Assembly (NCBI RefSeq): GCF_004661485.1 | Contig: NZ_PQVH01000001.1 | Location: 1 to 64,000, forward strand | DNA from: Methylotenera oryzisoli | GTDB lineage: Bacteria; Pseudomonadota; Gammaproteobacteria; Burkholderiales; Methylophilaceae | Direction: 5' to 3' | DNA length: 64,000 nt | Shown: piece by piece, positions 1 to 64,000 of the stretch | Layout: every line of letters starts with the position of its first letter | Numbering within the stretch: the first letter of the stretch is position 1 | The notes under the pieces: model-generated | Database searches by the model: none | Told to the model about the DNA's origin: nothing | What the model saw: only the letters and a program-made list of their open reading frames with translations | Position numbers and translations under genes: made by a program

Positions 1-42
1 TTTACTAATTAAAATTAACTTATATAACACGCCATAAATACT

Positions 43-119
43 TGGTTGCGGGAACAGGATTTGAACCTGTGACCTTCGGGTTATGAGCCCGACGAGCTGC
101 CAGACTGCTCCATCCCGCG
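43..119 (-). tRNA. Initiator tRNA-fMet (anticodon CAT)
   Basis: Read on the minus strand this is a 77-nt cloverleaf with the 3' CCA encoded (43-45). The anticodon loop is CTCATAA, giving anticodon CAT. Two initiator hallmarks are visible: the first base pair of the acceptor stem is a C1xA72 mismatch, and the anticodon stem carries three consecutive G-C pairs (GGG/CCC) next to the loop. The T arm has the usual GGTTCAAATCC core. These features separate it from elongator tRNA-Met and tRNA-Ile2. It delivers formyl-methionine at translation starts. Confidence 0.97.
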
Positions 120-162
120 TCCGGCTCGACATCACTTAATACATGTTGCGTCGAGAGGTGAG

Positions 163-191
163 ACTATAGCAAAGGCTGATATGTTCTGCAA
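163..191 (-). promoter_or_regulatory. Sigma-70 promoter candidate for the initiator tRNA
   Basis: On the minus strand a TTGCAG box (186-191) and a TATAGT box (163-168) are separated by 17 bp, about 45 bases upstream of the tRNA 5' end. The -10 box is good and the -35 box is weak. The position fits transcription of the tRNA alone, which would agree with a possible terminator just upstream. Confidence 0.45.
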
Positions 192-214
192 GAACTATTG
201 TGAGAATTTATGAT

Positions 215-239
215 AAAAACGATCGGCTTATTTAGCCGA
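215..239 (-). terminator. Possible Rho-independent terminator of the exbB-kdsB operon
   Basis: On the minus strand a 6-bp stem (TCGGCT/AGCCGA, 223-239) with a 5-base loop is followed after a few bases by a run of five T. It lies 40 bases downstream of the kdsB stop. The stem is short, so this is a modest candidate. Confidence 0.4.
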
Positions 240-277
240 CTTCGGCAAATTCCATATAGATTAATGACTTAGTCATT

Positions 278-1033
278 TTAATCCATTAATGCACGAACGC
301 GCGCCAAATCACTTTCAGTATCCACACCTGCCGCAGGCGCATTATCTGAAACGCTTACTGCAATTTTATAGCCTTGATATAAGACACGTAATTGCTCTAA
401 ACATTCAAATTGCTCTATCGCCGCTGGCGCAAGATTAGCGTACTGCTTTAAAAAACCAGCACGATAAGCATAGATACCTATATGTCTATAAGCAGGAATC
501 CCTGATACCAACTCTTGCGCACTACTATATGTATCTCTAGGGAACGGAATAGATGCACGGCTGAAATACATAGCGTAGCCATTCACATCCATCACCACTT
601 TAACTACATTAGGATTAGTAAAGTCTGATTTTTCTGTAATGGGATGACAGGCTGTTGCCATCACAGCGTGATTACTAGCCGACAAGGTTGTAGCAACTTC
701 AATAATAAGCTTGGCATCGATTAGCGGCTCATCACCCTGCACATTAACCACAATCGCATCATCAGACCAACCTTCGATAGCTGCAACCTCAGCAATGCGA
801 TCTGTGCCACTGACATGATTAGCATTTGTCATCACTGCGGCATAACCATGTTGACGAACTGCAGATGCAACCCGCTCATCATCTGTCGCCACGACCACTT
901 GTTTAGCACCACTACTTTTTGCTCGTTCAGCCACCCACACAACCATTGGCTTTCCTGCAATATCCAACAAAGGCTTACCCGGCAATCGCGTGCTTGAATA
1001 ACGCGCAGGAATGACGACATAAAACTCTGGCAC
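278..1033 (-). CDS. kdsB: 3-deoxy-manno-octulosonate cytidylyltransferase (CMP-KDO synthetase)
   Basis: Activates KDO by transfer to CMP (CTP + KDO -> CMP-KDO + PPi) for lipopolysaccharide inner core synthesis in the cytoplasm. The N-terminus carries the family nucleotide-binding motif VVIPARYSSTRLPGKPL, followed by VNVQGDEPLID and a C-terminal GVDTESDL, all typical of KdsB. I chose a GTG start at 1033, which gives 251 aa, close to the usual 248-250. In-frame ATGs at 1087, 1066 and 1063 would add 10-18 unrelated residues and overlap the upstream gene. It is the last gene of the envelope operon, 13 bp after the Trm112-like gene. Function is secure, the start less so. Confidence 0.93.
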   Translation of the reverse strand: MPEFYVVIPARYSSTRLPGKPLLDIAGKPMVVWVAERAKSSGAKQVVVATDDERVASAVRQHGYAAVMTNANHVSGTDRIAEVAAIEGWSDDAIVVNVQGDEPLIDAKLIIEVATTLSASNHAVMATACHPITEKSDFTNPNVVKVVMDVNGYAMYFSRASIPFPRDTYSSAQELVSGIPAYRHIGIYAYRAGFLKQYANLAPAAIEQFECLEQLRVLYQGYKIAVSVSDNAPAAGVDTESDLARVRALMD

Positions 1034-1046
1034 CGCTTCTGAGCAA

Positions 1047-1229
1047 TTATGCAATTTCTTCATCATCCGATAGTTTACGGGCTTCATCTTCCAGCATCAC
1101 AGGAATACCGTCACGTACGGGGTACGCTAAACGCGCCGACTTAGAAATCAGTTCATTAGTTGCTTTGTTATAAACCAAAGGCCCTTTAGTGACAGGGCAG
1201 ACTAAAATCTGTAAAAGCTTTGCATCCAT
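1047..1229 (-). CDS. Trm112 family (YcaR-like) small protein
   Basis: A 60-residue protein of the Trm112/UPF0434 family. It shows the N-terminal [14 protein letters not shown] stretch and a later [16 protein letters not shown] segment, as in E. coli YcaR. Only one of the usual zinc-ligand cysteines is seen (C11), which is normal for bacterial members that lack the full zinc site. The gene sits between lpxK (stop of lpxK at 1230 abuts this start) and kdsB, an order conserved in many proteobacteria. Its exact role in bacteria is not settled. In eukaryotes Trm112 activates methyltransferases. Confidence 0.88.
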
Positions 1230-2234
1230 TTAACTTCTCAATTTATCTAGTTTATTTAATATGACAGCCATTAACTGAACATCAATCTCAGCACTCACAG
1301 GCAGCACCCAGAAATTAGGCTGGGCAAATGATGTACATTTAACCGCATCCTTTTCGGTCATGATGACAATATCCGTTTCAAGATTCTCAAAATCTTGTGC
1401 GCAGTATTGATAATGATCATTATATGCTTTGCGTTTAAAATTCAAACCCATCGCACTTAATTGGTTAAAAAATCTATCTGGATTACCTATCCCGGCAATT
1501 GCCGTGATGGTTTTTCCTGCGAAATCGACTGGTGCGGATAGTGATTGACGATGGACAAGATTATAAAAAACGGTCGCATTTAATTGCATTTCAATGAGCG
1601 GTCGCGTGGCAAGTGCATTTAAATTAGATGCCACCCCATTACTCACAACCGCATCTACTGTTGCTAACCTACTCTTAGGCTCACGCAATGGCCCAGCCGG
1701 CAGAAGTGCACCATTACCAAACCCTTTTACGCCATCAACCACCACCAACTCTACATCTCTTTGCAGCGCGTAATGCTGCAGACCATCATCACTGATCACA
1801 ACATTGCACTCGGGATGCGCTTTCAATAACGCCAAACCAGCCGCCACGCGCTCTGCACCAACAAAAACTGGACATGCTGTGCGCATTGCAATCAAAACTG
1901 GCTCATCACCTACGGCAGAAGGGCTGCTTTCGGGCGACACGGATGCAATACCAACTAAATTACCACCATAGCCACGGCTAATAACACCGGGTTTATATCC
2001 GGATTGCTTTAATTGCTCTGCCAGCCAGATCACTACTGGGGTTTTACCAGCGCCGCCTACATTAATATTACCGACAACAATAACTGGGACAGGAAGGTTG
2101 TGACTTTTTAAGACACCGCATTTGTAGAGGAAGCGCCTGAAAGCGGTAATGATTAAGAACAGCCAAGAAATGGGCAATAGCAGCAAATGCCACGGCGTGA
2201 AAGTAAGCCACTGCTTTTGCAACCAATTAGCCAT
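1230..2234 (-). CDS. lpxK: Tetraacyldisaccharide 4'-kinase (lipid A kinase)
   Basis: Phosphorylates the 4' position of the lipid A disaccharide using ATP at the inner membrane. The N-terminus has a hydrophobic anchor (WHLLLLPISWLFLIITAF). It is followed by the LpxK P-loop region VGNINVGGAGKTPVVIWLA and ISDDGLQHYAL, with the family DDGLQH motif. Length is about 334 aa, as expected. I prefer the ATG at 2234; an in-frame GTG at 2243 directly behind the msbA stop is the alternative. It lies between msbA and the Trm112-like gene in the minus-strand envelope operon. Confidence 0.95.
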   Translation of the reverse strand: MANWLQKQWLTFTPWHLLLLPISWLFLIITAFRRFLYKCGVLKSHNLPVPVIVVGNINVGGAGKTPVVIWLAEQLKQSGYKPGVISRGYGGNLVGIASVSPESSPSAVGDEPVLIAMRTACPVFVGAERVAAGLALLKAHPECNVVISDDGLQHYALQRDVELVVVDGVKGFGNGALLPAGPLREPKSRLATVDAVVSNGVASNLNALATRPLIEMQLNATVFYNLVHRQSLSAPVDFAGKTITAIAGIGNPDRFFNQLSAMGLNFKRKAYNDHYQYCAQDFENLETDIVIMTEKDAVKCTSFAQPNFWVLPVSAEIDVQLMAVILNKLDKLRS

Positions 2235-2245
2235 CACGCTCACAC

Positions 2246-4018
2246 TTATGCGCTAAATTGCTTTTGATATAACTTGGCATAGTAACCATCTAGCGCCATC
2301 AGCTCTTGATGGGAACCAGACTCAACAATACGGCCGTGCTCCATCACCATGATGCGATCTGCGTTTTCGATTGTGCTCAAGCGATGCGCAATCACAATAC
2401 TGGTACGATTACGCATCAATGCATCCATCGCTTGCTGTACGTGCTGCTCAGACTCAGTATCTAGCGCGGATGTTGCTTCATCCAGTAATAAAATTGGGGC
2501 GTTTTTAAGAATAGCGCGCGCAATCGCTAGGCGCTGACGCTGACCACCCGACAGTTTCACGCCTCTATCGCCAATTTCATTTTGCAAACCATTCGGCAAT
2601 TGTTGGATAAACTCCCAGATATGTGCCGCTTTTGCTGCAGCAACAACCTCTTCTTCCGTGGCACCACGTAGCACACCATAAGCAATATTATTGAAGATAG
2701 TATCATTGAATAAAATGATATCTTGACTCACCAATGCAAATTGTTGGCGCAGATTTTTTAGCTGTATAGTGCTGCAATCGACACCATCTAACAACACTGC
2801 ACCCTGCTCTAACGCATAAAACCTAGGGAGCAAATTGACCAGCGAGGTTTTACCACCACCAGAGCGCCCAACCAATGCAACCTTTTCACCCGCTTTGATG
2901 CTAAAGCTTAAATTATCCAATGCAGGCTTTGGGGTGTCTGCATAATGCAAGGTAACATTTTTAAATTCGATATCGCCTTTTGCTCGCTCTATCGTCACAC
3001 TCCCCTGATCCACTTCAGGCTGACTATCTACAACCTCAAAAATACTTTGTGCTGCGGTTAAGCCGACTTGCAGGTCTTCGTTGGCAGCTGCAATATGTTT
3101 AATAGGTGAAATTAGCATTAGCAAGGCACCAACAAAAGCGGCAAACTCACCAACACTAAAATTACCAATGGCATAGTAAATCACCAAACCCAATGCCAAG
3201 GCTGCAAACAACTCAACCACAAAACTACTAAGGCCCGCGATACGTGCCACGCGCAACTCTACTTTTCGGTTATTGGCAATAATTTGAGCAAAACGATTAA
3301 ATTCAAAGTCTTGTGCGCCAAAGATTTTAACGATTCGCTGCCCAGCAATGGCCTCTTCTGCAGTTTTAGTCATTTCGCCTACACTGTGTTGCACCTGCTT
3401 GGCGTTTGACTTTAACTTAGGCGTCATCTTTTTTAGGTACATTGCAATGAATGGCAGCACTACCGCAAAAATCAACGTCAAACGCCAATCCAGATAGAGC
3501 ATATAGCCAATCAAGCCCACTACGGTTAACGCATCGCGCAACACGTTCATCCAAGAACGAGTAGTTGCAGTTGAAAGGCGCTCTACATCATAGGTGAACT
3601 TAGAAACCACAGAACCAGCTGACCTTGCATCAAAATACTGCACCGGTAGCAACATCAGCTTGGCAAACATTTCTCTACGGAAGTCTTCAACCACCCGCCT
3701 TGCAACCACGCGCATACAGTAATCCGAAATAAAACCAGCAATACCTCTTGCCACCATTAAAGCAACGACCATCAATGGTAATAATATAGTCTGGCCTTCT
3801 GCCTTTTTAGCGAAGCCTTCGTCAGTAACTTGCTTGATTAACGCTAGAAATGCGGTATTACTGCCAGCTAGCAACGCTAGCGCAACAATACTCACTATAA
3901 AAATGTATTTGTATTGCCACGCATAATGAAACAAACGCAAATATAAAACTTTTGCGTTTGGTATATGCACTGCTGTGTTGATTTTAGATTTGGTTTTTTT
4001 TAGATTTGAGTTAGACAT
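2246..4018 (-). CDS. msbA: Lipid A export ATP-binding/permease MsbA
   Basis: A half-size ABC exporter that flips core-lipid A across the inner membrane. Of 590 residues, roughly 1-340 form the six-helix membrane domain. The rest is the ATPase: Walker A GRSGGGKT (384-391), signature LSGGQ (489-493), Walker B ILLLDE (509-514) and an H-loop in IVIAHRLST. Length matches MsbA (about 580). Placement between exbBD and lpxK supports lipid A transport rather than a drug exporter. The start ATG at 4018 follows exbD by 55 bp. Confidence 0.95.
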   Translation of the reverse strand: MSNSNLKKTKSKINTAVHIPNAKVLYLRLFHYAWQYKYIFIVSIVALALLAGSNTAFLALIKQVTDEGFAKKAEGQTILLPLMVVALMVARGIAGFISDYCMRVVARRVVEDFRREMFAKLMLLPVQYFDARSAGSVVSKFTYDVERLSTATTRSWMNVLRDALTVVGLIGYMLYLDWRLTLIFAVVLPFIAMYLKKMTPKLKSNAKQVQHSVGEMTKTAEEAIAGQRIVKIFGAQDFEFNRFAQIIANNRKVELRVARIAGLSSFVVELFAALALGLVIYYAIGNFSVGEFAAFVGALLMLISPIKHIAAANEDLQVGLTAAQSIFEVVDSQPEVDQGSVTIERAKGDIEFKNVTLHYADTPKPALDNLSFSIKAGEKVALVGRSGGGKTSLVNLLPRFYALEQGAVLLDGVDCSTIQLKNLRQQFALVSQDIILFNDTIFNNIAYGVLRGATEEEVVAAAKAAHIWEFIQQLPNGLQNEIGDRGVKLSGGQRQRLAIARAILKNAPILLLDEATSALDTESEQHVQQAMDALMRNRTSIVIAHRLSTIENADRIMVMEHGRIVESGSHQELMALDGYYAKLYQKQFSA

Positions 4019-4073
4019 GGGCTAACGTCTATGTAGAATTGGAAGAAAATGCAAAAGGGTTGAGTGTTAAAAC

Positions 4074-4499
4074 TCAAGACCCTGATTGCACTTGTGTGGC
4101 AAATGTAATTTTTGAGTAGCCAGCCACTCGTGATGCTTCCATCACATTCACAACAGACTGATGCGTAGTGTTCGCATCTGCATTAATTACAATGGTTGGC
4201 TCCTGAGTGCCCGCCTTTGCTGCTGCTTGCAATGCTGCGCTGATTGCAGCCACTGAACCATCAGCCAAAGGCTTACCGTCAATCAAATATTTACCTGTAG
4301 CATCTACAGCCACTTCAATCGTCAACGGTTTATCCTGAGGCGCATTTGCCTCGGCAGTTGGCAGATTAATCTGCAACTCGTTCGTACGTGAAAATGTAGC
4401 GCTGACAATCAGAAAAATAATGATCACCAACAATACATCAATCAACGGAATAAAGTTGATTTCAAGCTCTTCGTGTTTCTTCCCACGCTGAAAATCCAT
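4074..4499 (-). CDS. exbD: ExbD/TolR family biopolymer transport protein
   Basis: Inner-membrane protein that, with the ExbB-like partner, couples proton motive force to envelope work. The 141-aa sequence has a short basic cytoplasmic N-terminus and one membrane helix (INFIPLIDVLLVIIIFLIVSA). The helix includes the essential aspartate of the family (IDVLL, about residue 22). A periplasmic domain follows. It is encoded 28 bp after exbB. In this conserved context (exbBD-msbA-lpxK-kdsB) the pair may serve TonB-type transport or lipid A-related functions; which one cannot be told from sequence. Confidence 0.92.
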   Translation of the reverse strand: MDFQRGKKHEELEINFIPLIDVLLVIIIFLIVSATFSRTNELQINLPTAEANAPQDKPLTIEVAVDATGKYLIDGKPLADGSVAAISAALQAAAKAGTQEPTIVINADANTTHQSVVNVMEASRVAGYSKITFATQVQSGS

Positions 4500-4527
4500 T
4501 TGGTGCTTCCTTAAATTATCGCGCTAA

Positions 4528-5133
4528 TTACTGACGTTCGCCATGAATAATTTCAACCAACTTAATGGCCTGCTGCTCCATCTCAATCAGTAACGCATCA
4601 ACTTTTGTACGGAAATAGCGATAGGCAATCATCGCCGGCACGGCGACCACAATACCAGCTGCGGTATTGTACAAGGCAACTGAAATACCACGAGCGAATT
4701 GAGCAACATCATGCCCTTGCGTAGTAAACGCACCGAACAACTCAACCATACCAATCACTGTCCCTAACAAACCTAGTAGTGGTGATACGGTTGCAATCGT
4801 GCCCAAAGTAGAAAGATACCTCTCCATTTGATGCGCAACCGCACGCGCTGTTTCTTCAATAGACTCTTTAGTCACTTCACGTGAGTTTTTAGCATTGGCC
4901 AGAGCCGTTGCAAACACGCGACCCAATAGAGAATGTTGCTCCAGACGATTAATAGTATCTTTAGTGATACCGCCCTTAGCTAGCCAAGCCTGCAATTCTG
5001 GCAATAGATTTTTAGGAGACACTACGTTCTCGCGCAACGCAAAACTACGCTCACCTATAATTGCTACAGCAATAACTGATGCAATAACAAGTGGCCAGAT
5101 AGGCCAGCCGGCAGCTAGAATGATTTCCCACAC
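4528..5133 (-). CDS. exbB: MotA/TolQ/ExbB family proton channel protein
   Basis: A 201-aa inner-membrane protein with an N-terminal helix (WPIWPLVIASVIAVAII) and two further helices. These lie in the TVSPLLGLLGTVIGMVELF and GISVALYNTAAGIVVAVPA regions, which carry the ExbB/TolQ/MotA signature. It forms a pentameric channel around ExbD. The start is GTG at 5133, supported by AAGGGG nine bases upstream. It heads the minus-strand operon. A good -10 hexamer (TATAAT, minus strand, about 5253-5259) lies upstream, but I see no convincing -35. Confidence 0.92.
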   Translation of the reverse strand: MWEIILAAGWPIWPLVIASVIAVAIIGERSFALRENVVSPKNLLPELQAWLAKGGITKDTINRLEQHSLLGRVFATALANAKNSREVTKESIEETARAVAHQMERYLSTLGTIATVSPLLGLLGTVIGMVELFGAFTTQGHDVAQFARGISVALYNTAAGIVVAVPAMIAYRYFRTKVDALLIEMEQQAIKLVEIIHGERQ

Positions 5134-5404
5134 AGTGAAATTCCCCTTAAATCAAATACTCAATAAAAATCTGTGACAAATGCCTTAATATCAGGCCCAG
5201 CGATACTTTAGCTTGTCATGTGCTTTTGGGCAAGCGCTAGCATCATTCAATAAATTATAGATACACAATTTATTCACTTATCTGTATTGTAGAGCTTAGA
5301 ACATCAAACAAGCTTGCAGGCTGTAAAAAAGATTAAAAGTCATACATTCCGAATAATATTTAGATGAACCAAGTACACCTGCATTAATTTAGAGCTAGCA
5401 CCGA

Positions 5405-8400
5405 ATGGTAGAATTATTTAAATCTTACATCGTCCGCGACGACAGCCTTGCAACACTCTTAATCAGCACCTACGAACCATGGCTAATCGTTTTGTCTTAT
5501 GTAATTGCCGTATGCTCTTCAATATTGGCTTTTCAATTACTCAGGTTGGCGAAGGATCAGTCATTCGCCATCAGCAAGCCTATTTCTATTTTATCTAGCT
5601 CGGTTTCATTAGGTGCGGGGATATGGGCAATGCATTTCATTGGCATGCTTGCACTCAACATCTGCACTGAAGTCAAATACAACCCATTCATCACAATTTT
5701 CTCGATGCTTCCTGGCACCCTCGCCTGCTATTACGCACTACATTTATTGTCTGAGGACAACTTGAGTCATCAGCGCATTATTGCAGGGGGCGTAATCGTA
5801 GGCGCAGGCATAGGCCTGATGCACTATACAGGCATGCTCGCTATGCAGATGAGTGCTCTATTGCGCTTTAATCTCAACTGGGTGCTTTTATCCATTATTG
5901 TTGCTATTTCTTTAGCGACCTTATCCCTTTGGTTAGGTGCAGCCCTCAGCAATCAAAAAGGTAAACTGCCTAAGTCTACTGGTGTGATTATCAGCGGACT
6001 GGTCATGGGTAGTGCTATTACTGCCATGCACTATACCGGCATGGCTTCTGCTCGATTTATTGGCGAAAGCAACACCAGCCTCCCTGATACATTTGATGGA
6101 CATGCCGCCTCTATGTCATTAGGCATCACTTTAGTGACTCTGTTGATTGGTATATTAGCTGCCTCAGTGAACGCACTAGCGAGGTACAAGCAAACCTTAG
6201 CGACTTTGCAAGCAAGTGAAACCAGGCTTTCTACGATTTTAAATACCGCCATTGACGGCATTATTACCATTAACACCAAGGGCAATATATTGTCTTTCAA
6301 TACCGTTGCCGAGCAACTATTTGGCTGGAAAGCAGATGAAGTTATCGGAAAAAACATCAACATACTGATGCCTAACCCACACCACTCCAACCATGATGAC
6401 TATCTAAAAGACTACCTGAAAAGTGGCCAGGCTAAGATTATAGGTGTAGGCAGAGAGGTAGAAGGTTTACGTAAGGATGGTTCACTGTTCCCTATCCGAC
6501 TTGCGATTGGCAAGGTGGTATTAAGTGACGAAACCTTGTTTGTAGGCTTTATCACCGACTTAACCCCACGCAGGGAAATGGAAATCGCCGTCAGGGAAAA
6601 AGACGAGCAACTGCAATCAATGATAGCAAACATTCCCGGTATCGCGTTCCGTTGCAATTACAACAGCAACTGGAGCATGCAATTTATTAGCAACCGCGTA
6701 TTGCAACTGACTGGCTGGGAGGCACAAGACTTTCTGGATGGAACGATACATTTTCCTAAAATCACTAACCCTGAAGACTCAGCTAGAATTCTTCCCACGG
6801 TAGAGGCTGCCGTCAAAAATCACCAACATTACAATGTTGAATACCGGATTACCGACCGTAATGGCGAAGAAAAATGGGTGAGTGAGTTTGGCTCAGGTAT
6901 CTATGATGAGAATAACAATATTACGATGTTAGATGGTGTGATTATTGACATCACAGAATCTAAGCGCAGAAACGCAGCATATCAGGGCATTGTGCGGGCG
7001 ATTAACTACTCTACAAGCATTGCGGAGTTCTCAGTTGACGGCTTGATTTTGACAGCGAACCAAAACTTCCTTTCTCTGCTAGGTTATACCTTAGAGGAGG
7101 TGATAGGACTGCATCACTCCATTCTCTGCTCTGAAGAAGACGCAAGGTCTGTCCGATACAAAAACAAATGGAAATCGCTGCGCAACGGTGAGTTTGTGCA
7201 TGGCGAGTTTTTACGTCTGGGCAAAGATAAACGCGAGGTATGGATTAATGCGTTTTACAGCCCAGTAAAAGATTTTGATAACAAAATAAGCAAAGTCATT
7301 ATGTTTATGATTGATATCACCGAGCGCAAAAAAATGGAGAACGACCTGCGTGAGGCAAAAAACATCGCAGAGCAAGCCGCTAGCGTTAAATCTACCTTCT
7401 TGGCAAATATGAGCCATGAGATCAGAACCCCAATGAACGCAATTATTGGGTTTACCGAACTGATGCTGGACACAGAAATGAAGCCGGATCAGCAAAGCTA
7501 TGTCTCGACCATCAACAACTCTGCCAAGTCGCTACTACATTTACTCAATGATATTTTAGATAGTGCAAAGCTGGAAAAAGGCATGCTGGAATTAGAGTCT
7601 TTTGACTTTTCCATGAATGAGCTTGTTGATAGCGTCATATCAACACTTTGGTTGCAAGCTCGCAAAAAAGAGCTGGATTTACAACTTGAAATCAGCGATG
7701 ACGTCACTGGTTATTACTACGGCTCAGCTCACCGCATTCGTCAGGTATTAATGAACCTATTGGGCAATGCCATTAAGTTTACCGATACAGGGGCAGTCAA
7801 ACTGAAAGTGTATACCCAAGATCAGGGCACTGTTCGTTTTGACGTCATTGACACGGGGATTGGTATTGCAGCAGACAGGCTTGATGCCATATTTGAGCCT
7901 TTTACCCAGGCAGATGCGTCTATGAGCCGCCGCTTTGGTGGGACGGGGCTAGGGACGACCATTAGTAAACAACTGGTCGAAGCAATGGGAGGCACAATCA
8001 ACGCTACTAGCCAGCTAGGCACAGGCAGCTGCTTCAGCATTAGCCTGCCACTGAAAAAGGGCGAAGAAAAAGAGCAATTAACGCTAGATTTAGTGACTAA
8101 ACTTCCACCTTTGCGCATTCTTGTGGCGGATGATATTGCACAAAACCGTGAGTTGTTAAACATCATCTTAATCCGAGATGGTCACGAAGTGACACTGGTT
8201 AGCAATGGGGAAGAAGCGCTTGAGCAGTTTGCCAACCATCCATTTGATATCATTTTAATGGATGTGCAAATGCCTAAAGTAGACGGTCTCACGGCTACCC
8301 GTAGGATTAGAATGTTAGAACTAGAAAACAATACACCTAGAACACCGATTATTGCATTAACTGCGAGCGTGCTTGAAGAGGATAGATTAGCCGCAAAAGA

Positions 8401-9097
8401 AGCTGGCATGGACGGCTTTGCCACTAAACCGATTGAGCTTGCAAACCTCACTCGAGAAATGGCGCGTGTTCTTAATGTTAACGACATCCAGGCACCCAAT
8501 GCAGCTATTGAGAAAGAGTCATTAGAGGCGGACTTTCGCACTGATCGTGGTATTGCACTATGGGGCAGTGAGCAAATTTATTATACTCAGTTAAAACAAT
8601 TTATTCATCAGCACGCACAGGCGCTAGATGCAGTAAGACAAGCTGCCACAACCAATGACTTTGCTTTATTAAATGGGCTGGCCCACGCACACAAAGGCGT
8701 CACGGCTAATTTATCCATCAGCAAACTGCAACGTATTTATGGCGAAATAGAATCTGCCACTCACCATCAAAATAAGCAACTATTACCCTCGTTGATTAGT
8801 CAGTTAGAAAGTGCATGGCAATCATTAATTACGGCAATACAGAATGTAGCGACTCAAGAAACTAATGACGCGACGCCCCATGATGACCAATCCGCTAGCC
8901 AAATAATGGCTTTAATACACCAACTAAGGGAGCTGACAGTGAAAGCCAGGCTTGATGACACATTGATGCAGGACATCAGCACTGCCATGCCAGCTCATTT
9001 GCAATTAGAACTGAGCATAGTTAGCAACGCCTTGAACGAGTTTGAGTTTGAACAGGCACTAATGGCAATTGATAAGCTGATTGAGAAGTTTAATTAA
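5405..9097 (+). CDS. MHYT/PAS hybrid sensor histidine kinase with receiver and HPt domains
   Basis: A 1230-aa membrane sensor. Residues about 25-260 form an MHYT domain with three motifs (MHFIGM 76-81, MHYTGM 139-144, MHYTGM 208-213), predicted in this family to sense a small gas or metal. PAS1 (about 270-390) resembles the FixL heme PAS, with His330 in an NHDDYL context and Arg350 in GVGREVEG. PAS2 (405-520) and PAS3 (525-645) follow. The kinase core has H671 in SHEIRTP, N-box N784/N788, DTGIGI 816-821 and FGGTGLG 844-850. A receiver has D909/D910, phospho-Asp953 and K1008. A C-terminal HPt has H1094 in HAHKG. Its partner is the HD-GYP regulator 10 bp downstream. Ligand binding is inference. 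Confidence 0.93.
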   Translation: MVELFKSYIVRDDSLATLLISTYEPWLIVLSYVIAVCSSILAFQLLRLAKDQSFAISKPISILSSSVSLGAGIWAMHFIGMLALNICTEVKYNPFITIFSMLPGTLACYYALHLLSEDNLSHQRIIAGGVIVGAGIGLMHYTGMLAMQMSALLRFNLNWVLLSIIVAISLATLSLWLGAALSNQKGKLPKSTGVIISGLVMGSAITAMHYTGMASARFIGESNTSLPDTFDGHAASMSLGITLVTLLIGILAASVNALARYKQTLATLQASETRLSTILNTAIDGIITINTKGNILSFNTVAEQLFGWKADEVIGKNINILMPNPHHSNHDDYLKDYLKSGQAKIIGVGREVEGLRKDGSLFPIRLAIGKVVLSDETLFVGFITDLTPRREMEIAVREKDEQLQSMIANIPGIAFRCNYNSNWSMQFISNRVLQLTGWEAQDFLDGTIHFPKITNPEDSARILPTVEAAVKNHQHYNVEYRITDRNGEEKWVSEFGSGIYDENNNITMLDGVIIDITESKRRNAAYQGIVRAINYSTSIAEFSVDGLILTANQNFLSLLGYTLEEVIGLHHSILCSEEDARSVRYKNKWKSLRNGEFVHGEFLRLGKDKREVWINAFYSPVKDFDNKISKVIMFMIDITERKKMENDLREAKNIAEQAASVKSTFLANMSHEIRTPMNAIIGFTELMLDTEMKPDQQSYVSTINNSAKSLLHLLNDILDSAKLEKGMLELESFDFSMNELVDSVISTLWLQARKKELDLQLEISDDVTGYYYGSAHRIRQVLMNLLGNAIKFTDTGAVKLKVYTQDQGTVRFDVIDTGIGIAADRLDAIFEPFTQADASMSRRFGGTGLGTTISKQLVEAMGGTINATSQLGTGSCFSISLPLKKGEEKEQLTLDLVTKLPPLRILVADDIAQNRELLNIILIRDGHEVTLVSNGEEALEQFANHPFDIILMDVQMPKVDGLTATRRIRMLELENNTPRTPIIALTASVLEEDRLAAKEAGMDGFATKPIELANLTREMARVLNVNDIQAPNAAIEKESLEADFRTDRGIALWGSEQIYYTQLKQFIHQHAQALDAVRQAATTNDFALLNGLAHAHKGVTANLSISKLQRIYGEIESATHHQNKQLLPSLISQLESAWQSLITAIQNVATQETNDATPHDDQSASQIMALIHQLRELTVKARLDDTLMQDISTAMPAHLQLELSIVSNALNEFEFEQALMAIDKLIEKFN

Positions 9098-9107
9098 AGA
9101 GTTGACT

Positions 9108-10106
9108 ATGAAAACACACCCATCTCAATTGAATCCGAAAATTCTCATCGTAGATGATGAGCCGTTTAATCTGAAAGTGTTGAAACAAATACTACAAGAC
9201 AATTACAGATTGAGCTTTGCAAAAAATGGGTTAGACGCATTGGAGCTGGCAAAAACGGAACAGCCGCAGCTTATTTTATTAGACGTGATGATGCCTGACA
9301 TGACCGGTTTTGAGGTCTGTGCACAACTTAAAGCTGACCAAACGACGCACAACATCCCCGTCATTTTTGTAACCGCGCTCAGTGATGAAAATGACGAAGC
9401 AACTGGGCTAACGCACGGTGCTGTTGATTACATCACCAAACCGGTTTACCCAGCTGTGGTTAAAGCACGCGTAAAAACACACTTATCGCTAGTAAGAGCA
9501 GAGAGTCTGCAAAGAACACACCTAGAACTGATTCAGCGACTAGGCAGAGCTGCTGAGTTCAAAGACAATGAAACAGGGCTTCATGTACTACGCATGAGCC
9601 ATATCTCACGTATTCTTGCAATAAAACTGGGCTTTAATGAGGCATTTTCCGATGACTTGCTCAATGCGGCACCGATGCACGATATCGGAAAAATAGGCAT
9701 CCCAGACAACATCTTACTGAAACCCGGCAGGCTAGATGATGATGAAATGACAGTGATGAAACAGCACCCTAAGATTGGTGCGGATATTTTAGATAATTCA
9801 TCCTCCTCTTTAATACAACTTGCGCACTCTGTTGCGCTGTACCATCATGAAAAATGGGATGGTTCAGGCTACCCTCATGGGCTGACAGGTGAAAATATTC
9901 CGATTGAAGCTAGAATTGTGGCGGTTGCTGACGTATTTGATGCGCTCACCAATAAAAGGCCATACAAAGAGGCTTGGCCTGTTGAAGACGCTTTAGAGGA
10001 AATACAAAAACAAAGCGGACGACATTTTGACCCTGAAGTAGTCAATGCATTGACAGATTGCCTGGATGAGATTGTGACAACTATTGCAAAATGGAAAGAA
10101 TTATAA
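9108..10106 (+). CDS. Response regulator with HD-GYP domain (RpfG-like c-di-GMP phosphodiesterase)
   Basis: A 332-aa two-domain protein. The receiver (about 11-125) has D16/D17, phospho-Asp59 in LLDVMMP and K111 in ITKPV. The HD-GYP domain (about 140-332) has HDIGKIGIPD (H191, D192), HHEKWDGSGYP (246-256, GYP at 254-256) and VADVFDALT. The family hydrolyses cyclic di-GMP. I start it at ATG 9108, because the longer frame from 9081 lies inside the kinase gene. It follows the hybrid kinase by 10 bp, so phosphotransfer from the kinase HPt (H1094) to Asp59 is the natural reading. The catalytic motifs look intact, so activity is expected. Confidence 0.93.
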   Translation: MKTHPSQLNPKILIVDDEPFNLKVLKQILQDNYRLSFAKNGLDALELAKTEQPQLILLDVMMPDMTGFEVCAQLKADQTTHNIPVIFVTALSDENDEATGLTHGAVDYITKPVYPAVVKARVKTHLSLVRAESLQRTHLELIQRLGRAAEFKDNETGLHVLRMSHISRILAIKLGFNEAFSDDLLNAAPMHDIGKIGIPDNILLKPGRLDDDEMTVMKQHPKIGADILDNSSSSLIQLAHSVALYHHEKWDGSGYPHGLTGENIPIEARIVAVADVFDALTNKRPYKEAWPVEDALEEIQKQSGRHFDPEVVNALTDCLDEIVTTIAKWKEL

Positions 10107-10157
10107 GTTAGCAACCCAAAATCAAACGAATGCCACTAATGTCGCACTCACCTGCTA

Positions 10158-12542
10158 CTAAAAAACGGCATGCCAATACCGCTTTTGCTGACTTCTCCAT
10201 GATTGAACCTCAATCTGCGGTGAAGACTCTCTTTTATAGAAGTTCAAGGTAACAGCACCTTGATAATCTGAACGCATGACTTTTGTATCGATCGCCTGAT
10301 ACCTTGAGACTACTTCCGATCTTGGATGCCTAAATCGATTTAAATATCCAACAGTGAAAATGGCGACACTAGGAGCTACCGCCTCAACAAAATCGGGGGT
10401 AGAGGACGTTTTACTGCCATGGTGCGGCACCACCAAAACATCGCTTTTTAACGTAACACCTGCTGAGTCTTGATATGCAGCAAGTAAGGCAGATTCTGCC
10501 CTGCGCTCAATGTCACCCGTAAGCAACAGACTACCTGATGCACTGGTCACTTTTAGTACACAACTGCGGTCATTATCTTTGATTTCGCTGTATTCATAAT
10601 CCTGCAAGCTGGGGTGTAGCACTTCAAAATCCACGCCATCCCAATGCCAACTCTGCCCTGCGTAGCACTTCATCTGCTCGGTATTAGTTGGAATCAATGT
10701 GGTGTCCGGCATAGAACTGGCAAACCATCCAACTGGCATTAACGCCAACACCGAGGCCATGCCGCCGCTATGGTCGTTGTCGTCATGAGTCACAATAAAA
10801 CCATCTAGTTTTTGCACACCTTCACCCTGCAGAAATGGGACGACAATTCGGCTGCCAGCGTCACTTTGCTGATTAAATTTAGCACCCGCATCATAAAGCA
10901 AAGTATGTTGCGCGGTTTGCACCACTACGCTGAGGCCTTGCCCTACATCTAACACGGTGACTTTCATGTCACCAGACATAGGTCTATCTGGCTGTATTAG
11001 TAGCATAGGTAATAAACCAAACACACCTAACCATCGCATAGGCCAACCACTAGGCAGCAATATCCACACCACACCGAGCAAGGCTGGCACTAATGTCCAC
11101 AATGCGGGCGCATGTTGCTGCCAAACCGCAACCGGCAATTGATTTAGCCAACGTAAAAAGACCACACAGCCATCCAGTAGGTAATAAGCCAGATGCAATG
11201 GCCCGTCAATTGGCAAAAAACTGCCTAACAACGCAAGCGGCGTGACAAAAAAGCTAACTAGCGGGATTGCAACGGCATTTGCCAACGGCGAGATAATCGA
11301 TGCCTGATGAAACATGATTAACAGCAATGGCAGCATACCAATCGTGACTGCCCATTGTGTTCGCAAGGCAATTTTCAACCAGTGCGGCTGTGCCAGCCTA
11401 GCACCCATAGCAAAACTTAACAGGGCAACTGCGCCAAAAGATAGCCAGAAACCGGCAGAAATTACGGCCCACGGGTCAATTAATACGACAATCAATAAAG
11501 CCAACGCCAAAACTTGTGCCATCGCAAAGCGCCGACCGCTCCACAATGCGACGCCAAACACCATCAACATATACAAAGTACGCTGCGTTGGCACCGAAAA
11601 ACCAGCGACCAACCCATAGGCAAGCGCAGTGACAACAGCAGCAAAAGTTGCAGCTTTGCGCGTCGGAATTTGATTGGCAAGATGCGGAACGCGCCGCCAA
11701 ATAAAGCTCACCAACACAAACATTAACCCTGAAAGCATAGTGATATGCAGGCCGGAGATACTCATCAAATGGGTAATGCCTGTACGTAAAAACAACTGCC
11801 AGTCTTGCACTGTAATCTGGCTATCATCTCCCATCACCAGGGCTTGTATCACCCCGTTATATGGTTTATCAGCCAGCACTTTTGCAATACGCAGCTTAAC
11901 CAGTTGTCGAATGCGTTCGACCACATATTGTGGCTGCCAAACAAACGCATCAAGCATGGCAGGTTTACCTTTCACACTGCCGGTGGCACGAATATTTTCA
12001 GCTAATGACCATGATTCAAAATCAAAACCATGTGGATTTTGCGTACTGTGCGGGCGCTTAAGCTTAGCCGTCAGTTGCCAACGCTGACCAGGCTGATAAT
12101 CCAAAAATTGGCCGTCATCTTGTACTTGGGTTAGGTAATCACGTTTGCGGTAAACGCTAAGCGAGATATGCTTGGGAACGACTACATTTTTAGTGACGAC
12201 ACGTTCCACTATGAAATTAAAGCGCGTACCCTGTTCCGTCAGTGTGGGCACGCTTGCCACCACACCAACTAACTCGATAGGCTTATTTTGCCAATTGGCA
12301 GGCAGCGCATCGGCAAGCCGGAGGCTAGCAAAAGCTGCTGCCCATAAGAAACCCAGCATCACTGCAGTGAACAAGCATAACGGCAGCCGCGTCAGGGCAA
12401 TGTATTTAAACTGCGCGTTGCGAAGATAGATGTTGATGCAGGCAAAAGGTAAGATTAACAGCGACCAGATGAGGTCTGGCAGCACTGGCATTTGCTGCAA
12501 ACAGAATGCACCTAAGACAAACCCCAGTGCAAAAACAATCAT
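10158..12542 (-). CDS. comEC: DNA internalization-related competence protein ComEC/Rec2
   Basis: A 794-aa inner-membrane channel for uptake of single-stranded DNA in natural transformation. The N-terminus has membrane helices. They are followed by a soluble OB-like domain (about 60-200) and the multi-spanning Competence domain starting at HLMSISGLHITMLSG (about 250-500). The C-terminal metallo-beta-lactamase-like domain has TVLDVGQGLSVVVQT, VTHDDNDHSGG, LLLTGDIE and PHHGSKTSST. It is 3 bp after lolD. Together with the type IV pilus genes elsewhere in the window it suggests competence potential. Length and all domains appear complete. Confidence 0.95.
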   Translation of the reverse strand: MIVFALGFVLGAFCLQQMPVLPDLIWSLLILPFACINIYLRNAQFKYIALTRLPLCLFTAVMLGFLWAAAFASLRLADALPANWQNKPIELVGVVASVPTLTEQGTRFNFIVERVVTKNVVVPKHISLSVYRKRDYLTQVQDDGQFLDYQPGQRWQLTAKLKRPHSTQNPHGFDFESWSLAENIRATGSVKGKPAMLDAFVWQPQYVVERIRQLVKLRIAKVLADKPYNGVIQALVMGDDSQITVQDWQLFLRTGITHLMSISGLHITMLSGLMFVLVSFIWRRVPHLANQIPTRKAATFAAVVTALAYGLVAGFSVPTQRTLYMLMVFGVALWSGRRFAMAQVLALALLIVVLIDPWAVISAGFWLSFGAVALLSFAMGARLAQPHWLKIALRTQWAVTIGMLPLLLIMFHQASIISPLANAVAIPLVSFFVTPLALLGSFLPIDGPLHLAYYLLDGCVVFLRWLNQLPVAVWQQHAPALWTLVPALLGVVWILLPSGWPMRWLGVFGLLPMLLIQPDRPMSGDMKVTVLDVGQGLSVVVQTAQHTLLYDAGAKFNQQSDAGSRIVVPFLQGEGVQKLDGFIVTHDDNDHSGGMASVLALMPVGWFASSMPDTTLIPTNTEQMKCYAGQSWHWDGVDFEVLHPSLQDYEYSEIKDNDRSCVLKVTSASGSLLLTGDIERRAESALLAAYQDSAGVTLKSDVLVVPHHGSKTSSTPDFVEAVAPSVAIFTVGYLNRFRHPRSEVVSRYQAIDTKVMRSDYQGAVTLNFYKRESSPQIEVQSWRSQQKRYWHAVF

Positions 12543-12545
12543 GTG

Positions 12546-13232
12546 CTACAAAGTCACCAACTGACCGTCAATCAACTTATAACGCCGCTGCATTTTTGCC
12601 GCCAGCTCCAAGTCGTGCGTCACCACCACTAAACTCACATGCTGTGTCTGGTTCATTTCCAGCAGCAAATCAAATACAGCATGTGCTGTGTGTCGGTCCA
12701 GATTACCGGTAGGCTCATCGGCAAGAATGCATTGCGGTGCAGTGACCATCGCACGTGCTAAAGCTGCACGCTGGCGCTCTCCGCCAGAAAGCTCACCCGG
12801 CATATGCTCTAGGCGATGCTTCAGCCCAACTTTCTCCAGCATTTCACTCGCGGTTGTAAGCGCTTGCTCGCGCGCAACACGGCGAATCAAAAGCGGCATG
12901 GCTACATTTTCCAGCGCGGTAAACTCTGGTAACAGATGGTGAAATTGATACACAAAGCCCAGTGACTGATTACGTAAATGACCCTTTTGCGCTTCAGACA
13001 GCTTTGCAAGATTCTGATCAAGGATATGTACATCGCCACTGCTGGGAATATCTAGCCCGCCGAGCAAATGCAATAAAGTACTTTTGCCAGAGCCTGAAGC
13101 ACCGACGATGGCAACCTGCTCACCAGTGTTGACACTTAAATCGATGCCATTCAGCACTGCAACATCCAGCCCCTGATAAGTTTTATACAAATCCTGACAT
13201 GCAATCACTGGCTGTGAAATATGGCTACTCAT
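12546..13232 (-). CDS. lolD: Lipoprotein-releasing ABC transporter ATP-binding protein LolD
   Basis: The 228-aa ATPase of the LolCDE complex, which extracts outer-membrane-bound lipoproteins from the inner membrane for LolA. It has Walker A GASGSGKS (about 39-46), signature LSGGERQR, Walker [13 protein letters not shown] and an H-loop in VVVTHD. The start overlaps the end of lolC by 8 bp, implying translational coupling. The neighbour lolC confirms the assignment against macrolide-exporter MacB-type ATPases. Confidence 0.95.
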
Positions 13233-14493
13233 AACGCAACGCCTCTGCTGGGTTGATTCTACTGGCTTTAAAACTCGGGTAGAGCGTTGCTAGTAAACTT
13301 AAGAAGAATGAAACTGTGACGATGGTAACCACATCAGACCAGATTAAATCGGAAGGCAGATCACTGATGTAATAAACATCTTTTGCCAAAAACTGCACAT
13401 TAAACAGATTTTCTATAAACGGGATAATGGTATCGATATTGAGTGCAATCAAAATACCAAACAACGCACCTAATGCGGTACCAATCACGCCAATCAATGC
13501 GCCTTGCACGATGAATATTTTCATAATGCTGGCTGGGCTCGCGCCAAAGGTACGCATAATAGCGATATCGGCACGCTTGTCAGTCACAGCCATCACTAAA
13601 GTAGAAACGATATTAAAAGCAGCGACCGCCACAATTAGCGTAAGAATAATAAACATAACGCGCTTTTCCATTTGTACTGCGCGGAAAAAGTTAGCATGCT
13701 GCCTGGTCCAGTCAGAAACGTAATAGTCGCCATTTCTATTGGCTTGGGCATTGAGTTGCTCGGAAATATGCGCGGCCACAGCAGGCGCATCAAACAAATC
13801 GGCAAGCTTTAAACGTACGCCAGAAACCTTGTCGCCCATGCGGTATAACTTTGCGGCATCATCCAGATGAATCAGCGCTAAGCCGGCATCGTACTCATAC
13901 ATCCCAATTTGAAACAGGCCAACCAATGTAAACTGCTTTAAACGAGGCACAACGCCAGTAGGGGTGAACTGACCTTGCGGTGCCATTAAAACCACTTTGT
14001 CGCCAATTTGCGCACCTAGCGCCTGCGCCAAATCTACACCTAAAATAATGCCAAACTCTCCTGCGCGCAAATCTTCTAACCGCCCCACTTTCATGTGTTT
14101 GCCAAGGTCGGCCACTTTATCTTCCGCGCTAGGAATCACGCCGCGTACGATTGCACCTTGCACACCTTGATCATAACTCAACATGGCTTGTGCACTGATG
14201 TAAGGGGCACTCGCCTGCACATTAGGCTGCCTAGCAGAAAAAGCCGCCACTGACTGCCAATCTGTAAGCTGATTACCGCCACCTGTCACCTCTAAATGTG
14301 AGGCCACACCTAAGATACGTGTACGCAGCTCTTTTTGAAAACCATTCATCACCGAAAGCACAACGATTAGCGCCGCTACCCCAAGCGCAATGCCTATCAT
14401 ACTGGTCAAAGAAATAAATGAAATAAAGTGATTTTTGCGCTTGGCGCGTGTGTAGCGCCAGCCGACAAATAATTCGTATGGTAAAGATTTCAT
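13225..14493 (-). CDS. lolC: Lipoprotein-releasing system transmembrane protein LolC/LolE
   Basis: A 422-aa permease with the family N-terminus ([24 protein letters not shown]). The first membrane helix follows ([25 protein letters not shown]), then a large periplasmic domain (about 45-270) and three C-terminal helices. It ends with the typical [10 protein letters not shown]. Only one LolC/E-type permease is seen here, so it may act as a homodimer or pair with a LolE elsewhere. It is divergent from ribE, 59 bp away. Confidence 0.94.
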
Positions 14494-14552
14494 AGGGCAG
14501 ATTTTAGCAGGCTTCTAATCGTTATCTAGTGTTATCTGTTAAAATTCCAATT

Positions 14553-15188
14553 ATGTTTACAGGAATCATTCAATCAGTCGGCGCAATCACGCAAGCCAAT
14601 CCAGTTGGCGCAGATATGCATCTTTTTATAGCAAGTGCAGCGCTCGATATGAGCGATGTAAATCTAGGCGACAGTATCGCAGTCAATGGTACGTGTTTGA
14701 CCGTGGTTAACATGAGCGAATCACACTTTGAGGCGCACGTCTCTCAGGAAACGCTCTCGGTGACTGTCGGGCTAGATAAGACCCATCCCGTCAATTTAGA
14801 AAAAGCCCTGCGCCTATCTGACCGACTTGGCGGGCACTTAGTAAGCGGGCACGTAGATGGCGTGGGCAAAGTACTCAAGTTCCAGTCATTAGGCGAATGC
14901 TGGCAGCTGGATATTCGCGCACCGCATGCCATCTCAAAATACATTTCGATTAAGGGTTCCATTTGTGTCAATGGCGTGAGTCTCACCGTGAACAAAATCA
15001 CTGGTGACGATTTCAGCATCAATTTAATACCGCACACACTGGAGCACACCACCTTAAATCTTTTAAGTGAGGGATGCCCCGTCAATCTGGAAGTAGACCA
15101 GATTGCACGTTACGTAGAGCGCATGACACAATGGGCGACAGAAGACCAAATGGCAACACAAGCATTACCAGAAACGCAGGGGCACTAG
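14553..15188 (+). CDS. ribE: Riboflavin synthase alpha subunit
   Basis: Dismutates two 6,7-dimethyl-8-ribityllumazine to riboflavin and the pyrimidinedione. The 211-aa protein is two lumazine-binding repeats: MFTGIIQSVG with NGTCLTV in the first half, and SGHVDGVGK with VNGVSLTVN in the second. I start at ATG 14553, because MFTGIIQ is the almost invariant N-terminus. The frame open from 14529 adds eight residues. The gene ends 2 bp before the ribBX start. The lumazine synthase gene (ribH) is not next to it. Confidence 0.96.
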   Translation: MFTGIIQSVGAITQANPVGADMHLFIASAALDMSDVNLGDSIAVNGTCLTVVNMSESHFEAHVSQETLSVTVGLDKTHPVNLEKALRLSDRLGGHLVSGHVDGVGKVLKFQSLGECWQLDIRAPHAISKYISIKGSICVNGVSLTVNKITGDDFSINLIPHTLEHTTLNLLSEGCPVNLEVDQIARYVERMTQWATEDQMATQALPETQGH

Positions 15189-15190
15189 CC

Positions 15191-16312
15191 ATGAATCACA
15201 CAGAAACACCTATGAACAATATCAGCCCAGCCAAAGAAATTATCGAAGAAATCAGACAGGGACGTATGGTGGTGCTGGTCGATGACGAGCACCGTGAAAA
15301 TGAAGGCGATTTAGTACTTGCTGCACAATTTGCAACGGCAGAACATGTTAACTTTATGGCGAAGTATGGGCGCGGCCTGATTTGCCTAACGCTCACAGAG
15401 TCACGCTGCCATCAGCTTAATTTAAGCAAGATGGTACAAAAAAACGGCGCGCGCATGGGTACCAACTTTACCGTATCCATTGAGGCCGCTGAAGGTGTCA
15501 CCACCGGCATTTCTGCTGCCGACCGCGCTAGAACAATACAAGCGGCTGTAGCAAAGACGGCCAAACCTCAAGACATTGTCAGCCCTGGCCATATTTTCCC
15601 ACTTACCGCGATGGATGGTGGTGTATTGGTACGAGCTGGCCATACTGAGGCCGGCTGCGATCTAGCGCACCTAGCGGGCTTGGAGCCGGCAAGTGTCATC
15701 TGCGAGATTCTGAAAGATGACGGCAGCATGGCTCGTCTACCTGATTTAATGACATTTGCCGCAGAACACAAGCTTAAAATTGGCACGATTGCTGATTTAA
15801 TCCACTATCGCGCTGAAACTGAAAGCCTGATTGAACGCTCTGCAGAGCGCATGGTGCAAACCCCTTACGGCGAAATGAAGCTGATTGCTTACCAAGATAA
15901 AATCGCTAAAGAAACGCATCTCGTGTTAATTAAAGGCACGCCAAGCCCAGAGCAAGAGGTGCTAGTGCGCGTACATGAGCCTTTATCTATTTTTGATTTA
16001 TTGGATAGCTCGAGCTGCACCCATAGCTGGAACACACTAGAAGCAATGAAGACGATTGCCAACGCAGAGGCTGGTGTCATGATACTGCTGCACCATCAAG
16101 AGTCTAATGAAACTATTGTGGACCGTATCAAAGGTGCGGATGAGCCAATACGTGTCAATCAAGAACTACGCACTTACGGTATCGGCTCACAAATATTACT
16201 GGACTGTAATGTACGCAAAATGAAACTAATGGCCAACCCTCGCAAAATGCCTAGCATGGCAGGCTTTGGCTTGGAGGTCACCGGCTATTTAGAAGCAACA
16301 AAATCGGCTTAA
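15191..16312 (+). CDS. ribBA: DHBP synthase fused to a degenerate GTP cyclohydrolase II domain (RibBX type)
   Basis: The N-terminal half (about 11-208) is 3,4-dihydroxy-2-butanone 4-phosphate synthase, with an intact [15 protein letters not shown] motif and [11 protein letters not shown]. It converts ribulose 5-phosphate for riboflavin synthesis. The C-terminal half (about 215-370) aligns with GTP cyclohydrolase II but lacks its zinc cysteines: where active enzymes read SEC...CDCG, this one has HEPLSIF and SSSCTHS, so only C276 remains. The catalytic GRG loop is also missing. This matches the RibBX proteins described in Shewanella and other proteobacteria, in which the second domain is inactive. 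A true GCHII must lie elsewhere. The start follows ribE by 2 bp. Confidence 0.92.
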
Positions 16313-16316
16313 CCAT

Positions 16317-16898
16317 ATGTCTCTAGATAATATCAATCTTACTGGTCACTTTCTCATCGCCATGCCCAACTTGGCTGATCCTTACTTTGCTAAGTCTGTT
16401 ACCTTTATTTGCACCCATAGTGAAGAAGGCGCCATGGGCATCGTGATTAACCGCCCGACCGATATGACCTACGAAACCCTGTTTGATAAAATCAACATTA
16501 AACTGGAAGACACGGCCATTTCGAACAACCCAGTCCTGTTCGGCGGCCCAGTGCAGCCTGAGCGCGGGTTTGTATTACACGAACCATGCGGCGACTGGGA
16601 TAGCTCAATCATCATTAACGATCAAACGTCGCTCACTACCTCTAAAGATATTTTAGAGGCGGTTGCAGTAGGCACCGGACCCAAGAAATTACTCTTTTCT
16701 TTAGGCTATGCCGGGTGGACGCCCAACCAGCTAGAGCAGGAAATCGTACAAAATAGCTGGCTATCCGTACAGGCCAAAGATATTAGCACCCTCAATAAAA
16801 TTTTATTTGATACACCGCATGAAGAGCAATTTAATGCAGCCATGAGCCTATTGGGATTTGACCCGGCCATGCTCTCCGACGTTGCAGGACATGCCTAA
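16317..16898 (+). CDS. algH: YqgE/AlgH family protein (UPF0301)
   Basis: A 193-aa conserved cytoplasmic protein. Family marks are LTGHFLIAMPNLADPYF at the N-terminus, GAMGIVINRPTDM, LFGGPVQPERGFVLHE and a central SLGYAGWTPNQLEQE. The biochemical role is not established. A homologue, AlgH, affects alginate production in Pseudomonas. It lies 18 bp before ruvX, an almost universal pairing in proteobacteria, and 5 bp after ribBX. Confidence 0.93.
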   Translation: MSLDNINLTGHFLIAMPNLADPYFAKSVTFICTHSEEGAMGIVINRPTDMTYETLFDKINIKLEDTAISNNPVLFGGPVQPERGFVLHEPCGDWDSSIIINDQTSLTTSKDILEAVAVGTGPKKLLFSLGYAGWTPNQLEQEIVQNSWLSVQAKDISTLNKILFDTPHEEQFNAAMSLLGFDPAMLSDVAGHA

Positions 16899-16915
16899 CA
16901 GCGACCACATCAAGC

Positions 16916-17380
16916 ATGCAACTGATCGATAACGAGAAGGTATACAACAAAGCACATGTGCAATCTGGCACTGTACTCGCCTTCGACTTTGGAGAAAGAC
17001 GCATCGGCATTGCCGTTGGTGAGCATTTGCTCGCCAGCGCCACCCCGCTTATGACTATTGATAATGAAAGTAACGAGATTCGTTTCCAAATCATCACTAA
17101 ACTTGTCAATGAGTGGCAACCGCGGCTTTTAGTGGTGGGGTTACCCTTAAGTTTAGATGGTACCGAGCATGCAGTAACGCAGTTATGCAAAAAATTTGCT
17201 CGACGCCTCAATGGCAGATTCAACCTGCCTGTAGCACTTATTGATGAACGCTATAGCTCTGCAGAAGCAAGTCAGCTCTTGAATGAAGCAGGTATTAGAG
17301 GCCGCGCGCAAAAAGAAATGTTAGACCAAGTCGCGGCACAAACCATATTACAAAGCTATTTTGATCAGGCGCCCAAATAA
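16916..17380 (+). CDS. ruvX: RuvX/YqgF family putative Holliday junction resolvase / pre-16S rRNA nuclease
   Basis: A 154-aa RNase H-like nuclease. The first beta strand motif LAFDFGERRIGIAVG holds the catalytic Asp. A mid-protein VVGLPLSLDGT and a C-terminal VALIDERYSSAEAS with further acidic ligands match YqgF. In E. coli it is essential and matures the 5' end of 16S rRNA; a role in recombination is also proposed. The N-terminal extension of about 19 residues before the conserved core makes the exact start slightly uncertain. Confidence 0.93.
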   Translation: MQLIDNEKVYNKAHVQSGTVLAFDFGERRIGIAVGEHLLASATPLMTIDNESNEIRFQIITKLVNEWQPRLLVVGLPLSLDGTEHAVTQLCKKFARRLNGRFNLPVALIDERYSSAEASQLLNEAGIRGRAQKEMLDQVAAQTILQSYFDQAPK

Positions 17381-17464
17381 GATTACGTTTGCACCTAAAC
17401 CCAATTTAACGTGCACTCCATTTAAGAATGACAAGTAACCAGGAATATTCAGTAAAATAACAAC

Positions 17465-18022
17465 ATGACTGATGCCAACCACACACTCGACCCTAGCCAA
17501 CTGCCGGATGCAGAAGCTTTACTTCTCATCCTTGCAGACAAACTCAAACCATTACTTAAAGCCAATACCGCTTTAGTCGGCATTCATAGCGGCGGTGTGT
17601 GGCTGATGCAGCGGTTATTAGTACTATTAGCAGACCAAATCAAACTGCATCAAATCGAACATGGCGCGCTCGACGTTTCTTTTTATAGGGACGATTACGC
17701 GCAGCGCGGCCTAAAAGCGGAAAACCGCCCCAGCCAAATCACATTTGACGTAGAAAACAAACATATCATTTTAATTGATGATGTGTTCTATACCGGCCGC
17801 ACCACACGGGCCGCCATGAATGAACTATTTGATTACGGCAGGCCTGCTAGCATTAGCCTGATTGCACTGATTAACCGTGGTGGCCGCGAGTTGCCAATCG
17901 CTCCGCAAATTGTTGCGGCAGCGCTATCATTGGCTGCATCACAACATCTACAGTTAACCCAGTTAGCTGACGGCAGTTTGGCCCTAGAACTTACTCCTCA
18001 ACACAATAGTGCGAGACCATAA
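17465..18022 (+). CDS. pyrR: Bifunctional pyr operon regulator / uracil phosphoribosyltransferase
   Basis: A 185-aa type I phosphoribosyltransferase. It has the PRPP-binding loop [19 protein letters not shown] and the flanking GIHSGGVWL and YRDDYAQRG elements of PyrR. In Bacilli PyrR binds pyr mRNA to control attenuation. In proteobacteria carrying pyrR-pyrB-pyrC' its regulatory role is less clear. The 84 bases upstream show no obvious PyrR-type antiterminator hairpin. pyrB starts 5 bp downstream, so the three genes form one unit. Confidence 0.93.
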
Positions 18023-18026
18023 CAGC

Positions 18027-18989
18027 ATGAATAACCCTCAACTTGATACTGACGGTCAACTGCGACACCTGCTTTCTATTGAAGGCTTACCCAAAAAGAT
18101 ACTTAATCAAATTTTAGATACTGCTGAATCGTTTGTCGGCGTCGCCGAACGTGAAGTTAAAAAAGTACCATTACTACGCGGCAAAACCGTATGTAACCTA
18201 TTTTTTGAAAACAGCACCCGCACCCGCACCACTTTTGAAATTGCGGCAAAACGCCTTTCTGCCGACGTCATCAGCTTAAATGTAAGCACATCGTCGCAAT
18301 CAAAAGGTGAAACCATTCTAGACACCGTAGATAACCTCATTGCCATGCATGCGGACATGTTCGTGGTACGCCATGCCCAATCAGGTGCTGCACATCTCAT
18401 TGCCAAACACGTGCCGCCACATATCCATGTGATCAATGCAGGCGATGGGCGCCACTCTCATCCGACACAAGGCTTGTTAGACGTATTTACCATACGTAAA
18501 TACAAGCCTGAGCTACACAACTTAAGAGTGGCCATCGTTGGCGATGTTTTACACTCACGTGTCGCCCGCTCAGAGATTCATGCACTGACTACACTAGGCG
18601 TACCTGAGGTTCGTGTGATTGCACCAAAAACACTACTGCCAGCCCAAGTAGAGAAACTGGGCGTGCACGTCTATCACGACATGGATGAAGGCCTGAAAGA
18701 CGTTGATGTCATCATGATGCTACGCTTACAAAATGAACGCATGAACGGCGCAATGTTACCTAGCTCAGAAGAATATTTTAAAACCTACGGACTGACCCCT
18801 GAACGTTTGGCACTTGCCAAACCCGATGCCATTGTGATGCATCCCGGTCCAATGAACCGCGGTGTAGAGATTGACTCTACCGTTGCCGATGGCAAACAAT
18901 CCGTCATATTGCCGCAAGTCACTTACGGCATTGCCATCCGTATGGCAGTCATGGCAATTCTTGGTGGCGGTACAGGAGCAGCACTATGA
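18027..18989 (+). CDS. pyrB: Aspartate carbamoyltransferase catalytic subunit
   Basis: Catalyses carbamoyl phosphate + aspartate -> carbamoyl aspartate in UMP synthesis. It has the carbamoyl phosphate site [24 protein letters not shown] and [10 protein letters not shown]. Length is 320 aa. I chose ATG 18027, because the sequence [16 protein letters not shown] aligns with the N-terminus of pseudomonad PyrB; an in-frame GTG at 18009 would overlap pyrR. The long N-terminus and the overlap with pyrC' (ATGA, 4 bp) point to the pseudomonad-type complex of PyrB with PyrC'. Confidence 0.96.
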
Positions 18990-20260
18990 AAATTCATATT
19001 AAAAATGGTCAGTTGATTGACCCAAAAAACAACATTAACGACAAACTAGATGTGTTTATCGCTGCGGGTAAAGTTGTCGGCATCGGTGCCATGCCAGAAG
19101 GATTTGTTGCCACCAAAACCATTGACGCAACCAACCTGACCGTGTGCCCCGGACTAGTAGACCTATCCGCCAGACTGCGCGAGCCTGGAGACGAATACAA
19201 AGCCAGATTAGCCAGCGAATTACAAGCCGCAGTAGCCGGCGGTGTGACTAGCTTGGCGTGCCCGCCTGACACCGACCCAGTACTGGACGAACCTGGTTTG
19301 GTAGAAATGCTGAAACACCGTGCCAAGCAGCAAGGCCTTGCGCATGTCTATCCACTTGGCGCGATGACTAGACAGTTAAAAGGTGCGGCACTCTCAGAAA
19401 TGAATGAGTTGCACACCGCTGGTTGCGTCGGCTTCTCTCAAGCTAATATTGCGGTCACTGACACACAAGTGCTATGGCGTGCGATGGAATATGCCGCGAC
19501 TTTTGGTTTCACGCTATTTTTACATGCTGAAGAGCCGTTTTTAGCGGCAAAAGGTGTAGCACATGATGGCGAAGTTGCCACTAGGATGGGGCTAAAGGGC
19601 ATTCCTAGTGCGGCAGAAGCGCTGGCGCTAGCGAGCATATTACGCATTGCGCAAGAAACCGGCGCAAGCGTACATATTAGCCGCCTATCCACCGCAGAAG
19701 GTGTTGCCATGATACGCACAGCTAAAGCACAAGGTTTGAAAGTAAGCTGTGACGTAAGTGCGAACCACTTACTATTGACCGAACACGACATTGCCTACTT
19801 TGATGCTAACTGCCACTTAAAACCGCCACTACGTACGCAGCGAGACAAAGCTGAACTAAGTGCCGGCTTAAAAGATGGTACTATCGATGCCATCTGCTCA
19901 GACCACACACCCGTGGATGACGATGCCAAATTGGCGCCGTTTGCTGAAGCTGAGATTGGGGCAACTGGCTTAGAGCTTTTGCTGCCATTAACACTCAAAT
20001 GGGCCGCGCAAGAGAAGGTAAGCTTGTCGCACGCCATTGAACGCATTACCAAGGCCTCTGCCAACATTCTAGGCGTTGCTGCTGGGAATTTAAGCCCAAA
20101 CAGTAATGCAGACCTGTGTATCTTTGACGCTAACGAGTACTGGAAAGTCAGCCCAAAAACACTGAAAAGCCAAGGAAAAAATACGCCGTTTACCGGACTG
20201 GAGCTTGCAGGCAAGGTGAAGTTCACATTGGTTAACGGGCAAGTGGTATATCACGATTAA
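18986..20260 (+). CDS. pyrC: Dihydroorotase homologue PyrC', probably inactive, ATCase-associated
   Basis: A 424-aa amidohydrolase-fold protein of the class I dihydroorotase family. The metal-binding HxH of active enzymes (DxHxHLREPG) is replaced: the sequence reads D59-L-S61-A-R63-L-REPG, so both histidines are lost. Later motifs LFLHAEE, VHISRL and CSDHTPV are kept. This is the pattern of PyrC' in Pseudomonas putida and aeruginosa, a catalytically dead subunit needed for ATCase assembly. The start overlaps the pyrB stop by 4 bp. A separate active dihydroorotase is expected elsewhere in the genome. The product is often annotated simply as dihydroorotase. Confidence 0.93.
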
Positions 20261-20301
20261 ATCAACACCCAGACTGTATAGCACTTAATTTACAATAAAA
20301 A

Positions 20302-20329
20302 AGGCGCTGATGATCAGCGCCTTTTTTTA
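20302..20329. terminator. Rho-independent terminator, pyrC' and possibly pilU
   Basis: A perfect 9-bp stem (AGGCGCTGA / TCAGCGCCT) with a 3-base loop. It is flanked by an A run on the left and seven T on the right, so it can work in both directions between the convergent pyrC' and pilU genes. Confidence 0.92.
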
Positions 20330-20343
20330 TTGTTGAGATGACC

Positions 20344-21492
20344 TTACACTATGCCTAATGCATCCAGCCCAGCGGACAAGTCTTTACTGTGCGCACCTTT
20401 ACCTTCCAGTTTAATTTTTAGGCGCAGGTCGTTGACTGAGTCAGCATTACGCAAAGCATCTTCGTAAGTAATCGCATCAGCCTCGTACAAATCAAATAAT
20501 GATTGGTCAAAGGTTTGCATTCCTAACTCGCGCGATTTAGCAATAATCTCTTTAATCTCGTGCACTTCACCCTTAAAGATTAAATCTGAAATTAATGGTG
20601 AGTTCAGCATGACCTCCATTGCTGCTGTCCTACCCTTGCCTTCCTTTTTAGGAATTAAGCGTTGCGACACAAAAGCACGCACATTCAACGATAAGTCCAT
20701 CAACAATTGATGGCGGCGCTCTTCGGGGAAGAAGTTAATAATACGGTCTAACGCCTGATTAGTGCTATTGGCATGCAATGTGGCCATACAGAGGTGGCCG
20801 GTTTCTGCAAAGGCAATCGCATAGTCCATGGTTTCACGGTCGCGAATTTCACCAATCAAAATCACATCCGGTGCCTGACGTAAGGTGTTTTTCAAGGCAA
20901 TGTGCCAATTATCTGTATCCACCCCCACTTCACGTTGGGTCACAATACAGTTCTTGTGCTCATGCACGAACTCAACCGGATCTTCAATGGTAATAATATG
21001 CCCATAGCTGTTTTGGTTACGATAGCCCACCATTGCCGCAAGTGAAGTCGACTTACCGGAGCCGGTGCCACCCACAAAAATAACCAAACCACGCTTGGTC
21101 ATTGCCACGTCTTTTAGTACTGGCGGCAAGCCTAAATCATCAATTTCAGGAATTTTGGTCGTAATCGTTCTAAATACCAAGCCCACAGAGCCTCGTTGCA
21201 CAAATGCATTTACACGGAAACGCGCCACACTAGGAATACCAATGGCAAAGTTACACTCATTGGTGGCATCAAACTCCGCGGTTTGCTTATCGTTCATAAT
21301 CGCACGTGAAATTTCACGCGCCTGTAACGCTGATAACACCTGACTGCTCAACGGCGTTACTTTACCATCCACCTTGATTGCCGGCGGGAACCCAACGGTA
21401 ATGAACAAATCAGAAGCGTTTTTAGCCAACATCAACCGTAATAAGTCGAACACAAACTTCTCAGCTTGCCCTTTTTCCATTTGCCCTTGCAC
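20344..21492 (-). CDS. pilU: Type IV pilus twitching motility ATPase PilU
   Basis: A 382-aa retraction ATPase paralogue acting with PilT. It has LLRLMLAKNASDLFITVGFPP at the N-terminus. The Walker A GGTGSGKSTS, the Asp box, Walker B (APDVILIGEIRD) and AETGHLCMATLHANS follow. The variant GGTGSGK and the longer C-terminus (KGAHSKDLSAGLD) are PilU-like rather than PilT-like. The start is GTG at 21492, supported by AAGGGAG five bases upstream; an ATG at 21480 has a poorer site. It lies 58 bp behind pilT. Confidence 0.95.
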   Translation of the reverse strand: MQGQMEKGQAEKFVFDLLRLMLAKNASDLFITVGFPPAIKVDGKVTPLSSQVLSALQAREISRAIMNDKQTAEFDATNECNFAIGIPSVARFRVNAFVQRGSVGLVFRTITTKIPEIDDLGLPPVLKDVAMTKRGLVIFVGGTGSGKSTSLAAMVGYRNQNSYGHIITIEDPVEFVHEHKNCIVTQREVGVDTDNWHIALKNTLRQAPDVILIGEIRDRETMDYAIAFAETGHLCMATLHANSTNQALDRIINFFPEERRHQLLMDLSLNVRAFVSQRLIPKKEGKGRTAAMEVMLNSPLISDLIFKGEVHEIKEIIAKSRELGMQTFDQSLFDLYEADAITYEDALRNADSVNDLRLKIKLEGKGAHSKDLSAGLDALGIV

Positions 21493-21550
21493 GATGACTC
21501 CCTTTACTAAACCTAATATGAATGCGTTATCCTAAATACTAACGTGCTAT

Positions 21551-22594
21551 CTAGCCTAAGATGGCATCTTTGTTTGCTGCTTTTGCGCGAGCTTCATTCG
21601 CTGAAACCACGCCACGTTTGACTAGATCCTGTAAGTTTTGATCCAGCGTTTGCATGCCAACATTCTGCCCAGTTTGAATCGCTGAATACATTTGTGGAAT
21701 TTTATTCTCACGAATCAGGTTACGAATCGCTGGCGTCCCAATCATAATCTCGTGCGCGGCAACTCGCCCCTGCTCATCTTTAGTTTTTAACAAGGTTTGG
21801 GAAATCACCGCACGTAAAGACTCAGACAACATTGAGCGCACCATTTCTTTTTCAGCCGCCGGGAATACGTCGATAATACGGTCTACCGTTTTAGCCGCAG
21901 AGCTTGTATGCAAGGTACCAAACACCATATGCCCGGTTTCTGCGGCAGTCAACGCTAAACGGATAGTCTCTAGATCGCGTAGCTCACCCACCAAAATCAC
22001 ATCAGGGTCTTCACGCAAAGCTGAACGCAGGGCATTGTTAAATGACAATGTATGTGGACCAACCTCACGCTGGTTAATTAAACACTTTTTAGATTGATGC
22101 ACAAACTCAATCGGATCTTCAACCGTAAGAATATGCCCGAACTCTTTGTCGTTAATATAATCAATCATTGCGGCGAGGGTAGTAGACTTACCAGAACCGG
22201 TAGGCCCAGTAACCAAACAGATACCACGAGGGGTATCCGCAATATCTTTAAAAATGGCAGGGCAATTTAACTGTTCCAGCGTTAGTATTTTTGAAGGAAT
22301 CGTACGGAATACCGCGCCAGAGCCGCGATTATGATTAAAAGCGTTAACGCGGAAACGCGCTAAGTTCGGAATCTCGAATGAAAAGTCACATTCCAATGTT
22401 TCTTCATACACCTTGCGTTGACCATCATTCATGATGTCGTACACCATGTCATGCACTTCACTGTGGTCCATCGCTGGTACATTGATTTTTCTAATATCTC
22501 CGTGTACACGGATCATTGGAGGCAGGCCTGCAGATAAGTGTAAATCTGAGGCTTTATTTTTAACTGAAAATGCGAGTAAATCCGAAATATCCAC
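21551..22594 (-). CDS. pilT: Type IV pilus retraction ATPase PilT
   Basis: A 347-aa hexameric ATPase that depolymerises type IV pili and powers twitching motility. It shows MDISDLLAFSVKNKASDLHLSAGLPP, Walker A GPTGSGKSTT, the catalytic Walker B segment DPDVILVGELRDLET, AETGHMVFGTLHT and the AIRNLIRENKI motif that is characteristic of PilT. It starts with GTG at 22594 after CAGGAG. Divergent from yggS, 73 bp apart, as in Pseudomonas and many other proteobacteria. Confidence 0.97.
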   Translation of the reverse strand: MDISDLLAFSVKNKASDLHLSAGLPPMIRVHGDIRKINVPAMDHSEVHDMVYDIMNDGQRKVYEETLECDFSFEIPNLARFRVNAFNHNRGSGAVFRTIPSKILTLEQLNCPAIFKDIADTPRGICLVTGPTGSGKSTTLAAMIDYINDKEFGHILTVEDPIEFVHQSKKCLINQREVGPHTLSFNNALRSALREDPDVILVGELRDLETIRLALTAAETGHMVFGTLHTSSAAKTVDRIIDVFPAAEKEMVRSMLSESLRAVISQTLLKTKDEQGRVAAHEIMIGTPAIRNLIRENKIPQMYSAIQTGQNVGMQTLDQNLQDLVKRGVVSANEARAKAANKDAILG

Positions 22595-22667
22595 AACCTG
22601 CTCCTGATATAATTCTGATGGTTAATTTTTAGTTATTACATGCTCGAACTTCTAGGCTTAGTGAATT

Positions 22668-23363
22668 ATGACCACAATTAGCAATCGCTTGCAAGATATT
22701 CTAGCAACTATCCAATCTGCAGCTGCCTCCAGCCCCAGCCACCAACAGGTGCAATTGCTCGCAGTAAGTAAAGCACAGTCGGCAGCCGCGATACGCGATG
22801 CTTACGCAGCTGGACAGATCGCTTTTGGTGAGAACTACAGCCAAGAAGCACTGGAAAAACAAAAGCAGCTCACAGACCTCGCCATAGAATGGCACTTTAT
22901 TGGCCCGATACAAAGCAACAAGACCCAATTGATTGCACAAAACTTTAGCTGGGTGCACAGTGTAGACCGCCTGAAAATTGCCCAGCGTCTGAACGAGGCC
23001 AGATCATCTATATTGCGACCACTGCAGGTATGCATACAAGTCAATGTAAGCAATGAAGAGTCCAAAAGCGGTGTATTACCAGACCAGCTGGAAGCCTTAG
23101 CGGTAGCGATTAACGTGCTACCTAATTTAAAACTGCGCGGTCTGATGGCAATTCCAGCCCCGACTACAGACCAAGCACAGCAGATTGCACAATTTAAACA
23201 AGTAAGAGAATGCTATGATGCGCTTATCCGCAAGGGATTTGCACTAGATACGCTGTCTATCGGTATGTCTAATGACTATCAAACAGCCATTACCCAAGGG
23301 GCAACCATTGTGCGTATCGGCTCGGCGCTGTTTGGTGCAAGAGCACCTCTAAAGGCAGCCTAG
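22668..23363 (+). CDS. yggS: YggS family pyridoxal phosphate homeostasis protein
   Basis: A 231-aa PLP-binding TIM-barrel protein without known catalytic activity that keeps free PLP and amino acid pools balanced. The PLP lysine is in LLAVSKAQ (about residue 31). GENYSQEALEK, WHFIGPIQSNK and SIGMSNDYQTAI are family signatures. Upstream of proC and yggT, in the conserved pilT-yggS-proC-yggT cluster. Confidence 0.95.
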   Translation: MTTISNRLQDILATIQSAAASSPSHQQVQLLAVSKAQSAAAIRDAYAAGQIAFGENYSQEALEKQKQLTDLAIEWHFIGPIQSNKTQLIAQNFSWVHSVDRLKIAQRLNEARSSILRPLQVCIQVNVSNEESKSGVLPDQLEALAVAINVLPNLKLRGLMAIPAPTTDQAQQIAQFKQVRECYDALIRKGFALDTLSIGMSNDYQTAITQGATIVRIGSALFGARAPLKAA

Positions 23364-23475
23364 TAAAAATTGTAGCCAGATTTAATTAGCACGGACATAC
23401 TTGAATACAAAAAAACTAAATACGTAATACAAATAAACACTTAAGATAATTAAATACTGAAATTTAAGGGCATAA

Positions 23476-24282
23476 ATGAAGATTAACTTTATTGGCGGCG
23501 GCAATATGGCGCGCGCAATTATTGGCGGCTTGAAACAAAATGGTTTTGATATGTCAGACATTACCGTGCTGGAGCCGGATGCACAAAAAAGAGCAGAGTT
23601 AGCGCAAGACCTTAATGTCCAAGTTACCGACACTTATGCTGAGTTTCGCAACACTGATGTGATTGTGCTCGCAGTTAAACCGCAGCAACTTAAGGAAGTT
23701 TGCCAGCAACTCAACCCTGTACTGACATCGCAACTGGTCGTTTCGATTGCCGCCGGCGTCAGAAGCAAAGATATGTCCACTTGGCTTAATCACTACCAAG
23801 GGATTGTGCGCGTCATGCCAAACACTCCGGCGCAAATTCAGGCAGGCGTCTCCGCACTTTATGCGATGCCGCAAGTTACGCAAACACAGCGTGAGCAAGC
23901 CACGACCATTCTTGCAGCGGTGGGTAAAACCTTATGGCTGGATGATGAGGCAAAAATGGACGCGGTCACTGCGATATCAGGTAGCGGCCCGGCTTATGTG
24001 TTCTACTTTATAGAAGCATTGCAAGCTGCAGGCGTGGCATTAGGCTTGAAAGATGAAGAAGCCAACATGCTAGCGCTGCAAACATTTGCCGGCGCCAGTT
24101 TACTAGCAACGCAAAGCAACACTGACGTTAAAACTCTGCGCGCGCAGGTTACCTCTAAGGGTGGTACAACGGAACAGGGTATCCTGAGTTTGGAATCTGC
24201 AGATATCAAACAAATCATTGCTCAAGCGGCCAAGGCGGCGGCTGATAAGTCAGTGACATTAGGAGACCTGCTAGGTCAATAA
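23476..24282 (+). CDS. proC: Pyrroline-5-carboxylate reductase
   Basis: Last step of proline synthesis: reduces pyrroline-5-carboxylate with NAD(P)H. The 268-aa protein has the Rossmann motif INFIGGGNMARAIIGGL, VLAVKPQQ, RVMPNTPA and the C-terminal signature beginning at SGSGPAYVFYFIEAL and running through VTSKGGTTEQG. Start at ATG 23476. The gap of 112 bp after yggS allows an own promoter. yggT follows 16 bp later. Confidence 0.96.
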   Translation: MKINFIGGGNMARAIIGGLKQNGFDMSDITVLEPDAQKRAELAQDLNVQVTDTYAEFRNTDVIVLAVKPQQLKEVCQQLNPVLTSQLVVSIAAGVRSKDMSTWLNHYQGIVRVMPNTPAQIQAGVSALYAMPQVTQTQREQATTILAAVGKTLWLDDEAKMDAVTAISGSGPAYVFYFIEALQAAGVALGLKDEEANMLALQTFAGASLLATQSNTDVKTLRAQVTSKGGTTEQGILSLESADIKQIIAQAAKAAADKSVTLGDLLGQ

Positions 24283-24298
24283 TTACCTAGGAAACACT

Positions 24299-24874
24299 AT
24301 GCTCAATAACGCCATTTTATTTTTGCTGCAAGCAGTGCTCAGCATACTGAGCTTTGCCTTTTTACTACGTTTTTATTTTCAACTGACCAAGGCGCCATTT
24401 CAAAATCAACTCGCGCAGTTAATCGTCACCGTGACTAATTTTGCAGTCAAGCCTATGCGCCGCATTTTGCCTAGCATTGGCAAAATAGATCTATCTACGC
24501 TGGCACTAGCTTACCTCACACAACTTATTCTCAGTGTATGTACTTTATGGCTCAAAGGCTTTCCTATTCTCATTGCAGGAAGTACGGTTTGGATCGTTAT
24601 CTTTGGCATAGCACTCATTGGTATCGTCAGCATTAGCCTATCTATTTTCCTGTACGCGGTGTTAATTCAAGCCATCTTAAGCTGGGTTAACCCGCACACC
24701 CCTATTGCACCAGTTTTAAATAGTCTGACTTATCCGGTGTTGCGTATCTTCAGAAAATACATCCCGCCTGCGGGAAATTTTGACCTGAGTCCATTGGCGT
24801 TTATCATTACGGCACAGTTATTGCTAACTACTATACTAATTCCATTAGAAAACAACTTACTATCTACGTTGTAA
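24299..24874 (+). CDS. yggT: YggT family integral membrane protein
   Basis: A 191-aa membrane protein with two YGGT repeats, each with two helices: LRFYFQLTKAPFQNQLAQLI...MRRILP in the first and LSWVNPHTPIAP...LRIFRKYIPP in the second. The NPHxP and LRIFRxxIPP motifs identify the family. Function in bacteria is unknown, with osmotic stress or membrane biogenesis suggested. It follows proC by 16 bp and precedes the dynamin-like gene by 14 bp, so the three are probably cotranscribed. Confidence 0.93.
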   Translation: MLNNAILFLLQAVLSILSFAFLLRFYFQLTKAPFQNQLAQLIVTVTNFAVKPMRRILPSIGKIDLSTLALAYLTQLILSVCTLWLKGFPILIAGSTVWIVIFGIALIGIVSISLSIFLYAVLIQAILSWVNPHTPIAPVLNSLTYPVLRIFRKYIPPAGNFDLSPLAFIITAQLLLTTILIPLENNLLSTL

Positions 24875-24888
24875 GTTAAGATAACACC

Positions 24889-26976
24889 ATGAGTATATCG
24901 ATATCTAATTCTGTACCACTTCAGGCAACGGCTGATATTTCGACGTTAACTTCGAAAATTACAGAGTACAGTCAATGGCGAGCAAACCTTATTGCTACGA
25001 TTGACGAATATATCGATTGGACGGGCCATGCTGAGGCGCTCAATGCCATACAAGAATTAAGACTGTATGATATTAAAGAAATCTTAAAAAAGGATCAGTT
25101 AGTATTAGCACTCTTGGCCGAGTTCTCACGCGGCAAAACCGAGACCATTAACGCCCTCTTCTTTTCCGACTTTAACCAAAGACTGCTACCGAGTGAGCCA
25201 GGGCGCACAACCATGTGCCCTACCGAGATTTTCTGGAGTGATAAAGAGGAGCCTTGTATCAAACTCCTACCTATTGAAACCAGACAATCTGACGACACGC
25301 TCAGTTACCTGAAAACTACGCCAGATGTCTGGCACAAAATTAGGCTAGATATTGATTCTGCCGACGCAATGAAGCAAACCTTGCGCGCACTGGTACAAAA
25401 ACGAGACGTCAGCATTGATACCGCAAAAAGGCTAGGTTTCTGGAATGAAGATGACACCAGTATGCAACGTCAGTTTGCCGAAAGCGGAAAAGTTGAGATA
25501 CCCGTTTGGCGTCACGCGCTAATCAACTACCCTCACCCGCTTCTAAAAAATGGCTTGGTAGTATTAGATACACCAGGCCTTAATACCATGGGCGCAGAGC
25601 CTGAGCTTACGCTTAGCATTCTGCCCAATGCTCAAGCGATTTTATTTCTAACCGCAACAGATACTGGCATTACTAAATCTGACATGCAGATTTGGAACAG
25701 CTACGTACAAAAGCGTGCAGCTCATAAACTGGTTGTATTAAACAAAATTGATATTCTTTGGGACGGGCTGGAGTCCGATACCGAAGTTGAGCAACTGATT
25801 CAAAAACAGATTAAAAATACAGCGCATGAACTAGGTTTAGATGCACATAATATTTTTGCTATCTCAGCCCAGAAAGCACTTGTTGCCAAAATTAGAAAAG
25901 ATGAAACGCTACTTAAACGTAGCGGCATCAATAAACTGGAAAACTCGCTTGCCGAACAAATGGTGCAGTCCAAGCACGAGATTCTAGGCAGAGCAGTTGT
26001 CACAGAGTGCTCCAATATGATTAGGGCATCTCGGAAAATTGCCCAAATCCGCGTTGACAGTATAAAAAATCAACTCGCAGAACTGAGAGAACTACAGCAT
26101 AAAAGCCATGATGCTTCCAAAGAGATTCTAGCCAAAGTCGTTGCTGAGCGAAAACGCTATGAAGCATCGATTCTTACCTTTAACCAAGGTAGTGAAAAAA
26201 TCAAACGATTAAGCAGTAAATTACTACGCCACTTAAGCCTTGGCTATTTAGACACAACGCTCGCACAAACCAAACAAGACATGGGCGACAGCTGGACAAC
26301 CGTTGGACTTAACCGCAACATTCGTGAAATCACTAGGTTAGCGATTAACCTTGCAGAGGAAATCAGCATCGAGGGACAAATTATTAAAAAACATGCGGAT
26401 GATCTATACCAACTATTTTGGAGTAAGCATGGCTTTGAGAAAACAGAAGCGGTTAAACTCGATATGCGCAATTTTATTGAGAACATTCAAGCGCTAGAAA
26501 AAGTGACAGAAGAGTTCTGCACCAGCCCAGTCAACCTCCTGACAGAGAAAAACTTCTTAATTCGCAAGTTCTTCTTGGGCTTGGGCGTACAAATTCAGGC
26601 TATATTTGAACAAGCGCATCTTGATTGCACCCACTGGCTCAATCAAGTGATTGGTGAGTTAAAGAATCAAATTAATGTACACAAAACTGCGCTGGATCAA
26701 CGTGCAGAGACACTGATGGAGTCACACAACAACGCAGACAAAGTGATTAAAAATATAGCGAATGCTGAAAAGAACCTGACCAAATATCAAGATCAATCTA
26801 ATCAACTGGATGCTATCTTACTCAAGCTCATGCGCAGTGCCAAGTTTAGTACCGAGGATAACAAAGCGCACGCAATAGAAAGCAACATGGTGCATTTAAA
26901 TGTAACGGCTAAAACTAACACGAGTGAGCGTGAAATGGGTAAATCAAACGTTAAGTTTGATGCCCCTTTTATTTAG
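24889..26976 (+). CDS. Bacterial dynamin-like GTPase
   Basis: A 695-aa large GTPase of the Dynamin_N family. The GTP-binding set is visible in order: G1 AEFSRGKT (77-84, with Ala in place of the usual first Gly), G2 threonines 107-108 in GRTTMCPTE, G3 DTPG (227-230) and G4 NKID (285-288). Residues from about 370 to 650 are helical and rich in heptad-like charge patterns, as in the stalk of dynamins. A more hydrophobic segment (about 556-573) might be a membrane-contacting paddle. No clear membrane helix or partner dynamin gene is adjacent. Family members remodel or fuse membranes, but the job here is unknown. It is 14 bp after yggT. Confidence 0.85.
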   Translation: MSISISNSVPLQATADISTLTSKITEYSQWRANLIATIDEYIDWTGHAEALNAIQELRLYDIKEILKKDQLVLALLAEFSRGKTETINALFFSDFNQRLLPSEPGRTTMCPTEIFWSDKEEPCIKLLPIETRQSDDTLSYLKTTPDVWHKIRLDIDSADAMKQTLRALVQKRDVSIDTAKRLGFWNEDDTSMQRQFAESGKVEIPVWRHALINYPHPLLKNGLVVLDTPGLNTMGAEPELTLSILPNAQAILFLTATDTGITKSDMQIWNSYVQKRAAHKLVVLNKIDILWDGLESDTEVEQLIQKQIKNTAHELGLDAHNIFAISAQKALVAKIRKDETLLKRSGINKLENSLAEQMVQSKHEILGRAVVTECSNMIRASRKIAQIRVDSIKNQLAELRELQHKSHDASKEILAKVVAERKRYEASILTFNQGSEKIKRLSSKLLRHLSLGYLDTTLAQTKQDMGDSWTTVGLNRNIREITRLAINLAEEISIEGQIIKKHADDLYQLFWSKHGFEKTEAVKLDMRNFIENIQALEKVTEEFCTSPVNLLTEKNFLIRKFFLGLGVQIQAIFEQAHLDCTHWLNQVIGELKNQINVHKTALDQRAETLMESHNNADKVIKNIANAEKNLTKYQDQSNQLDAILLKLMRSAKFSTEDNKAHAIESNMVHLNVTAKTNTSEREMGKSNVKFDAPFI

Positions 26977-27057
26977 CGTTGTTGAGCACCTATCTAATAA
27001 CGTCTTGGTAATTACTTGAAAAGACTACTGTATCTATCAATGACAGTATTCAGGCGA

Positions 27058-28509
27058 TTACATCAAAATAATATCAAACGACTCTTGCGCATAGCTAGGC
27101 TCAACCTGCAGAGAAATAGGCTTAGCAATAAAATCCGACAGATTGGCTAAACTCTGCGATTCTTCATCCAGCAACATTTCGATTACTTTCGGTGCAGCAA
27201 GCACTCTCAACTCTCGTGCGCTAAACTGGCGCGCCTCACGTAACAGTTCACGTAAAATTTCATAACAGACAGTTTGTGCGGTTTTTAACTCACCCCGCCC
27301 CTTACATGTTGAGCATGGTTCACAAAGAATATGCGCTAAACTTTCTCGCGTTCTTTTACGCGTCATTTCCACTAAACCTAGTGGTGTAAAGCCATTAATG
27401 CCAGTACGCGCCCGGTCACGCGCCACAGCTTTTTGCAGTTCATCTAACACGGCGGCACGCTGCACGTCTTCATCCATATCAATAAAATCAATAATGATGA
27501 TGCCGCCCAGATTACGTAACCGTAATTGGCGCGCGATGGATTGCGCTGCTTCCAGATTGGTTTTAAAGATGGTATCGGACAGGTTTTTTCCACTCACAAA
27601 ACTACCAGTATTGACATCAACCGTGGTCAAAGCTTCAGTTTGGTCAAAAATCAAATAGCCGCCAGACTTTAACTCCACTTTGCGTGACATAGCTTTTTCG
27701 ATTTCCTGCTCGATACTATATAAGTCGAACAGCGGCCGCTCACCTTGGTAATGCACGAGTTTATCTAAGGCGGAAATTGCATATAAATTAGAAAAATCCA
27801 CCAAGCGCTGGTAAGTTTCACTGGAGTCCACACGCACCATTTCCGTATCCGCACATAATACGTCACGCAACACACGCATAGGCAAGTTCAAGTCTTGAAA
27901 AATCAATGTGCGCTCAGGTACTGTAATGCTCTGCTGCTTAATGTGCTTCCAGGTTTTATTTAAGTAATCAATATCTGCCAATAACTCTTCGTCAGTAGCG
28001 GCTTCTGACATGGTGCGAATGATATAGCCGCCAACCCTGTCTTCAGGCAGCAAGCCTAGCAAGCGGGCTTTTAAAGACTCACGCTCAGCCTCTATTTCAA
28101 TACGCTGCGACACCCCAATATGCTCTTGCTGAGGCAAATACACCAGAAAGCGCCCGGCAATACTGATGTGGGTCGTCAATCGTGCGCCTTTAGTGCCAAT
28201 TGGCTCTTTAATCACCTGCACCATGACAGACTGGCCTTCGTGCAACACTTCTTGAATTGGCCGCTTTAACTCAGCATCACCGCACGCTAAAACATCGCCT
28301 GCATGCAAGAAAGCAGCACGCTGCAAGCCAATCTCGACAAAGGCCGACTGCATGCCTGGCAGCACCCTGCACACAACGCCTCTATAGATATTACCGACTA
28401 ATCCTAGTGATGAGCTACGTTCAATCTGCAACTCTTGCACCACGCCGTTTTCCATCATGGCAATGCGTGTTTCTTGCGGTGTTACGTTAATTAGTACTTC
28501 TTCGCTCAA
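27058..28509 (-). CDS. rng: Ribonuclease G
   Basis: A 483-aa endoribonuclease that matures the 16S rRNA 5' end and decays mRNAs. It has an N-terminal S1 domain (about 38-115) and the RNase E/G catalytic core with metal ligands D298 (TTVDVNTG) and D341 (IIIDFIDMD). The zinc-link cysteines are in CEPCSTCKGRG (396-402). It lacks the long C-terminal scaffold of RNase E, which fixes it as RNase G. It is preceded by maf with a 27-bp gap, as in E. coli yhdE-rng. Confidence 0.96.
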   Translation of the reverse strand: MSEEVLINVTPQETRIAMMENGVVQELQIERSSSLGLVGNIYRGVVCRVLPGMQSAFVEIGLQRAAFLHAGDVLACGDAELKRPIQEVLHEGQSVMVQVIKEPIGTKGARLTTHISIAGRFLVYLPQQEHIGVSQRIEIEAERESLKARLLGLLPEDRVGGYIIRTMSEAATDEELLADIDYLNKTWKHIKQQSITVPERTLIFQDLNLPMRVLRDVLCADTEMVRVDSSETYQRLVDFSNLYAISALDKLVHYQGERPLFDLYSIEQEIEKAMSRKVELKSGGYLIFDQTEALTTVDVNTGSFVSGKNLSDTIFKTNLEAAQSIARQLRLRNLGGIIIIDFIDMDEDVQRAAVLDELQKAVARDRARTGINGFTPLGLVEMTRKRTRESLAHILCEPCSTCKGRGELKTAQTVCYEILRELLREARQFSARELRVLAAPKVIEMLLDEESQSLANLSDFIAKPISLQVEPSYAQESFDIILM

Positions 28510-28536
28510 TTTTTACCCACTTCATTCATTAATCGT

Positions 28537-29139
28537 TTAAATCGTAATAATGCAATGTTTTCTTAACAAAGCGGCAGTCTCAAATATCGGCAGCCCCATC
28601 ACGCCGGTATAGCTGCCTTCAATTCTTTTGATCCAAGCGCCTGCCAAGCCTTGTATTCCATAGCTGCCAGCCTTGTCCCGATGATCTCCTGTGGCAATAT
28701 ATTTTTCAATTTGTTCCGCTGACAATGGCATCATTTCCACATTGGTCGAGCTCAGTAACACCTCGATTGCACCATTGAAACTCAAGGCAACTGCGGTATG
28801 AACTTGATGCATGCCCGCTGCTAACTTGTTGAGCATATCACGTGCATCGTCATCATCGATTGGCTTACCTAATACCATACCCGACAGCGCCACCGTAGTG
28901 TCTGCTGCTAAAATTGGATAATCCAGATATTCTTCGGCTAGCAAAGCAGTACAAGCAGCGGCTTTTTCTCGCGCCAGTCTAGTGACATACTGCACCGGCG
29001 ACTCATCTAGCAATTGCGACTCATCAATATCCGCAGGAAAAATTTTGCAATCCAGTCCGATCTGCTTTAACAGCTCTACACGGCGAGGGCTACGCGATGC
29101 CAGAATAATGGTTGAGTTTTTATGATTATTTTTCCACAT
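28537..29139 (-). CDS. maf: Maf family nucleoside triphosphate pyrophosphatase (YhdE-like)
   Basis: A 200-aa house-cleaning pyrophosphatase. It has the Maf signature ILASRSPRRVELLKQIGL, ADTTVAL with catalytic Asp and GSYGIQGLAGAWIKRIEGSY. The adjacency to rng and the last motif favour the dTTP/UTP-hydrolysing YhdE subgroup over the m7GTP-specific YceF. Divergent from the marC-like gene. Confidence 0.93.
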   Translation of the reverse strand: MWKNNHKNSTIILASRSPRRVELLKQIGLDCKIFPADIDESQLLDESPVQYVTRLAREKAAACTALLAEEYLDYPILAADTTVALSGMVLGKPIDDDDARDMLNKLAAGMHQVHTAVALSFNGAIEVLLSSTNVEMMPLSAEQIEKYIATGDHRDKAGSYGIQGLAGAWIKRIEGSYTGVMGLPIFETAALLRKHCIITI

Positions 29140-29213
29140 ACAGGCACTTTAATTTACTATCTAAGAATTAACAACGCGTTAATCACGTTAGATTTAAGGA
29201 AACGGAAATAAAT

Positions 29214-29846
29214 ATGATGGACTGGCCAAGTTTATTTAAAATCAGTCTAGGTTTGTTTGCCATTGTAAACCCGATTGGTAGCGTACCTATTTTTATTAGT
29301 GCCACCAGCGGCTGGAGCACTGCCGAGCGAGCGCACACCGCACGAACTGTCGCCTTTTCTGTATTTATCATACTAACGATCTCGTCATTGATGGGCGATA
29401 AAATTTTAGACTTCTTCGGCGTTTCTATCCCATCGTTTCAGGTAGGTGGCGGCATTTTACTGATGCTGATTGCTATATCCATGATGCACGGCAAGCAAAG
29501 CGGTGCTCGCCAAACACCGGAAGAGGCTCAAACGTTAGCTGAGCGGGAGGTGATTGCCATCGTGCCACTGAGCATTCCTCTGCTCGCAGGCCCTGGTGCC
29601 ATCAGTAACATGATTATTGCCGCTCAAAAGAGCCCTACTCCGCTAGGCCATCTTTCCCTTATCATCCCAATATCTTTAGTCTGTATTACGATCTGGCTCG
29701 CATTAAAACTGTCAGTACGCATTTCAAACCAGCTAGGGTTCATCGGCATTAATGTGGTTACTCGCCTAATGGGCTTAATTCTGGCGGCCATGGCCGTAGA
29801 ATTTATTGCACATGGCCTCACAGGGCTATTCCCTACCTTGGGTTAA
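29214..29846 (+). CDS. MarC family (UPF0056) integral membrane protein
   Basis: A 210-aa protein with about six membrane helices. It shows the family N-terminus LFKISLGLFAIVNPIGSVPIFI and a second half with VPLSIPLLAGPGAISNMII, repeating the pattern (NPIG/GPG). MarC proteins have no proven substrate; the earlier link to multiple antibiotic resistance was not supported. Two ATG codons in a row (29214 and 29217) both fit a GGAAA site upstream. Confidence 0.9.
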   Translation: MMDWPSLFKISLGLFAIVNPIGSVPIFISATSGWSTAERAHTARTVAFSVFIILTISSLMGDKILDFFGVSIPSFQVGGGILLMLIAISMMHGKQSGARQTPEEAQTLAEREVIAIVPLSIPLLAGPGAISNMIIAAQKSPTPLGHLSLIIPISLVCITIWLALKLSVRISNQLGFIGINVVTRLMGLILAAMAVEFIAHGLTGLFPTLG

Positions 29847-29946
29847 TACCCCTGCGCTCTCAAATAATAGTGCTAACGTAAAGAGATATTTCGGCAAATG
29901 GCATGCTTCAGAGTAAAATAACGTTAAATTAATTTAAGACCACATT

Positions 29947-30390
29947 ATGCAATGGAAGCCACACGCCACAGTCGCGGCGATTATTGAAGAAAACGGTAAA
30001 TTCCTGCTGGTAGAAGAAACCACCGACCGCGGCAATCGCTTTAACCAACCCGCAGGTCATCTGGAAGATGGCGAAACGCTGCTGGAAGCGGTGATTCGTG
30101 AAACGCTGGAAGAAACCACTTATACATTCCAGCCAACCAGCTTACTTGGCGTTTACCATTGGAAACATGAGCACAATGACACCACCTATTTAAGGTTTGC
30201 CTATATTGGCCATGTGAGTCAGCACAGGCCAGAACTTGGTCTGGATGATGGCATTATTCGCACCGTGTGGATGACTGCAGATGAAATACGCAATAACGCG
30301 ATGCTCATGCGCAGCCCGCAAGTCATTACTTGTATTGAAGACTACCTGAGTGGACAACACTTTCCATTATCAGTGATTACGCACCTATAA
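29947..30390 (+). CDS. nudJ: Nudix hydrolase, NudJ-like phosphatase
   Basis: A 147-aa Nudix protein with the box GHLEDGETLLEAVIRETLEE (37-56), keeping the metal-binding RE..EE residues. The Gly normally following EE is Thr here. E. coli NudJ (YmfB) hydrolyses thiamine pyrimidine pyrophosphate and nucleoside tri- and diphosphates. It is 11 bp upstream of mnmA, the same pairing as in E. coli, which supports the NudJ call. Confidence 0.9.
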   Translation: MQWKPHATVAAIIEENGKFLLVEETTDRGNRFNQPAGHLEDGETLLEAVIRETLEETTYTFQPTSLLGVYHWKHEHNDTTYLRFAYIGHVSQHRPELGLDDGIIRTVWMTADEIRNNAMLMRSPQVITCIEDYLSGQHFPLSVITHL

Positions 30391-30401
30391 CTTAAACACC
30401 T

Positions 30402-31511
30402 ATGAATTTAAATAAAGCTCAAAAAAAGAAAATCGTGGTCGGCCTTTCTGGCGGCGTGGACTCATCAGTCACCGCATTGTTACTCAAACAGCAAGGGTAT
30501 GAGGTCACCGGTCTTTTCATGAAAAACTGGGAAGATGACGACACCGACGAATACTGCTCAAGTAAGCAAGACTTAATCGATGCGGTATCAGTCGCAGACA
30601 AAATCGGCATTGAAATCGAAGCAGTGAACTTTAGTAAAGAATATAAAGACCGCGTTTTTGCCAACTTCCTGAGCGAATATCAAGCTGGACGTACACCTAA
30701 CCCAGATATTCTGTGTAATGCTGAAATTAAATTCAAAGCTTTTCTTGACCACGCCATGGGCATGGGCGCAGATTTAATCGCCACCGGTCACTATGCGCAG
30801 GTACGGGAAAATCCACTAAAACCTGGCTTATTCCAGCTCATGAAGGCAGATGATGGCAGTAAAGACCAAAGCTATTTCTTATACAGACTCAATCAGGCAC
30901 AGCTATCTAAAACCTTGTTTCCACTAGGCCAGCACTTAAAGCGTGAAGTGCGTGAAATAGCACGCAGTGCAGGGCTAATCAATGCAGAGAAAAAAGACTC
31001 CACCGGCATTTGCTTTATTGGCGAGCGCCCTTTCCAAGAGTTCTTAAGTAAATACTTACCTCGCGAGCCGGGCGATATGAAAACCCCTGAAGGCAAACTG
31101 ATCGGCCGTCACGAAGGCTTAATGTATTACACGCTAGGCCAACGCCAGGGTCTAAAAATTGGCGGTAGCCGAGAAAGCAATGGCGAGCCGTGGTTTGTGG
31201 CCGCAAAAGATATGGAAAAAAACGAACTGATTGTGGTGCAGGGACACGAACACCCGTTACTGCTTAATGACGGCCTTAAAGCAGGACAATTACATTGGAT
31301 TAGTGATGAAAACCCAATCACGAACTGGGTTTATGCGGCAAAAACTCGTTATCGCCAGCCTGATGCGCCATGCGAAATCGACAGCATCAATGCCGATGAA
31401 GTGGAAATTAAATTTGGGCAAAAACAATGGGCAATCACGCCAGGCCAATCTGCTGTGGTTTACGAAAGTAACGTATGCTTAGGCGGTGGTATTATTACTG
31501 GCGCAATTTAA
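30402..31511 (+). CDS. mnmA: tRNA-specific 2-thiouridylase MnmA
   Basis: Thiolates U34 of tRNA-Lys, -Glu and -Gln, using sulfur relayed from IscS/Tus. The 369-aa protein has the PP-loop [12 protein letters not shown] (12-23). The nucleophile Cys105 is in [14 protein letters not shown] and the persulfide Cys204 in [22 protein letters not shown] and a C-terminal beta-barrel domain follow. Length and both cysteines are as expected for an active enzyme. Confidence 0.97.
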
Positions 31512-31527
31512 ATAAAGGGATATCAAC

Positions 31528-31857
31528 ATGGCGTACGCACTGAAAAACTCCCAAGGCCACATCATTGCAACCAGCGCTTTAGAAAAGCCAGGGGATGATT
31601 GGATACAAGTCGACGCCACTGATAAGGCCTACATCAACTTTTTGGAGCACTCTCTGGCAGAGGCTGACGCTTTCCGCGAAAGTGATATTCATTTAGCGCG
31701 TGTATTGGAAGACGTGATCACATTACTGGTAGAGCGGAACATCATTCGCTTTACCGACTTGCCCGAGCAAGCTCAAAAACGCCTGAATCAAAGGCAGTCT
31801 ATGCGCCATAAATCACAACTATCAGGAATTTTGGACGAGAACAGCGAGCTTTTTTAG
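31528..31857 (+). CDS. Small conserved hypothetical protein
   Basis: A 109-aa acidic protein with no signal peptide or membrane helix. The N-terminal part (YALKNSQGHIIATSALEKPGDDWIQVDA) looks like a short beta-rich module. The rest is helical (FLEHSLAEADAFRESDIHLARVLEDVITLLVERNIIRFTDLPEQAQKRLNQRQ). Similar short proteins occur next to housekeeping genes in Beta- and Gammaproteobacteria, and some are misleadingly labelled tryptophan synthase beta-like. I do not recognise a function. A good ribosome site (AAAGGGA) precedes ATG 31528. It is 16 bp after mnmA. Confidence 0.8.
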   Translation: MAYALKNSQGHIIATSALEKPGDDWIQVDATDKAYINFLEHSLAEADAFRESDIHLARVLEDVITLLVERNIIRFTDLPEQAQKRLNQRQSMRHKSQLSGILDENSELF

Positions 31858-31918
31858 CAGCATCAGCAGCTGTTACACAAATCGCCTGCTGATACCACTT
31901 AACCGTTACTTATCAATA

Positions 31919-32533
31919 TTAATTGGCTACAGGCAAGGTGTCCTTAAATGACTGGCGTTGTAGCAAGGCAGCTTGCAATCTATCCAGATTTGCATAATCT
32001 TCTGCCAGATTAATCACTTGGCTAAAGCGTAGACCCAAGTAACCCAACACGCAACCTACTGCAATATCTGCCAAACTAAAGGTGTCATCTACACACCATT
32101 TATTTTGCCCCAAATCATTATTAAGCACAGTTAAACCGCGTGTCACTTTATCCATCTGTTTATCAATAAATGCAGCATCTTGCATTGGCTGTGGTTTTCT
32201 TTGCTCTAACATTACCGCCACAGCAGCATCGCATACACCGTCAGCCAAGGCTTCCCATCTACGCACTGCAGATTTGGCTCCGTTATCTTTAGGAATCAAA
32301 TGCGCTAATGGTGTGCGATTATCAAAATACTCAGCTATGACGCGAGAGTCATACAGACTATCTCCATCAGCTAAAATCAACACTGGCACTTTACCTAAAG
32401 GGTTATAGTCTTTAACAGGACAGTCCGGCGCTGACAACACCACTTCTTGCAGTTGAACATCAATATGTTTTTCAGCGGCAACAATACGCACTTTACGTGC
32501 ATAGGGACTATTTACGGTATATAAAAGCTTCAT
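31919..32533 (-). CDS. Glutathione S-transferase family protein
   Basis: A 204-aa protein with an N-terminal thioredoxin-like GST domain (MKLLYTVNSPYARKVRIVAAEK, then YNPLGKVPVLILADGDSLYDSRVIAEYFD). The C-terminal helical domain includes FSLADIAVGCVLGYLGLRF, the N-capping box. The pattern PLGKVPVL and D-S-x-xI is the glutathione-binding part. E. coli YibF is a similar protein. Substrate unknown. Divergent from nadC. Confidence 0.9.
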   Translation of the reverse strand: MKLLYTVNSPYARKVRIVAAEKHIDVQLQEVVLSAPDCPVKDYNPLGKVPVLILADGDSLYDSRVIAEYFDNRTPLAHLIPKDNGAKSAVRRWEALADGVCDAAVAVMLEQRKPQPMQDAAFIDKQMDKVTRGLTVLNNDLGQNKWCVDDTFSLADIAVGCVLGYLGLRFSQVINLAEDYANLDRLQAALLQRQSFKDTLPVAN

Positions 32534-32618
32534 AATATTTTAGTAATCTATAGTGTTGATGTTGGTAAATTCTTGGTTAACATTATAATTCAATCACAGC
32601 ACACTCTTACGATAACTT

Positions 32619-33500
32619 ATGACACAAATTAACCAACAGCACCCGAATGAGTCAACCGATTTCAAGCGCATGGTGCAAACCCAAGTAAAAAATGCGCTAG
32701 ACGAAGACATTGGTAGCGGCGATTTGACTGCAAACTTGATACCGTCTGCACAAACGGCTAATGCAAAAGTGATTGTACGTGAACATGCCGTGATCTGTGG
32801 TATTGCTTGGTTTAATGAATGCTTTAAGCAGGTTGATGCTAACGTAACAATCAATTGGCTAGTCACAGAGGGTGAACAGGCTCAGCCTAACCAGACACTA
32901 TGTACGATACAAGGTCTGGCGCGTTCATTATTAACCGCTGAGCGCTGTGCACTCAACTTTCTACAAACACTTTCTTCCACAGCAACCGCATCTCGCAAAT
33001 ATGTCGATGCGATTGCAGGTACAACCGCGCAGATTTTAGACACACGCAAGACAATACCTAACCTGCGCCTAGCACAAAAGTATGCGGTCACTATCGGCGG
33101 AGGCCACAACCAGCGGCTTGCTTTATACGACGGTATCCTGATTAAAGAAAACCACATTGCAGCAGCCGGCAGCATTAGTAATGTGATGCAACAGGCCTTT
33201 GCACTGAATAGCGGCAAAAGCATACAAATTGAAGTAGAAAACCTAGACCAATTACAAGAGGCATTGGACGCAGGTGCCACTAGCATTCTGCTCGATAATT
33301 TTGATACCGAGCTACTGCTAAAGGCCGTAGCAATCAACAGCACGGCTAAACCTAAAGCTGTGCTGGAAGCATCAGGTGGCATTACCTTGGACAATGTTCG
33401 TGAGATTGCACAAACTGGTGTTGACCGCATCTCAATTGGCGCAATCACTAAAGACATTCGTGCAATTGATCTTTCTATGCAATTCACAACTAATGCCTAA
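32619..33500 (+). CDS. nadC: Nicotinate-nucleotide pyrophosphorylase (quinolinate phosphoribosyltransferase)
   Basis: Converts quinolinate and PRPP to nicotinate mononucleotide, CO2 and PPi in de novo NAD synthesis. The 293-aa protein has NALDEDIGSGDLTANLIP, AERCALNFLQTLSS, DTRKTIPNLRLAQKYAVTIGGGHNQRLALYD and KENHI, all carrying known substrate-binding residues, then IEVENLDQLQEAL and SGGITLDNV. Length matches the family. nadA and nadB are not next to it. Confidence 0.96.
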   Translation: MTQINQQHPNESTDFKRMVQTQVKNALDEDIGSGDLTANLIPSAQTANAKVIVREHAVICGIAWFNECFKQVDANVTINWLVTEGEQAQPNQTLCTIQGLARSLLTAERCALNFLQTLSSTATASRKYVDAIAGTTAQILDTRKTIPNLRLAQKYAVTIGGGHNQRLALYDGILIKENHIAAAGSISNVMQQAFALNSGKSIQIEVENLDQLQEALDAGATSILLDNFDTELLLKAVAINSTAKPKAVLEASGGITLDNVREIAQTGVDRISIGAITKDIRAIDLSMQFTTNA

Positions 33501-33676
33501 CCATTAAGGCTAGTGATTACTCACCATATTCGATGCTATAGATGTTAAATTAAGCACCATCAGCAGAAAAATAAGTCCATACTTTAGATATAAAACGGTA
33601 ATACAAAGCGGTGATACAAATAGTTTATCCAGTGTATTTAATTTACATAGATAACATCTAGTTTAAAAGGCAAAAA

Positions 33677-35461
33677 ATGAGCAAAGCTGCAATATCAATT
33701 AAGCCCACAGGCCGCCTCACGCTTGGAGATACGCTCCGCATACTGGTCAATGACGGTACCCTAGATAAAGCGCAGGCAGAGAAACTATATAAAGACCGCA
33801 AACTGGATAGCTCTAACCTGCATCCACTAGTGGTCATCGGCGAGCAGAAATGGAAAAACCTGAAGACGCCTTACAACGCCATCACCGTAGAGTGGCTATC
33901 TTCATGGCTTGCGGGGCATGCCGGGCTGGAGTATTACCACATAGATCCACTCAAGATGGATTTTGGCTCAGCCGCACAGATTGTTTCCAAAGGCTATGCA
34001 GAACGTTTAAAAATAATGCCGATTGCCGTCAAAGATGGCTTGGCCATTATCGCTACCACTGAACCGTTCAGCACAGAGTGGATTGAGGACTTAGAACGCG
34101 TCCTCAAAATGAAGGTAAAGCTGGTGTTTGCCAATCCGCTAGAGGTTAGCCGTTACCTGCCAGAAATGTACAAGCTTGCAAACTCCATGCAAGCAGCTAA
34201 TCAGGCAAAAGCAGGCCAGATTGTTGGAGTACAGAATTTTGAACAGTTAGTCGAACTTGGCAAAGATAAAAATCTGGACGCCAACGAACAACACGTAGTG
34301 AACATCGTAGACTGGCTGTTCAAATATGCATTTGAGCAACGTGCCAGTGACATTCACTTAGAACCAAGACGCAACATGGGTATGATGCGCTTTAGAATCG
34401 ATGGGGTGCTACATCAGGTTTACCAGCTACCGCCCAATATCATGAATGCCATCACCAGCAGGATTAAACTACTGGGGCGCATGGACATGGTAGAAAAACG
34501 CCGCCCACAGGATGGCCGTATTAAAACCTTATCGGCTGAAGGGCAAGAAATTGAACTACGCCTCTCTACCATGCCCACTGCATTTGGCGAAAAATTGGTA
34601 ATGCGTATTTTTTCACCGGACATCTCAGGTAAAGACTTTCTATCACTCGGCTTTTCTCAAGCACAGTCTGACAAATGGAACGCTTGGACCAAAGCGCCAA
34701 ACGGCATTATTTTGGTAACAGGCCCGACCGGCTCAGGTAAAACAACAACCCTATACTCAACCTTAAAACTGCTTGCCACATCAGAGGTCAACGTATGTAC
34801 GGTTGAAGAACCAATCGAGATGGTAGAGCCAGCGTTCAATCAAATGCAGGTTCAAACTAATATTGGTTTAGGTTTTGCTGACGGCATACGCACACTGATG
34901 CGCCAAGATCCTGACATTATCATGGTGGGCGAGATCCGCGACCTTGAAACCGCAGACATGGCGATTCAAGCCGCCTTAACTGGCCACTTAGTACTCTCAA
35001 CCTTGCACACCAATGACTCACCCTCTGCCGTCACTCGCTTGCTAGATTTAGGCGTACCTTCCTACCTCATCCACTCCACCGTGCTCGGCATTATGGCCCA
35101 ACGATTGGTCAGAACGCTCTGCCCTAGCTGCAAAACACCTGAGCCGATTGATCAAAGTAAATGGGATGCGCTGGTCGGTCCATTCAAGCTAGCTAAACCA
35201 GCACATATTTATAAGCCCGTTGGCTGTTTGGAGTGCCGCAATACTGGCTTTAGAGGACGTAGTGGCATTTATGAAATGCTCACGATTACACCATCCTTAA
35301 GAAAACTAATCACACCAGAAACAAACTTAGCAAAACTCACAAAAATGGCACAGCAAGAAGGCATGCAACCACTGGTGATTAACGGTGCCGAGAAAGTCGC
35401 TGCTGGACTCACCACCATAGAAGAATTGTTAAAGGTCGCCCCACCACTCGACCTTGAGTAA
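33677..35461 (+). CDS. GspE/PilB-like secretion ATPase, orphan
   Basis: A 594-aa type II secretion/type IV pilus assembly ATPase. The N-terminal domain (about 15-170) resembles the MshEN/T2SSE_N module. The ATPase core has Walker A GPTGSGKTTT (349-358), Asp-box acids, Walker B DPDIIMVGEIRD (411-422) and AALTGHLVLSTLHTND. A tetracysteine zinc site follows (C482, C485, C517, C520). It stands alone: no gspF, gspG or pil gene flanks it, and a second PilB-type ATPase with pilC lies at 56909. It may serve a type II secretion or a second pilus system whose other parts are elsewhere. Confidence 0.9.
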   Translation: MSKAAISIKPTGRLTLGDTLRILVNDGTLDKAQAEKLYKDRKLDSSNLHPLVVIGEQKWKNLKTPYNAITVEWLSSWLAGHAGLEYYHIDPLKMDFGSAAQIVSKGYAERLKIMPIAVKDGLAIIATTEPFSTEWIEDLERVLKMKVKLVFANPLEVSRYLPEMYKLANSMQAANQAKAGQIVGVQNFEQLVELGKDKNLDANEQHVVNIVDWLFKYAFEQRASDIHLEPRRNMGMMRFRIDGVLHQVYQLPPNIMNAITSRIKLLGRMDMVEKRRPQDGRIKTLSAEGQEIELRLSTMPTAFGEKLVMRIFSPDISGKDFLSLGFSQAQSDKWNAWTKAPNGIILVTGPTGSGKTTTLYSTLKLLATSEVNVCTVEEPIEMVEPAFNQMQVQTNIGLGFADGIRTLMRQDPDIIMVGEIRDLETADMAIQAALTGHLVLSTLHTNDSPSAVTRLLDLGVPSYLIHSTVLGIMAQRLVRTLCPSCKTPEPIDQSKWDALVGPFKLAKPAHIYKPVGCLECRNTGFRGRSGIYEMLTITPSLRKLITPETNLAKLTKMAQQEGMQPLVINGAEKVAAGLTTIEELLKVAPPLDLE

Positions 35462-35527
35462 AAGCCTTGTTTTTATTATGGTTTTTGTATGCACTGCTCA
35501 CCAACTGAAACTGAACGCGTTTAGTCA

Positions 35528-35587
35528 ATTTGGTCAACTAAATATGCAGGCTTTAACATATTCGTCCTTGACCAAATACGCTCAAAC
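35528..35587. repeat. 10-bp inverted repeat upstream of ilvI
   Basis: ATTTGGTCAA at 35528-35537 and its exact reverse complement TTGACCAAAT at 35578-35587, 40 bases between arms and 50 bases start to start. The right arm covers the predicted -35 box of the ilvI promoter. It may be a paired operator; no regulator is assigned. Confidence 0.6.
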
Positions 35588-35606
35588 CGTTATCGTGTAG
35601 GGTTAC
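35578..35606 (+). promoter_or_regulatory. Sigma-70 promoter candidate for ilvIH
   Basis: TTGACC (35578-35583), a 17-bp spacer, and TATCGT (35601-35606). The -35 box matches five of six consensus bases. The predicted start is about 20 bases before the ilvI ATG. The -35 box is part of an inverted repeat, which suggests regulation by a DNA-binding protein. Confidence 0.55.
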
Positions 35607-35634
35607 AAATAAATTATTCAAATCAAAAAGATTT

Positions 35635-37359
35635 ATGGCAGAGACTACTCATCCGCAACAAATCACAGGCGCAGAAATTGTTATCCGTTGCCTAGAGCAA
35701 GAAAATGTAAAGTTTTTGTTCGGCTACCCGGGCGGCGCTGTTTTGCATATTTACGATGCAATCTATAAACAAGGCCACTTTAAGCACATTCTTGTGCGCC
35801 ACGAACAAGCTGCTGTTCACGCGGCAGACGCATTCTCACGTGCAACCGGCGAAGTCGGTGTTGCACTCGTTACCTCTGGTCCAGGTGCAACCAATGCCAT
35901 TACCGGCATTGCAACCGCTTACATGGACTCAATTCCGCTAGTGGTCATTAGCGGTCAAGTACCGGTACCAGCCATTGGCCTAGACGCGTTCCAAGAAGTC
36001 GACATGGTGGGCGTGACTCGCCCATGCGTTAAACATAACTTCCTGGTTAAAGATGTAAAAGACATCGCGACAACCTTGAAGAAAGCATTCCATATCGCCA
36101 GAACTGGACGACCAGGTCCTGTTGTTGTGGATATCCCAAAAGACATTACCGCACACTTCGCTGATTTCGTATATCCAGAATCAGTAGAAATGCGCTCATA
36201 CAACCCAGTAACGAAGGGCCATAGCGGCCAAATCAAAAAAGCCGTTAAGTTACTGCTCGAAGCTGAACGCCCAATGGTTTACACCGGTGGCGGCTTAGTA
36301 TTGGGTGATGCTTCAGAGTCACTTGTGAAACTGGTTAGAGCGCTGGGCGTTCCAGTCACTAACACCCTGATGGGTTTAGGCGGCTACCCTAGCACTGACG
36401 AACAGTTCCTAGGCATGCTGGGCATGCACGGCACTTACGAAGCAAATATGGCAATGCAGAACTGTGACGTGCTATTAGCCGTAGGCGCGCGTTTTGATGA
36501 CCGTGTCATTGGCAACACAGACCACTTCTACAGCAAAGACCGCACTATTATTCATGTAGATATCGACCCTTCGTCTATTTCCAAGCGCGTAAAAGTACAT
36601 GTACCTATCGTGGGTGACGTGAAATCAGTGCTCGCTGAAATGAATGAGTTGGTTGCGCTTGAGAAGCCAAAACCATCACCCGCACTTAAAGCATGGTGGG
36701 AGCAGATTGAAAGCTGGCGTAGCAAGCTATGCCTGGACTACAGCAACAACAACGGTCTAATTAAGCCACAATACGTTATCGAAAAACTTTGGGAAGTCAC
36801 TAAAGGTGACGCCTATGTCACATCTGACGTTGGCCAACACCAAATGTGGGCTGCACAGTACTATAAATTTGACAAACCACGTCGCTGGATCAACTCAGGC
36901 GGCTTGGGCACCATGGGCGTTGGCTTACCTTACGCCATGGGCTGCCAATTTGCAGACCCAACCGCGCAGGTAGCCTGTGTAACAGGTGAAGGTAGTATTC
37001 AAATGAATATTCAAGAGCTCTCCACCTGCAAGCAATACAGCCTGCCAATTAAAGTGATTCTTCTCAACAACCGCTACTTGGGTATGGTGCGTCAATGGCA
37101 AGAGTTCTTTTATGAGAACCGCTACTCAGAATCTTACATGGACAGCTTGCCTGACTTTGTAAAACTTGCTGAGTCTTACGGCCATGTGGGCATGCAAATC
37201 ACCAAACCAGAAGACGTGGAAGGTGCATTAAAAGAAGCGTTTGACATGAAGTCACGCTTTGTATTTATGGACTTCATTACTGACCAGAAAGAAAATGTAT
37301 TCCCTATGATTCCTAACGGTAAAGGGTTGTCTGAAATGATCTTGGCGGAGGATTTATAA
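35635..37359 (+). CDS. ilvI: Acetolactate synthase, large subunit (biosynthetic)
   Basis: Makes acetolactate or acetohydroxybutyrate from pyruvate for branched-chain amino acids, using TPP and FAD. The 574-aa protein has [15 protein letters not shown] and [19 protein letters not shown] in the Pyr domain. The TPP-binding motif [23 protein letters not shown] lies in the C-terminal domain. The last base of its stop overlaps the ilvH ATG, so the two subunits are coupled. The gene pair followed by ilvC is the usual betaproteobacterial order. Confidence 0.96.
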
Positions 37360-37850
37360 TGCGTCATATTGTTTCACTATTAATGGAAAATGAGGCTGGT
37401 GCATTATCACGTGTCGCTGGCTTATTCTCAGCACGTGGCTACAACATCGAGTCTTTAACTGTAGCTCCGACTGAAGACCCAACATTATCACGCATGACAA
37501 TTGTCACCTCTGGTTCCGACGATGTGATTGAACAAATCATCAAACAGCTTAACAAGCTAGTGGATGTAGTTAAAGTCCTAGATTTGAACGATGGTAAATT
37601 TATTGAACGTGAGCTGATGCTGGTTAAAGTAAAAGCAACCGGCACGTTCCGTGAGGAAATGAAGCGCATGTGCGACATTTTCCGTGGTCGCATTATTGAC
37701 GTAGCAGATGGCACATTTACGATTGAGCTAACTGGTTCTGGCCATAAGCTAGATGCGTTTATTGAAGGTTTGGACGGCGCTGCAATCCTAGAAACAGTGC
37801 GCACAGGCGCATCTGGTATTGGGCGCGGCGATAGAATCTTAAAGGTTTAA
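37359..37850 (+). CDS. ilvH: Acetolactate synthase, small regulatory subunit
   Basis: A 163-aa subunit that activates the large subunit and gives valine feedback. The N-terminal ACT domain (HIVSLLMENEAGALSRVAGLFSARGYNIESL) has the valine-binding region of the family, followed by the C-terminal domain (about 80-163). It starts on the stop codon of ilvI. Confidence 0.96.
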   Translation: MRHIVSLLMENEAGALSRVAGLFSARGYNIESLTVAPTEDPTLSRMTIVTSGSDDVIEQIIKQLNKLVDVVKVLDLNDGKFIERELMLVKVKATGTFREEMKRMCDIFRGRIIDVADGTFTIELTGSGHKLDAFIEGLDGAAILETVRTGASGIGRGDRILKV

Positions 37851-37872
37851 ATTAGCATTACTTATAAACATA

Positions 37873-37893
37873 CCCAGCGCGGTTAGCACTGGG
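37873..37893 (+). other. Weak hairpin in the ilvH-ilvC gap
   Basis: CCCAGCGC and GCACTGGG can pair (five plus two base pairs with one mismatch, loop GGTTA). A T run follows only about ten bases later, so it is not a clean terminator. The 205-base gap otherwise holds an AT-rich stretch and a clear ribosome site (AGAGGAAAAG) before ilvC, and could carry an ilvC promoter. Confidence 0.3.
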
Positions 37894-38001
37894 GAGCAAT
37901 TGATTTTTAAATTGTATGTTTTTGATAATTGGATTGTAGTTTTCTTAACAATGTAGTTTGTAGTTTCAAAGCAGCAGTGGTGACGAAAGTATCCCAGATG
38001 A

Positions 38002-39072
<1,071 letters not shown>

Positions 39073-39106
39073 GTCTAATTTAAATTCACTTAAATTAGAT
39101 TAAGTC

Positions 39107-39142
39107 AAAAGGGCAAAACGTTTAACGATTTGCCCTTTTTTA
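39107..39142 (+). terminator. Rho-independent terminator of ilvC
   Basis: AAAAGGGCAAA (39107-39117) pairs with TTTGCCCTTTT (39129-39139), followed by further T. The gene ends 35 bases upstream. Confidence 0.9.
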
Positions 39143-39254
39143 TTAGAGACGCACAGGCCTTATATCACTGTCTTACGCACACCTCAAAATTGTGCATAAT
39201 ATTATTGAGTTCAAAATAGAAATAACGACCATTGGAATTATCGTGCAAACCAAC

Positions 39255-40097
39255 ATGACAGTACTCAGACAATATTTATTACCCAAGCAAGCGATTACTG
39301 CGATTGCCGGAAAACTAGCCCACTTAAAGGGCGGCAAGACCACGACTGCCGTGATTCGCTGGTTTATCAAGCGCTACAACGTCAACATGAGTGAGGCAGC
39401 TAACCCAGACATCACGTCATACCAAAGTTTTAATGCGTTCTTCACGCGCCCGTTAGCGCCAAATGCCAGACCACTTGCTGACGCAAAGTTCATATGCCCT
39501 GTGGATGGCGCAATTAGTCAATTTGGTCACATTGAACAGGACCAGATTTTTCAAGCCAAAGGCCATCACTACACTACCACCGCGTTAGTAGGTGGCGATG
39601 CTGGCACGGCAAAACAATACGAAAACGGCTTATTTGCGTGCCTTTATCTCAGCCCTAAGGACTATCACCGCATCCATATGCCATGTGATGGCCGCCTGCT
39701 AAAAATGACTTATGTACCTGGTGACTTATTCTCGGTTAACCCGATAACTGCACAAGGCGTGCCCGGCTTATTTGCAAGAAATGAACGCGTGGTCTGTGAG
39801 TTCACATCGGAACAACATGGGAATTTTGTCATGGTATTAGTGGGCGCAACCATTGTTGGCAGCATGGCAACGGTCTGGCACGATGCAACTGACAGCATCA
39901 TCAACCCACCACGTTTGGCCGCAGTTAAAACCTGGTCTTACGCCGACAAAAACATCCGCCTCAAACAAGGTGAAGAAATGGGGCGATTCTTATTAGGCTC
40001 CACTGTCGTGATGCTATTTCAAAAAGACAGCTTTACATTCAACTCGGCATGGAAGCCAGCGCGAGCAATCAAGCTTGGCGAACACATGGGAAATTAA
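39255..40097 (+). CDS. psd: Phosphatidylserine decarboxylase proenzyme
   Basis: Inner-membrane enzyme making phosphatidylethanolamine. From ATG 39255 it is 280 aa, as in E. coli-type Psd; an in-frame GTG at 39243 is possible, and the frame runs open from 39192. The self-cleavage motif LGST (247-250) gives the beta chain and the pyruvoyl-bearing alpha chain at Ser249. The catalytic Asp84 (CPVDGAIS) and His141 (YHRIHMP) are present. Confidence 0.94.
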   Translation: MTVLRQYLLPKQAITAIAGKLAHLKGGKTTTAVIRWFIKRYNVNMSEAANPDITSYQSFNAFFTRPLAPNARPLADAKFICPVDGAISQFGHIEQDQIFQAKGHHYTTTALVGGDAGTAKQYENGLFACLYLSPKDYHRIHMPCDGRLLKMTYVPGDLFSVNPITAQGVPGLFARNERVVCEFTSEQHGNFVMVLVGATIVGSMATVWHDATDSIINPPRLAAVKTWSYADKNIRLKQGEEMGRFLLGSTVVMLFQKDSFTFNSAWKPARAIKLGEHMGN

Positions 40098-40122
40098 AGC
40101 ATAGGCCGGACTCTACAAGCCC

Positions 40123-40160
40123 AATAAAAAGAAAGCCTCTAACGAGGCTTTCTTTTTATT
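40123..40160 (+). terminator. Rho-independent terminator of psd
   Basis: A 17-bp perfect stem (arms 40123-40139 and 40144-40160, core GAAAGCCTC/GAGGCTTTC) with loop TAAC. A-rich left and T-rich right ends are included in the stem, so it could act in both directions. Confidence 0.93.
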
Positions 40161-40266
40161 GCAGGAAGTATAAGCAGCGAAATAATGCATCTTATCGTAC
40201 CCATAAATTACTAAAGAATCTTCACACAGAGGTTAGTTGCGAGATACATCCTACGCGCAACATCTG

Positions 40267-40758
40267 TTACTTATTATGTGTACCCTTGTGATACAAATTT
40301 GGGGCGAGCTCGTTCAGCGCTGCCTCATATACCGCACGCTTGAACTCAATCACGTCTTCAAGGGGTACCCAATAGTCATTCCAGCGCCAAGCGTCAAACT
40401 CTGGATGGCTGGTCGCTCTCAGCGAAACATCACTGTCACGCCCCATTAATCGCAGCAAATACCAAATTTGCTTTTGTCCACGATAGCTACCACGCCACTC
40501 ACGTTTAACCCAACTGGTTGGGACTTCATAACGCAGCCAATCTTTGGTCCGGCCTAAAATCTTAACATGCTCAGGTTTTAAGCCCACCTCTTCCATCAGC
40601 TCGCGATACATCGCCTGCTCAGGACTCTCGCCAAAGTTGATACCCCCTTGCGGAAACTGCCAAGCATGCTCACGGATACGCTTACCCCAAAATACCTGAT
40701 TGTTGGCATTGCATAAAATAATGCCGACATTCGGGCGAAACCCGTCACGATCTAACAT
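40267..40758 (-). CDS. rppH: RNA pyrophosphohydrolase
   Basis: Removes pyrophosphate from the 5' end of triphosphorylated mRNA to start decay. The 163-aa Nudix protein begins [17 protein letters not shown], continues WQFPQGGI, has the Nudix box [20 protein letters not shown] (38-57) followed by VGL, and then [13 protein letters not shown] and GQKQIWYLL, typical of RppH. Divergent from the YVTN gene; no ptsP-like neighbour is seen. Confidence 0.96.
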
Positions 40759-40867
40759 AGCATAAACTGCCTAAATAATACTGTTATAAAATATGATGCA
40801 ATTTTTTCATATTTCCAGCATTATTGAAAGCAACCATTTGCCTGATAGCCAATTAATATTAAAAGCA

Positions 40868-41869
40868 ATGAAAACAAAAAAACGCAATTTCACCAGAATC
40901 AGCTCATTAATCACACTTAGCAGCTTAATACTCAGCACACTATCTTGCTCAACGGATGTGAACTCCAATGTAAGCGCTAGCCAACATTACGCCTACATTA
41001 CCAATCAGGGTGCTAACACTGTGTCCGTCATTAACACGCGAAGCAATCAAGTCACTGACACAATTCATGTTGGCAAAGCACCGGTAGGTGTTGCGGTAGC
41101 GTCGCAATTAAAGCGCGCTTACATTTCCAATGTTGAGAGCCAAGACATTTCAGTCATTAACACCAGAAACAACAGTGTAATTGATACCATTAAAGTCAAC
41201 GGGGCACCAGTTGGCTTAGCAATATCACCTAATGAGAAAACACTCTATGCCGCAGACTGGTTCAACAATCGTGTATTAGCGATTAGTACAGATGCTACCA
41301 AAACAGTGCGAGAGTTAAGCATAGGTGAAGCACCCGCCGGCTTGGCAATCAGTCCAGACAATCAAACCCTCTACATCACCAATAGAGACAGTAATGACGT
41401 TGCGGTGATTGATACCGAGACTCTCAGGGTAAAACATCGAATTCAAGTGGGAAAACACCCGTTCGGCATTACGCTAAGCACCTCGGGCAAGCTACTCGCT
41501 AGCGTCAACGTGCAAGATGATACCGTCAGTATAATTAATACAGAGACCAACAACATAGAAAGCATGAAAGTAGGCTATCACCCCTACTGCGCAGCATTTA
41601 GTGCAGATGAAAAAACGCTCTACGTCACCAACACGCAAGACGATAGCGTCACAGTATTGGATATTGCCAGCAAAAAAACAATCACCACCATCAATGTAGG
41701 TAGCACACCAGAAGGCATCAGCATAGACCATACCAACCATCGCACCTATGTTGCCAACTGGGGGAGCAACAACGTCAGTGTGATTGACACCAACACCAAC
41801 CAACTGTTGACAACCATCAACACCGGTGAAAAAAGTCGCGCATTCGGTCAATTTATTTTAAAGCAATAA
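40868..41869 (+). CDS. YVTN-type beta-propeller repeat protein, exported
   Basis: A 333-aa protein from ATG 40868 (the frame is open from 40793). The N-terminus is a signal peptide (KKRNFTRISSLITLSSLILSTLSC); a cysteine with an imperfect lipobox (TLSC) suggests a lipoprotein. The rest is about seven repeats of 42-43 residues of the form YITNxxxxxVSVIDTxTNxVxxTIxVGxxPxGIAxS, which build a seven-bladed propeller. Such proteins occur on cell surfaces and in the periplasm, sometimes linked to PQQ-dependent oxidation. The substrate is unknown. It precedes an MxaD-like secreted protein. Confidence 0.85.
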   Translation: MKTKKRNFTRISSLITLSSLILSTLSCSTDVNSNVSASQHYAYITNQGANTVSVINTRSNQVTDTIHVGKAPVGVAVASQLKRAYISNVESQDISVINTRNNSVIDTIKVNGAPVGLAISPNEKTLYAADWFNNRVLAISTDATKTVRELSIGEAPAGLAISPDNQTLYITNRDSNDVAVIDTETLRVKHRIQVGKHPFGITLSTSGKLLASVNVQDDTVSIINTETNNIESMKVGYHPYCAAFSADEKTLYVTNTQDDSVTVLDIASKKTITTINVGSTPEGISIDHTNHRTYVANWGSNNVSVIDTNTNQLLTTINTGEKSRAFGQFILKQ

Positions 41870-41986
41870 ATGCAATCAGCACTATTTTAGGCATTCATCA
41901 ACCAAGATAATCGCAACAACCTGTCAACCAAGCAGGGTCCACAGCGTTGAATACAGCACAAACCACTTTACAATTACAGATTCGGG

Positions 41987-42016
41987 TTCTCATAAATTCA
42001 GATTCTAATTTATAAT
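41987..42016 (+). promoter_or_regulatory. Sigma-70 promoter candidate for the MxaD-like gene
   Basis: TTCTCA (41987-41992), 18-bp spacer, TATAAT (42011-42016). The -10 box is perfect and the -35 box matches four of six. A small perfect hairpin (TCTCATTAGTGAGA) lies in the leader just before the ribosome site. Confidence 0.45.
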
Positions 42017-42070
42017 GTATTGTTGTTTTGAACAGACCCTCTCATTAGTGAGATCTTTGGAGAAAAGTGA

Positions 42071-42607
42071 ATGAAAAAAATCCTAGCGTTAATCGCACTT
42101 GGCTTAACTACAAGCTTAGTTTCTATGTCAGCATCTGCACACGGCCCATCACCACTTAAGGTTGATAAGTCTGTGACTATTAAAGCCGAGCCAGCTAAAG
42201 TTTGGGCATTAGTAAAAGACTTTGGCAATATGCAAAAGTGGCACCCAGCAGTGACTAATACTAAATTAGAGAAAAAAGGCGAAGATACTTTTAGAACGCT
42301 AACCCTGAAAGACGGCGGTACTATTCTTGAAAAACTACGTAGCGCGGATGAAGCGGACATGAAAATCCGCTATGAAATCGTATCCAGCGTCTTACCTTTA
42401 ACTGACTACAATGCATACATCGTAGTTAAAAAAGGCGCAAACCCAGGCGAATCTACAGTGCAATGGGTTGGCCGTTTCTACCGCTTGTACAAACTAAACC
42501 CACCTATCCCAGCTGGTCAAGATGATGAAACTGCATTAAATGCAATTAACGGTATTTATGATGCCGGCTTAGCTAACCTAAAAAAGGTTGCTGAATCGTC
42601 AAAGTAA
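42071..42607 (+). CDS. MxaD-like secreted SRPBCC family protein
   Basis: A 178-aa protein with a clear signal peptide (MKKILALIALGLTTSLVSMSASA, cleavage after ASA). An SRPBCC/polyketide-cyclase fold follows (VDKSVTIKAEPAKVWALVKDF, then FGNMQKWHPAVT and a C-terminal helix GIYDAGLANLKKVAE). It resembles MxaD, a periplasmic protein that in methylotrophs helps electron transfer between methanol dehydrogenase and cytochrome cL. No mxaF or xoxF is in the window, so the methanol link is inference. A -10 box TATAAT at 42011-42016 and AGAAAAG before the ATG are seen. Confidence 0.82.
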   Translation: MKKILALIALGLTTSLVSMSASAHGPSPLKVDKSVTIKAEPAKVWALVKDFGNMQKWHPAVTNTKLEKKGEDTFRTLTLKDGGTILEKLRSADEADMKIRYEIVSSVLPLTDYNAYIVVKKGANPGESTVQWVGRFYRLYKLNPPIPAGQDDETALNAINGIYDAGLANLKKVAESSK

Positions 42608-42646
42608 CTGACCGCGAAGGCTCTCAAAACGGAGCATCGACAAAAT

Positions 42647-42679
42647 GGTCACTAATGCAATGGTTACGTGACCTTTTTT
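42647..42679 (+). terminator. First terminator after the MxaD-like gene
   Basis: GGTCACTAA pairs with TTA-C-GTGACC (one bulged C), followed by six T (42674-42679). About 40 bases after the stop codon. Confidence 0.65.
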
Positions 42680-42722
42680 GACAGTTTGAGCGGTATGAAA
42701 TACAAAAAATTGTCAGTTTAAT

Positions 42723-42752
42723 AAAAAAGCGGAATTTATATTCCGCTTTTTT
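42723..42752 (+). terminator. Second terminator after the MxaD-like gene
   Basis: AGCGGAAT (42728-42735) and ATTCCGCT (42740-42747) form a perfect stem with loop TTAT. It is preceded by an A run and followed by TTTTT, so it may also work on the other strand. Confidence 0.88.
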
Positions 42753-42879
42753 ACTGCATGACATACTCTACAATTCAACGCCAAAAGCTCATCAACTACT
42801 TAATATATATAATTAATTACATTATTGACATGCAAAACATAATGCATCTAATTTAAATACATCACTCCAACCGACGCAC

Positions 42880-42896
42880 TGGCACATCTATTGCTT
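42880..42896 (+). promoter_or_regulatory. Sigma-54 (RpoN) promoter of the pilin genes
   Basis: TGGCAC, five bases, TTGCTT: an exact match to the -24/-12 consensus (TGGCACN5TTGC). It lies 71 bases upstream of the first pilin ATG, giving a leader of about 60 bases. Type IV pilin genes are typically driven by RpoN with PilR, so function and position agree. Confidence 0.88.
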
Positions 42897-42967
42897 AAAT
42901 AATTTCAAGCACTAAATATAACCTTGGTGTGAAAACACTACAAATTTATAAGCAAAGGATAACTAAA

Positions 42968-43321
42968 ATGAAACAAGTACAAAAGGGTTTTACATTAATT
43001 GAGTTGATGATTGTTGTTGCGATTATCGGTATTTTGGCTGCAGTTGCTCTGCCACAATATAAGGCCTATACAAAAAAATCTGCCGAAGCTGCCTGTCTTG
43101 CTGAAGCTACAGGTTTCGCACGTGGCATCGTTGCTGCTATCGCAAACAATGATGCAAACTTATTACCTACAGGCACTCCAACAGCTTGTACATCTATGAC
43201 GCTTCCAACAGGAACTGTTCCTGCAGACACTGGTTCACTTACAGGGACATCTAATACACCTGGCACTAAAGGTGTTAGCTGCCCTTACACAACAGGCGCA
43301 TGCGTGTACACTGGCAGTTAA
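42968..43321 (+). CDS. pilA: Type IV pilin, first of two tandem copies
   Basis: A 117-aa prepilin. The class IVa leader ends at Gly7 and the mature protein begins with Phe8 ([26 protein letters not shown]), with Glu at mature position 5. The mature part is short (110 aa), with four cysteines (C43, C74, C105, C112) and a Thr/Gly/Pro-rich C-terminal half. I start at ATG 42968; the open frame from 42929 would add 13 residues before a normal pilin leader. The second copy follows 56 bp later and differs in five residues and one indel. Confidence 0.93.
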
Positions 43322-43377
43322 TATTCATAGGTCAGCGAGTCTCAAACCCTATAAATTGATTATCAAAGGAAACGAAA

Positions 43378-43728
43378 ATGAAAAAAATACAAAAAGGCTT
43401 TACCTTAATTGAGCTGATGATTGTTGTTGCGATTATCGGTATTTTGGCTGCAGTTGCTCTGCCGCAATATAAGGCCTATACAAAGAAGTCCGCCGAAGCA
43501 GCCTGTCTTGCTGAAGCAACAGGTTTCGCACGTGGCATCGTTGCAGCAATCGCAAATAATGATGCAAACCTACTGCCAACTGGCACTCCAACAGCTTGCA
43601 CTATGACGCTTCCAACTGGAACTGTTCCTGCAGATACTGGCTCACTTACAGGCACAGCAAAAACTCCGGGGACTAAAGGCGTTAGCTGCCCTTACACAAC
43701 AGGCGCATGCGTATACACTGGTACTTAA
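43378..43728 (+). CDS. pilA: Type IV pilin, second tandem copy
   Basis: A 116-aa prepilin almost identical to the gene upstream: changes are Q3K, V4I, one Ser missing after C74-T, S/A and N/K near residue 95, and the last residue S to T. The leader, helix and four cysteines are the same. At the DNA level about 36 bases differ, mostly silent third positions, so this is not a very recent copy. It has its own ribosome site (AAAGGAAAC) but no promoter in the 56-base gap, so it is probably cotranscribed. Confidence 0.93.
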
Positions 43729-43767
43729 TTTGATTAGCCACGTTTAATGTAAATGCGTAATTAGATT

Positions 43768-43795
43768 AAAAAGCCCTTCAATTGAAGGGCTTTTT
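43768..43795. terminator. Terminator between the pilin genes and the CNB-rhodanese gene
   Basis: A perfect palindrome, AAAAAGCCCTTCAA joined to TTGAAGGGCTTTTT, with T run downstream and A run upstream. It sits between convergent genes, so it can serve both. Confidence 0.92.
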
Positions 43796-43818
43796 AATTT
43801 TAATAAAATCTCAAATAG

Positions 43819-44898
43819 TTAACTCGCTTGTTGCCTTGTACCACCCGCCAGCACCAATACATTTAAGCCATATTGCGCCAGAACAAATGCCGCAGCAGAA
43901 CTACGACGCCCAGTTTGACAATACACGATATAAGTCGAATTCATATCTAGTCCAGACACCCGCTGCCTAACCTCATTTAAAGGCAAATTAATGGCTCCTT
44001 TAATATGCTCATATTGATACTCTGAAGACAAACGCACATCGATCCATATTGCACCATCAGCAACCATAGCTTCAGCAACCTCTCTACTTACATTTACAAG
44101 CATAGGCTCTTTCAGCAGCTCAATAAAATCGCGTTTATTCAAACGTAATAACTGCCCATCCGTTTTCATTGTTACTGTAGCATTGCGCTTGTTGTCTGAA
44201 ACTAGCGCCTCTTCTCCAAACGCGTCCCCTTCATTCAACTCAGCAACCACCATAGGCGCTGCATTAACGCCGTCAGCCCGGCTAACCAGTAAAGAGCCTC
44301 TCTCCACTAGATAATAGTAATCTCCCACTGCGCCTTGCTGAATAATGACTTGCCCAGCAACCGTACTAATACGCTCCATACGCTCAAACATTGCCTCAAT
44401 ATTAGCCACAGGCACTTTACTAAAAACACCAGACTGTAATTTGGCCACGCTAAACACACTTGTGTCACGCATCCATTCAACAGGGGTTCTGTTAGATTTT
44501 CCACCATCGGTGTTGTGCACACTTTTAAGCACATCATCTCCGGTAGATAGTTGGTCCCATGTCATCATGATATCTAACAGGTCATTATCTATACGCAAAA
44601 TCTCTATATCAGTACGCGCAATGCTATCAACCAAGTTCTGATCGCAAGGAATGGGATGCCTTGCTGCAGTATCATCGCCTCGCAATATCACCTTCTCATC
44701 ATTGAGAAACCTTAGCTCTAGCTCACCTTTAATGAGATAAACTGCCTGTTTTGCATTAGAAATATTCATGCGCAATGGATTAATTCCCTGACTTACCTTC
44801 TCGACAAAGCATAAACCTGCAAGCTCGCGCTTACGGCCAGCGGATAACTTAGCAAGGGGTTCAAAAGTGTTTAATAACGCAAGTACAGCAGTAGTCAT
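43819..44898 (-). CDS. Cyclic nucleotide-binding domain / rhodanese fusion protein
   Basis: A 359-aa cytoplasmic protein with three parts. Residues about 1-125 look like a degenerate cNMP-binding fold (VYLIKGELELRFLNDEKVIL) without a phosphate cassette. About 160-265 is a better one, with a cassette GDAFGEEALVSDNKRNATV (E228, R238). About 270-359 is a rhodanese domain (IWIDVRLSSEYQYEHIKGAINLP) with Cys327 in VYCQTGRRS. It may read a cyclic nucleotide and control sulfur transfer or protein interaction; this is not known. The upstream gene, 108 bp away on the same strand, is a metallo-beta-lactamase fold putative cyclic nucleotide phosphodiesterase. Confidence 0.88.
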   Translation of the reverse strand: MTTAVLALLNTFEPLAKLSAGRKRELAGLCFVEKVSQGINPLRMNISNAKQAVYLIKGELELRFLNDEKVILRGDDTAARHPIPCDQNLVDSIARTDIEILRIDNDLLDIMMTWDQLSTGDDVLKSVHNTDGGKSNRTPVEWMRDTSVFSVAKLQSGVFSKVPVANIEAMFERMERISTVAGQVIIQQGAVGDYYYLVERGSLLVSRADGVNAAPMVVAELNEGDAFGEEALVSDNKRNATVTMKTDGQLLRLNKRDFIELLKEPMLVNVSREVAEAMVADGAIWIDVRLSSEYQYEHIKGAINLPLNEVRQRVSGLDMNSTYIVYCQTGRRSSAAAFVLAQYGLNVLVLAGGTRQQAS

Positions 44899-45006
44899 GT
44901 GAGCGTAAGTATCTAAAATAATTAGGGTTGTGTAACATAATATTGCCCCACTGATGGGTATCTTTAATGCTTAATCTTATAGCGATGTGAGTGCTATTTA
45001 AGCAAA

Positions 45007-45798
45007 TTACAGCTCAAAAACCTGATGTCGGTTTAGTGCCGCAATGGGTAATCTAGGATTACCTTCTGTAATTTCACGCATAATATGTGCATCCTCGCCT
45101 GGTTTCAAATGCGTAATATACACTTCAAGCACGCCTGCAAGGTGCGTTGCACTCAATTTTCCCAGCTCTTGCAAAAGCATTGATGGGCACAGGTGCTTGG
45201 ACAAGATTGCCAATTCAAGCTCGCTATTGCTAAAAGCCGTTTCAACAATCAAGTATTTAAGGTGATTGATCTTATTCACCTCATGCCATAGTGCATCACA
45301 GATGGTTGTATCGCCAGTATAAACCAAACTGTGCTTTGCACCTTTAATGTGATAACCGACAGCGGGCACTACATGATGCACAGGTAGCGCAGTGATAGTA
45401 CGCTCCCCTAATGCCACCGGTTGTCCAAGCTTGATTTCCTGATATCGCAAAAAAGGCGTGTCGTTATTTGGAATCTGATTAAAGTCTGGCCATATTTCCC
45501 AATTAAAAATATGTGCCTTTAAAATTGCCAGCGTTTCTTGTGTCGCATATAACGTAACGGGTTCGCTGCGAATCCCCATCACGGTGTCCAATAAGAGCGG
45601 TATAAAGGCAATGTGATCTAAATGTGAATGGGTCACAAATATGTGACTAATGTTGAGCAATTCATCCATCGACAAATCACCAACACCAGAGCCAGCATCA
45701 ATCAAGATGTCCTGATCTAACAATAGCGATGTCGTGCGGTAAGCTCCACCGATACCACCACTACAACCAAGTACTTTAAGTTGCGTCATTTTGGACAT
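45007..45798 (-). CDS. Metallo-beta-lactamase fold hydrolase, possible 3',5'-cyclic nucleotide phosphodiesterase
   Basis: A 263-aa enzyme with the metal motif THSHLDH (H57, H59, D61, H62). Further ligands are in LPVHHVVPAVGYHI, VYTGDTT and the late YITHLKPGE. The segment HSHLDHIAFIPLLLDT resembles, without fully matching, the class II cAMP phosphodiesterase signature. Overall organisation with a GxGGIGGAYRTTSLLLD N-terminus is that of cyclic nucleotide phosphodiesterases and related hydrolases. It is upstream of the cNMP-binding fusion on the same strand, which supports but does not prove a cyclic nucleotide substrate. tRNase Z-like activity is an alternative. Confidence 0.75.
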   Translation of the reverse strand: MSKMTQLKVLGCSGGIGGAYRTTSLLLDQDILIDAGSGVGDLSMDELLNISHIFVTHSHLDHIAFIPLLLDTVMGIRSEPVTLYATQETLAILKAHIFNWEIWPDFNQIPNNDTPFLRYQEIKLGQPVALGERTITALPVHHVVPAVGYHIKGAKHSLVYTGDTTICDALWHEVNKINHLKYLIVETAFSNSELELAILSKHLCPSMLLQELGKLSATHLAGVLEVYITHLKPGEDAHIMREITEGNPRLPIAALNRHQVFEL

Positions 45799-45894
45799 TA
45801 CCTTAATTAATATTATCTGCTCAATTTATATACGGTCATGTGCAGGCAGTTTTGAGTACAATGTTACGATTATCAGAACACTGCTATAACGATT

Positions 45895-46575
45895 ATGACT
45901 TATCAACTACCGCTAGACCTAAGCCTACACACATCAAATCCCAGCAAAATCAGTGCCAGCGTCATCTGGTTGCATGGCCTTGGTGCTGACGGATATGATT
46001 TCGAGCCGATTGTGCAGCGTCTTTTAGAGAACCCTGCATTCAACCATGTGCGATTTATACTACCACATGCACCAGATATGGCTGTCACCAGAAATAACGG
46101 TTACATCATGCCCGCTTGGTATGACATATATGGCAACATTCCAATTGTGCAAGAAGATGAAACAGGCATCAAGGTCAGCGAACGCTACATCAACTCATTG
46201 ATTAACAATGAAATTTCAAGAGGAATCAACGCTGAAAGAATTCTGCTCGCAGGTTTCTCACAAGGTGGAGCAATCGCCTTACATACTGCATTACGTTACC
46301 CGCAGAGGCTAGCCGGAGTACTGGCGCTATCTACCTATGTACCACTCCATTCGTCACTAAGCAAAGAAGCGCATGCAGCCAATATGAATACGCCAATTTT
46401 CATGGCACACGGTACGTTTGATGACATTATCCCATTGAGCATGGCTGAAAAATCTCGCAATTTACTACAAAGCTGTCAATATTCCGTCAGTTGGCACCAA
46501 TACAACATGGCACACTCGCTATGTGAACAAGAAATTATCGATATTGAAAGCTTCCTAACACAAGTTTTGTCCTGA
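45895..46575 (+). CDS. Alpha/beta hydrolase, carboxylesterase/phospholipase type
   Basis: A 226-aa hydrolase of the carboxylesterase 2/acyl-protein thioesterase family. It has the N-terminal VIWLHGLGADGYDF and the nucleophile elbow GFSQGG with Ser122. Asp176 lies in AHGTFDDIIP and His207 in NMAHSL, completing the triad. No signal peptide. Natural substrates may be short-chain esters or acyl groups. It is divergent from the phosphodiesterase-like gene. Confidence 0.92.
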   Translation: MTYQLPLDLSLHTSNPSKISASVIWLHGLGADGYDFEPIVQRLLENPAFNHVRFILPHAPDMAVTRNNGYIMPAWYDIYGNIPIVQEDETGIKVSERYINSLINNEISRGINAERILLAGFSQGGAIALHTALRYPQRLAGVLALSTYVPLHSSLSKEAHAANMNTPIFMAHGTFDDIIPLSMAEKSRNLLQSCQYSVSWHQYNMAHSLCEQEIIDIESFLTQVLS

Positions 46576-46633
46576 GATTTGCCTTAAGATTTGATAGAAT
46601 AGCGTATTGATTAAACTTAGCCCTTGGGACACG

Positions 46634-46903
46634 ATGCCTGCATCTAAAGCAAAAACCAGCACGAAAACTGGTGACAAAGACACACTGGAGCCAACACTCA
46701 GCTTCGAACAAGCGTTCGCCGAGCTAGAAGGCATCGTTGCACAAATGGAATCTGGGCAAATGCCACTAGAGGCCTCACTAGAAGCATATAAACGTGGCAA
46801 CTTATTACTCGGGTTCTGCCAACAATCACTGGCTGATGTTGAACAGCAAGTCAAAGTACTCAATGAGCGCCAACAGCTAGCCCCTTTCAACACCAATGAC
46901 TAA
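46634..46903 (+). CDS. xseB: Exodeoxyribonuclease VII small subunit
   Basis: An 89-aa protein; the conserved part is LSFEQAFAELEGIVAQMESGQMPLEASLEAYKRGNLL. It joins XseA in a nuclease that degrades single-stranded DNA. I start at ATG 46634. It overlaps ispA by 8 bp; xseB-ispA-dxs is a standard proteobacterial operon. Confidence 0.95.
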   Translation: MPASKAKTSTKTGDKDTLEPTLSFEQAFAELEGIVAQMESGQMPLEASLEAYKRGNLLLGFCQQSLADVEQQVKVLNERQQLAPFNTND

Positions 46904-47807
46904 CACCAAAATGACAGACAGCGTTGCGACTGATTTTTCAATATGGGCAAAAGAAAAGCAAGACCATATTGAAATAGTGCTAGACGAAGCACTGCCTTCC
47001 CAAACAACTGCGCCAGCAATACTGCATGAAGCTATGCGCTATAGCTTGCTAGGTGGCGGTAAGCGTGTGAGAGCCTTGCTTTGCTACGCAGCAGCAGAGC
47101 TGTGCGCGACAAACACCACGATAACCGATGCCGCAGCGTGTGCCGTAGAAATGATTCATGCATACTCTTTAGTACATGACGATATGCCCTGCATGGATAA
47201 TGATGACTTACGCCGCGGGAAACCGAGCTGTCATAAACAGTACGACGATGCTACGGCATTACTGGTAGGCGACGCCCTGCAAAGCTTAGCGTTTGACCTA
47301 CTTTCCACCCCAACGCTTTGCGAAAATGCTAATCAACAAATATCCATGCTTAACATTTTGGCAAAAGCATCCGGCTCTTTAGGCATGGCGGGCGGGCAGG
47401 CAATTGATCTCGCCTCCATTGGCAAGGCACTCACCCAAAGTGAGCTAGAAACGATGCACAAGCTAAAAACTGGTGCGTTGATTCAGGCTGCAGCACTATT
47501 GGGCGCATCAAGCGGCACTGCTGAAAAAATGTCTGCCGTCATCGTATATGCTGAGCATATTGGCCTCGCATTTCAAGTTGTTGATGACATCCTCGATGTT
47601 GAAGCAGACACTAGCACATTAGGGAAAACTGCTGGTAAAGATGCAGACAGCAGCAAACCTACGTATGTGACTATCTTGGGCTTAGATCACGCCAAGCAGT
47701 TAGCGGATCAACTATACGAAACCGCCATCAGCGCCTTAATACCCTTTGGCGAAGATGCAAAACGCCTGCGCGAGTTGGCTGGCTTTATTTTACAGCGCAG
47801 CTTTTAA
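46896..47807 (+). CDS. ispA: Farnesyl diphosphate synthase (geranyltranstransferase)
   Basis: A 303-aa prenyltransferase that condenses DMAPP and IPP to FPP for quinones, undecaprenyl phosphate and other isoprenoids. It has GGGKRVRALL, the first aspartate-rich motif DDMPCMDNDDLRRGKP (from D95) and the second DDILDVEAD. ATG 46896 overlaps xseB; an in-frame ATG at 46911 is possible. dxs follows 35 bp later. Confidence 0.95.
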   Translation: MTNTKMTDSVATDFSIWAKEKQDHIEIVLDEALPSQTTAPAILHEAMRYSLLGGGKRVRALLCYAAAELCATNTTITDAAACAVEMIHAYSLVHDDMPCMDNDDLRRGKPSCHKQYDDATALLVGDALQSLAFDLLSTPTLCENANQQISMLNILAKASGSLGMAGGQAIDLASIGKALTQSELETMHKLKTGALIQAAALLGASSGTAEKMSAVIVYAEHIGLAFQVVDDILDVEADTSTLGKTAGKDADSSKPTYVTILGLDHAKQLADQLYETAISALIPFGEDAKRLRELAGFILQRSF

Positions 47808-47842
47808 CCTCAACCGCCACTTAAAGTAATAACACACCACTC

Positions 47843-49696
47843 GTGACTCCATTATTAAATACCATTAACGACCCAGAACAACTACGACTACTTGAGCGTA
47901 GGGAATTAGCGCAGCTTGCACAAGAACTGCGCTTATTTTTGGTAGATAGTATAGCCAAAACCGGCGGACATTTGGCCTCCAACCTGGGTGTAGTTGAGTT
48001 AACTATCGCATTGCACTACGTATTTAACACCCCAGACGACAAATTAGTATGGGATGTTGGACACCAAACCTACCCACATAAAATTCTCACCGGTCGCCGT
48101 GAGGCCATGCAGAATTTACGTAAGCCACAAGGCATCGCGGGCTTTCCCAGACGCAATGAAAGTATGTATGACACCTTCGGCACAGGGCACTCCAGCACCT
48201 CAATTTCTGCAGCATTAGGCATGGCAGTAGCTGCTCAGCTGGCAGGTAGCGAGCGACGCTCAGTCGCGATTATCGGTGACGGTGCTATGACCGCTGGCAT
48301 GGCATTTGAAGCGCTTAATAATGCAGGCAATATGGATGCAAACTTACTGGTTGTGCTTAACGACAACGACATGAGCATTTCTAACAATGTAGGTGCACTG
48401 AACAATTATTTAGCTAAACTACTCTCCAGCCGCTTTTATGGCACCGTTAGAAAGTCTGGCAAAAAAGTATTATCCGCATTACCGCCGATGATGGAATTTG
48501 CAAAACGTGCTGAAGAGCATGTCAAAGGCATGGTGACCCCTGGTACTTTGTTTGAAGAGTTTGGTTTCAACTATATCGGGCCGATTGATGGCCATGATTT
48601 AGATGCATTGATTGATACGCTGCATAATATTAAACAGTTAAATGGGCCACAGTTTTTACATATCGTGACACAAAAGGGCAAAGGCTTTGAACCTGCGGAA
48701 GCAAACCCGAATAAGTTTCATGGCGTTGGGAAGTTTGACCCGTTTAACGGCAATGCCATCAGCGCCAAAGCAGCTAAGTCATATACTGAGGTTTTTAGTG
48801 ACTGGCTTGTTGATATGGCCGCATCTGACCACAGACTGATTGGCATCACCCCTGCCATGTGCGACGGCTCAGGCTTGAACGCGTTTGCCAGCAAATATCC
48901 GGAGCGCTATTACGATGTAGGCATTGCAGAGCAACACGCGCTGACATTTGCAGCCGGGATGGCCTGTGATGGATTAAAACCGGTAGTTGCCATTTACAGC
49001 ACATTTTTACAGCGTGCTTACGACCAACTGATTCACGATATTGCATTGCAAAACCTGCCAGTGCTATTGGCAATAGACCGCGCAGGACTGGTGGGAGCAG
49101 ATGGCCCGACACACGCCGGTAGCTTTGACTTAACCTTTATGCGCTGCATTCCAAATATCGTCATCATGGCACCTAGCGATGAAAATGAGTGTCGCCAAAT
49201 GCTAACCACTGGCTTCCTCTACAATGGTGTAGCCGCTGTACGTTACCCTAGAGGTAGTGGCACAGGGGCATTAGTCAGCACAGCACTTGAGCCGATTGAA
49301 ATTGGCAAAGGCAGCATTGAACGCCAAGGGGAAAAGGTCGCCATTTTAGCGTTTGGCTCTATGCTAGCGCCTGCACTGGAGGCCGCTGAAGCGCTTAATG
49401 CCACAGTAGCGAATATGCGTTTTGTTAAGCCTATAGACCATGCGCTTATTGCAGAGATTGCAAAGACACACACGACAATTATCACAGTAGAAGAAAACTG
49501 CGTGATGGGTGGCGCAGGCTCTGCCGTGATGGAGTCATTACAACCCATACAGTTAAACTTACCACACCCAATTAAAACACTAAGCTTAGGCTTGCCAGAC
49601 CAATTTATTGAGCATGGCGTGCATGAAACTATGCTGGCAGACTGCGGTCTAGATGCTAAGGGAATCACTTCTGCAATTGCGAAGCTAATAACCTAG
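47843..49696 (+). CDS. dxs: 1-deoxy-D-xylulose-5-phosphate synthase
   Basis: First step of the MEP isoprenoid pathway: pyruvate + glyceraldehyde 3-phosphate -> DXP, with TPP. The 617-aa protein has [30 protein letters not shown], the TPP motif [27 protein letters not shown]-like [14 protein letters not shown] and [17 protein letters not shown]. The start is GTG 47843. Confidence 0.96.
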
Positions 49697-49738
49697 TGTT
49701 ATACTCAACTAATATTTGTAAAATTTAAGAAAATATAC

Positions 49739-50542
49739 ATGGATCAGACTACGCATAAAAACCCGATTGAAGATGTACAAAATACTGTTGATACACGCCA
49801 CCTAGCTATTGATAAGGTTGGCATCAAGGCCATCCGCCACCCAGTTGTTGTAAAAGACAAAACTGGCGGGGAGCAACATACCGTTGCCATGTTTAACATG
49901 TACGTGCATCTACCTCAGCAATTCAAGGGTACTCACATGTCTCGTTTTGTTGAAATCCTCAACATGAATGAGCACGCCATTTCAGTAGAGTCTTTTGAAA
50001 CCATTTTACGTGAAATGGTAAAACGTCTTGAAGCGGAGTCAGGTCACATTGAGATGACGTTCCCATACTTCGTGAACAAAGCAGCGCCTATTTCTGGCGT
50101 TAAAAGCCTATTAGACTATGAAGTCACTTTTATTGGTGAAATCCATCAAGATAACTTTGAGATCACAGTCAAAGTGCTGGTACCTGTAACCAGTCTATGC
50201 CCATGCAGTAAAAAAATCTCTAATTACGGCGCGCACAACCAGCGTTCACATGTAACGGTTACCGCCTTGATCAACGACTTCATCTGGATAGAAGACATTA
50301 TCAACTTGGTAGAAAAACAAGCTTCATGCGAGCTTTACGGCCTACTCAAACGCCCAGATGAAAAGTTTGTCACTGAGCGTGCTTACGACAATCCGAAATT
50401 TGTTGAAGACATGGTGCGTGATGTTGCTGCACAGCTCAACGCAGAAAAACGCATTGTAGCGTACACGGTAGAATCAGAGAATTTCGAATCTATCCACAAC
50501 CATTCAGCGTACGCCTTAATCGAAAAAGACAAACGCGTTTAG
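49739..50542 (+). CDS. folE2: GTP cyclohydrolase I type 2 (FolE2)
   Basis: First step of tetrahydrofolate synthesis, GTP -> dihydroneopterin triphosphate. The 267-aa type 2 enzyme is unrelated in sequence to FolE. It has [29 protein letters not shown], the metal-site [21 protein letters not shown] and [14 protein letters not shown], all family marks. FolE2 can use metals other than zinc and in many bacteria replaces FolE under zinc limitation. No Zur site is obvious before it. Genes for pterin cofactors matter in methylotrophs, but this is background only. Confidence 0.95.
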
Positions 50543-50550
50543 CTCACAAT

Positions 50551-50583
50551 AAAAAAGCCACTTAATCAAGTGGCTTTTTTTAT
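50551..50583 (+). terminator. Rho-independent terminator of folE2
   Basis: AAAAAAGCCACTT (50551-50563) and AAGTGGCTTTTTT (50568-50580) form a perfect stem with loop AATC, plus extra T. Confidence 0.93.
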
Positions 50584-50652
50584 ATCCCAGCACTCAATAA
50601 GTAATGCAGACTGGCAGCAACCTAGTACATTAAAATATATCGCATTGTGCGT

Positions 50653-51318
50653 TTAATATTTTTTAGTCAGCGTCATGGTGCTACCCTGATGCTTCACTTC
50701 CATACGGTTCAGAGCACTCATCCCCATGAGCACAACCGAAGGAAAGCCACCCTCCAGGACGCTACCCTCAACCTGACTTAGCGTAATACCACCAATTTTC
50801 AAGTTTGCAATAGTGACGCGATACGCAGTAACCACCCCATTTGCCGTCGACACTAATACCGGCTCACCTTTCTTATAATCAATCTTAGCAAACTTAGCAT
50901 CGCCGCTATTAAGTGCAACAGTAGTCGCTCCTGTATCAATTAAAAATTTCAAGGCTGCACCATTAATCTTGCACTCAGAAACAAAATGTCCACCCGCACT
51001 TGCATACAATGTAACACTGGGATTATTGTTTGCTGACGCCTCACCAACAGAGGCCGCCTGCCCCATACCCAACAGTGTTGTTTTCCCTTCAATCAATAGC
51101 GTAGCCGAACTGCTATCTGCAGCAATTAGTTTGACGCCATCCACCGACTGGCCAACGCTCAATGTTTTTGGTTTACCATCATTAATGATCATCACCGCTT
51201 TGTTACTAAACAGTCCTACAATATTCACGCGTGTATTTGCACTCGCAGTATGTGATAGCAGTGATGCTGATACTGACAGAAAAATCAGCAAACTAAGACG
51301 TAACTTTACCAGCACCAT
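50653..51318 (-). CDS. Retropepsin-like aspartic protease, exported
   Basis: A 221-aa protein with a signal peptide (KLRLSLLIFLSVSASLLSHTASA). The C-terminal half is a retropepsin-like domain: FLIDTGATTVALN with catalytic Asp at 128 (DTG 128-130), then a hydrophobic GMSALNRMEV. Between residues about 30 and 100 is a small beta module (SNKAVMIINDGKPKTLSVGQSVDGVKL). Proteins of this kind are conserved in Beta- and Gammaproteobacteria with unknown targets. It starts on the stop codon of the MFS gene (TAATG), so translation is coupled. Confidence 0.88.
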   Translation of the reverse strand: MVLVKLRLSLLIFLSVSASLLSHTASANTRVNIVGLFSNKAVMIINDGKPKTLSVGQSVDGVKLIAADSSSATLLIEGKTTLLGMGQAASVGEASANNNPSVTLYASAGGHFVSECKINGAALKFLIDTGATTVALNSGDAKFAKIDYKKGEPVLVSTANGVVTAYRVTIANLKIGGITLSQVEGSVLEGGFPSVVLMGMSALNRMEVKHQGSTMTLTKKY

Positions 51319-52490
51319 TATTTAAACATCCCATGTTGAGTGATAGATTGCTGGCTCAGGTGTAGTCCGAGTGCCACCACAACCAAGCCCAATAGCGGAA
51401 AAATAGCCGCCAGCATAAATGTGTGCTGACCACCTAGATACTGTAGCGCATAGCCACCAGCAACTCCGCCCACAGTACCGCCTACACCATACGCCACGCT
51501 GTTATATATTGCCTGACCCTTTGCTTGGTGCCTGCCATTAAAAAACTGTGTAATAACCTCAACAGAGGCCGCATGAAAGCTGCCGAACGTGGCTGCGTGC
51601 AAAGTTTGGGCAAAAATTAACATCCATACATGATCAACAGCCACACCAATCAAGCTAAAACGTATGACCGCCAACACCAAACTCACAAGTAAAATGGTTT
51701 TTAGCGTAAATCTAGCCAAAATTTTAGGCATCAGCATGAAGATAACAATCTCACAGATCACACCTACCGCCCATAACAAGCCTATCATGCCTTTACTATA
51801 ACCATGCTCACTCAAATAAATTGAGTAAAAATTATAAAGTACACCATGTGCAGTTACCATTAACGAGCATCCCACCAACAAAGCAATAACATTAGGTTGA
51901 CGCACTACCTGCCAAATAGAAAAGTGGTCATGTGGATGTGCGGCGAGCTTAGGCTCTGGCAACGAGAAAGTAAGTACGAACAATGTAATTTGTACCGCAA
52001 GTAAAAACCACAGCAAACTTGCAATGCCTGACCAATCGATCAAAAAACCCAGCACGACCGCAGCCACAATGAATCCAGATGAACCCCACATCCGGATACG
52101 GCTGTAATGCCCATTAGTTGTGGCAAGATGCGCCAATGTGAGCGACTCTGCCAAAGGCAAGGTTGAACTAGTGAACAAACTCAGCGCCGCCATCACAAAA
52201 AACATCCAGAAAAAACCATGTGCCCAAAATACCGCAACAAACCCACACAAACCTAAAAAAGCGGTGAGTCTGATCCAGGGCGCTCGCTTTCCAGTATGGT
52301 CAGCTAACCAACCCCAAAAGTTGGGTGCAAAGATACGGCTAATCTGAAACAGCGACATCAGCACCCCGATATCTGCCGCAGAAAATTGCTCAGACTTTAA
52401 ATACAACCCCCAATAAGGCACAAACGCACCCACGAAGAAGTAATAGATAAAATAAAACCGAGAGAGTCGATAATGTAAGTCTGTATGCAT
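51318..52490 (-). CDS. MFS transporter, HcaT/PPP family
   Basis: A 390-aa transporter with about twelve helices, beginning LSRFYFIYYFFVGAFVPYWGLYLKSEQFSA, the pattern of the HcaT/3-phenylpropionate and related nucleoside-type MFS. I start at ATG 52490; the frame is open to 52523, but that end overlaps the aroC terminator. Substrate cannot be read from sequence. The C-terminal end overlaps the start of a retropepsin-like gene by one base. Confidence 0.88.
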   Translation of the reverse strand: MHTDLHYRLSRFYFIYYFFVGAFVPYWGLYLKSEQFSAADIGVLMSLFQISRIFAPNFWGWLADHTGKRAPWIRLTAFLGLCGFVAVFWAHGFFWMFFVMAALSLFTSSTLPLAESLTLAHLATTNGHYSRIRMWGSSGFIVAAVVLGFLIDWSGIASLLWFLLAVQITLFVLTFSLPEPKLAAHPHDHFSIWQVVRQPNVIALLVGCSLMVTAHGVLYNFYSIYLSEHGYSKGMIGLLWAVGVICEIVIFMLMPKILARFTLKTILLVSLVLAVIRFSLIGVAVDHVWMLIFAQTLHAATFGSFHAASVEVITQFFNGRHQAKGQAIYNSVAYGVGGTVGGVAGGYALQYLGGQHTFMLAAIFPLLGLVVVALGLHLSQQSITQHGMFK

Positions 52491-52507
52491 ATCGATATCA
52501 TACCGAT

Positions 52508-52531
52508 AAAAAAGTCGGCACATGCCGACTT
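52508..52531 (-). terminator. Rho-independent terminator of aroC
   Basis: On the minus strand AAGTCGGC and GCCGACTT pair (8 bp, loop ATGT) and are followed by TTTTTT. It lies 39 bases after the aroC stop and just before the MFS start at 52490. Confidence 0.88.
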
Positions 52532-52569
52532 ATTATTTAATGTTGAATTGTGAGTAGTTTTAATCTAAT

Positions 52570-53658
52570 TTATATAATTTTAGGTGTTGCACACTGCACA
52601 TCAGCATTTTGAGCGCGATGCCGTAAAGCGTGATCCATCAACACCATCGCCAGCATCGCTTCAACAATCGGTGTCGCACGCACACCAACACAGGGGTCAT
52701 GGCGCCCAGTGGTCTGCATTGTCACTGCGTTGCCGTTCTTATCGATAGAGCGTCGCTCTTGTGGAATACTAGAGGTAGGTTTTAATGCCACATTCACTCT
52801 TATTTCCTGCCCAGTAGAAATACCGCCCAAAATACCACCCGCATGGTTAGTGACAAACCCCTGCGGTGTCATTTCGTCAGAATGCACGCTGCCACGCTGT
52901 GCGACGCTAGAGAAACCCGCACCAATTTCCACTCCTTTTACCGCATTGATACTCATCATGGCATAAGCAATTTCAGCATCCAAACGATCAAAAATGGGCT
53001 CACCCAGACCGACTGGTACATGTTCTGCCACTACGGTAATACGCGCACCCACAGAATCGCGTTCTGCACGAATTTTGTCTAAGTAATCCTCAAGTGTTGG
53101 CAAGATGCTGACATTTGGTGAGAAAAATGGATTGCCATTCACAACATCCCAGCTTTCAAACGGGATATCAACTTCACCTAATTGGCTCATATAGCCACGC
53201 ACAGAAACACCGTAACGCTCTTTGAGCCATTTTTTTGCAATTGCCCCAGCAGCCACACGTGCAGCTGTTTCACGCGCACTGGAGCGGCCACCTCCACGAT
53301 AATCGCGTACCCCGTACTTTTGCGTATAGGTATAGTCCGCATGTCCAGGGCGGAATGTATCCATAATCTTACTGTAATCCTGGCTACGCTGATCGGTATT
53401 GCGAATCAGCAAGCCAATCGGAGCACCTGTCGTTTTACCTTCAAATACGCCTGACAGTATTTCTACCATATCCGCCTCTTGGCGCTGTGTCACATGGCGT
53501 GAGGTACCAGGTTTACGGCGGTCTAAATCAATTTGCAAGTCTTCAGCACTGAGTGCCAAGCCCGGTGGGCAACCATCGACGATGCCGCCGATCGCAGCGC
53601 CGTGCGACTCACCAAATGATGTAAAGGTAAAAAGCTTGCCAAGTGTATTGCCAGACAT
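52570..53658 (-). CDS. aroC: Chorismate synthase
   Basis: Last shikimate-pathway step, EPSP -> chorismate, requiring reduced FMN. The 362-aa protein has the signatures [38 protein letters not shown] and [17 protein letters not shown], with the catalytic histidines (GESHG, GRHDP). Complete and normal in length. Transcribed alone on the minus strand, with its own terminator. Confidence 0.97.
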
Positions 53659-53708
53659 GATACGACCTCAATTAAAGTTAAGTGATTTTAACATACCCAA
53701 GCAACATG

Positions 53709-54419
53709 TTAATTAAGCAAGCCTTTAATCCACTGTGTATACACTTGATTTGCCACTTTGTTTAAGAAAAAACAATGCAACGGCAATGTTTGCTGCATGG
53801 TTTCTACATCCTGCACTGCTGGGCTGTGCCGTGCAGACGCGACTTCTTCCGCACCAACCACACACCACTCACGCACCATAGCCTCAGTCATCTCTATGTG
53901 GCACTGTAAAGCCAAATGTTTTTGACCAATTGCATATGCCTGATTTTCGCAATATTTGCTTGCCAAGAGATGCACCGCTCCCTCGGGCAAACTAAAGGTT
54001 TCACCATGCCAATGAAAAGCATTAAAACTCTCCAACTCACCAAACCAATGTTGGGCAGCGCCATTTACACTGATATTGACCTCTCCCCAACCAATCTCCT
54101 TAATTACGTTTTGTGTCACCACTGCGCCCAAAGCCTTGCTCATTAACTGCGCGCCCAAACAGTGCCCTAACACGGGGACATCTGCATCCACAGCCTGCCG
54201 AATTAAATCAAGCACAGGCGGAATCCAAGGCAAGTCGTCATTCACACTCATCGGGCCACCCATCAGCACCATACCGCTATAGGAGGCTATTGAGCTGGGA
54301 ACGACGTCACCCTCGTCAATTTTTACTAAAACCCAAGGGATACCTTGTGCGTCTAAAAAATCAGAAAAATATCCCGGACCTTCACTGTTAAAGTGGCGAA
54401 AAATAATTACGGGCTTCAT
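53709..54419 (-). CDS. Class I glutamine amidotransferase-like protein
   Basis: A 236-aa protein with the triad of class I amidotransferases: Cys87 in LGHCLGAQL, His174 and Glu176 in LQCHIEMTE. The early MGGPMSVND is also typical of GuaA-like stand-alone domains (YfeJ-like family). The acceptor is unknown, and such proteins may act as peptide or gamma-glutamyl hydrolases. It overlaps the end of rluE by 4 bp (ATGA), an unusual coupling with no functional reason known to me. Confidence 0.9.
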   Translation of the reverse strand: MKPVIIFRHFNSEGPGYFSDFLDAQGIPWVLVKIDEGDVVPSSIASYSGMVLMGGPMSVNDDLPWIPPVLDLIRQAVDADVPVLGHCLGAQLMSKALGAVVTQNVIKEIGWGEVNISVNGAAQHWFGELESFNAFHWHGETFSLPEGAVHLLASKYCENQAYAIGQKHLALQCHIEMTEAMVREWCVVGAEEVASARHSPAVQDVETMQQTLPLHCFFLNKVANQVYTQWIKGLLN

Positions 54420-54970
54420 GCTGTCAACACCTTGTACTCTCCATTTGCTATACCATCTATTGTGTAACGCCCAATCGCATAGCGGATTAAACGCAACGTC
54501 GGGAAACCCACTTTGGCAGTCATGCGTCGCACTTGGCGATTTTTTCCTTCAGAGATTTTGATTTGTAGCCAAGTAGTGGGAATGGCCTTGCGCTCACGGA
54601 TCGGCGGGTTCCTTAGCCACAAACCGGCAGGCTCATTGATGACACTCACCTCCGCTGATTGCGTTACAAAATCACCCAAATCTACGCCTACTTTTAATGG
54701 CTGCAAATCCTCATCAGATGGCGCCCCTTCAACCTGCACCCAGTAAGTTTTAATTTCTTTATGTTTTGGGTGACTTAAACGATGTTGCAATGCCCCATCA
54801 TCGGTTAAAATAAGCAAACCTTCACTATCAGTATCTAAACGTCCGGCTGCATATACATCAGGGATAGGAATAAAGTCTTTTAACGTGGCGTGCCTGTTAT
54901 CAGGGTTCGGTGAATCATGTGGGCTAAATTGGCACACGACGTTAAACGGTTTATTAAATAAAATTATCAT
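54416..54970 (-). CDS. rluE: 23S rRNA pseudouridine synthase RluE
   Basis: Makes pseudouridine 2457 in 23S rRNA. The 184-aa protein has the catalytic motif AAGRLDTDSEGLLILTDDG, KTYWVQVEG and a C-terminal GKNRQVRRMTAKVGFPTLRLIR, typical of the RsuA/RluB/E/F family without S4 domain, hence RluE. It is divergent from icd with only 15 bp between start codons, as in E. coli where rluE and icd are also neighbours. Confidence 0.94.
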   Translation of the reverse strand: MIILFNKPFNVVCQFSPHDSPNPDNRHATLKDFIPIPDVYAAGRLDTDSEGLLILTDDGALQHRLSHPKHKEIKTYWVQVEGAPSDEDLQPLKVGVDLGDFVTQSAEVSVINEPAGLWLRNPPIRERKAIPTTWLQIKISEGKNRQVRRMTAKVGFPTLRLIRYAIGRYTIDGIANGEYKVLTA

Positions 54971-54985
54971 CTTAGGAAATTGTGA

Positions 54986-56239
54986 ATGACTTCGAAAATT
55001 ATCAAACCTAGCACAGGCGAAAAAATTTCTGTTAATGCAGACAATACGCTAAACGTACCCAACAACCCCATTATCCCATTTATTGAAGGTGATGGTATAG
55101 GCATTGATATTACCCCACCTATGATTAAAGTTGTAGATACCGCAGTCAACAAGGCATACGGCGGTGCTAGAAAAATCTCATGGATGGAAGTATTTGCCGG
55201 CGAAAAAGCAGTAAAGGTTTACGGTAAAGACAAAGAAGGCAAAGACACTTGGCTGCCAAGTGAAACCATGCAAGCGGTACGCGATTACGTGATCTCAATC
55301 AAAGGCCCTTTAACCACACCAGTGGGTGGTGGCATTCGCTCATTGAACGTATCACTACGTCAAGAACTAGACCTTTATGTATGTTTACGTCCGGTGCAAT
55401 ACTTCACGGGGGTCCCTAGCCCAGTGAAGTACCCTGAAAAAACAGACATGGTGATTTTCCGTGAAAACACAGAAGACATCTATGCTGGTATTGAGTGGGC
55501 AGCAGGCACAGATGAAGTAGAAAAAGTGATCAACTTCTTAAGCGACATGGGTATGCGTAAGAAAATTCGCTTCCCAGAATCTTCAGCAATTGGCATCAAA
55601 CCCGTTTCAATTGACGGCAGCCAACGCCTAGTTCGTAAGGCAATTCAATACGCAATTGATAACAACCGTAAATCAGTGACGATTGCCCACAAAGGCAACA
55701 TTATGAAGTTTACAGAGGGTGGCTTCAGGGACTGGGGCTATGAAGTGGCGAAACAAGAGTTTGGCGCGGTTGAGATTGACGGTGGACCATGGTGCAAATT
55801 GCCGAATGGCATCATCATCAAAGACTGTATTGCTGATGCATTCTTACAAGAAATTCTGCTACACCCCCAAGATTATGATGTGGTCGCTACCCTCAACTTA
55901 AATGGCGACTACGTCAGTGACGCACTAGCAGCACAGGTCGGTGGTATCGGCATTGCTCCAGGGGCAAACTTAAGTGACACGGTTGCTATGTTTGAAGCCA
56001 CACACGGCACAGCACCTAAAATTGCTGGCAAGAACATCGCGAACCCAAGCTCATTAATTCTTTCTGCTGAAATGATGCTTCGTCACTTAGGATGGACAGA
56101 AGCTGCGGATCTGGTACTCAAAGGCGTAGCTAATGCAATTATTAGCAAACGTGTGACCAGCGACTTCTCCTCACAAATGGAAGGCGCAACACAAGTAGGC
56201 ACAGCAGAGTTTGGTGACGAAATTATTGCCAACATGTAG
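54986..56239 (+). CDS. icd: Isocitrate dehydrogenase (NADP-dependent)
   Basis: Oxidative decarboxylation of isocitrate to 2-oxoglutarate. The 417-aa protein is of the E. coli type: [40 protein letters not shown] with the phosphorylatable serine of the family, [14 protein letters not shown], and [25 protein letters not shown]. Complete in length. It starts 15 bp from the divergent rluE, so its promoter must lie inside rluE. Confidence 0.96.
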
Positions 56240-56263
56240 TAATTAACACAGGCAATAAGTAGA

Positions 56264-56301
56264 AAAAGGCTCTATATGCAGCAATGCATATAGAGCCTTT
56301 T
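56264..56301 (+). terminator. Rho-independent terminator of icd
   Basis: A 17-bp perfect stem (arms 56264-56280 and 56285-56301, core AGGCTCTATATGCA) with four-base loop, ending in TTTT and starting with AAAA, so it may act for the convergent cold shock gene too. Confidence 0.92.
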
Positions 56302-56352
56302 GAGTATTGGGGACCAGATGTAGGCTAACCCAAATGTAGTTTTAGATAAAAC

Positions 56353-56556
56353 TTAAGCTTTCTGAATATTCGAAGCTTGTTTACCTTTTGGGCCTTCAGT
56401 TAAATCAAAACTTACACGTTGACCTTCTTTTAGGCTTTTATAACCAGATTCTACAATCGCTGAGAAGTGTGCGAATAAATCATCACCACCATCATCAGGT
56501 GTAATAAAACCAAAACCTTTAGAATCATTAAACCATTTTACGGTACCTGTTGCCAT
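56353..56556 (-). CDS. Cold shock protein, CspA family
   Basis: A 67-aa single-strand nucleic acid-binding beta barrel. It begins [18 protein letters not shown] (RNP1-like KGFGFI) and continues DLFAHFSAI (RNP2), then [22 protein letters not shown] start at ATG 56556, with AAGGA upstream; the longer open frame to 56709 has no relation to the family. A strong promoter at 56681-56709 gives a leader of about 118 bases, a length typical of cold-inducible csp mRNAs. Confidence 0.96.
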
Positions 56557-56908
56557 TTCATACATCCTTACATAATACAAAGGGGGGCGCCCCAAAAAGT
56601 TTGCCTCAAGAACATTAAAGTCGCAGTAACTAAAAACTAAAGCTGGCTGCAAAAAACTCGAATTCAAACACCTAAGCATATTTATAAGTTGCTTTTTCTG
56701 AGATGTCAAGTGGTTTTTTGACCAAAAACACCTCTAATATTGACCAACCTGACTAGATTGCAAGATTTTGGCGTATCTCGATTAGAAAAGTGCTGATTTT
56801 TTATCATAAAATACGTAAAGCCTTTACAAAAAAAAACGTAAAGTGCATTATTGGTCTGGATTAATTAACTGTAATTGCTTGTAAGCTCATTCAACCACGA
56901 CAATCAAT
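56557..56908. other. 352-base gap between csp and pilB with leader and promoters
   Basis: It contains the csp leader (to about 56674) with a GC-rich palindrome GGGGCGCCCC (56584-56593), the csp promoter (56681-56709) and, on the pilB side, an AT-rich region. There GTAAAG-C-CTTTAC (56815-56827) forms a palindrome and ACGTAAAG occurs twice (56813-56820, 56836-56843). No gene is seen. Confidence 0.6.
56681..56709 (-). promoter_or_regulatory. Sigma-70 promoter of the cold shock gene
   Basis: On the minus strand TTGACA (56704-56709), 17-bp spacer, TATAAA (56681-56686). The -35 box is perfect and the -10 box has five of six consensus bases. It predicts a leader of about 118 bases before the csp ATG. 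Confidence 0.82.
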
Positions 56909-58633
56909 ATGGCAACTGCAACTTCACAAACAAAACTAAGTGGTCTAGCTAGAACATTAATTCAAGAAAAGCTGCTTTCTGAAGACGAAGCAAGAGCGGT
57001 TGAAGCTCAAGCCTCATCTGCAAACGCCTCATTTATTTCACAGCTAATTCAAAGCAAAAAACTCAGTGCGTTAAGTATTGCAGAAGCATCAGCAAAAGCG
57101 TTTGGTTTTCCTTACTTCAACCTAGATGCTTTCAACCCGGATTATTTACCTGCCAAGCAAATTGACAGCAAACTTGCAATTAGCAACCGTGTGATAGGTT
57201 TGCAAGCACGCAACAACGTACTTTATGTTGCGATTTCCGACCCCACCAATATCCTTGCATTAGATAGCGTGCAATTTCAGATGGGCATGAACATTTCGCC
57301 TATTGTGGTGGAGGACGATAAACTTGGACGCTGGATAGAAAAAGTTATTCAAGCTAGAGATACTAGCCTTAAATCACTGGATGTTGGAAATGATGATGAT
57401 TTTGGCTTTAGTGATGAAAACCCAAATAGCATAGAGGAAGAACAAGTTGAAACAGAGGTTGATGATGCCCCTGTCGTACGCTTTCTCAATAAAATGCTGC
57501 TGGATGCCATTAATATGGGTGCATCTGACTTGCATTTCGAACCATATGAGAAATTTTATCGTGTACGTTACCGTATAGATGGTGCGTTACGAGAGATTAA
57601 TCAGCCTCCTTTAGCGATTAAAGAAAAACTAGCTTCTCGTATTAAGGTGATTTCGAGCATGGACATTTCGGAAAAACGCATTCCGCAAGATGGCCGCATG
57701 AAGTTAGTACTCTCTAAAACTCGCACCATTGATTTCCGTGTTAGCACATTGCCGCTGATTCATGGCGAGAAAATCGTAATGCGTATTCTCGACCCAGCCA
57801 GTGCAACACTTGGCATTGAAGCCCTGGGTTATGAGCCTATACAAAAAGAACGCCTGCTCAACGCTGTAAGCCGCCCTTATGGCCTGGTGTTGGTAACCGG
57901 CCCAACGGGGTCAGGCAAGACTGTATCACTATATACATGCCTAAACATTCTCAACAGCCCCGATGTCAACATATCGACGGCAGAAGATCCATGCGAGATT
58001 CCTCTGGCCGGGATCAACCAAGTCAACGTTAACGATAAGCAGGGACTAACGTTTGCTGCTGCGCTAAAATCATTTTTACGGCAAGATCCGGATGTTATTA
58101 TGATTGGTGAGATTCGTGACCTAGAAACTGCGGACATGGCGATCAAAGCCGCTTCTACTGGCCATATGGTATTGTCAACACTACATACCAATGACGCACC
58201 ATCCACATTGACTCGACTACTCAACATGGGGGTTGCACCGTTCAATATTGCATCTGCAGTGTCGCTCATCACAGCACAGCGCCTGGCAAGACGCTTGTGT
58301 AAACACTGCAAAATTCCTATTAACGTACCTAAAGAGGCTCTCCTGAACGTGGGCTTTATAGAAGAGGACTTTAATGAGAGTTGGCAACTTTATGGGCATA
58401 ATCCTGAAGGATGTGAGCTATGCAATGCAGGCTACAAAGGCCGTGTTGGCATTTATCAAGTAATGCCGATTACTGACGCAATTAGCCGTATTATCATGAA
58501 AAACGGCACTGCACATGACATTGCAGACCAAGCCAAAATTGAGGGTGTTAATGATTTACGTCGCTCTGGTGTGCTAAAAGTGATGCAAGGCTTAACCTCT
58601 ATTGAAGAAGTAGAGGCTTGCACCAATGAATAG
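56909..58633 (+). CDS. pilB: Type IV pilus assembly ATPase PilB
   Basis: A 574-aa hexameric ATPase driving pilus extension. The N-terminal MshEN/T2SSE_N domain (about 1-150) is followed by an acidic linker (160-186). The core has Walker A GPTGSGKTVS (331-340), Walker B DPDVIMIGEIRD (393-404) and STGHMVLSTLHTND. The tetracysteine zinc site is C464, C467, C502, C505. The following gene is pilC, 100 bp downstream, which sets this one apart as the true pilus ATPase against the orphan at 33677. pilD is not next to them. Confidence 0.95.
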   Translation: MATATSQTKLSGLARTLIQEKLLSEDEARAVEAQASSANASFISQLIQSKKLSALSIAEASAKAFGFPYFNLDAFNPDYLPAKQIDSKLAISNRVIGLQARNNVLYVAISDPTNILALDSVQFQMGMNISPIVVEDDKLGRWIEKVIQARDTSLKSLDVGNDDDFGFSDENPNSIEEEQVETEVDDAPVVRFLNKMLLDAINMGASDLHFEPYEKFYRVRYRIDGALREINQPPLAIKEKLASRIKVISSMDISEKRIPQDGRMKLVLSKTRTIDFRVSTLPLIHGEKIVMRILDPASATLGIEALGYEPIQKERLLNAVSRPYGLVLVTGPTGSGKTVSLYTCLNILNSPDVNISTAEDPCEIPLAGINQVNVNDKQGLTFAAALKSFLRQDPDVIMIGEIRDLETADMAIKAASTGHMVLSTLHTNDAPSTLTRLLNMGVAPFNIASAVSLITAQRLARRLCKHCKIPINVPKEALLNVGFIEEDFNESWQLYGHNPEGCELCNAGYKGRVGIYQVMPITDAISRIIMKNGTAHDIADQAKIEGVNDLRRSGVLKVMQGLTSIEEVEACTNE

Positions 58634-58733
58634 CGCTTTTAAATACATCAACTTAAAGTACACTAATTACAGCAATCCAATTTGAAATACGCTAATCAAT
58701 ACAATCATAAAATAAATCACTCAGGGAATGATT

Positions 58734-59954
58734 ATGGCAGCCAATCCTAAGGCCACAAAAGAAGTTATTTACACTTGGGTAGGTAAAGATAAAAAGGGCA
58801 AAATTGTTAAGGGCGAAATGAAAGCGTCTGGCGAATCATTTGTCAGTGCCACATTACGCCGCCAAGGGATTACTGTCACCAAAATTAAAAAACAAAGCGG
58901 CTTTGCTAATACTGGTAAAGTCTCAGATAAAGACATCACGCTATTTACACGCCAACTCGCGACCATGATGAAATCAGGCGTTCCTTTACTGCAATCTTTT
59001 GATATTGTTGGAAAAGGGCATAGCAACCCTGCTGTCTCCAAACTACTGAATGACATTAAGTCTGATGTAGAAACCGGTAGCAGTTTAAGTGCCGCGTTCC
59101 GTAAATATCCGCTGTATTTTGATGCCTTATTCTGTAATTTAATTGGCGCAGGCGAGCAGGCTGGTATTTTGGATACCTTACTCGATAGGCTTGCCACCTA
59201 TAAAGAAAAGATTCTAGCCATTAAATCAAAAATTAAATCTGCTTTATTTTATCCTACTTCGATTATAGTCGTAGCATTTATCATCACATCTGTGATTATG
59301 ATTTTTGTAGTGCCTGCATTTAAAGATTTATTTTCTAGTTTTGGTGCAGACCTTCCAGGCCCAACCCTAGTTGTGATGGCTATATCTGATGCTTTTGTAG
59401 AATGGTGGTGGGCAATTTTTGGTTCGATTGGCTTTGGGCTATGGTTCTTTTTCTACACTTGGAAACGCTCTATCTCTATGCAAGCGACAATGGATAGATT
59501 GATGTTAAAACTACCTATATTTGGCGAACTCATCCGCAAAGCAACCATTGCTAGATTTGCACGCACCATGGCAACAATGTTTTCGGCAGGTGTACCGTTG
59601 GTTGAAGCTCTAGACTCAGTGGCTGGTGCATCTGGGAATCGGGTGTATTACGATGCTACAAAAAAAATTCAGAGTGAGATTAGTACGGGTACCAGTTTAA
59701 CTGTTGCCATGCAGAATGCGGAGGTTTTCCCTAACATGGTATTGCAGATGACAGCGATTGGGGAAGAATCTGGCGCATTGGACTCAATGCTAAGTAAGGT
59801 GGCAGACTTTTATGAGGCTGAAGTTGACGATGCTGTAGAAGCTCTCTCAAGCCTAATGGAGCCTATCATTATGGTTGTACTTGGCGTATTAATTGGCGGC
59901 TTGGTCGTCGCGTTATATTTACCTATTTTCAAACTTGGTCAAATTGTGGGTTAA
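58734..59954 (+). CDS. pilC: Type IV pilus inner membrane platform protein PilC
   Basis: A 406-aa GspF-family protein that connects pilin assembly to PilB and PilT. It has two repeated cytoplasmic T2SSF domains (about 70-195, 275-400) with VPLLQSFDIV and VPLVEALDSVAG at equivalent places. Three membrane helices are visible (SIIVVAFIITSVIMIFVVPAF, WAIFGSIGFGLWFFFYTW and PIIMVVLGVLIGGLVVALYLP). I prefer ATG 58734, since the site TCAGGGA is 7 bases away; ATG 58728 directly abuts it. Confidence 0.94.
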   Translation: MAANPKATKEVIYTWVGKDKKGKIVKGEMKASGESFVSATLRRQGITVTKIKKQSGFANTGKVSDKDITLFTRQLATMMKSGVPLLQSFDIVGKGHSNPAVSKLLNDIKSDVETGSSLSAAFRKYPLYFDALFCNLIGAGEQAGILDTLLDRLATYKEKILAIKSKIKSALFYPTSIIVVAFIITSVIMIFVVPAFKDLFSSFGADLPGPTLVVMAISDAFVEWWWAIFGSIGFGLWFFFYTWKRSISMQATMDRLMLKLPIFGELIRKATIARFARTMATMFSAGVPLVEALDSVAGASGNRVYYDATKKIQSEISTGTSLTVAMQNAEVFPNMVLQMTAIGEESGALDSMLSKVADFYEAEVDDAVEALSSLMEPIIMVVLGVLIGGLVVALYLPIFKLGQIVG

Positions 59955-59960
59955 CCTTAA

Positions 59961-59991
59961 GAAAAAATAGGGTGATATCAATCACCCTATT
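59961..59991 (-). terminator. Rho-independent terminator of dsbC
   Basis: AATAGGGTGAT and ATCACCCTATT form an 11-bp stem with a four-base loop (59966-59991). On the minus strand it is followed by a T run (complement of 59961-59966), so it mainly serves dsbC. On the plus strand no T run follows pilC. Confidence 0.85.
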
Positions 59992-60008
59992 AAGCAGATT
60001 ATTGCCAA

Positions 60009-60728
60009 TTATTTCTTACTTGCAGATGCTAGCATGCGCTCAATTTCCTTATAAGGCTGCGCACCTAACATACGTTTACCATCAGCAAATATTAAGGTTG
60101 GGGTACTAGTAACTCCCACTTTCCGAGCAAGCTCCCCTACTTTTTCCAACGGCACATCACAACTGCCAGCAGCACTAGCAAGTTGGTCTCTTAAAATCCA
60201 GTCTTCCCATGCTTTCACACGATCTTTCGCGCACCAAATGAGTTTTGATTTATTCGCGGCATCTGGATGCAACTGTTCAATGGGGTATAAGAAAGTATAA
60301 ATAGTGACATCTGTGATATTAACCAACTCGTTACGCTCTAAACGTTTGCAGAAAGGACAATCTACATCGGAGAATACAACAAGTTTACGGCTACCATTTC
60401 CCTTTACCACTTTAATCGCCTGATTTAATGGCAGCGTTGAGAAGTCAATTTTGGTCAACTCTTCTAAGCGCTCTCCTGTAAGATCTTTTTTAGTTTTTGG
60501 ATCAACTAAACGACCTTCTGCGATTAAAAATGACATTTTTTCATCTGTGTAAATAATCTGCCCACCCATAAACACTTCATACAAACCGGCATAAGGCGTC
60601 TTGGTGACCTTCTCTACTTTAAATTTAGGATAGGCAGACTCAACGGCTTTTTTAACACTGGCTTCATCTGCTACAGCGGCTGTTGCAAACGCACTTAGCA
60701 ATGCAATACTAGCGAACTTCTTTAACAT
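60009..60728 (-). CDS. dsbC: Thiol:disulfide interchange protein DsbC
   Basis: A 239-aa periplasmic disulfide isomerase. It has a signal peptide (MLKKFASIALLSAFATAAVA), a dimerisation domain (about 21-85) and a thioredoxin domain with the active site CPFC (C124-C127), cis-Pro in STPT (P210) and a second pair C166/C190. It is kept reduced by DsbD. It stands 137 bp behind the ubi operon. Confidence 0.95.
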   Translation of the reverse strand: MLKKFASIALLSAFATAAVADEASVKKAVESAYPKFKVEKVTKTPYAGLYEVFMGGQIIYTDEKMSFLIAEGRLVDPKTKKDLTGERLEELTKIDFSTLPLNQAIKVVKGNGSRKLVVFSDVDCPFCKRLERNELVNITDVTIYTFLYPIEQLHPDAANKSKLIWCAKDRVKAWEDWILRDQLASAAGSCDVPLEKVGELARKVGVTSTPTLIFADGKRMLGAQPYKEIERMLASASKK

Positions 60729-60865
60729 CTAATTTCCTTTAAGTAATGATGGATAACGTTTTACACAGAACCACTGAGAGTCATGACAGCATCCGACTCC
60801 ATTTAAACGCTTTACTTCTATTTAAGTACTACTCACTAAGTGGCTATTTTTTTATAGAAACTATT

Positions 60866-62062
60866 TTAAAGTGCAATTGCATTAGCAATTAACAGTTTCT
60901 TAACCGCTTGCTGATTAGCCGTGGTCAACCCCCAGTTTCGTACATTTTTAACCATAGAGTATGGACTCTCAAACAAATGATATAAGCCATTTGTAAGTGC
61001 CACCATACTAAGTACGTCTGCTTTCCTCATTCTAGCGTATTGCTTGAGCAATGCCGCATCGTTTATTGGTTGATAGACATGCTTAGCTCCTAATAAGTTT
61101 AGCAAATCAATCACATCGCGAAAGCCAAGATTAACGCCTTGCCCAGCCATAGGGTGAACGCTATGTGCAGCATCGCCAATCAGCACAATCGATGACACAA
61201 CACTCTTAATAGCCTGCTTGAGCACCAGAGGGAAGCTTGCAGGCTGCCCCATCAACTGCATCGCACCTAAGGCATCACCACCAGCCGACATAACTGCGTG
61301 TGTAAATGCTTCAGGCGATAACTGTAATAATGTTTTTGCCTGCGCAGAGGGTACGGACCAAACGATTGAAATTTTATTTTCAGGTAATGGCAGCCATGCC
61401 AATACGCCACTCTTACCGATTACATCCTGCGTAAACCACTGCCTTGCGACATTTGCATGCGTCCGTTCTGTAATGAAATTAGCCACTATCGCAATTTGTT
61501 CATAATCTTTACGCTGTACCCCCATCCCTAGTTGCTGCCTAACCCATGAATTAGCGCCATCCGCAGCCAGTAGCAAAGTACTTTCTATCTCTTGCTGATT
61601 TACCAGTTGCAGTACTGCACACTGCGGTGATGAGCGAACTGATAAGCAGCGATGCCCCACAATCATGCGTACATTGCTCGCCTCTATACACTTTAAAAGT
61701 GCTGCTTTTAGCGAGCGCTCTTCTACAATGAATCCTAGACAATCGGCATTCACATCCTCAGCATGCAACTCTAACGGCTGGGTAGTTGCATCGCCCCATA
61801 TTTGCATGGACTGCATCTCTGTTACACGTCGCTCATCCAATAAAGGCCATGCACCTAACTGAGTCAGCCATTGCATATTCTTAGGGCTAATCGCGTAAAT
61901 ACGCTGATCCCAATCACTATCTGCATCAATTGGCGCTCGTGGGGGTTGGCTATCCACCAAGATGACGTCATGGCCGGACTGGCTTAGCGCAACGGCAGCA
62001 GCCATGCCCACAAGTCCTGCACCGACAATCGTTACATCTGTTTTTAAGCGCGGCTCCATCAT
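60866..62062 (-). CDS. FAD-dependent ubiquinone hydroxylase, UbiI/UbiH family
   Basis: A 398-aa flavoprotein monooxygenase. It has the N-terminal FAD motif VTIVGAGLVGMAAAVALS, a middle LLAADGANSWVRQQL and the C-terminal GDAAHSVHPMAGQGVNLGFRDV motif of the UbiH/COQ6 family. In E. coli pepP-ubiH-ubiI this place is ubiI (C5 hydroxylase). The exact position specificity cannot be read from sequence, and other members (UbiF, UbiM) remain possible. It overlaps ubiH by 4 bp. Confidence 0.9.
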   Translation of the reverse strand: MMEPRLKTDVTIVGAGLVGMAAAVALSQSGHDVILVDSQPPRAPIDADSDWDQRIYAISPKNMQWLTQLGAWPLLDERRVTEMQSMQIWGDATTQPLELHAEDVNADCLGFIVEERSLKAALLKCIEASNVRMIVGHRCLSVRSSPQCAVLQLVNQQEIESTLLLAADGANSWVRQQLGMGVQRKDYEQIAIVANFITERTHANVARQWFTQDVIGKSGVLAWLPLPENKISIVWSVPSAQAKTLLQLSPEAFTHAVMSAGGDALGAMQLMGQPASFPLVLKQAIKSVVSSIVLIGDAAHSVHPMAGQGVNLGFRDVIDLLNLLGAKHVYQPINDAALLKQYARMRKADVLSMVALTNGLYHLFESPYSMVKNVRNWGLTTANQQAVKKLLIANAIAL

Positions 62063-63225
62063 TTACCAAAACTCATTTTACGCACCAAGTGGCGCTTGAC
62101 CGGCCCCACCATATCAAATAGCCCTAAGCCTGCACTTCTTAACTTAGCAAAACCCAAAATATCATTTGAAAAAATATTGACCAAAAAGTCTGTAAATAAC
62201 AAACCATTCTTTGTGTCAGTTTTGCGACTCGCACGGTATGCGGCCAGCATTGCAGAGCTACCTAACGTAGCCTTCGCGTTAACAATATGTTGCGCTAACA
62301 CTTCGGCATCACGTAAACCTACATTAAAACCTTGCCCAGCCACTGGGTGCATGGTTTGCGCTGCGTTACCAATCACAACCAGATGTGGGGTATCGATCTC
62401 CTGCAACTGTGATAGCCGCAATGGGAATGTCATGCGCTTTTCCACGGTTAAGAAACGACCGACACGATCACCAAACTGTGCATGGAACTGCGCAAGAAAT
62501 TCAGCATCAGTTAACGTCAACAATGGTGCAATCAGTTCTTTTTTACCAGTCCACACCAAGGAAAAATCACGTGTACCATTCGGCAGCAGCGCCATAGGGC
62601 CATCTGTAGTGAATCGTTCATATGCAATATTGCCATGTGCTAACTCTGCAGTTACTTTAGTAATCAGCGCATCATGGCCATACTCTTTGGTTTCACGCTT
62701 CAAACCAGCCGCTTCTTCCATGCTGCGCCCACCATCTGCCAACACCGCCAATGCACAGCTTAACTGTAGACGCTCATCTAAGCGCGTATAGCGGATAGTG
62801 GCTTGATTAGCATCGTAGCTAATCGCATCCGCCTGCGCTTGGTCTATCATCGCTACTATCGGCAATCGCTGCAGTTCTGCATTCAACTCTGTACACAAAG
62901 CCCCGTAGGACAACACATAACCCAAGGCTTCTTGCTCATAATCCTGAGCTCGCAAAACGCTACGTCCTAAGCTGCCTTTTTGCGACACATGAATCGTATT
63001 AATCGCCGTCGCATGTGGCGACAGACGCTGCCAAACGCCCAGCTTTTCAAGAATACGGCGCGTGCCATAAGACAATGCGAGTGCGCGCGTATCCTGATTG
63101 GCAGCACCCAGTTTACGCGCCTCAAGCAACGTGCTTGCAACATGTTGCTTCGCCAACAGCAGCGCCAACACCATCCCCACTGGGCCGCCGCCAACTATCA
63201 CAATATTATCTACATTTAACATCAC
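62059..63225 (-). CDS. ubiH: 2-octaprenyl-6-methoxyphenol hydroxylase
   Basis: A 388-aa FAD monooxygenase of ubiquinone synthesis. It has IVIVGGGPVGMVLALLLAKQ, VLADGGRSMEEAAGL and GNAAQTMHPVAGQGFNVGLRDAEVL. It follows pepP directly (3 bp gap) and is followed by a second paralogue, the classical pepP-ubiH-ubiI order, which supports UbiH here. In the NAAQTMHP motif, Asn replaces the usual Asp of GDAAH, as in E. coli UbiH. Confidence 0.9.
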   Translation of the reverse strand: MMLNVDNIVIVGGGPVGMVLALLLAKQHVASTLLEARKLGAANQDTRALALSYGTRRILEKLGVWQRLSPHATAINTIHVSQKGSLGRSVLRAQDYEQEALGYVLSYGALCTELNAELQRLPIVAMIDQAQADAISYDANQATIRYTRLDERLQLSCALAVLADGGRSMEEAAGLKRETKEYGHDALITKVTAELAHGNIAYERFTTDGPMALLPNGTRDFSLVWTGKKELIAPLLTLTDAEFLAQFHAQFGDRVGRFLTVEKRMTFPLRLSQLQEIDTPHLVVIGNAAQTMHPVAGQGFNVGLRDAEVLAQHIVNAKATLGSSAMLAAYRASRKTDTKNGLLFTDFLVNIFSNDILGFAKLRSAGLGLFDMVGPVKRHLVRKMSFGK

Positions 63226-63228
63226 ACA

Positions 63229-64000
63229 TTAACCACGCATCGTTGCTTCAATATCGGCAATAGTCTTGGGCGCATCGATAGTCATGATATCGCAACCACT
63301 ATCAGTCACCAGCACGTCATCTTCTATGCGGATGCCAATATTCCAGAAATGCTCTGGCACATTATCAGCGGGCCGAATATAGCAGCCAGGCTCTACTGTC
63401 AGCGTCATGCCAGACTCCAGCTTACGCCAATCGCCCGCCTTATCTTTATACTCTCCGGCATCATGCACATCCAGCCCAAGCCAATGGCCAGTACGGTGCA
63501 TATAAAACTGGCGATAGCTACCACTTTCCAACACTGCGTCTTTAGTGCCTTGGCAAAGTTTTAAATCAATCAACCCTTGCACTAACACATCCAAAGCCGC
63601 CTCATGCGGTGAGTTCCAATGATTGCCCGGGTTAACCTGGGCAATCGCTGCAGCTTGTGCCGCCAGCACCAGTTCATAGATATCGCGCTGTGCTGCGCTA
63701 AATTTACCGCTAACGGGAAAGGTACGTGTAATGTCTGACGCATAGCCATCCAACTCACAACCCGCATCAATCAATAGCAGGTCACCCTCTTTCAATAGGC
63801 AGTTATTCGCGTTGTAATGTAAGGTGCAGGCATTGGCACCGCCTGCCACAATGCTGGTGTAAGCTGGTGCCTGTGCGCCGGAGCGATAAAACTCATGCAG
63901 GAACTCAGCCTCTAATTCATACTCCATTTGACCAGCACGCACATAACGCATCGCACGTGCGTGGGCACGTGCAGCGATGCCGGCAGATTTCTGCATAAGA
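63229..64000 (-). CDS. pepP: Xaa-Pro aminopeptidase (aminopeptidase P), 3' part
   Basis: Cleaves N-terminal residues before proline; a dinuclear manganese M24 metallopeptidase. The part in the window (about 257 residues of an expected 440) is the catalytic domain. Its five metal ligands are in LLIDAGCELDGYASDITRTFP (two Asp), RTGHWLGLDVHD (His), TVEPGCYI (Glu) and GIRIEDDVLV (Glu). The first Met seen (63996) is inside the protein; the true start is beyond 64000. It heads the ubiH-ubiI cluster. Confidence 0.95.
   Translation of the reverse strand, partial: LMQKSAGIAARAHARAMRYVRAGQMEYELEAEFLHEFYRSGAQAPAYTSIVAGGANACTLHYNANNCLLKEGDLLLIDAGCELDGYASDITRTFPVSGKFSAAQRDIYELVLAAQAAAIAQVNPGNHWNSPHEAALDVLVQGLIDLKLCQGTKDAVLESGSYRQFYMHRTGHWLGLDVHDAGEYKDKAGDWRKLESGMTLTVEPGCYIRPADNVPEHFWNIGIRIEDDVLVTDSGCDIMTIDAPKTIADIEATMRG

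Follow-up and report, generated by a model that had tools for sequence, protein, structure and literature searches.

Why does a single dynamin-like gene lie directly behind yggT, and which part of its protein has selection kept there? The question arises from the window, that is, the whole 64,000-nt stretch analysed (positions 1 to 64,000 of contig NZ_PQVH01000001.1 of Methylotenera oryzisoli, assembly GCF_004661485.1). The ORF behind yggT scored 51.2 bits with the Pfam Dynamin_N model (cut-off 27), and phmmer matched it to BDLP1 of Nostoc punctiforme (2j68; E = 2.5e-9) as well as, likewise distantly but significantly, to mitofusin-2 and IniA. All four motifs by which the GTPase domain of bacterial dynamins is recognised (GK(S/T), the switch-1 Thr, DxxG and NKxD) are present, and the preliminary description, which held the motifs other than the P-loop to be normal, is borne out by GRTTMCPTE, DTPG and LNKID (Table 1). 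On its sequence, the ORF is a bacterial dynamin-like protein, of a type hereafter named A, for which GTP hydrolysis and membrane remodelling are the predicted family functions. The P-loop itself had been called unusual; alignment counts indicate instead that AEFSRGKT is the family consensus. That is, among the 99 rows with P-loop letters in an alignment of 104 (the window protein, 23 named relatives and 80 order-level regions), Ala comes first in 98 and Arg stands before the GK position in all 99, and in 68 class-level proteins the P-loop opens with Ala in 61 and with Gly in seven, Arg always preceding GK. BDLP1 also has Arg before GK (GDMKRGKS). The reading of the window P-loop as an oddity was therefore rejected, as the Ala/Arg pattern runs through the whole family.

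Table 1. Features of the dynamin locus; positions are those of the window
Feature	Position	Strand	Evidence
yggS (PLP homeostasis protein), opens the conserved cluster	22668..23363	+	TIGR00044, 248 bits
proC, pyrroline-5-carboxylate reductase	23476..24282	+	TIGR00112, 269 bits, cut-off 197
yggT, integral membrane protein, two YGGT domains	24299..24874	+	PF02325, two stretches
bacterial dynamin-like protein of type A (yggT-linked), 695 aa	24889..26976	+	PF00350; phmmer; trees
P-loop / G1 AEFSRGKT, aa 77-84	25117..25140	+	motif reading, alignment
G2 / switch 1 GRTTMCPTE, aa 105-113	25201..25227	+	motif reading
G3 / switch 2 DTPG, aa 227-230	25567..25578	+	motif reading
G4 NKID, aa 285-288, within LNKID	25741..25752	+	motif reading
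A-type tip motif FCTSPVNLLTEKNFLIRKF, aa 543-561, paddle position	26515..26571	+	AF2 secondary structure, alignment
rng (RNase G), convergent, downstream of the dynamin, 81-bp gap	27058..28509	-	NF008689

The window genome showed no YGGT gene other than the one preceding the dynamin. Intergenic gaps of 16 bp (proC-yggT) and 14 bp (yggT-dynamin), with no terminator-like match in either by the terminator scan, agree with the earlier impression that the dynamin is joined to proC-yggT; the scan found seven terminators against 5.2 expected from shuffles. Within yggT, at 24780-24807, there is a promoter-like match (10 of 12); matches of this kind are no commoner than chance in the region (seven found, 8.4 expected from shuffles), and the dynamin may have a promoter of its own. 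At many loci yggU (DUF167) stands between yggT and the dynamin. The short gap in the window may be due to the fact that its genome has no DUF167 match. In E. coli the order is yggS-yggT-yggU-rdgB, and the dynamin is absent from this place.

It had been asked beforehand whether the adjacency might be unique to this genome; this is excluded, as the linkage recurs across the class. Among 23 named relatives obtained from one scan, 18 of them titled Methylotenera, yggT lies upstream in 22, the remaining locus being cut by the end of its contig, so that it begins within the dynamin. One of these relatives, from Methylotenera mobilis (L037), has an A protein 89% identical to that of the window. At order level, 103 of 200 genomes matched, and the 80 regions taken (high-scoring ones plus hand-picked weak ones) divide into 49 of the A clade and 31 of a second type, B. 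Here yggT is upstream in 45 of the 49 A loci; in two of the other four it is more than 20 kb away, one genome has no YGGT match and one locus is at a contig edge. The class draw, in which 67 of 232 genomes matched, gave 68 distinct loci (29 + 39, one of 40 regions being a duplicate), 49 of them with yggT upstream of the dynamin; at one further locus, which opens a contig, only yggU is present, 12 adjoin mutM or coaD, and six show neither arrangement. In the phylum draw (27 of 299 genomes matched at E up to 1e-20) there were 26 loci besides that of the window genome, four of them duplicating class-draw loci: the 14 with yggT come from other orders than that of the window, and the 12 with mutM or mutY all come from the window's order. 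All 26 genomes fall in one class, the window's (Gammaproteobacteria), and the family is likely to be confined to it.

Closer to the window, conservation of the adjacency within Methylophilaceae was a point for checking, and the answer is mixed: it is kept in the window's own genus, whereas the regions taken from genera g26 and g27 were of type B. Among the Methylophilaceae genera sampled that had a match, A occurs only in the window's genus, in which 26 of 37 genomes have it full or nearly full, one has a remnant and 10, some of the genomes being incomplete, have none. A is thus dispensable within the genus. As a side observation, yggS and proC are some 1.4 kb apart (about 3156-4575) in one Methylotenera MAG locus (L039), compared with about 20-150 bases in the other named loci with both genes.

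The downstream side behaves otherwise. The rng gene follows A in 34 of the 49 order regions; in the 39 regions of the wider class set (L214-L252), 21 of which carry yggT, it was not found. Downstream genes thus change while the yggT side stays, which we counted in favour of a tie between A and yggT. Taken as a whole, the class-wide linkage of A to proC-yggT-(yggU) argues for A being functionally tied to the operon, as far as gene order can. The shared membrane role that had been suggested on the basis of gene order is helped by this to the extent of such a tie, but is not proven by linkage, because A has no transmembrane-like segment (see below) and because a distance-correlation test of co-evolution did not single out YggT as the partner of A. 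That is, over 39 loci with all five genes, of 49 given, the partial distance correlation with the dynamin was 0.41 for ProC, 0.29 for YggT and 0.25 for YggS.

These correlations are also part of the case for position without partnership, in which A would be a general-purpose dynamin kept in an old, slowly rearranging pilT-yggS-proC-yggT-yggU cluster and would share nothing but co-transcription with its neighbours. We regard this as a real possibility, if one that we are inclined to doubt. Not only do proC and yggS share the cluster of yggT in most order loci, but two order genomes have A beside rng with yggT at its distance of over 20 kb, and B likewise stays beside mutM with no obvious shared role. 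Position alone accounts less well for the window, where A still follows yggT closely despite the missing DUF167 match, and for the exchange of rng between order and class regions while the yggT side was kept.

A side-by-side second dynamin gene is usual among bacterial dynamins, yet not obligatory, RdcA being single as well. The description of the window dynamin as solitary holds for its locus, which has no adjoining second dynamin, but not for the genome, in which an unlinked dynamin B with 35% identity to A and the same P-loop with Ser is found on another contig (G000:C18:192932-194851). The order-level tree has 87 rows, 56 of them A and 31 B, and the two types part with full support. In a tree of 102 rows from order and class, B forms one clade (support 99), and the yggT-linked proteins are the remainder, spread over several branches; both trees were made by a quick method and contain some long branches. 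B is, by its sequence relationships, an old second paralogue, usually beside mutM: 28 of the 31 B loci of the order regions adjoin this gene, and the other three, all belonging to the same family as the window, sit between DUF971-ubiE and rpoH without it. None of the 31 has lost its P-loop. Most class and phylum loci that lack yggT likewise belong to B and adjoin mutM, mutY or coaD. MutM and MutY are glycosylases of the GO repair system, and the arrangement mutM-B-mutY was seen at L139, L157, L165, L244, L248, L258-L261, L264, L269, L270, L273, L274 and L277. One class-level genome (G316) has three family members on contig C1, at 621606, 1471766 and 2505548, one of them yggT-linked, one mutM-linked and one at neither locus.

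An unexpected result concerns A proteins in which the GTPase is gone. In the two genomes of family f33 that the analysis covered (G069 and G113) the protein at the A locus has lost the G-domain motifs: in G069 the P-loop reads GECGRARS and LHPTG replaces LNKID, and in G113, whose contig ends before the P-loop, the G4 position reads LHPAD. When compared with 13 intact A proteins, next to the window protein and L132 (all these rows having been picked by us), G069 shows reduced identity in the G domain, with 0.41 where the window protein reaches 0.56 and L132 reaches 0.60, and in the N-terminal helix (0.21, versus 0.36 and 0.34), whereas no drop is seen in the stalk (0.32, versus 0.27 and 0.32) or in the tip (0.50, versus 0.49 and 0.48).

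In genus g15 of family f15 the head is missing altogether. The A locus encodes a stalk-only protein of 328-339 aa in six of seven genomes, the seventh (90% complete, 500 contigs) having only B; the sister genus g77 has full-length A in 7/7 genomes, and the single genome of a third genus has no match. All six stalk-only proteins align with nothing but the C-terminal portion of the family (query positions 354-633 of 643), and so do three of them when compared with the model (positions 355-637); none of the g15 genomes gave a match to a separate A-type GTPase fragment. The first 40 residues of the stalk-only proteins may represent the former N-terminal helix, left when the head was excised, for which an hhalign comparison (E 0.003, probability 10%) is suggestive at most, and their tip has diverged (identity 0.33-0.38). 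The six ORFs are 47-92% identical to each other and have no internal stops, and at all six loci the start codon overlaps the yggU stop as ATGA. Their dN/dS of 0.18-0.44 over 15 pairs, in 10 of which dS exceeds 1, indicates purifying selection.

As far as motifs and alignments tell, two lineages have an A protein without a working GTPase and have kept its trunk at the same locus. This combination suggests that the stalk may serve a scaffold role of its own without GTP turnover in A. Naturally headless dynamins of this kind would separate the membrane role of the stalk from the contribution of GTP hydrolysis, which is hard to do in the laboratory, and they test the view of bacterial dynamins as adjacent GTPase pairs. 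A naturally broken-up dynamin is described in the available part of the LeoBC paper (PMC4159319), our only source for this protein of enterotoxigenic E. coli; there the gene is split and GTPase parts remain, whereas here the GTPase is gone and the stalk alone is retained.

B, with its G1-G4 motifs intact, is present in all eight genomes whose A lacks the GTPase, but only two lineages are involved, and a dependence of the GTPase loss on B is not significant. A bold generalisation, which we offer as rather doubtful, would be that the yggT-linked dynamins are membrane scaffolds in which selection acts on the trunk and its tip, and that the GTPase is an accessory removed at least twice, once together with the entire head and once through decay of its motifs; the stalk would then act alone, or the unlinked, usually mutM-side B would supply GTP turnover, in a two-locus hetero-oligomer with YggT as receptor. 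In its strict form, the proposal that A and B make up an unlinked hetero-oligomer, with B supplying the GTP turnover and A hence free to lose its head, seems unlikely to us. It draws on the eight genomes just mentioned and on the Campylobacter pair Cj-DLP1/Cj-DLP2, for which the accessible text of PMC6104087 has GTP turnover requiring both partners. The same text has both P-loops needed, however, and a further difficulty is that there are two independent losses only and that 19 of the 49 order genomes with an A locus show no second match. The Campylobacter proteins, which were among the first Foldseek matches of A, resemble the present case in that two paralogues occur in many genomes here too; they differ, as described in that source, in being encoded side by side in one operon, A and B being at separate loci and A being able to lack the GTPase.

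If the trunk is what matters, its shape and its tip become of interest. An AF2 model built from 23 close homologues (pLDDT 63, pTM 0.38, good only in the stalk) gave helices at 20-47, 53-68, 347-448, 471-514, 527-545 and 555-651, which in this low-confidence model fit a neck plus a trunk. The first Foldseek hits were BDLP1, IniA, Cj-DLP and LeoA, with TM-scores of 0.18 or so and a huge rmsd. Alignments with VIA-align reached Z 14.5 and an rmsd of 2.7 over 160 residues for mitofusins (neck), and Z 11.5 with an rmsd of 38 over 334 residues for BDLP1, an unrelated designed helix bundle scoring Z 12.0. The model supports, but does not prove, a dynamin architecture for A, that is, head, helical neck and long trunk.

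In the model, residues 546-554 fall between what seem to be trunk helices three and four, and the tip motif around them takes the form FC.DP.N(V/I/L)(M/L)TEK.F(L/M)(V/I)(R/K)KF(Y/F) across A. A loose version of the pattern, drafted after inspection of the alignment so that its counts are descriptive, occurs in 48 of 50 A rows, in 23/23 further named rows and in 0/31 B rows, and the motif remains recognisable by alignment in the pseudo-GTPase and stalk-only relatives. In the portion of PMC6715688 available, the BDLP paddle occupies the trunk-tip position to which the A tip corresponds. The window dynamin has no transmembrane-like segment (maximal hydropathy 1.18), and none of the 104 rows has a hydrophobic segment resembling a membrane helix (maximum 1.63; the maximal 19-residue value for YggT is 2.72). 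At the paddle position of the model, A carries a conserved motif seen in A alone, and no hydrophobic hairpin.

BDLP1, the best match by both sequence and Foldseek, shares the head and the long helical body, with 14% identity in the structural alignment; by contrast, A has only the short conserved tip in place of a strongly hydrophobic paddle hairpin, and its neighbour is yggT, not another dynamin gene. Mycobacterial IniA, too, has a canonical GTPase, neck and trunk, was purified as a soluble protein and has a lipid-interacting loop that needs R488 and K489, as far as the accessible sections of PMC6715688 go. The A tip also has K and R, but its motif is its own and the operon is another one.

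These observations are brought together in the reading that we tentatively favour, and whose chances we put not far short of even, namely that A is a peripheral membrane scaffold, its trunk tip docking at YggT and/or lipid and its action tuned by GTP. The protein would consist of a GTPase head, a long trunk and a neck probably formed by the N-terminal helix and the C-terminal end; it would be made together with YggT and be seated at the inner membrane as a peripheral scaffold, the trunk tip docking on YggT and/or acidic lipid. In most species GTP binding and hydrolysis would drive assembly and release, and a basal scaffolding by the trunk would survive without either. The conserved operon and the tip motif together suggest docking at the membrane beside YggT, and it is on this footing that we infer a YggT partnership. 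Against the reading stand the partial distance correlations, the lack of a transmembrane-like segment, the dispensability of A, the weakness of the AF2 model, and the divergence seen in the tip of the stalk-only proteins and in the N-terminal helix of the pseudo-GTPase.

As to the process being scaffolded, envelope or septum work is our leading guess by analogy, because the YggT-family proteins YlmG/SepG act in division in Streptomyces and in plastids. In the accessible parts of three papers (PMC2923531, PMC12358420, PMC4852450), ylmG is placed near sepF in the division cluster of Gram-positive bacteria, YlmG/SepG is involved in sporulation division of Streptomyces, and over-expression of YLMG1-1 alters plastid division in Arabidopsis. 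A point against a division role is that S. pneumoniae showed no apparent effect on division when its ylmG was inactivated, according to the text available from PMC2923531. The next guess, again by analogy, would be osmotic envelope stress, because E. coli YggT is connected with it; the available part of PMC4852450 ties this protein to osmotic regulation, and there the SepG authors call a functional overlap between YlmG and YggT unlikely, a further point against the division guess. Both bacteria and plastids have YggT/YlmG proteins, whose role is not settled, and a partner kept throughout a bacterial class would give a concrete handle on it. Among the literature matches listed, from a search that does not reach most subscription papers, there is no description of a class-wide yggT linkage, of the two-locus arrangement or of headless members.

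A soluble regulator of the RdcA/CrfC type would do something quite different, switching a membrane enzyme rather than bending a membrane, and such a role for A appears decidedly improbable. It would sit well with the lack of a transmembrane-like segment, and the part of PMC6510439 at hand gives an instance of an active GTP-free state, the K82A variant of RdcA, taken to lack GTP binding, fully activating DgcE. The first fold matches of A are membrane-remodelling BDLPs, however, no cyclase gene is among the cluster genes identified, and RdcA aligns with the family profile in segments of 3-8 bits only and has no phmmer match. E. coli RdcA (YjdA/CrfC) is a dynamin-like GTPase that also lacks a neighbouring dynamin gene; its P-loop reads GTMKAGKS, its helical half has no detectable relation to A, and its partner and target, in the same portion of PMC6510439, are RdcB and DgcE. 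In E. coli rdcB follows rdcA, and the neighbours of the window dynamin are yggT and rng. Homology over the C-terminal half and an adjacent rdcB, the marks of RdcA/CrfC regulators, were thus both not found for the window dynamin. A role in phage defence was rejected, the PADLOC models giving no family for either the dynamin or YggT at E up to 0.1, and in a search for viral relatives none of 13 pattern matches was one.

That the stalk-only and pseudo-GTPase forms are merely decaying, functionless pseudogenes is very improbable, since decay does occur in the family (the G026 remnant and the split A gene of G119, below) but the six stalk-only ORFs have the intact frames, the 6/6 start-stop overlap and the low dN/dS given above. 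Further stalk-only genes were searched for with a stalk profile, which matched in 189 of 399 order genomes. Among the matches listed, only the six known stalk-only genes fell below E = 1e-160, the next match being at 3e-61, and nearly all the others belong to frames of at least 600 aa. Those that do not are copies in G119, G113, G242, G083 and G166, which are short, split or possibly at a contig edge, and a 428-aa frame in G505. In G119 (C64:17089-18901) A is split into two overlapping frames, a GTPase part and a stalk part, by either a sequencing error or a fission. In G026 (C65:15242-15715), a small genome of the window's genus, a 198-aa frame matches A residues 82-182 and 601-660, apparently an A gene that is decaying by internal deletion.
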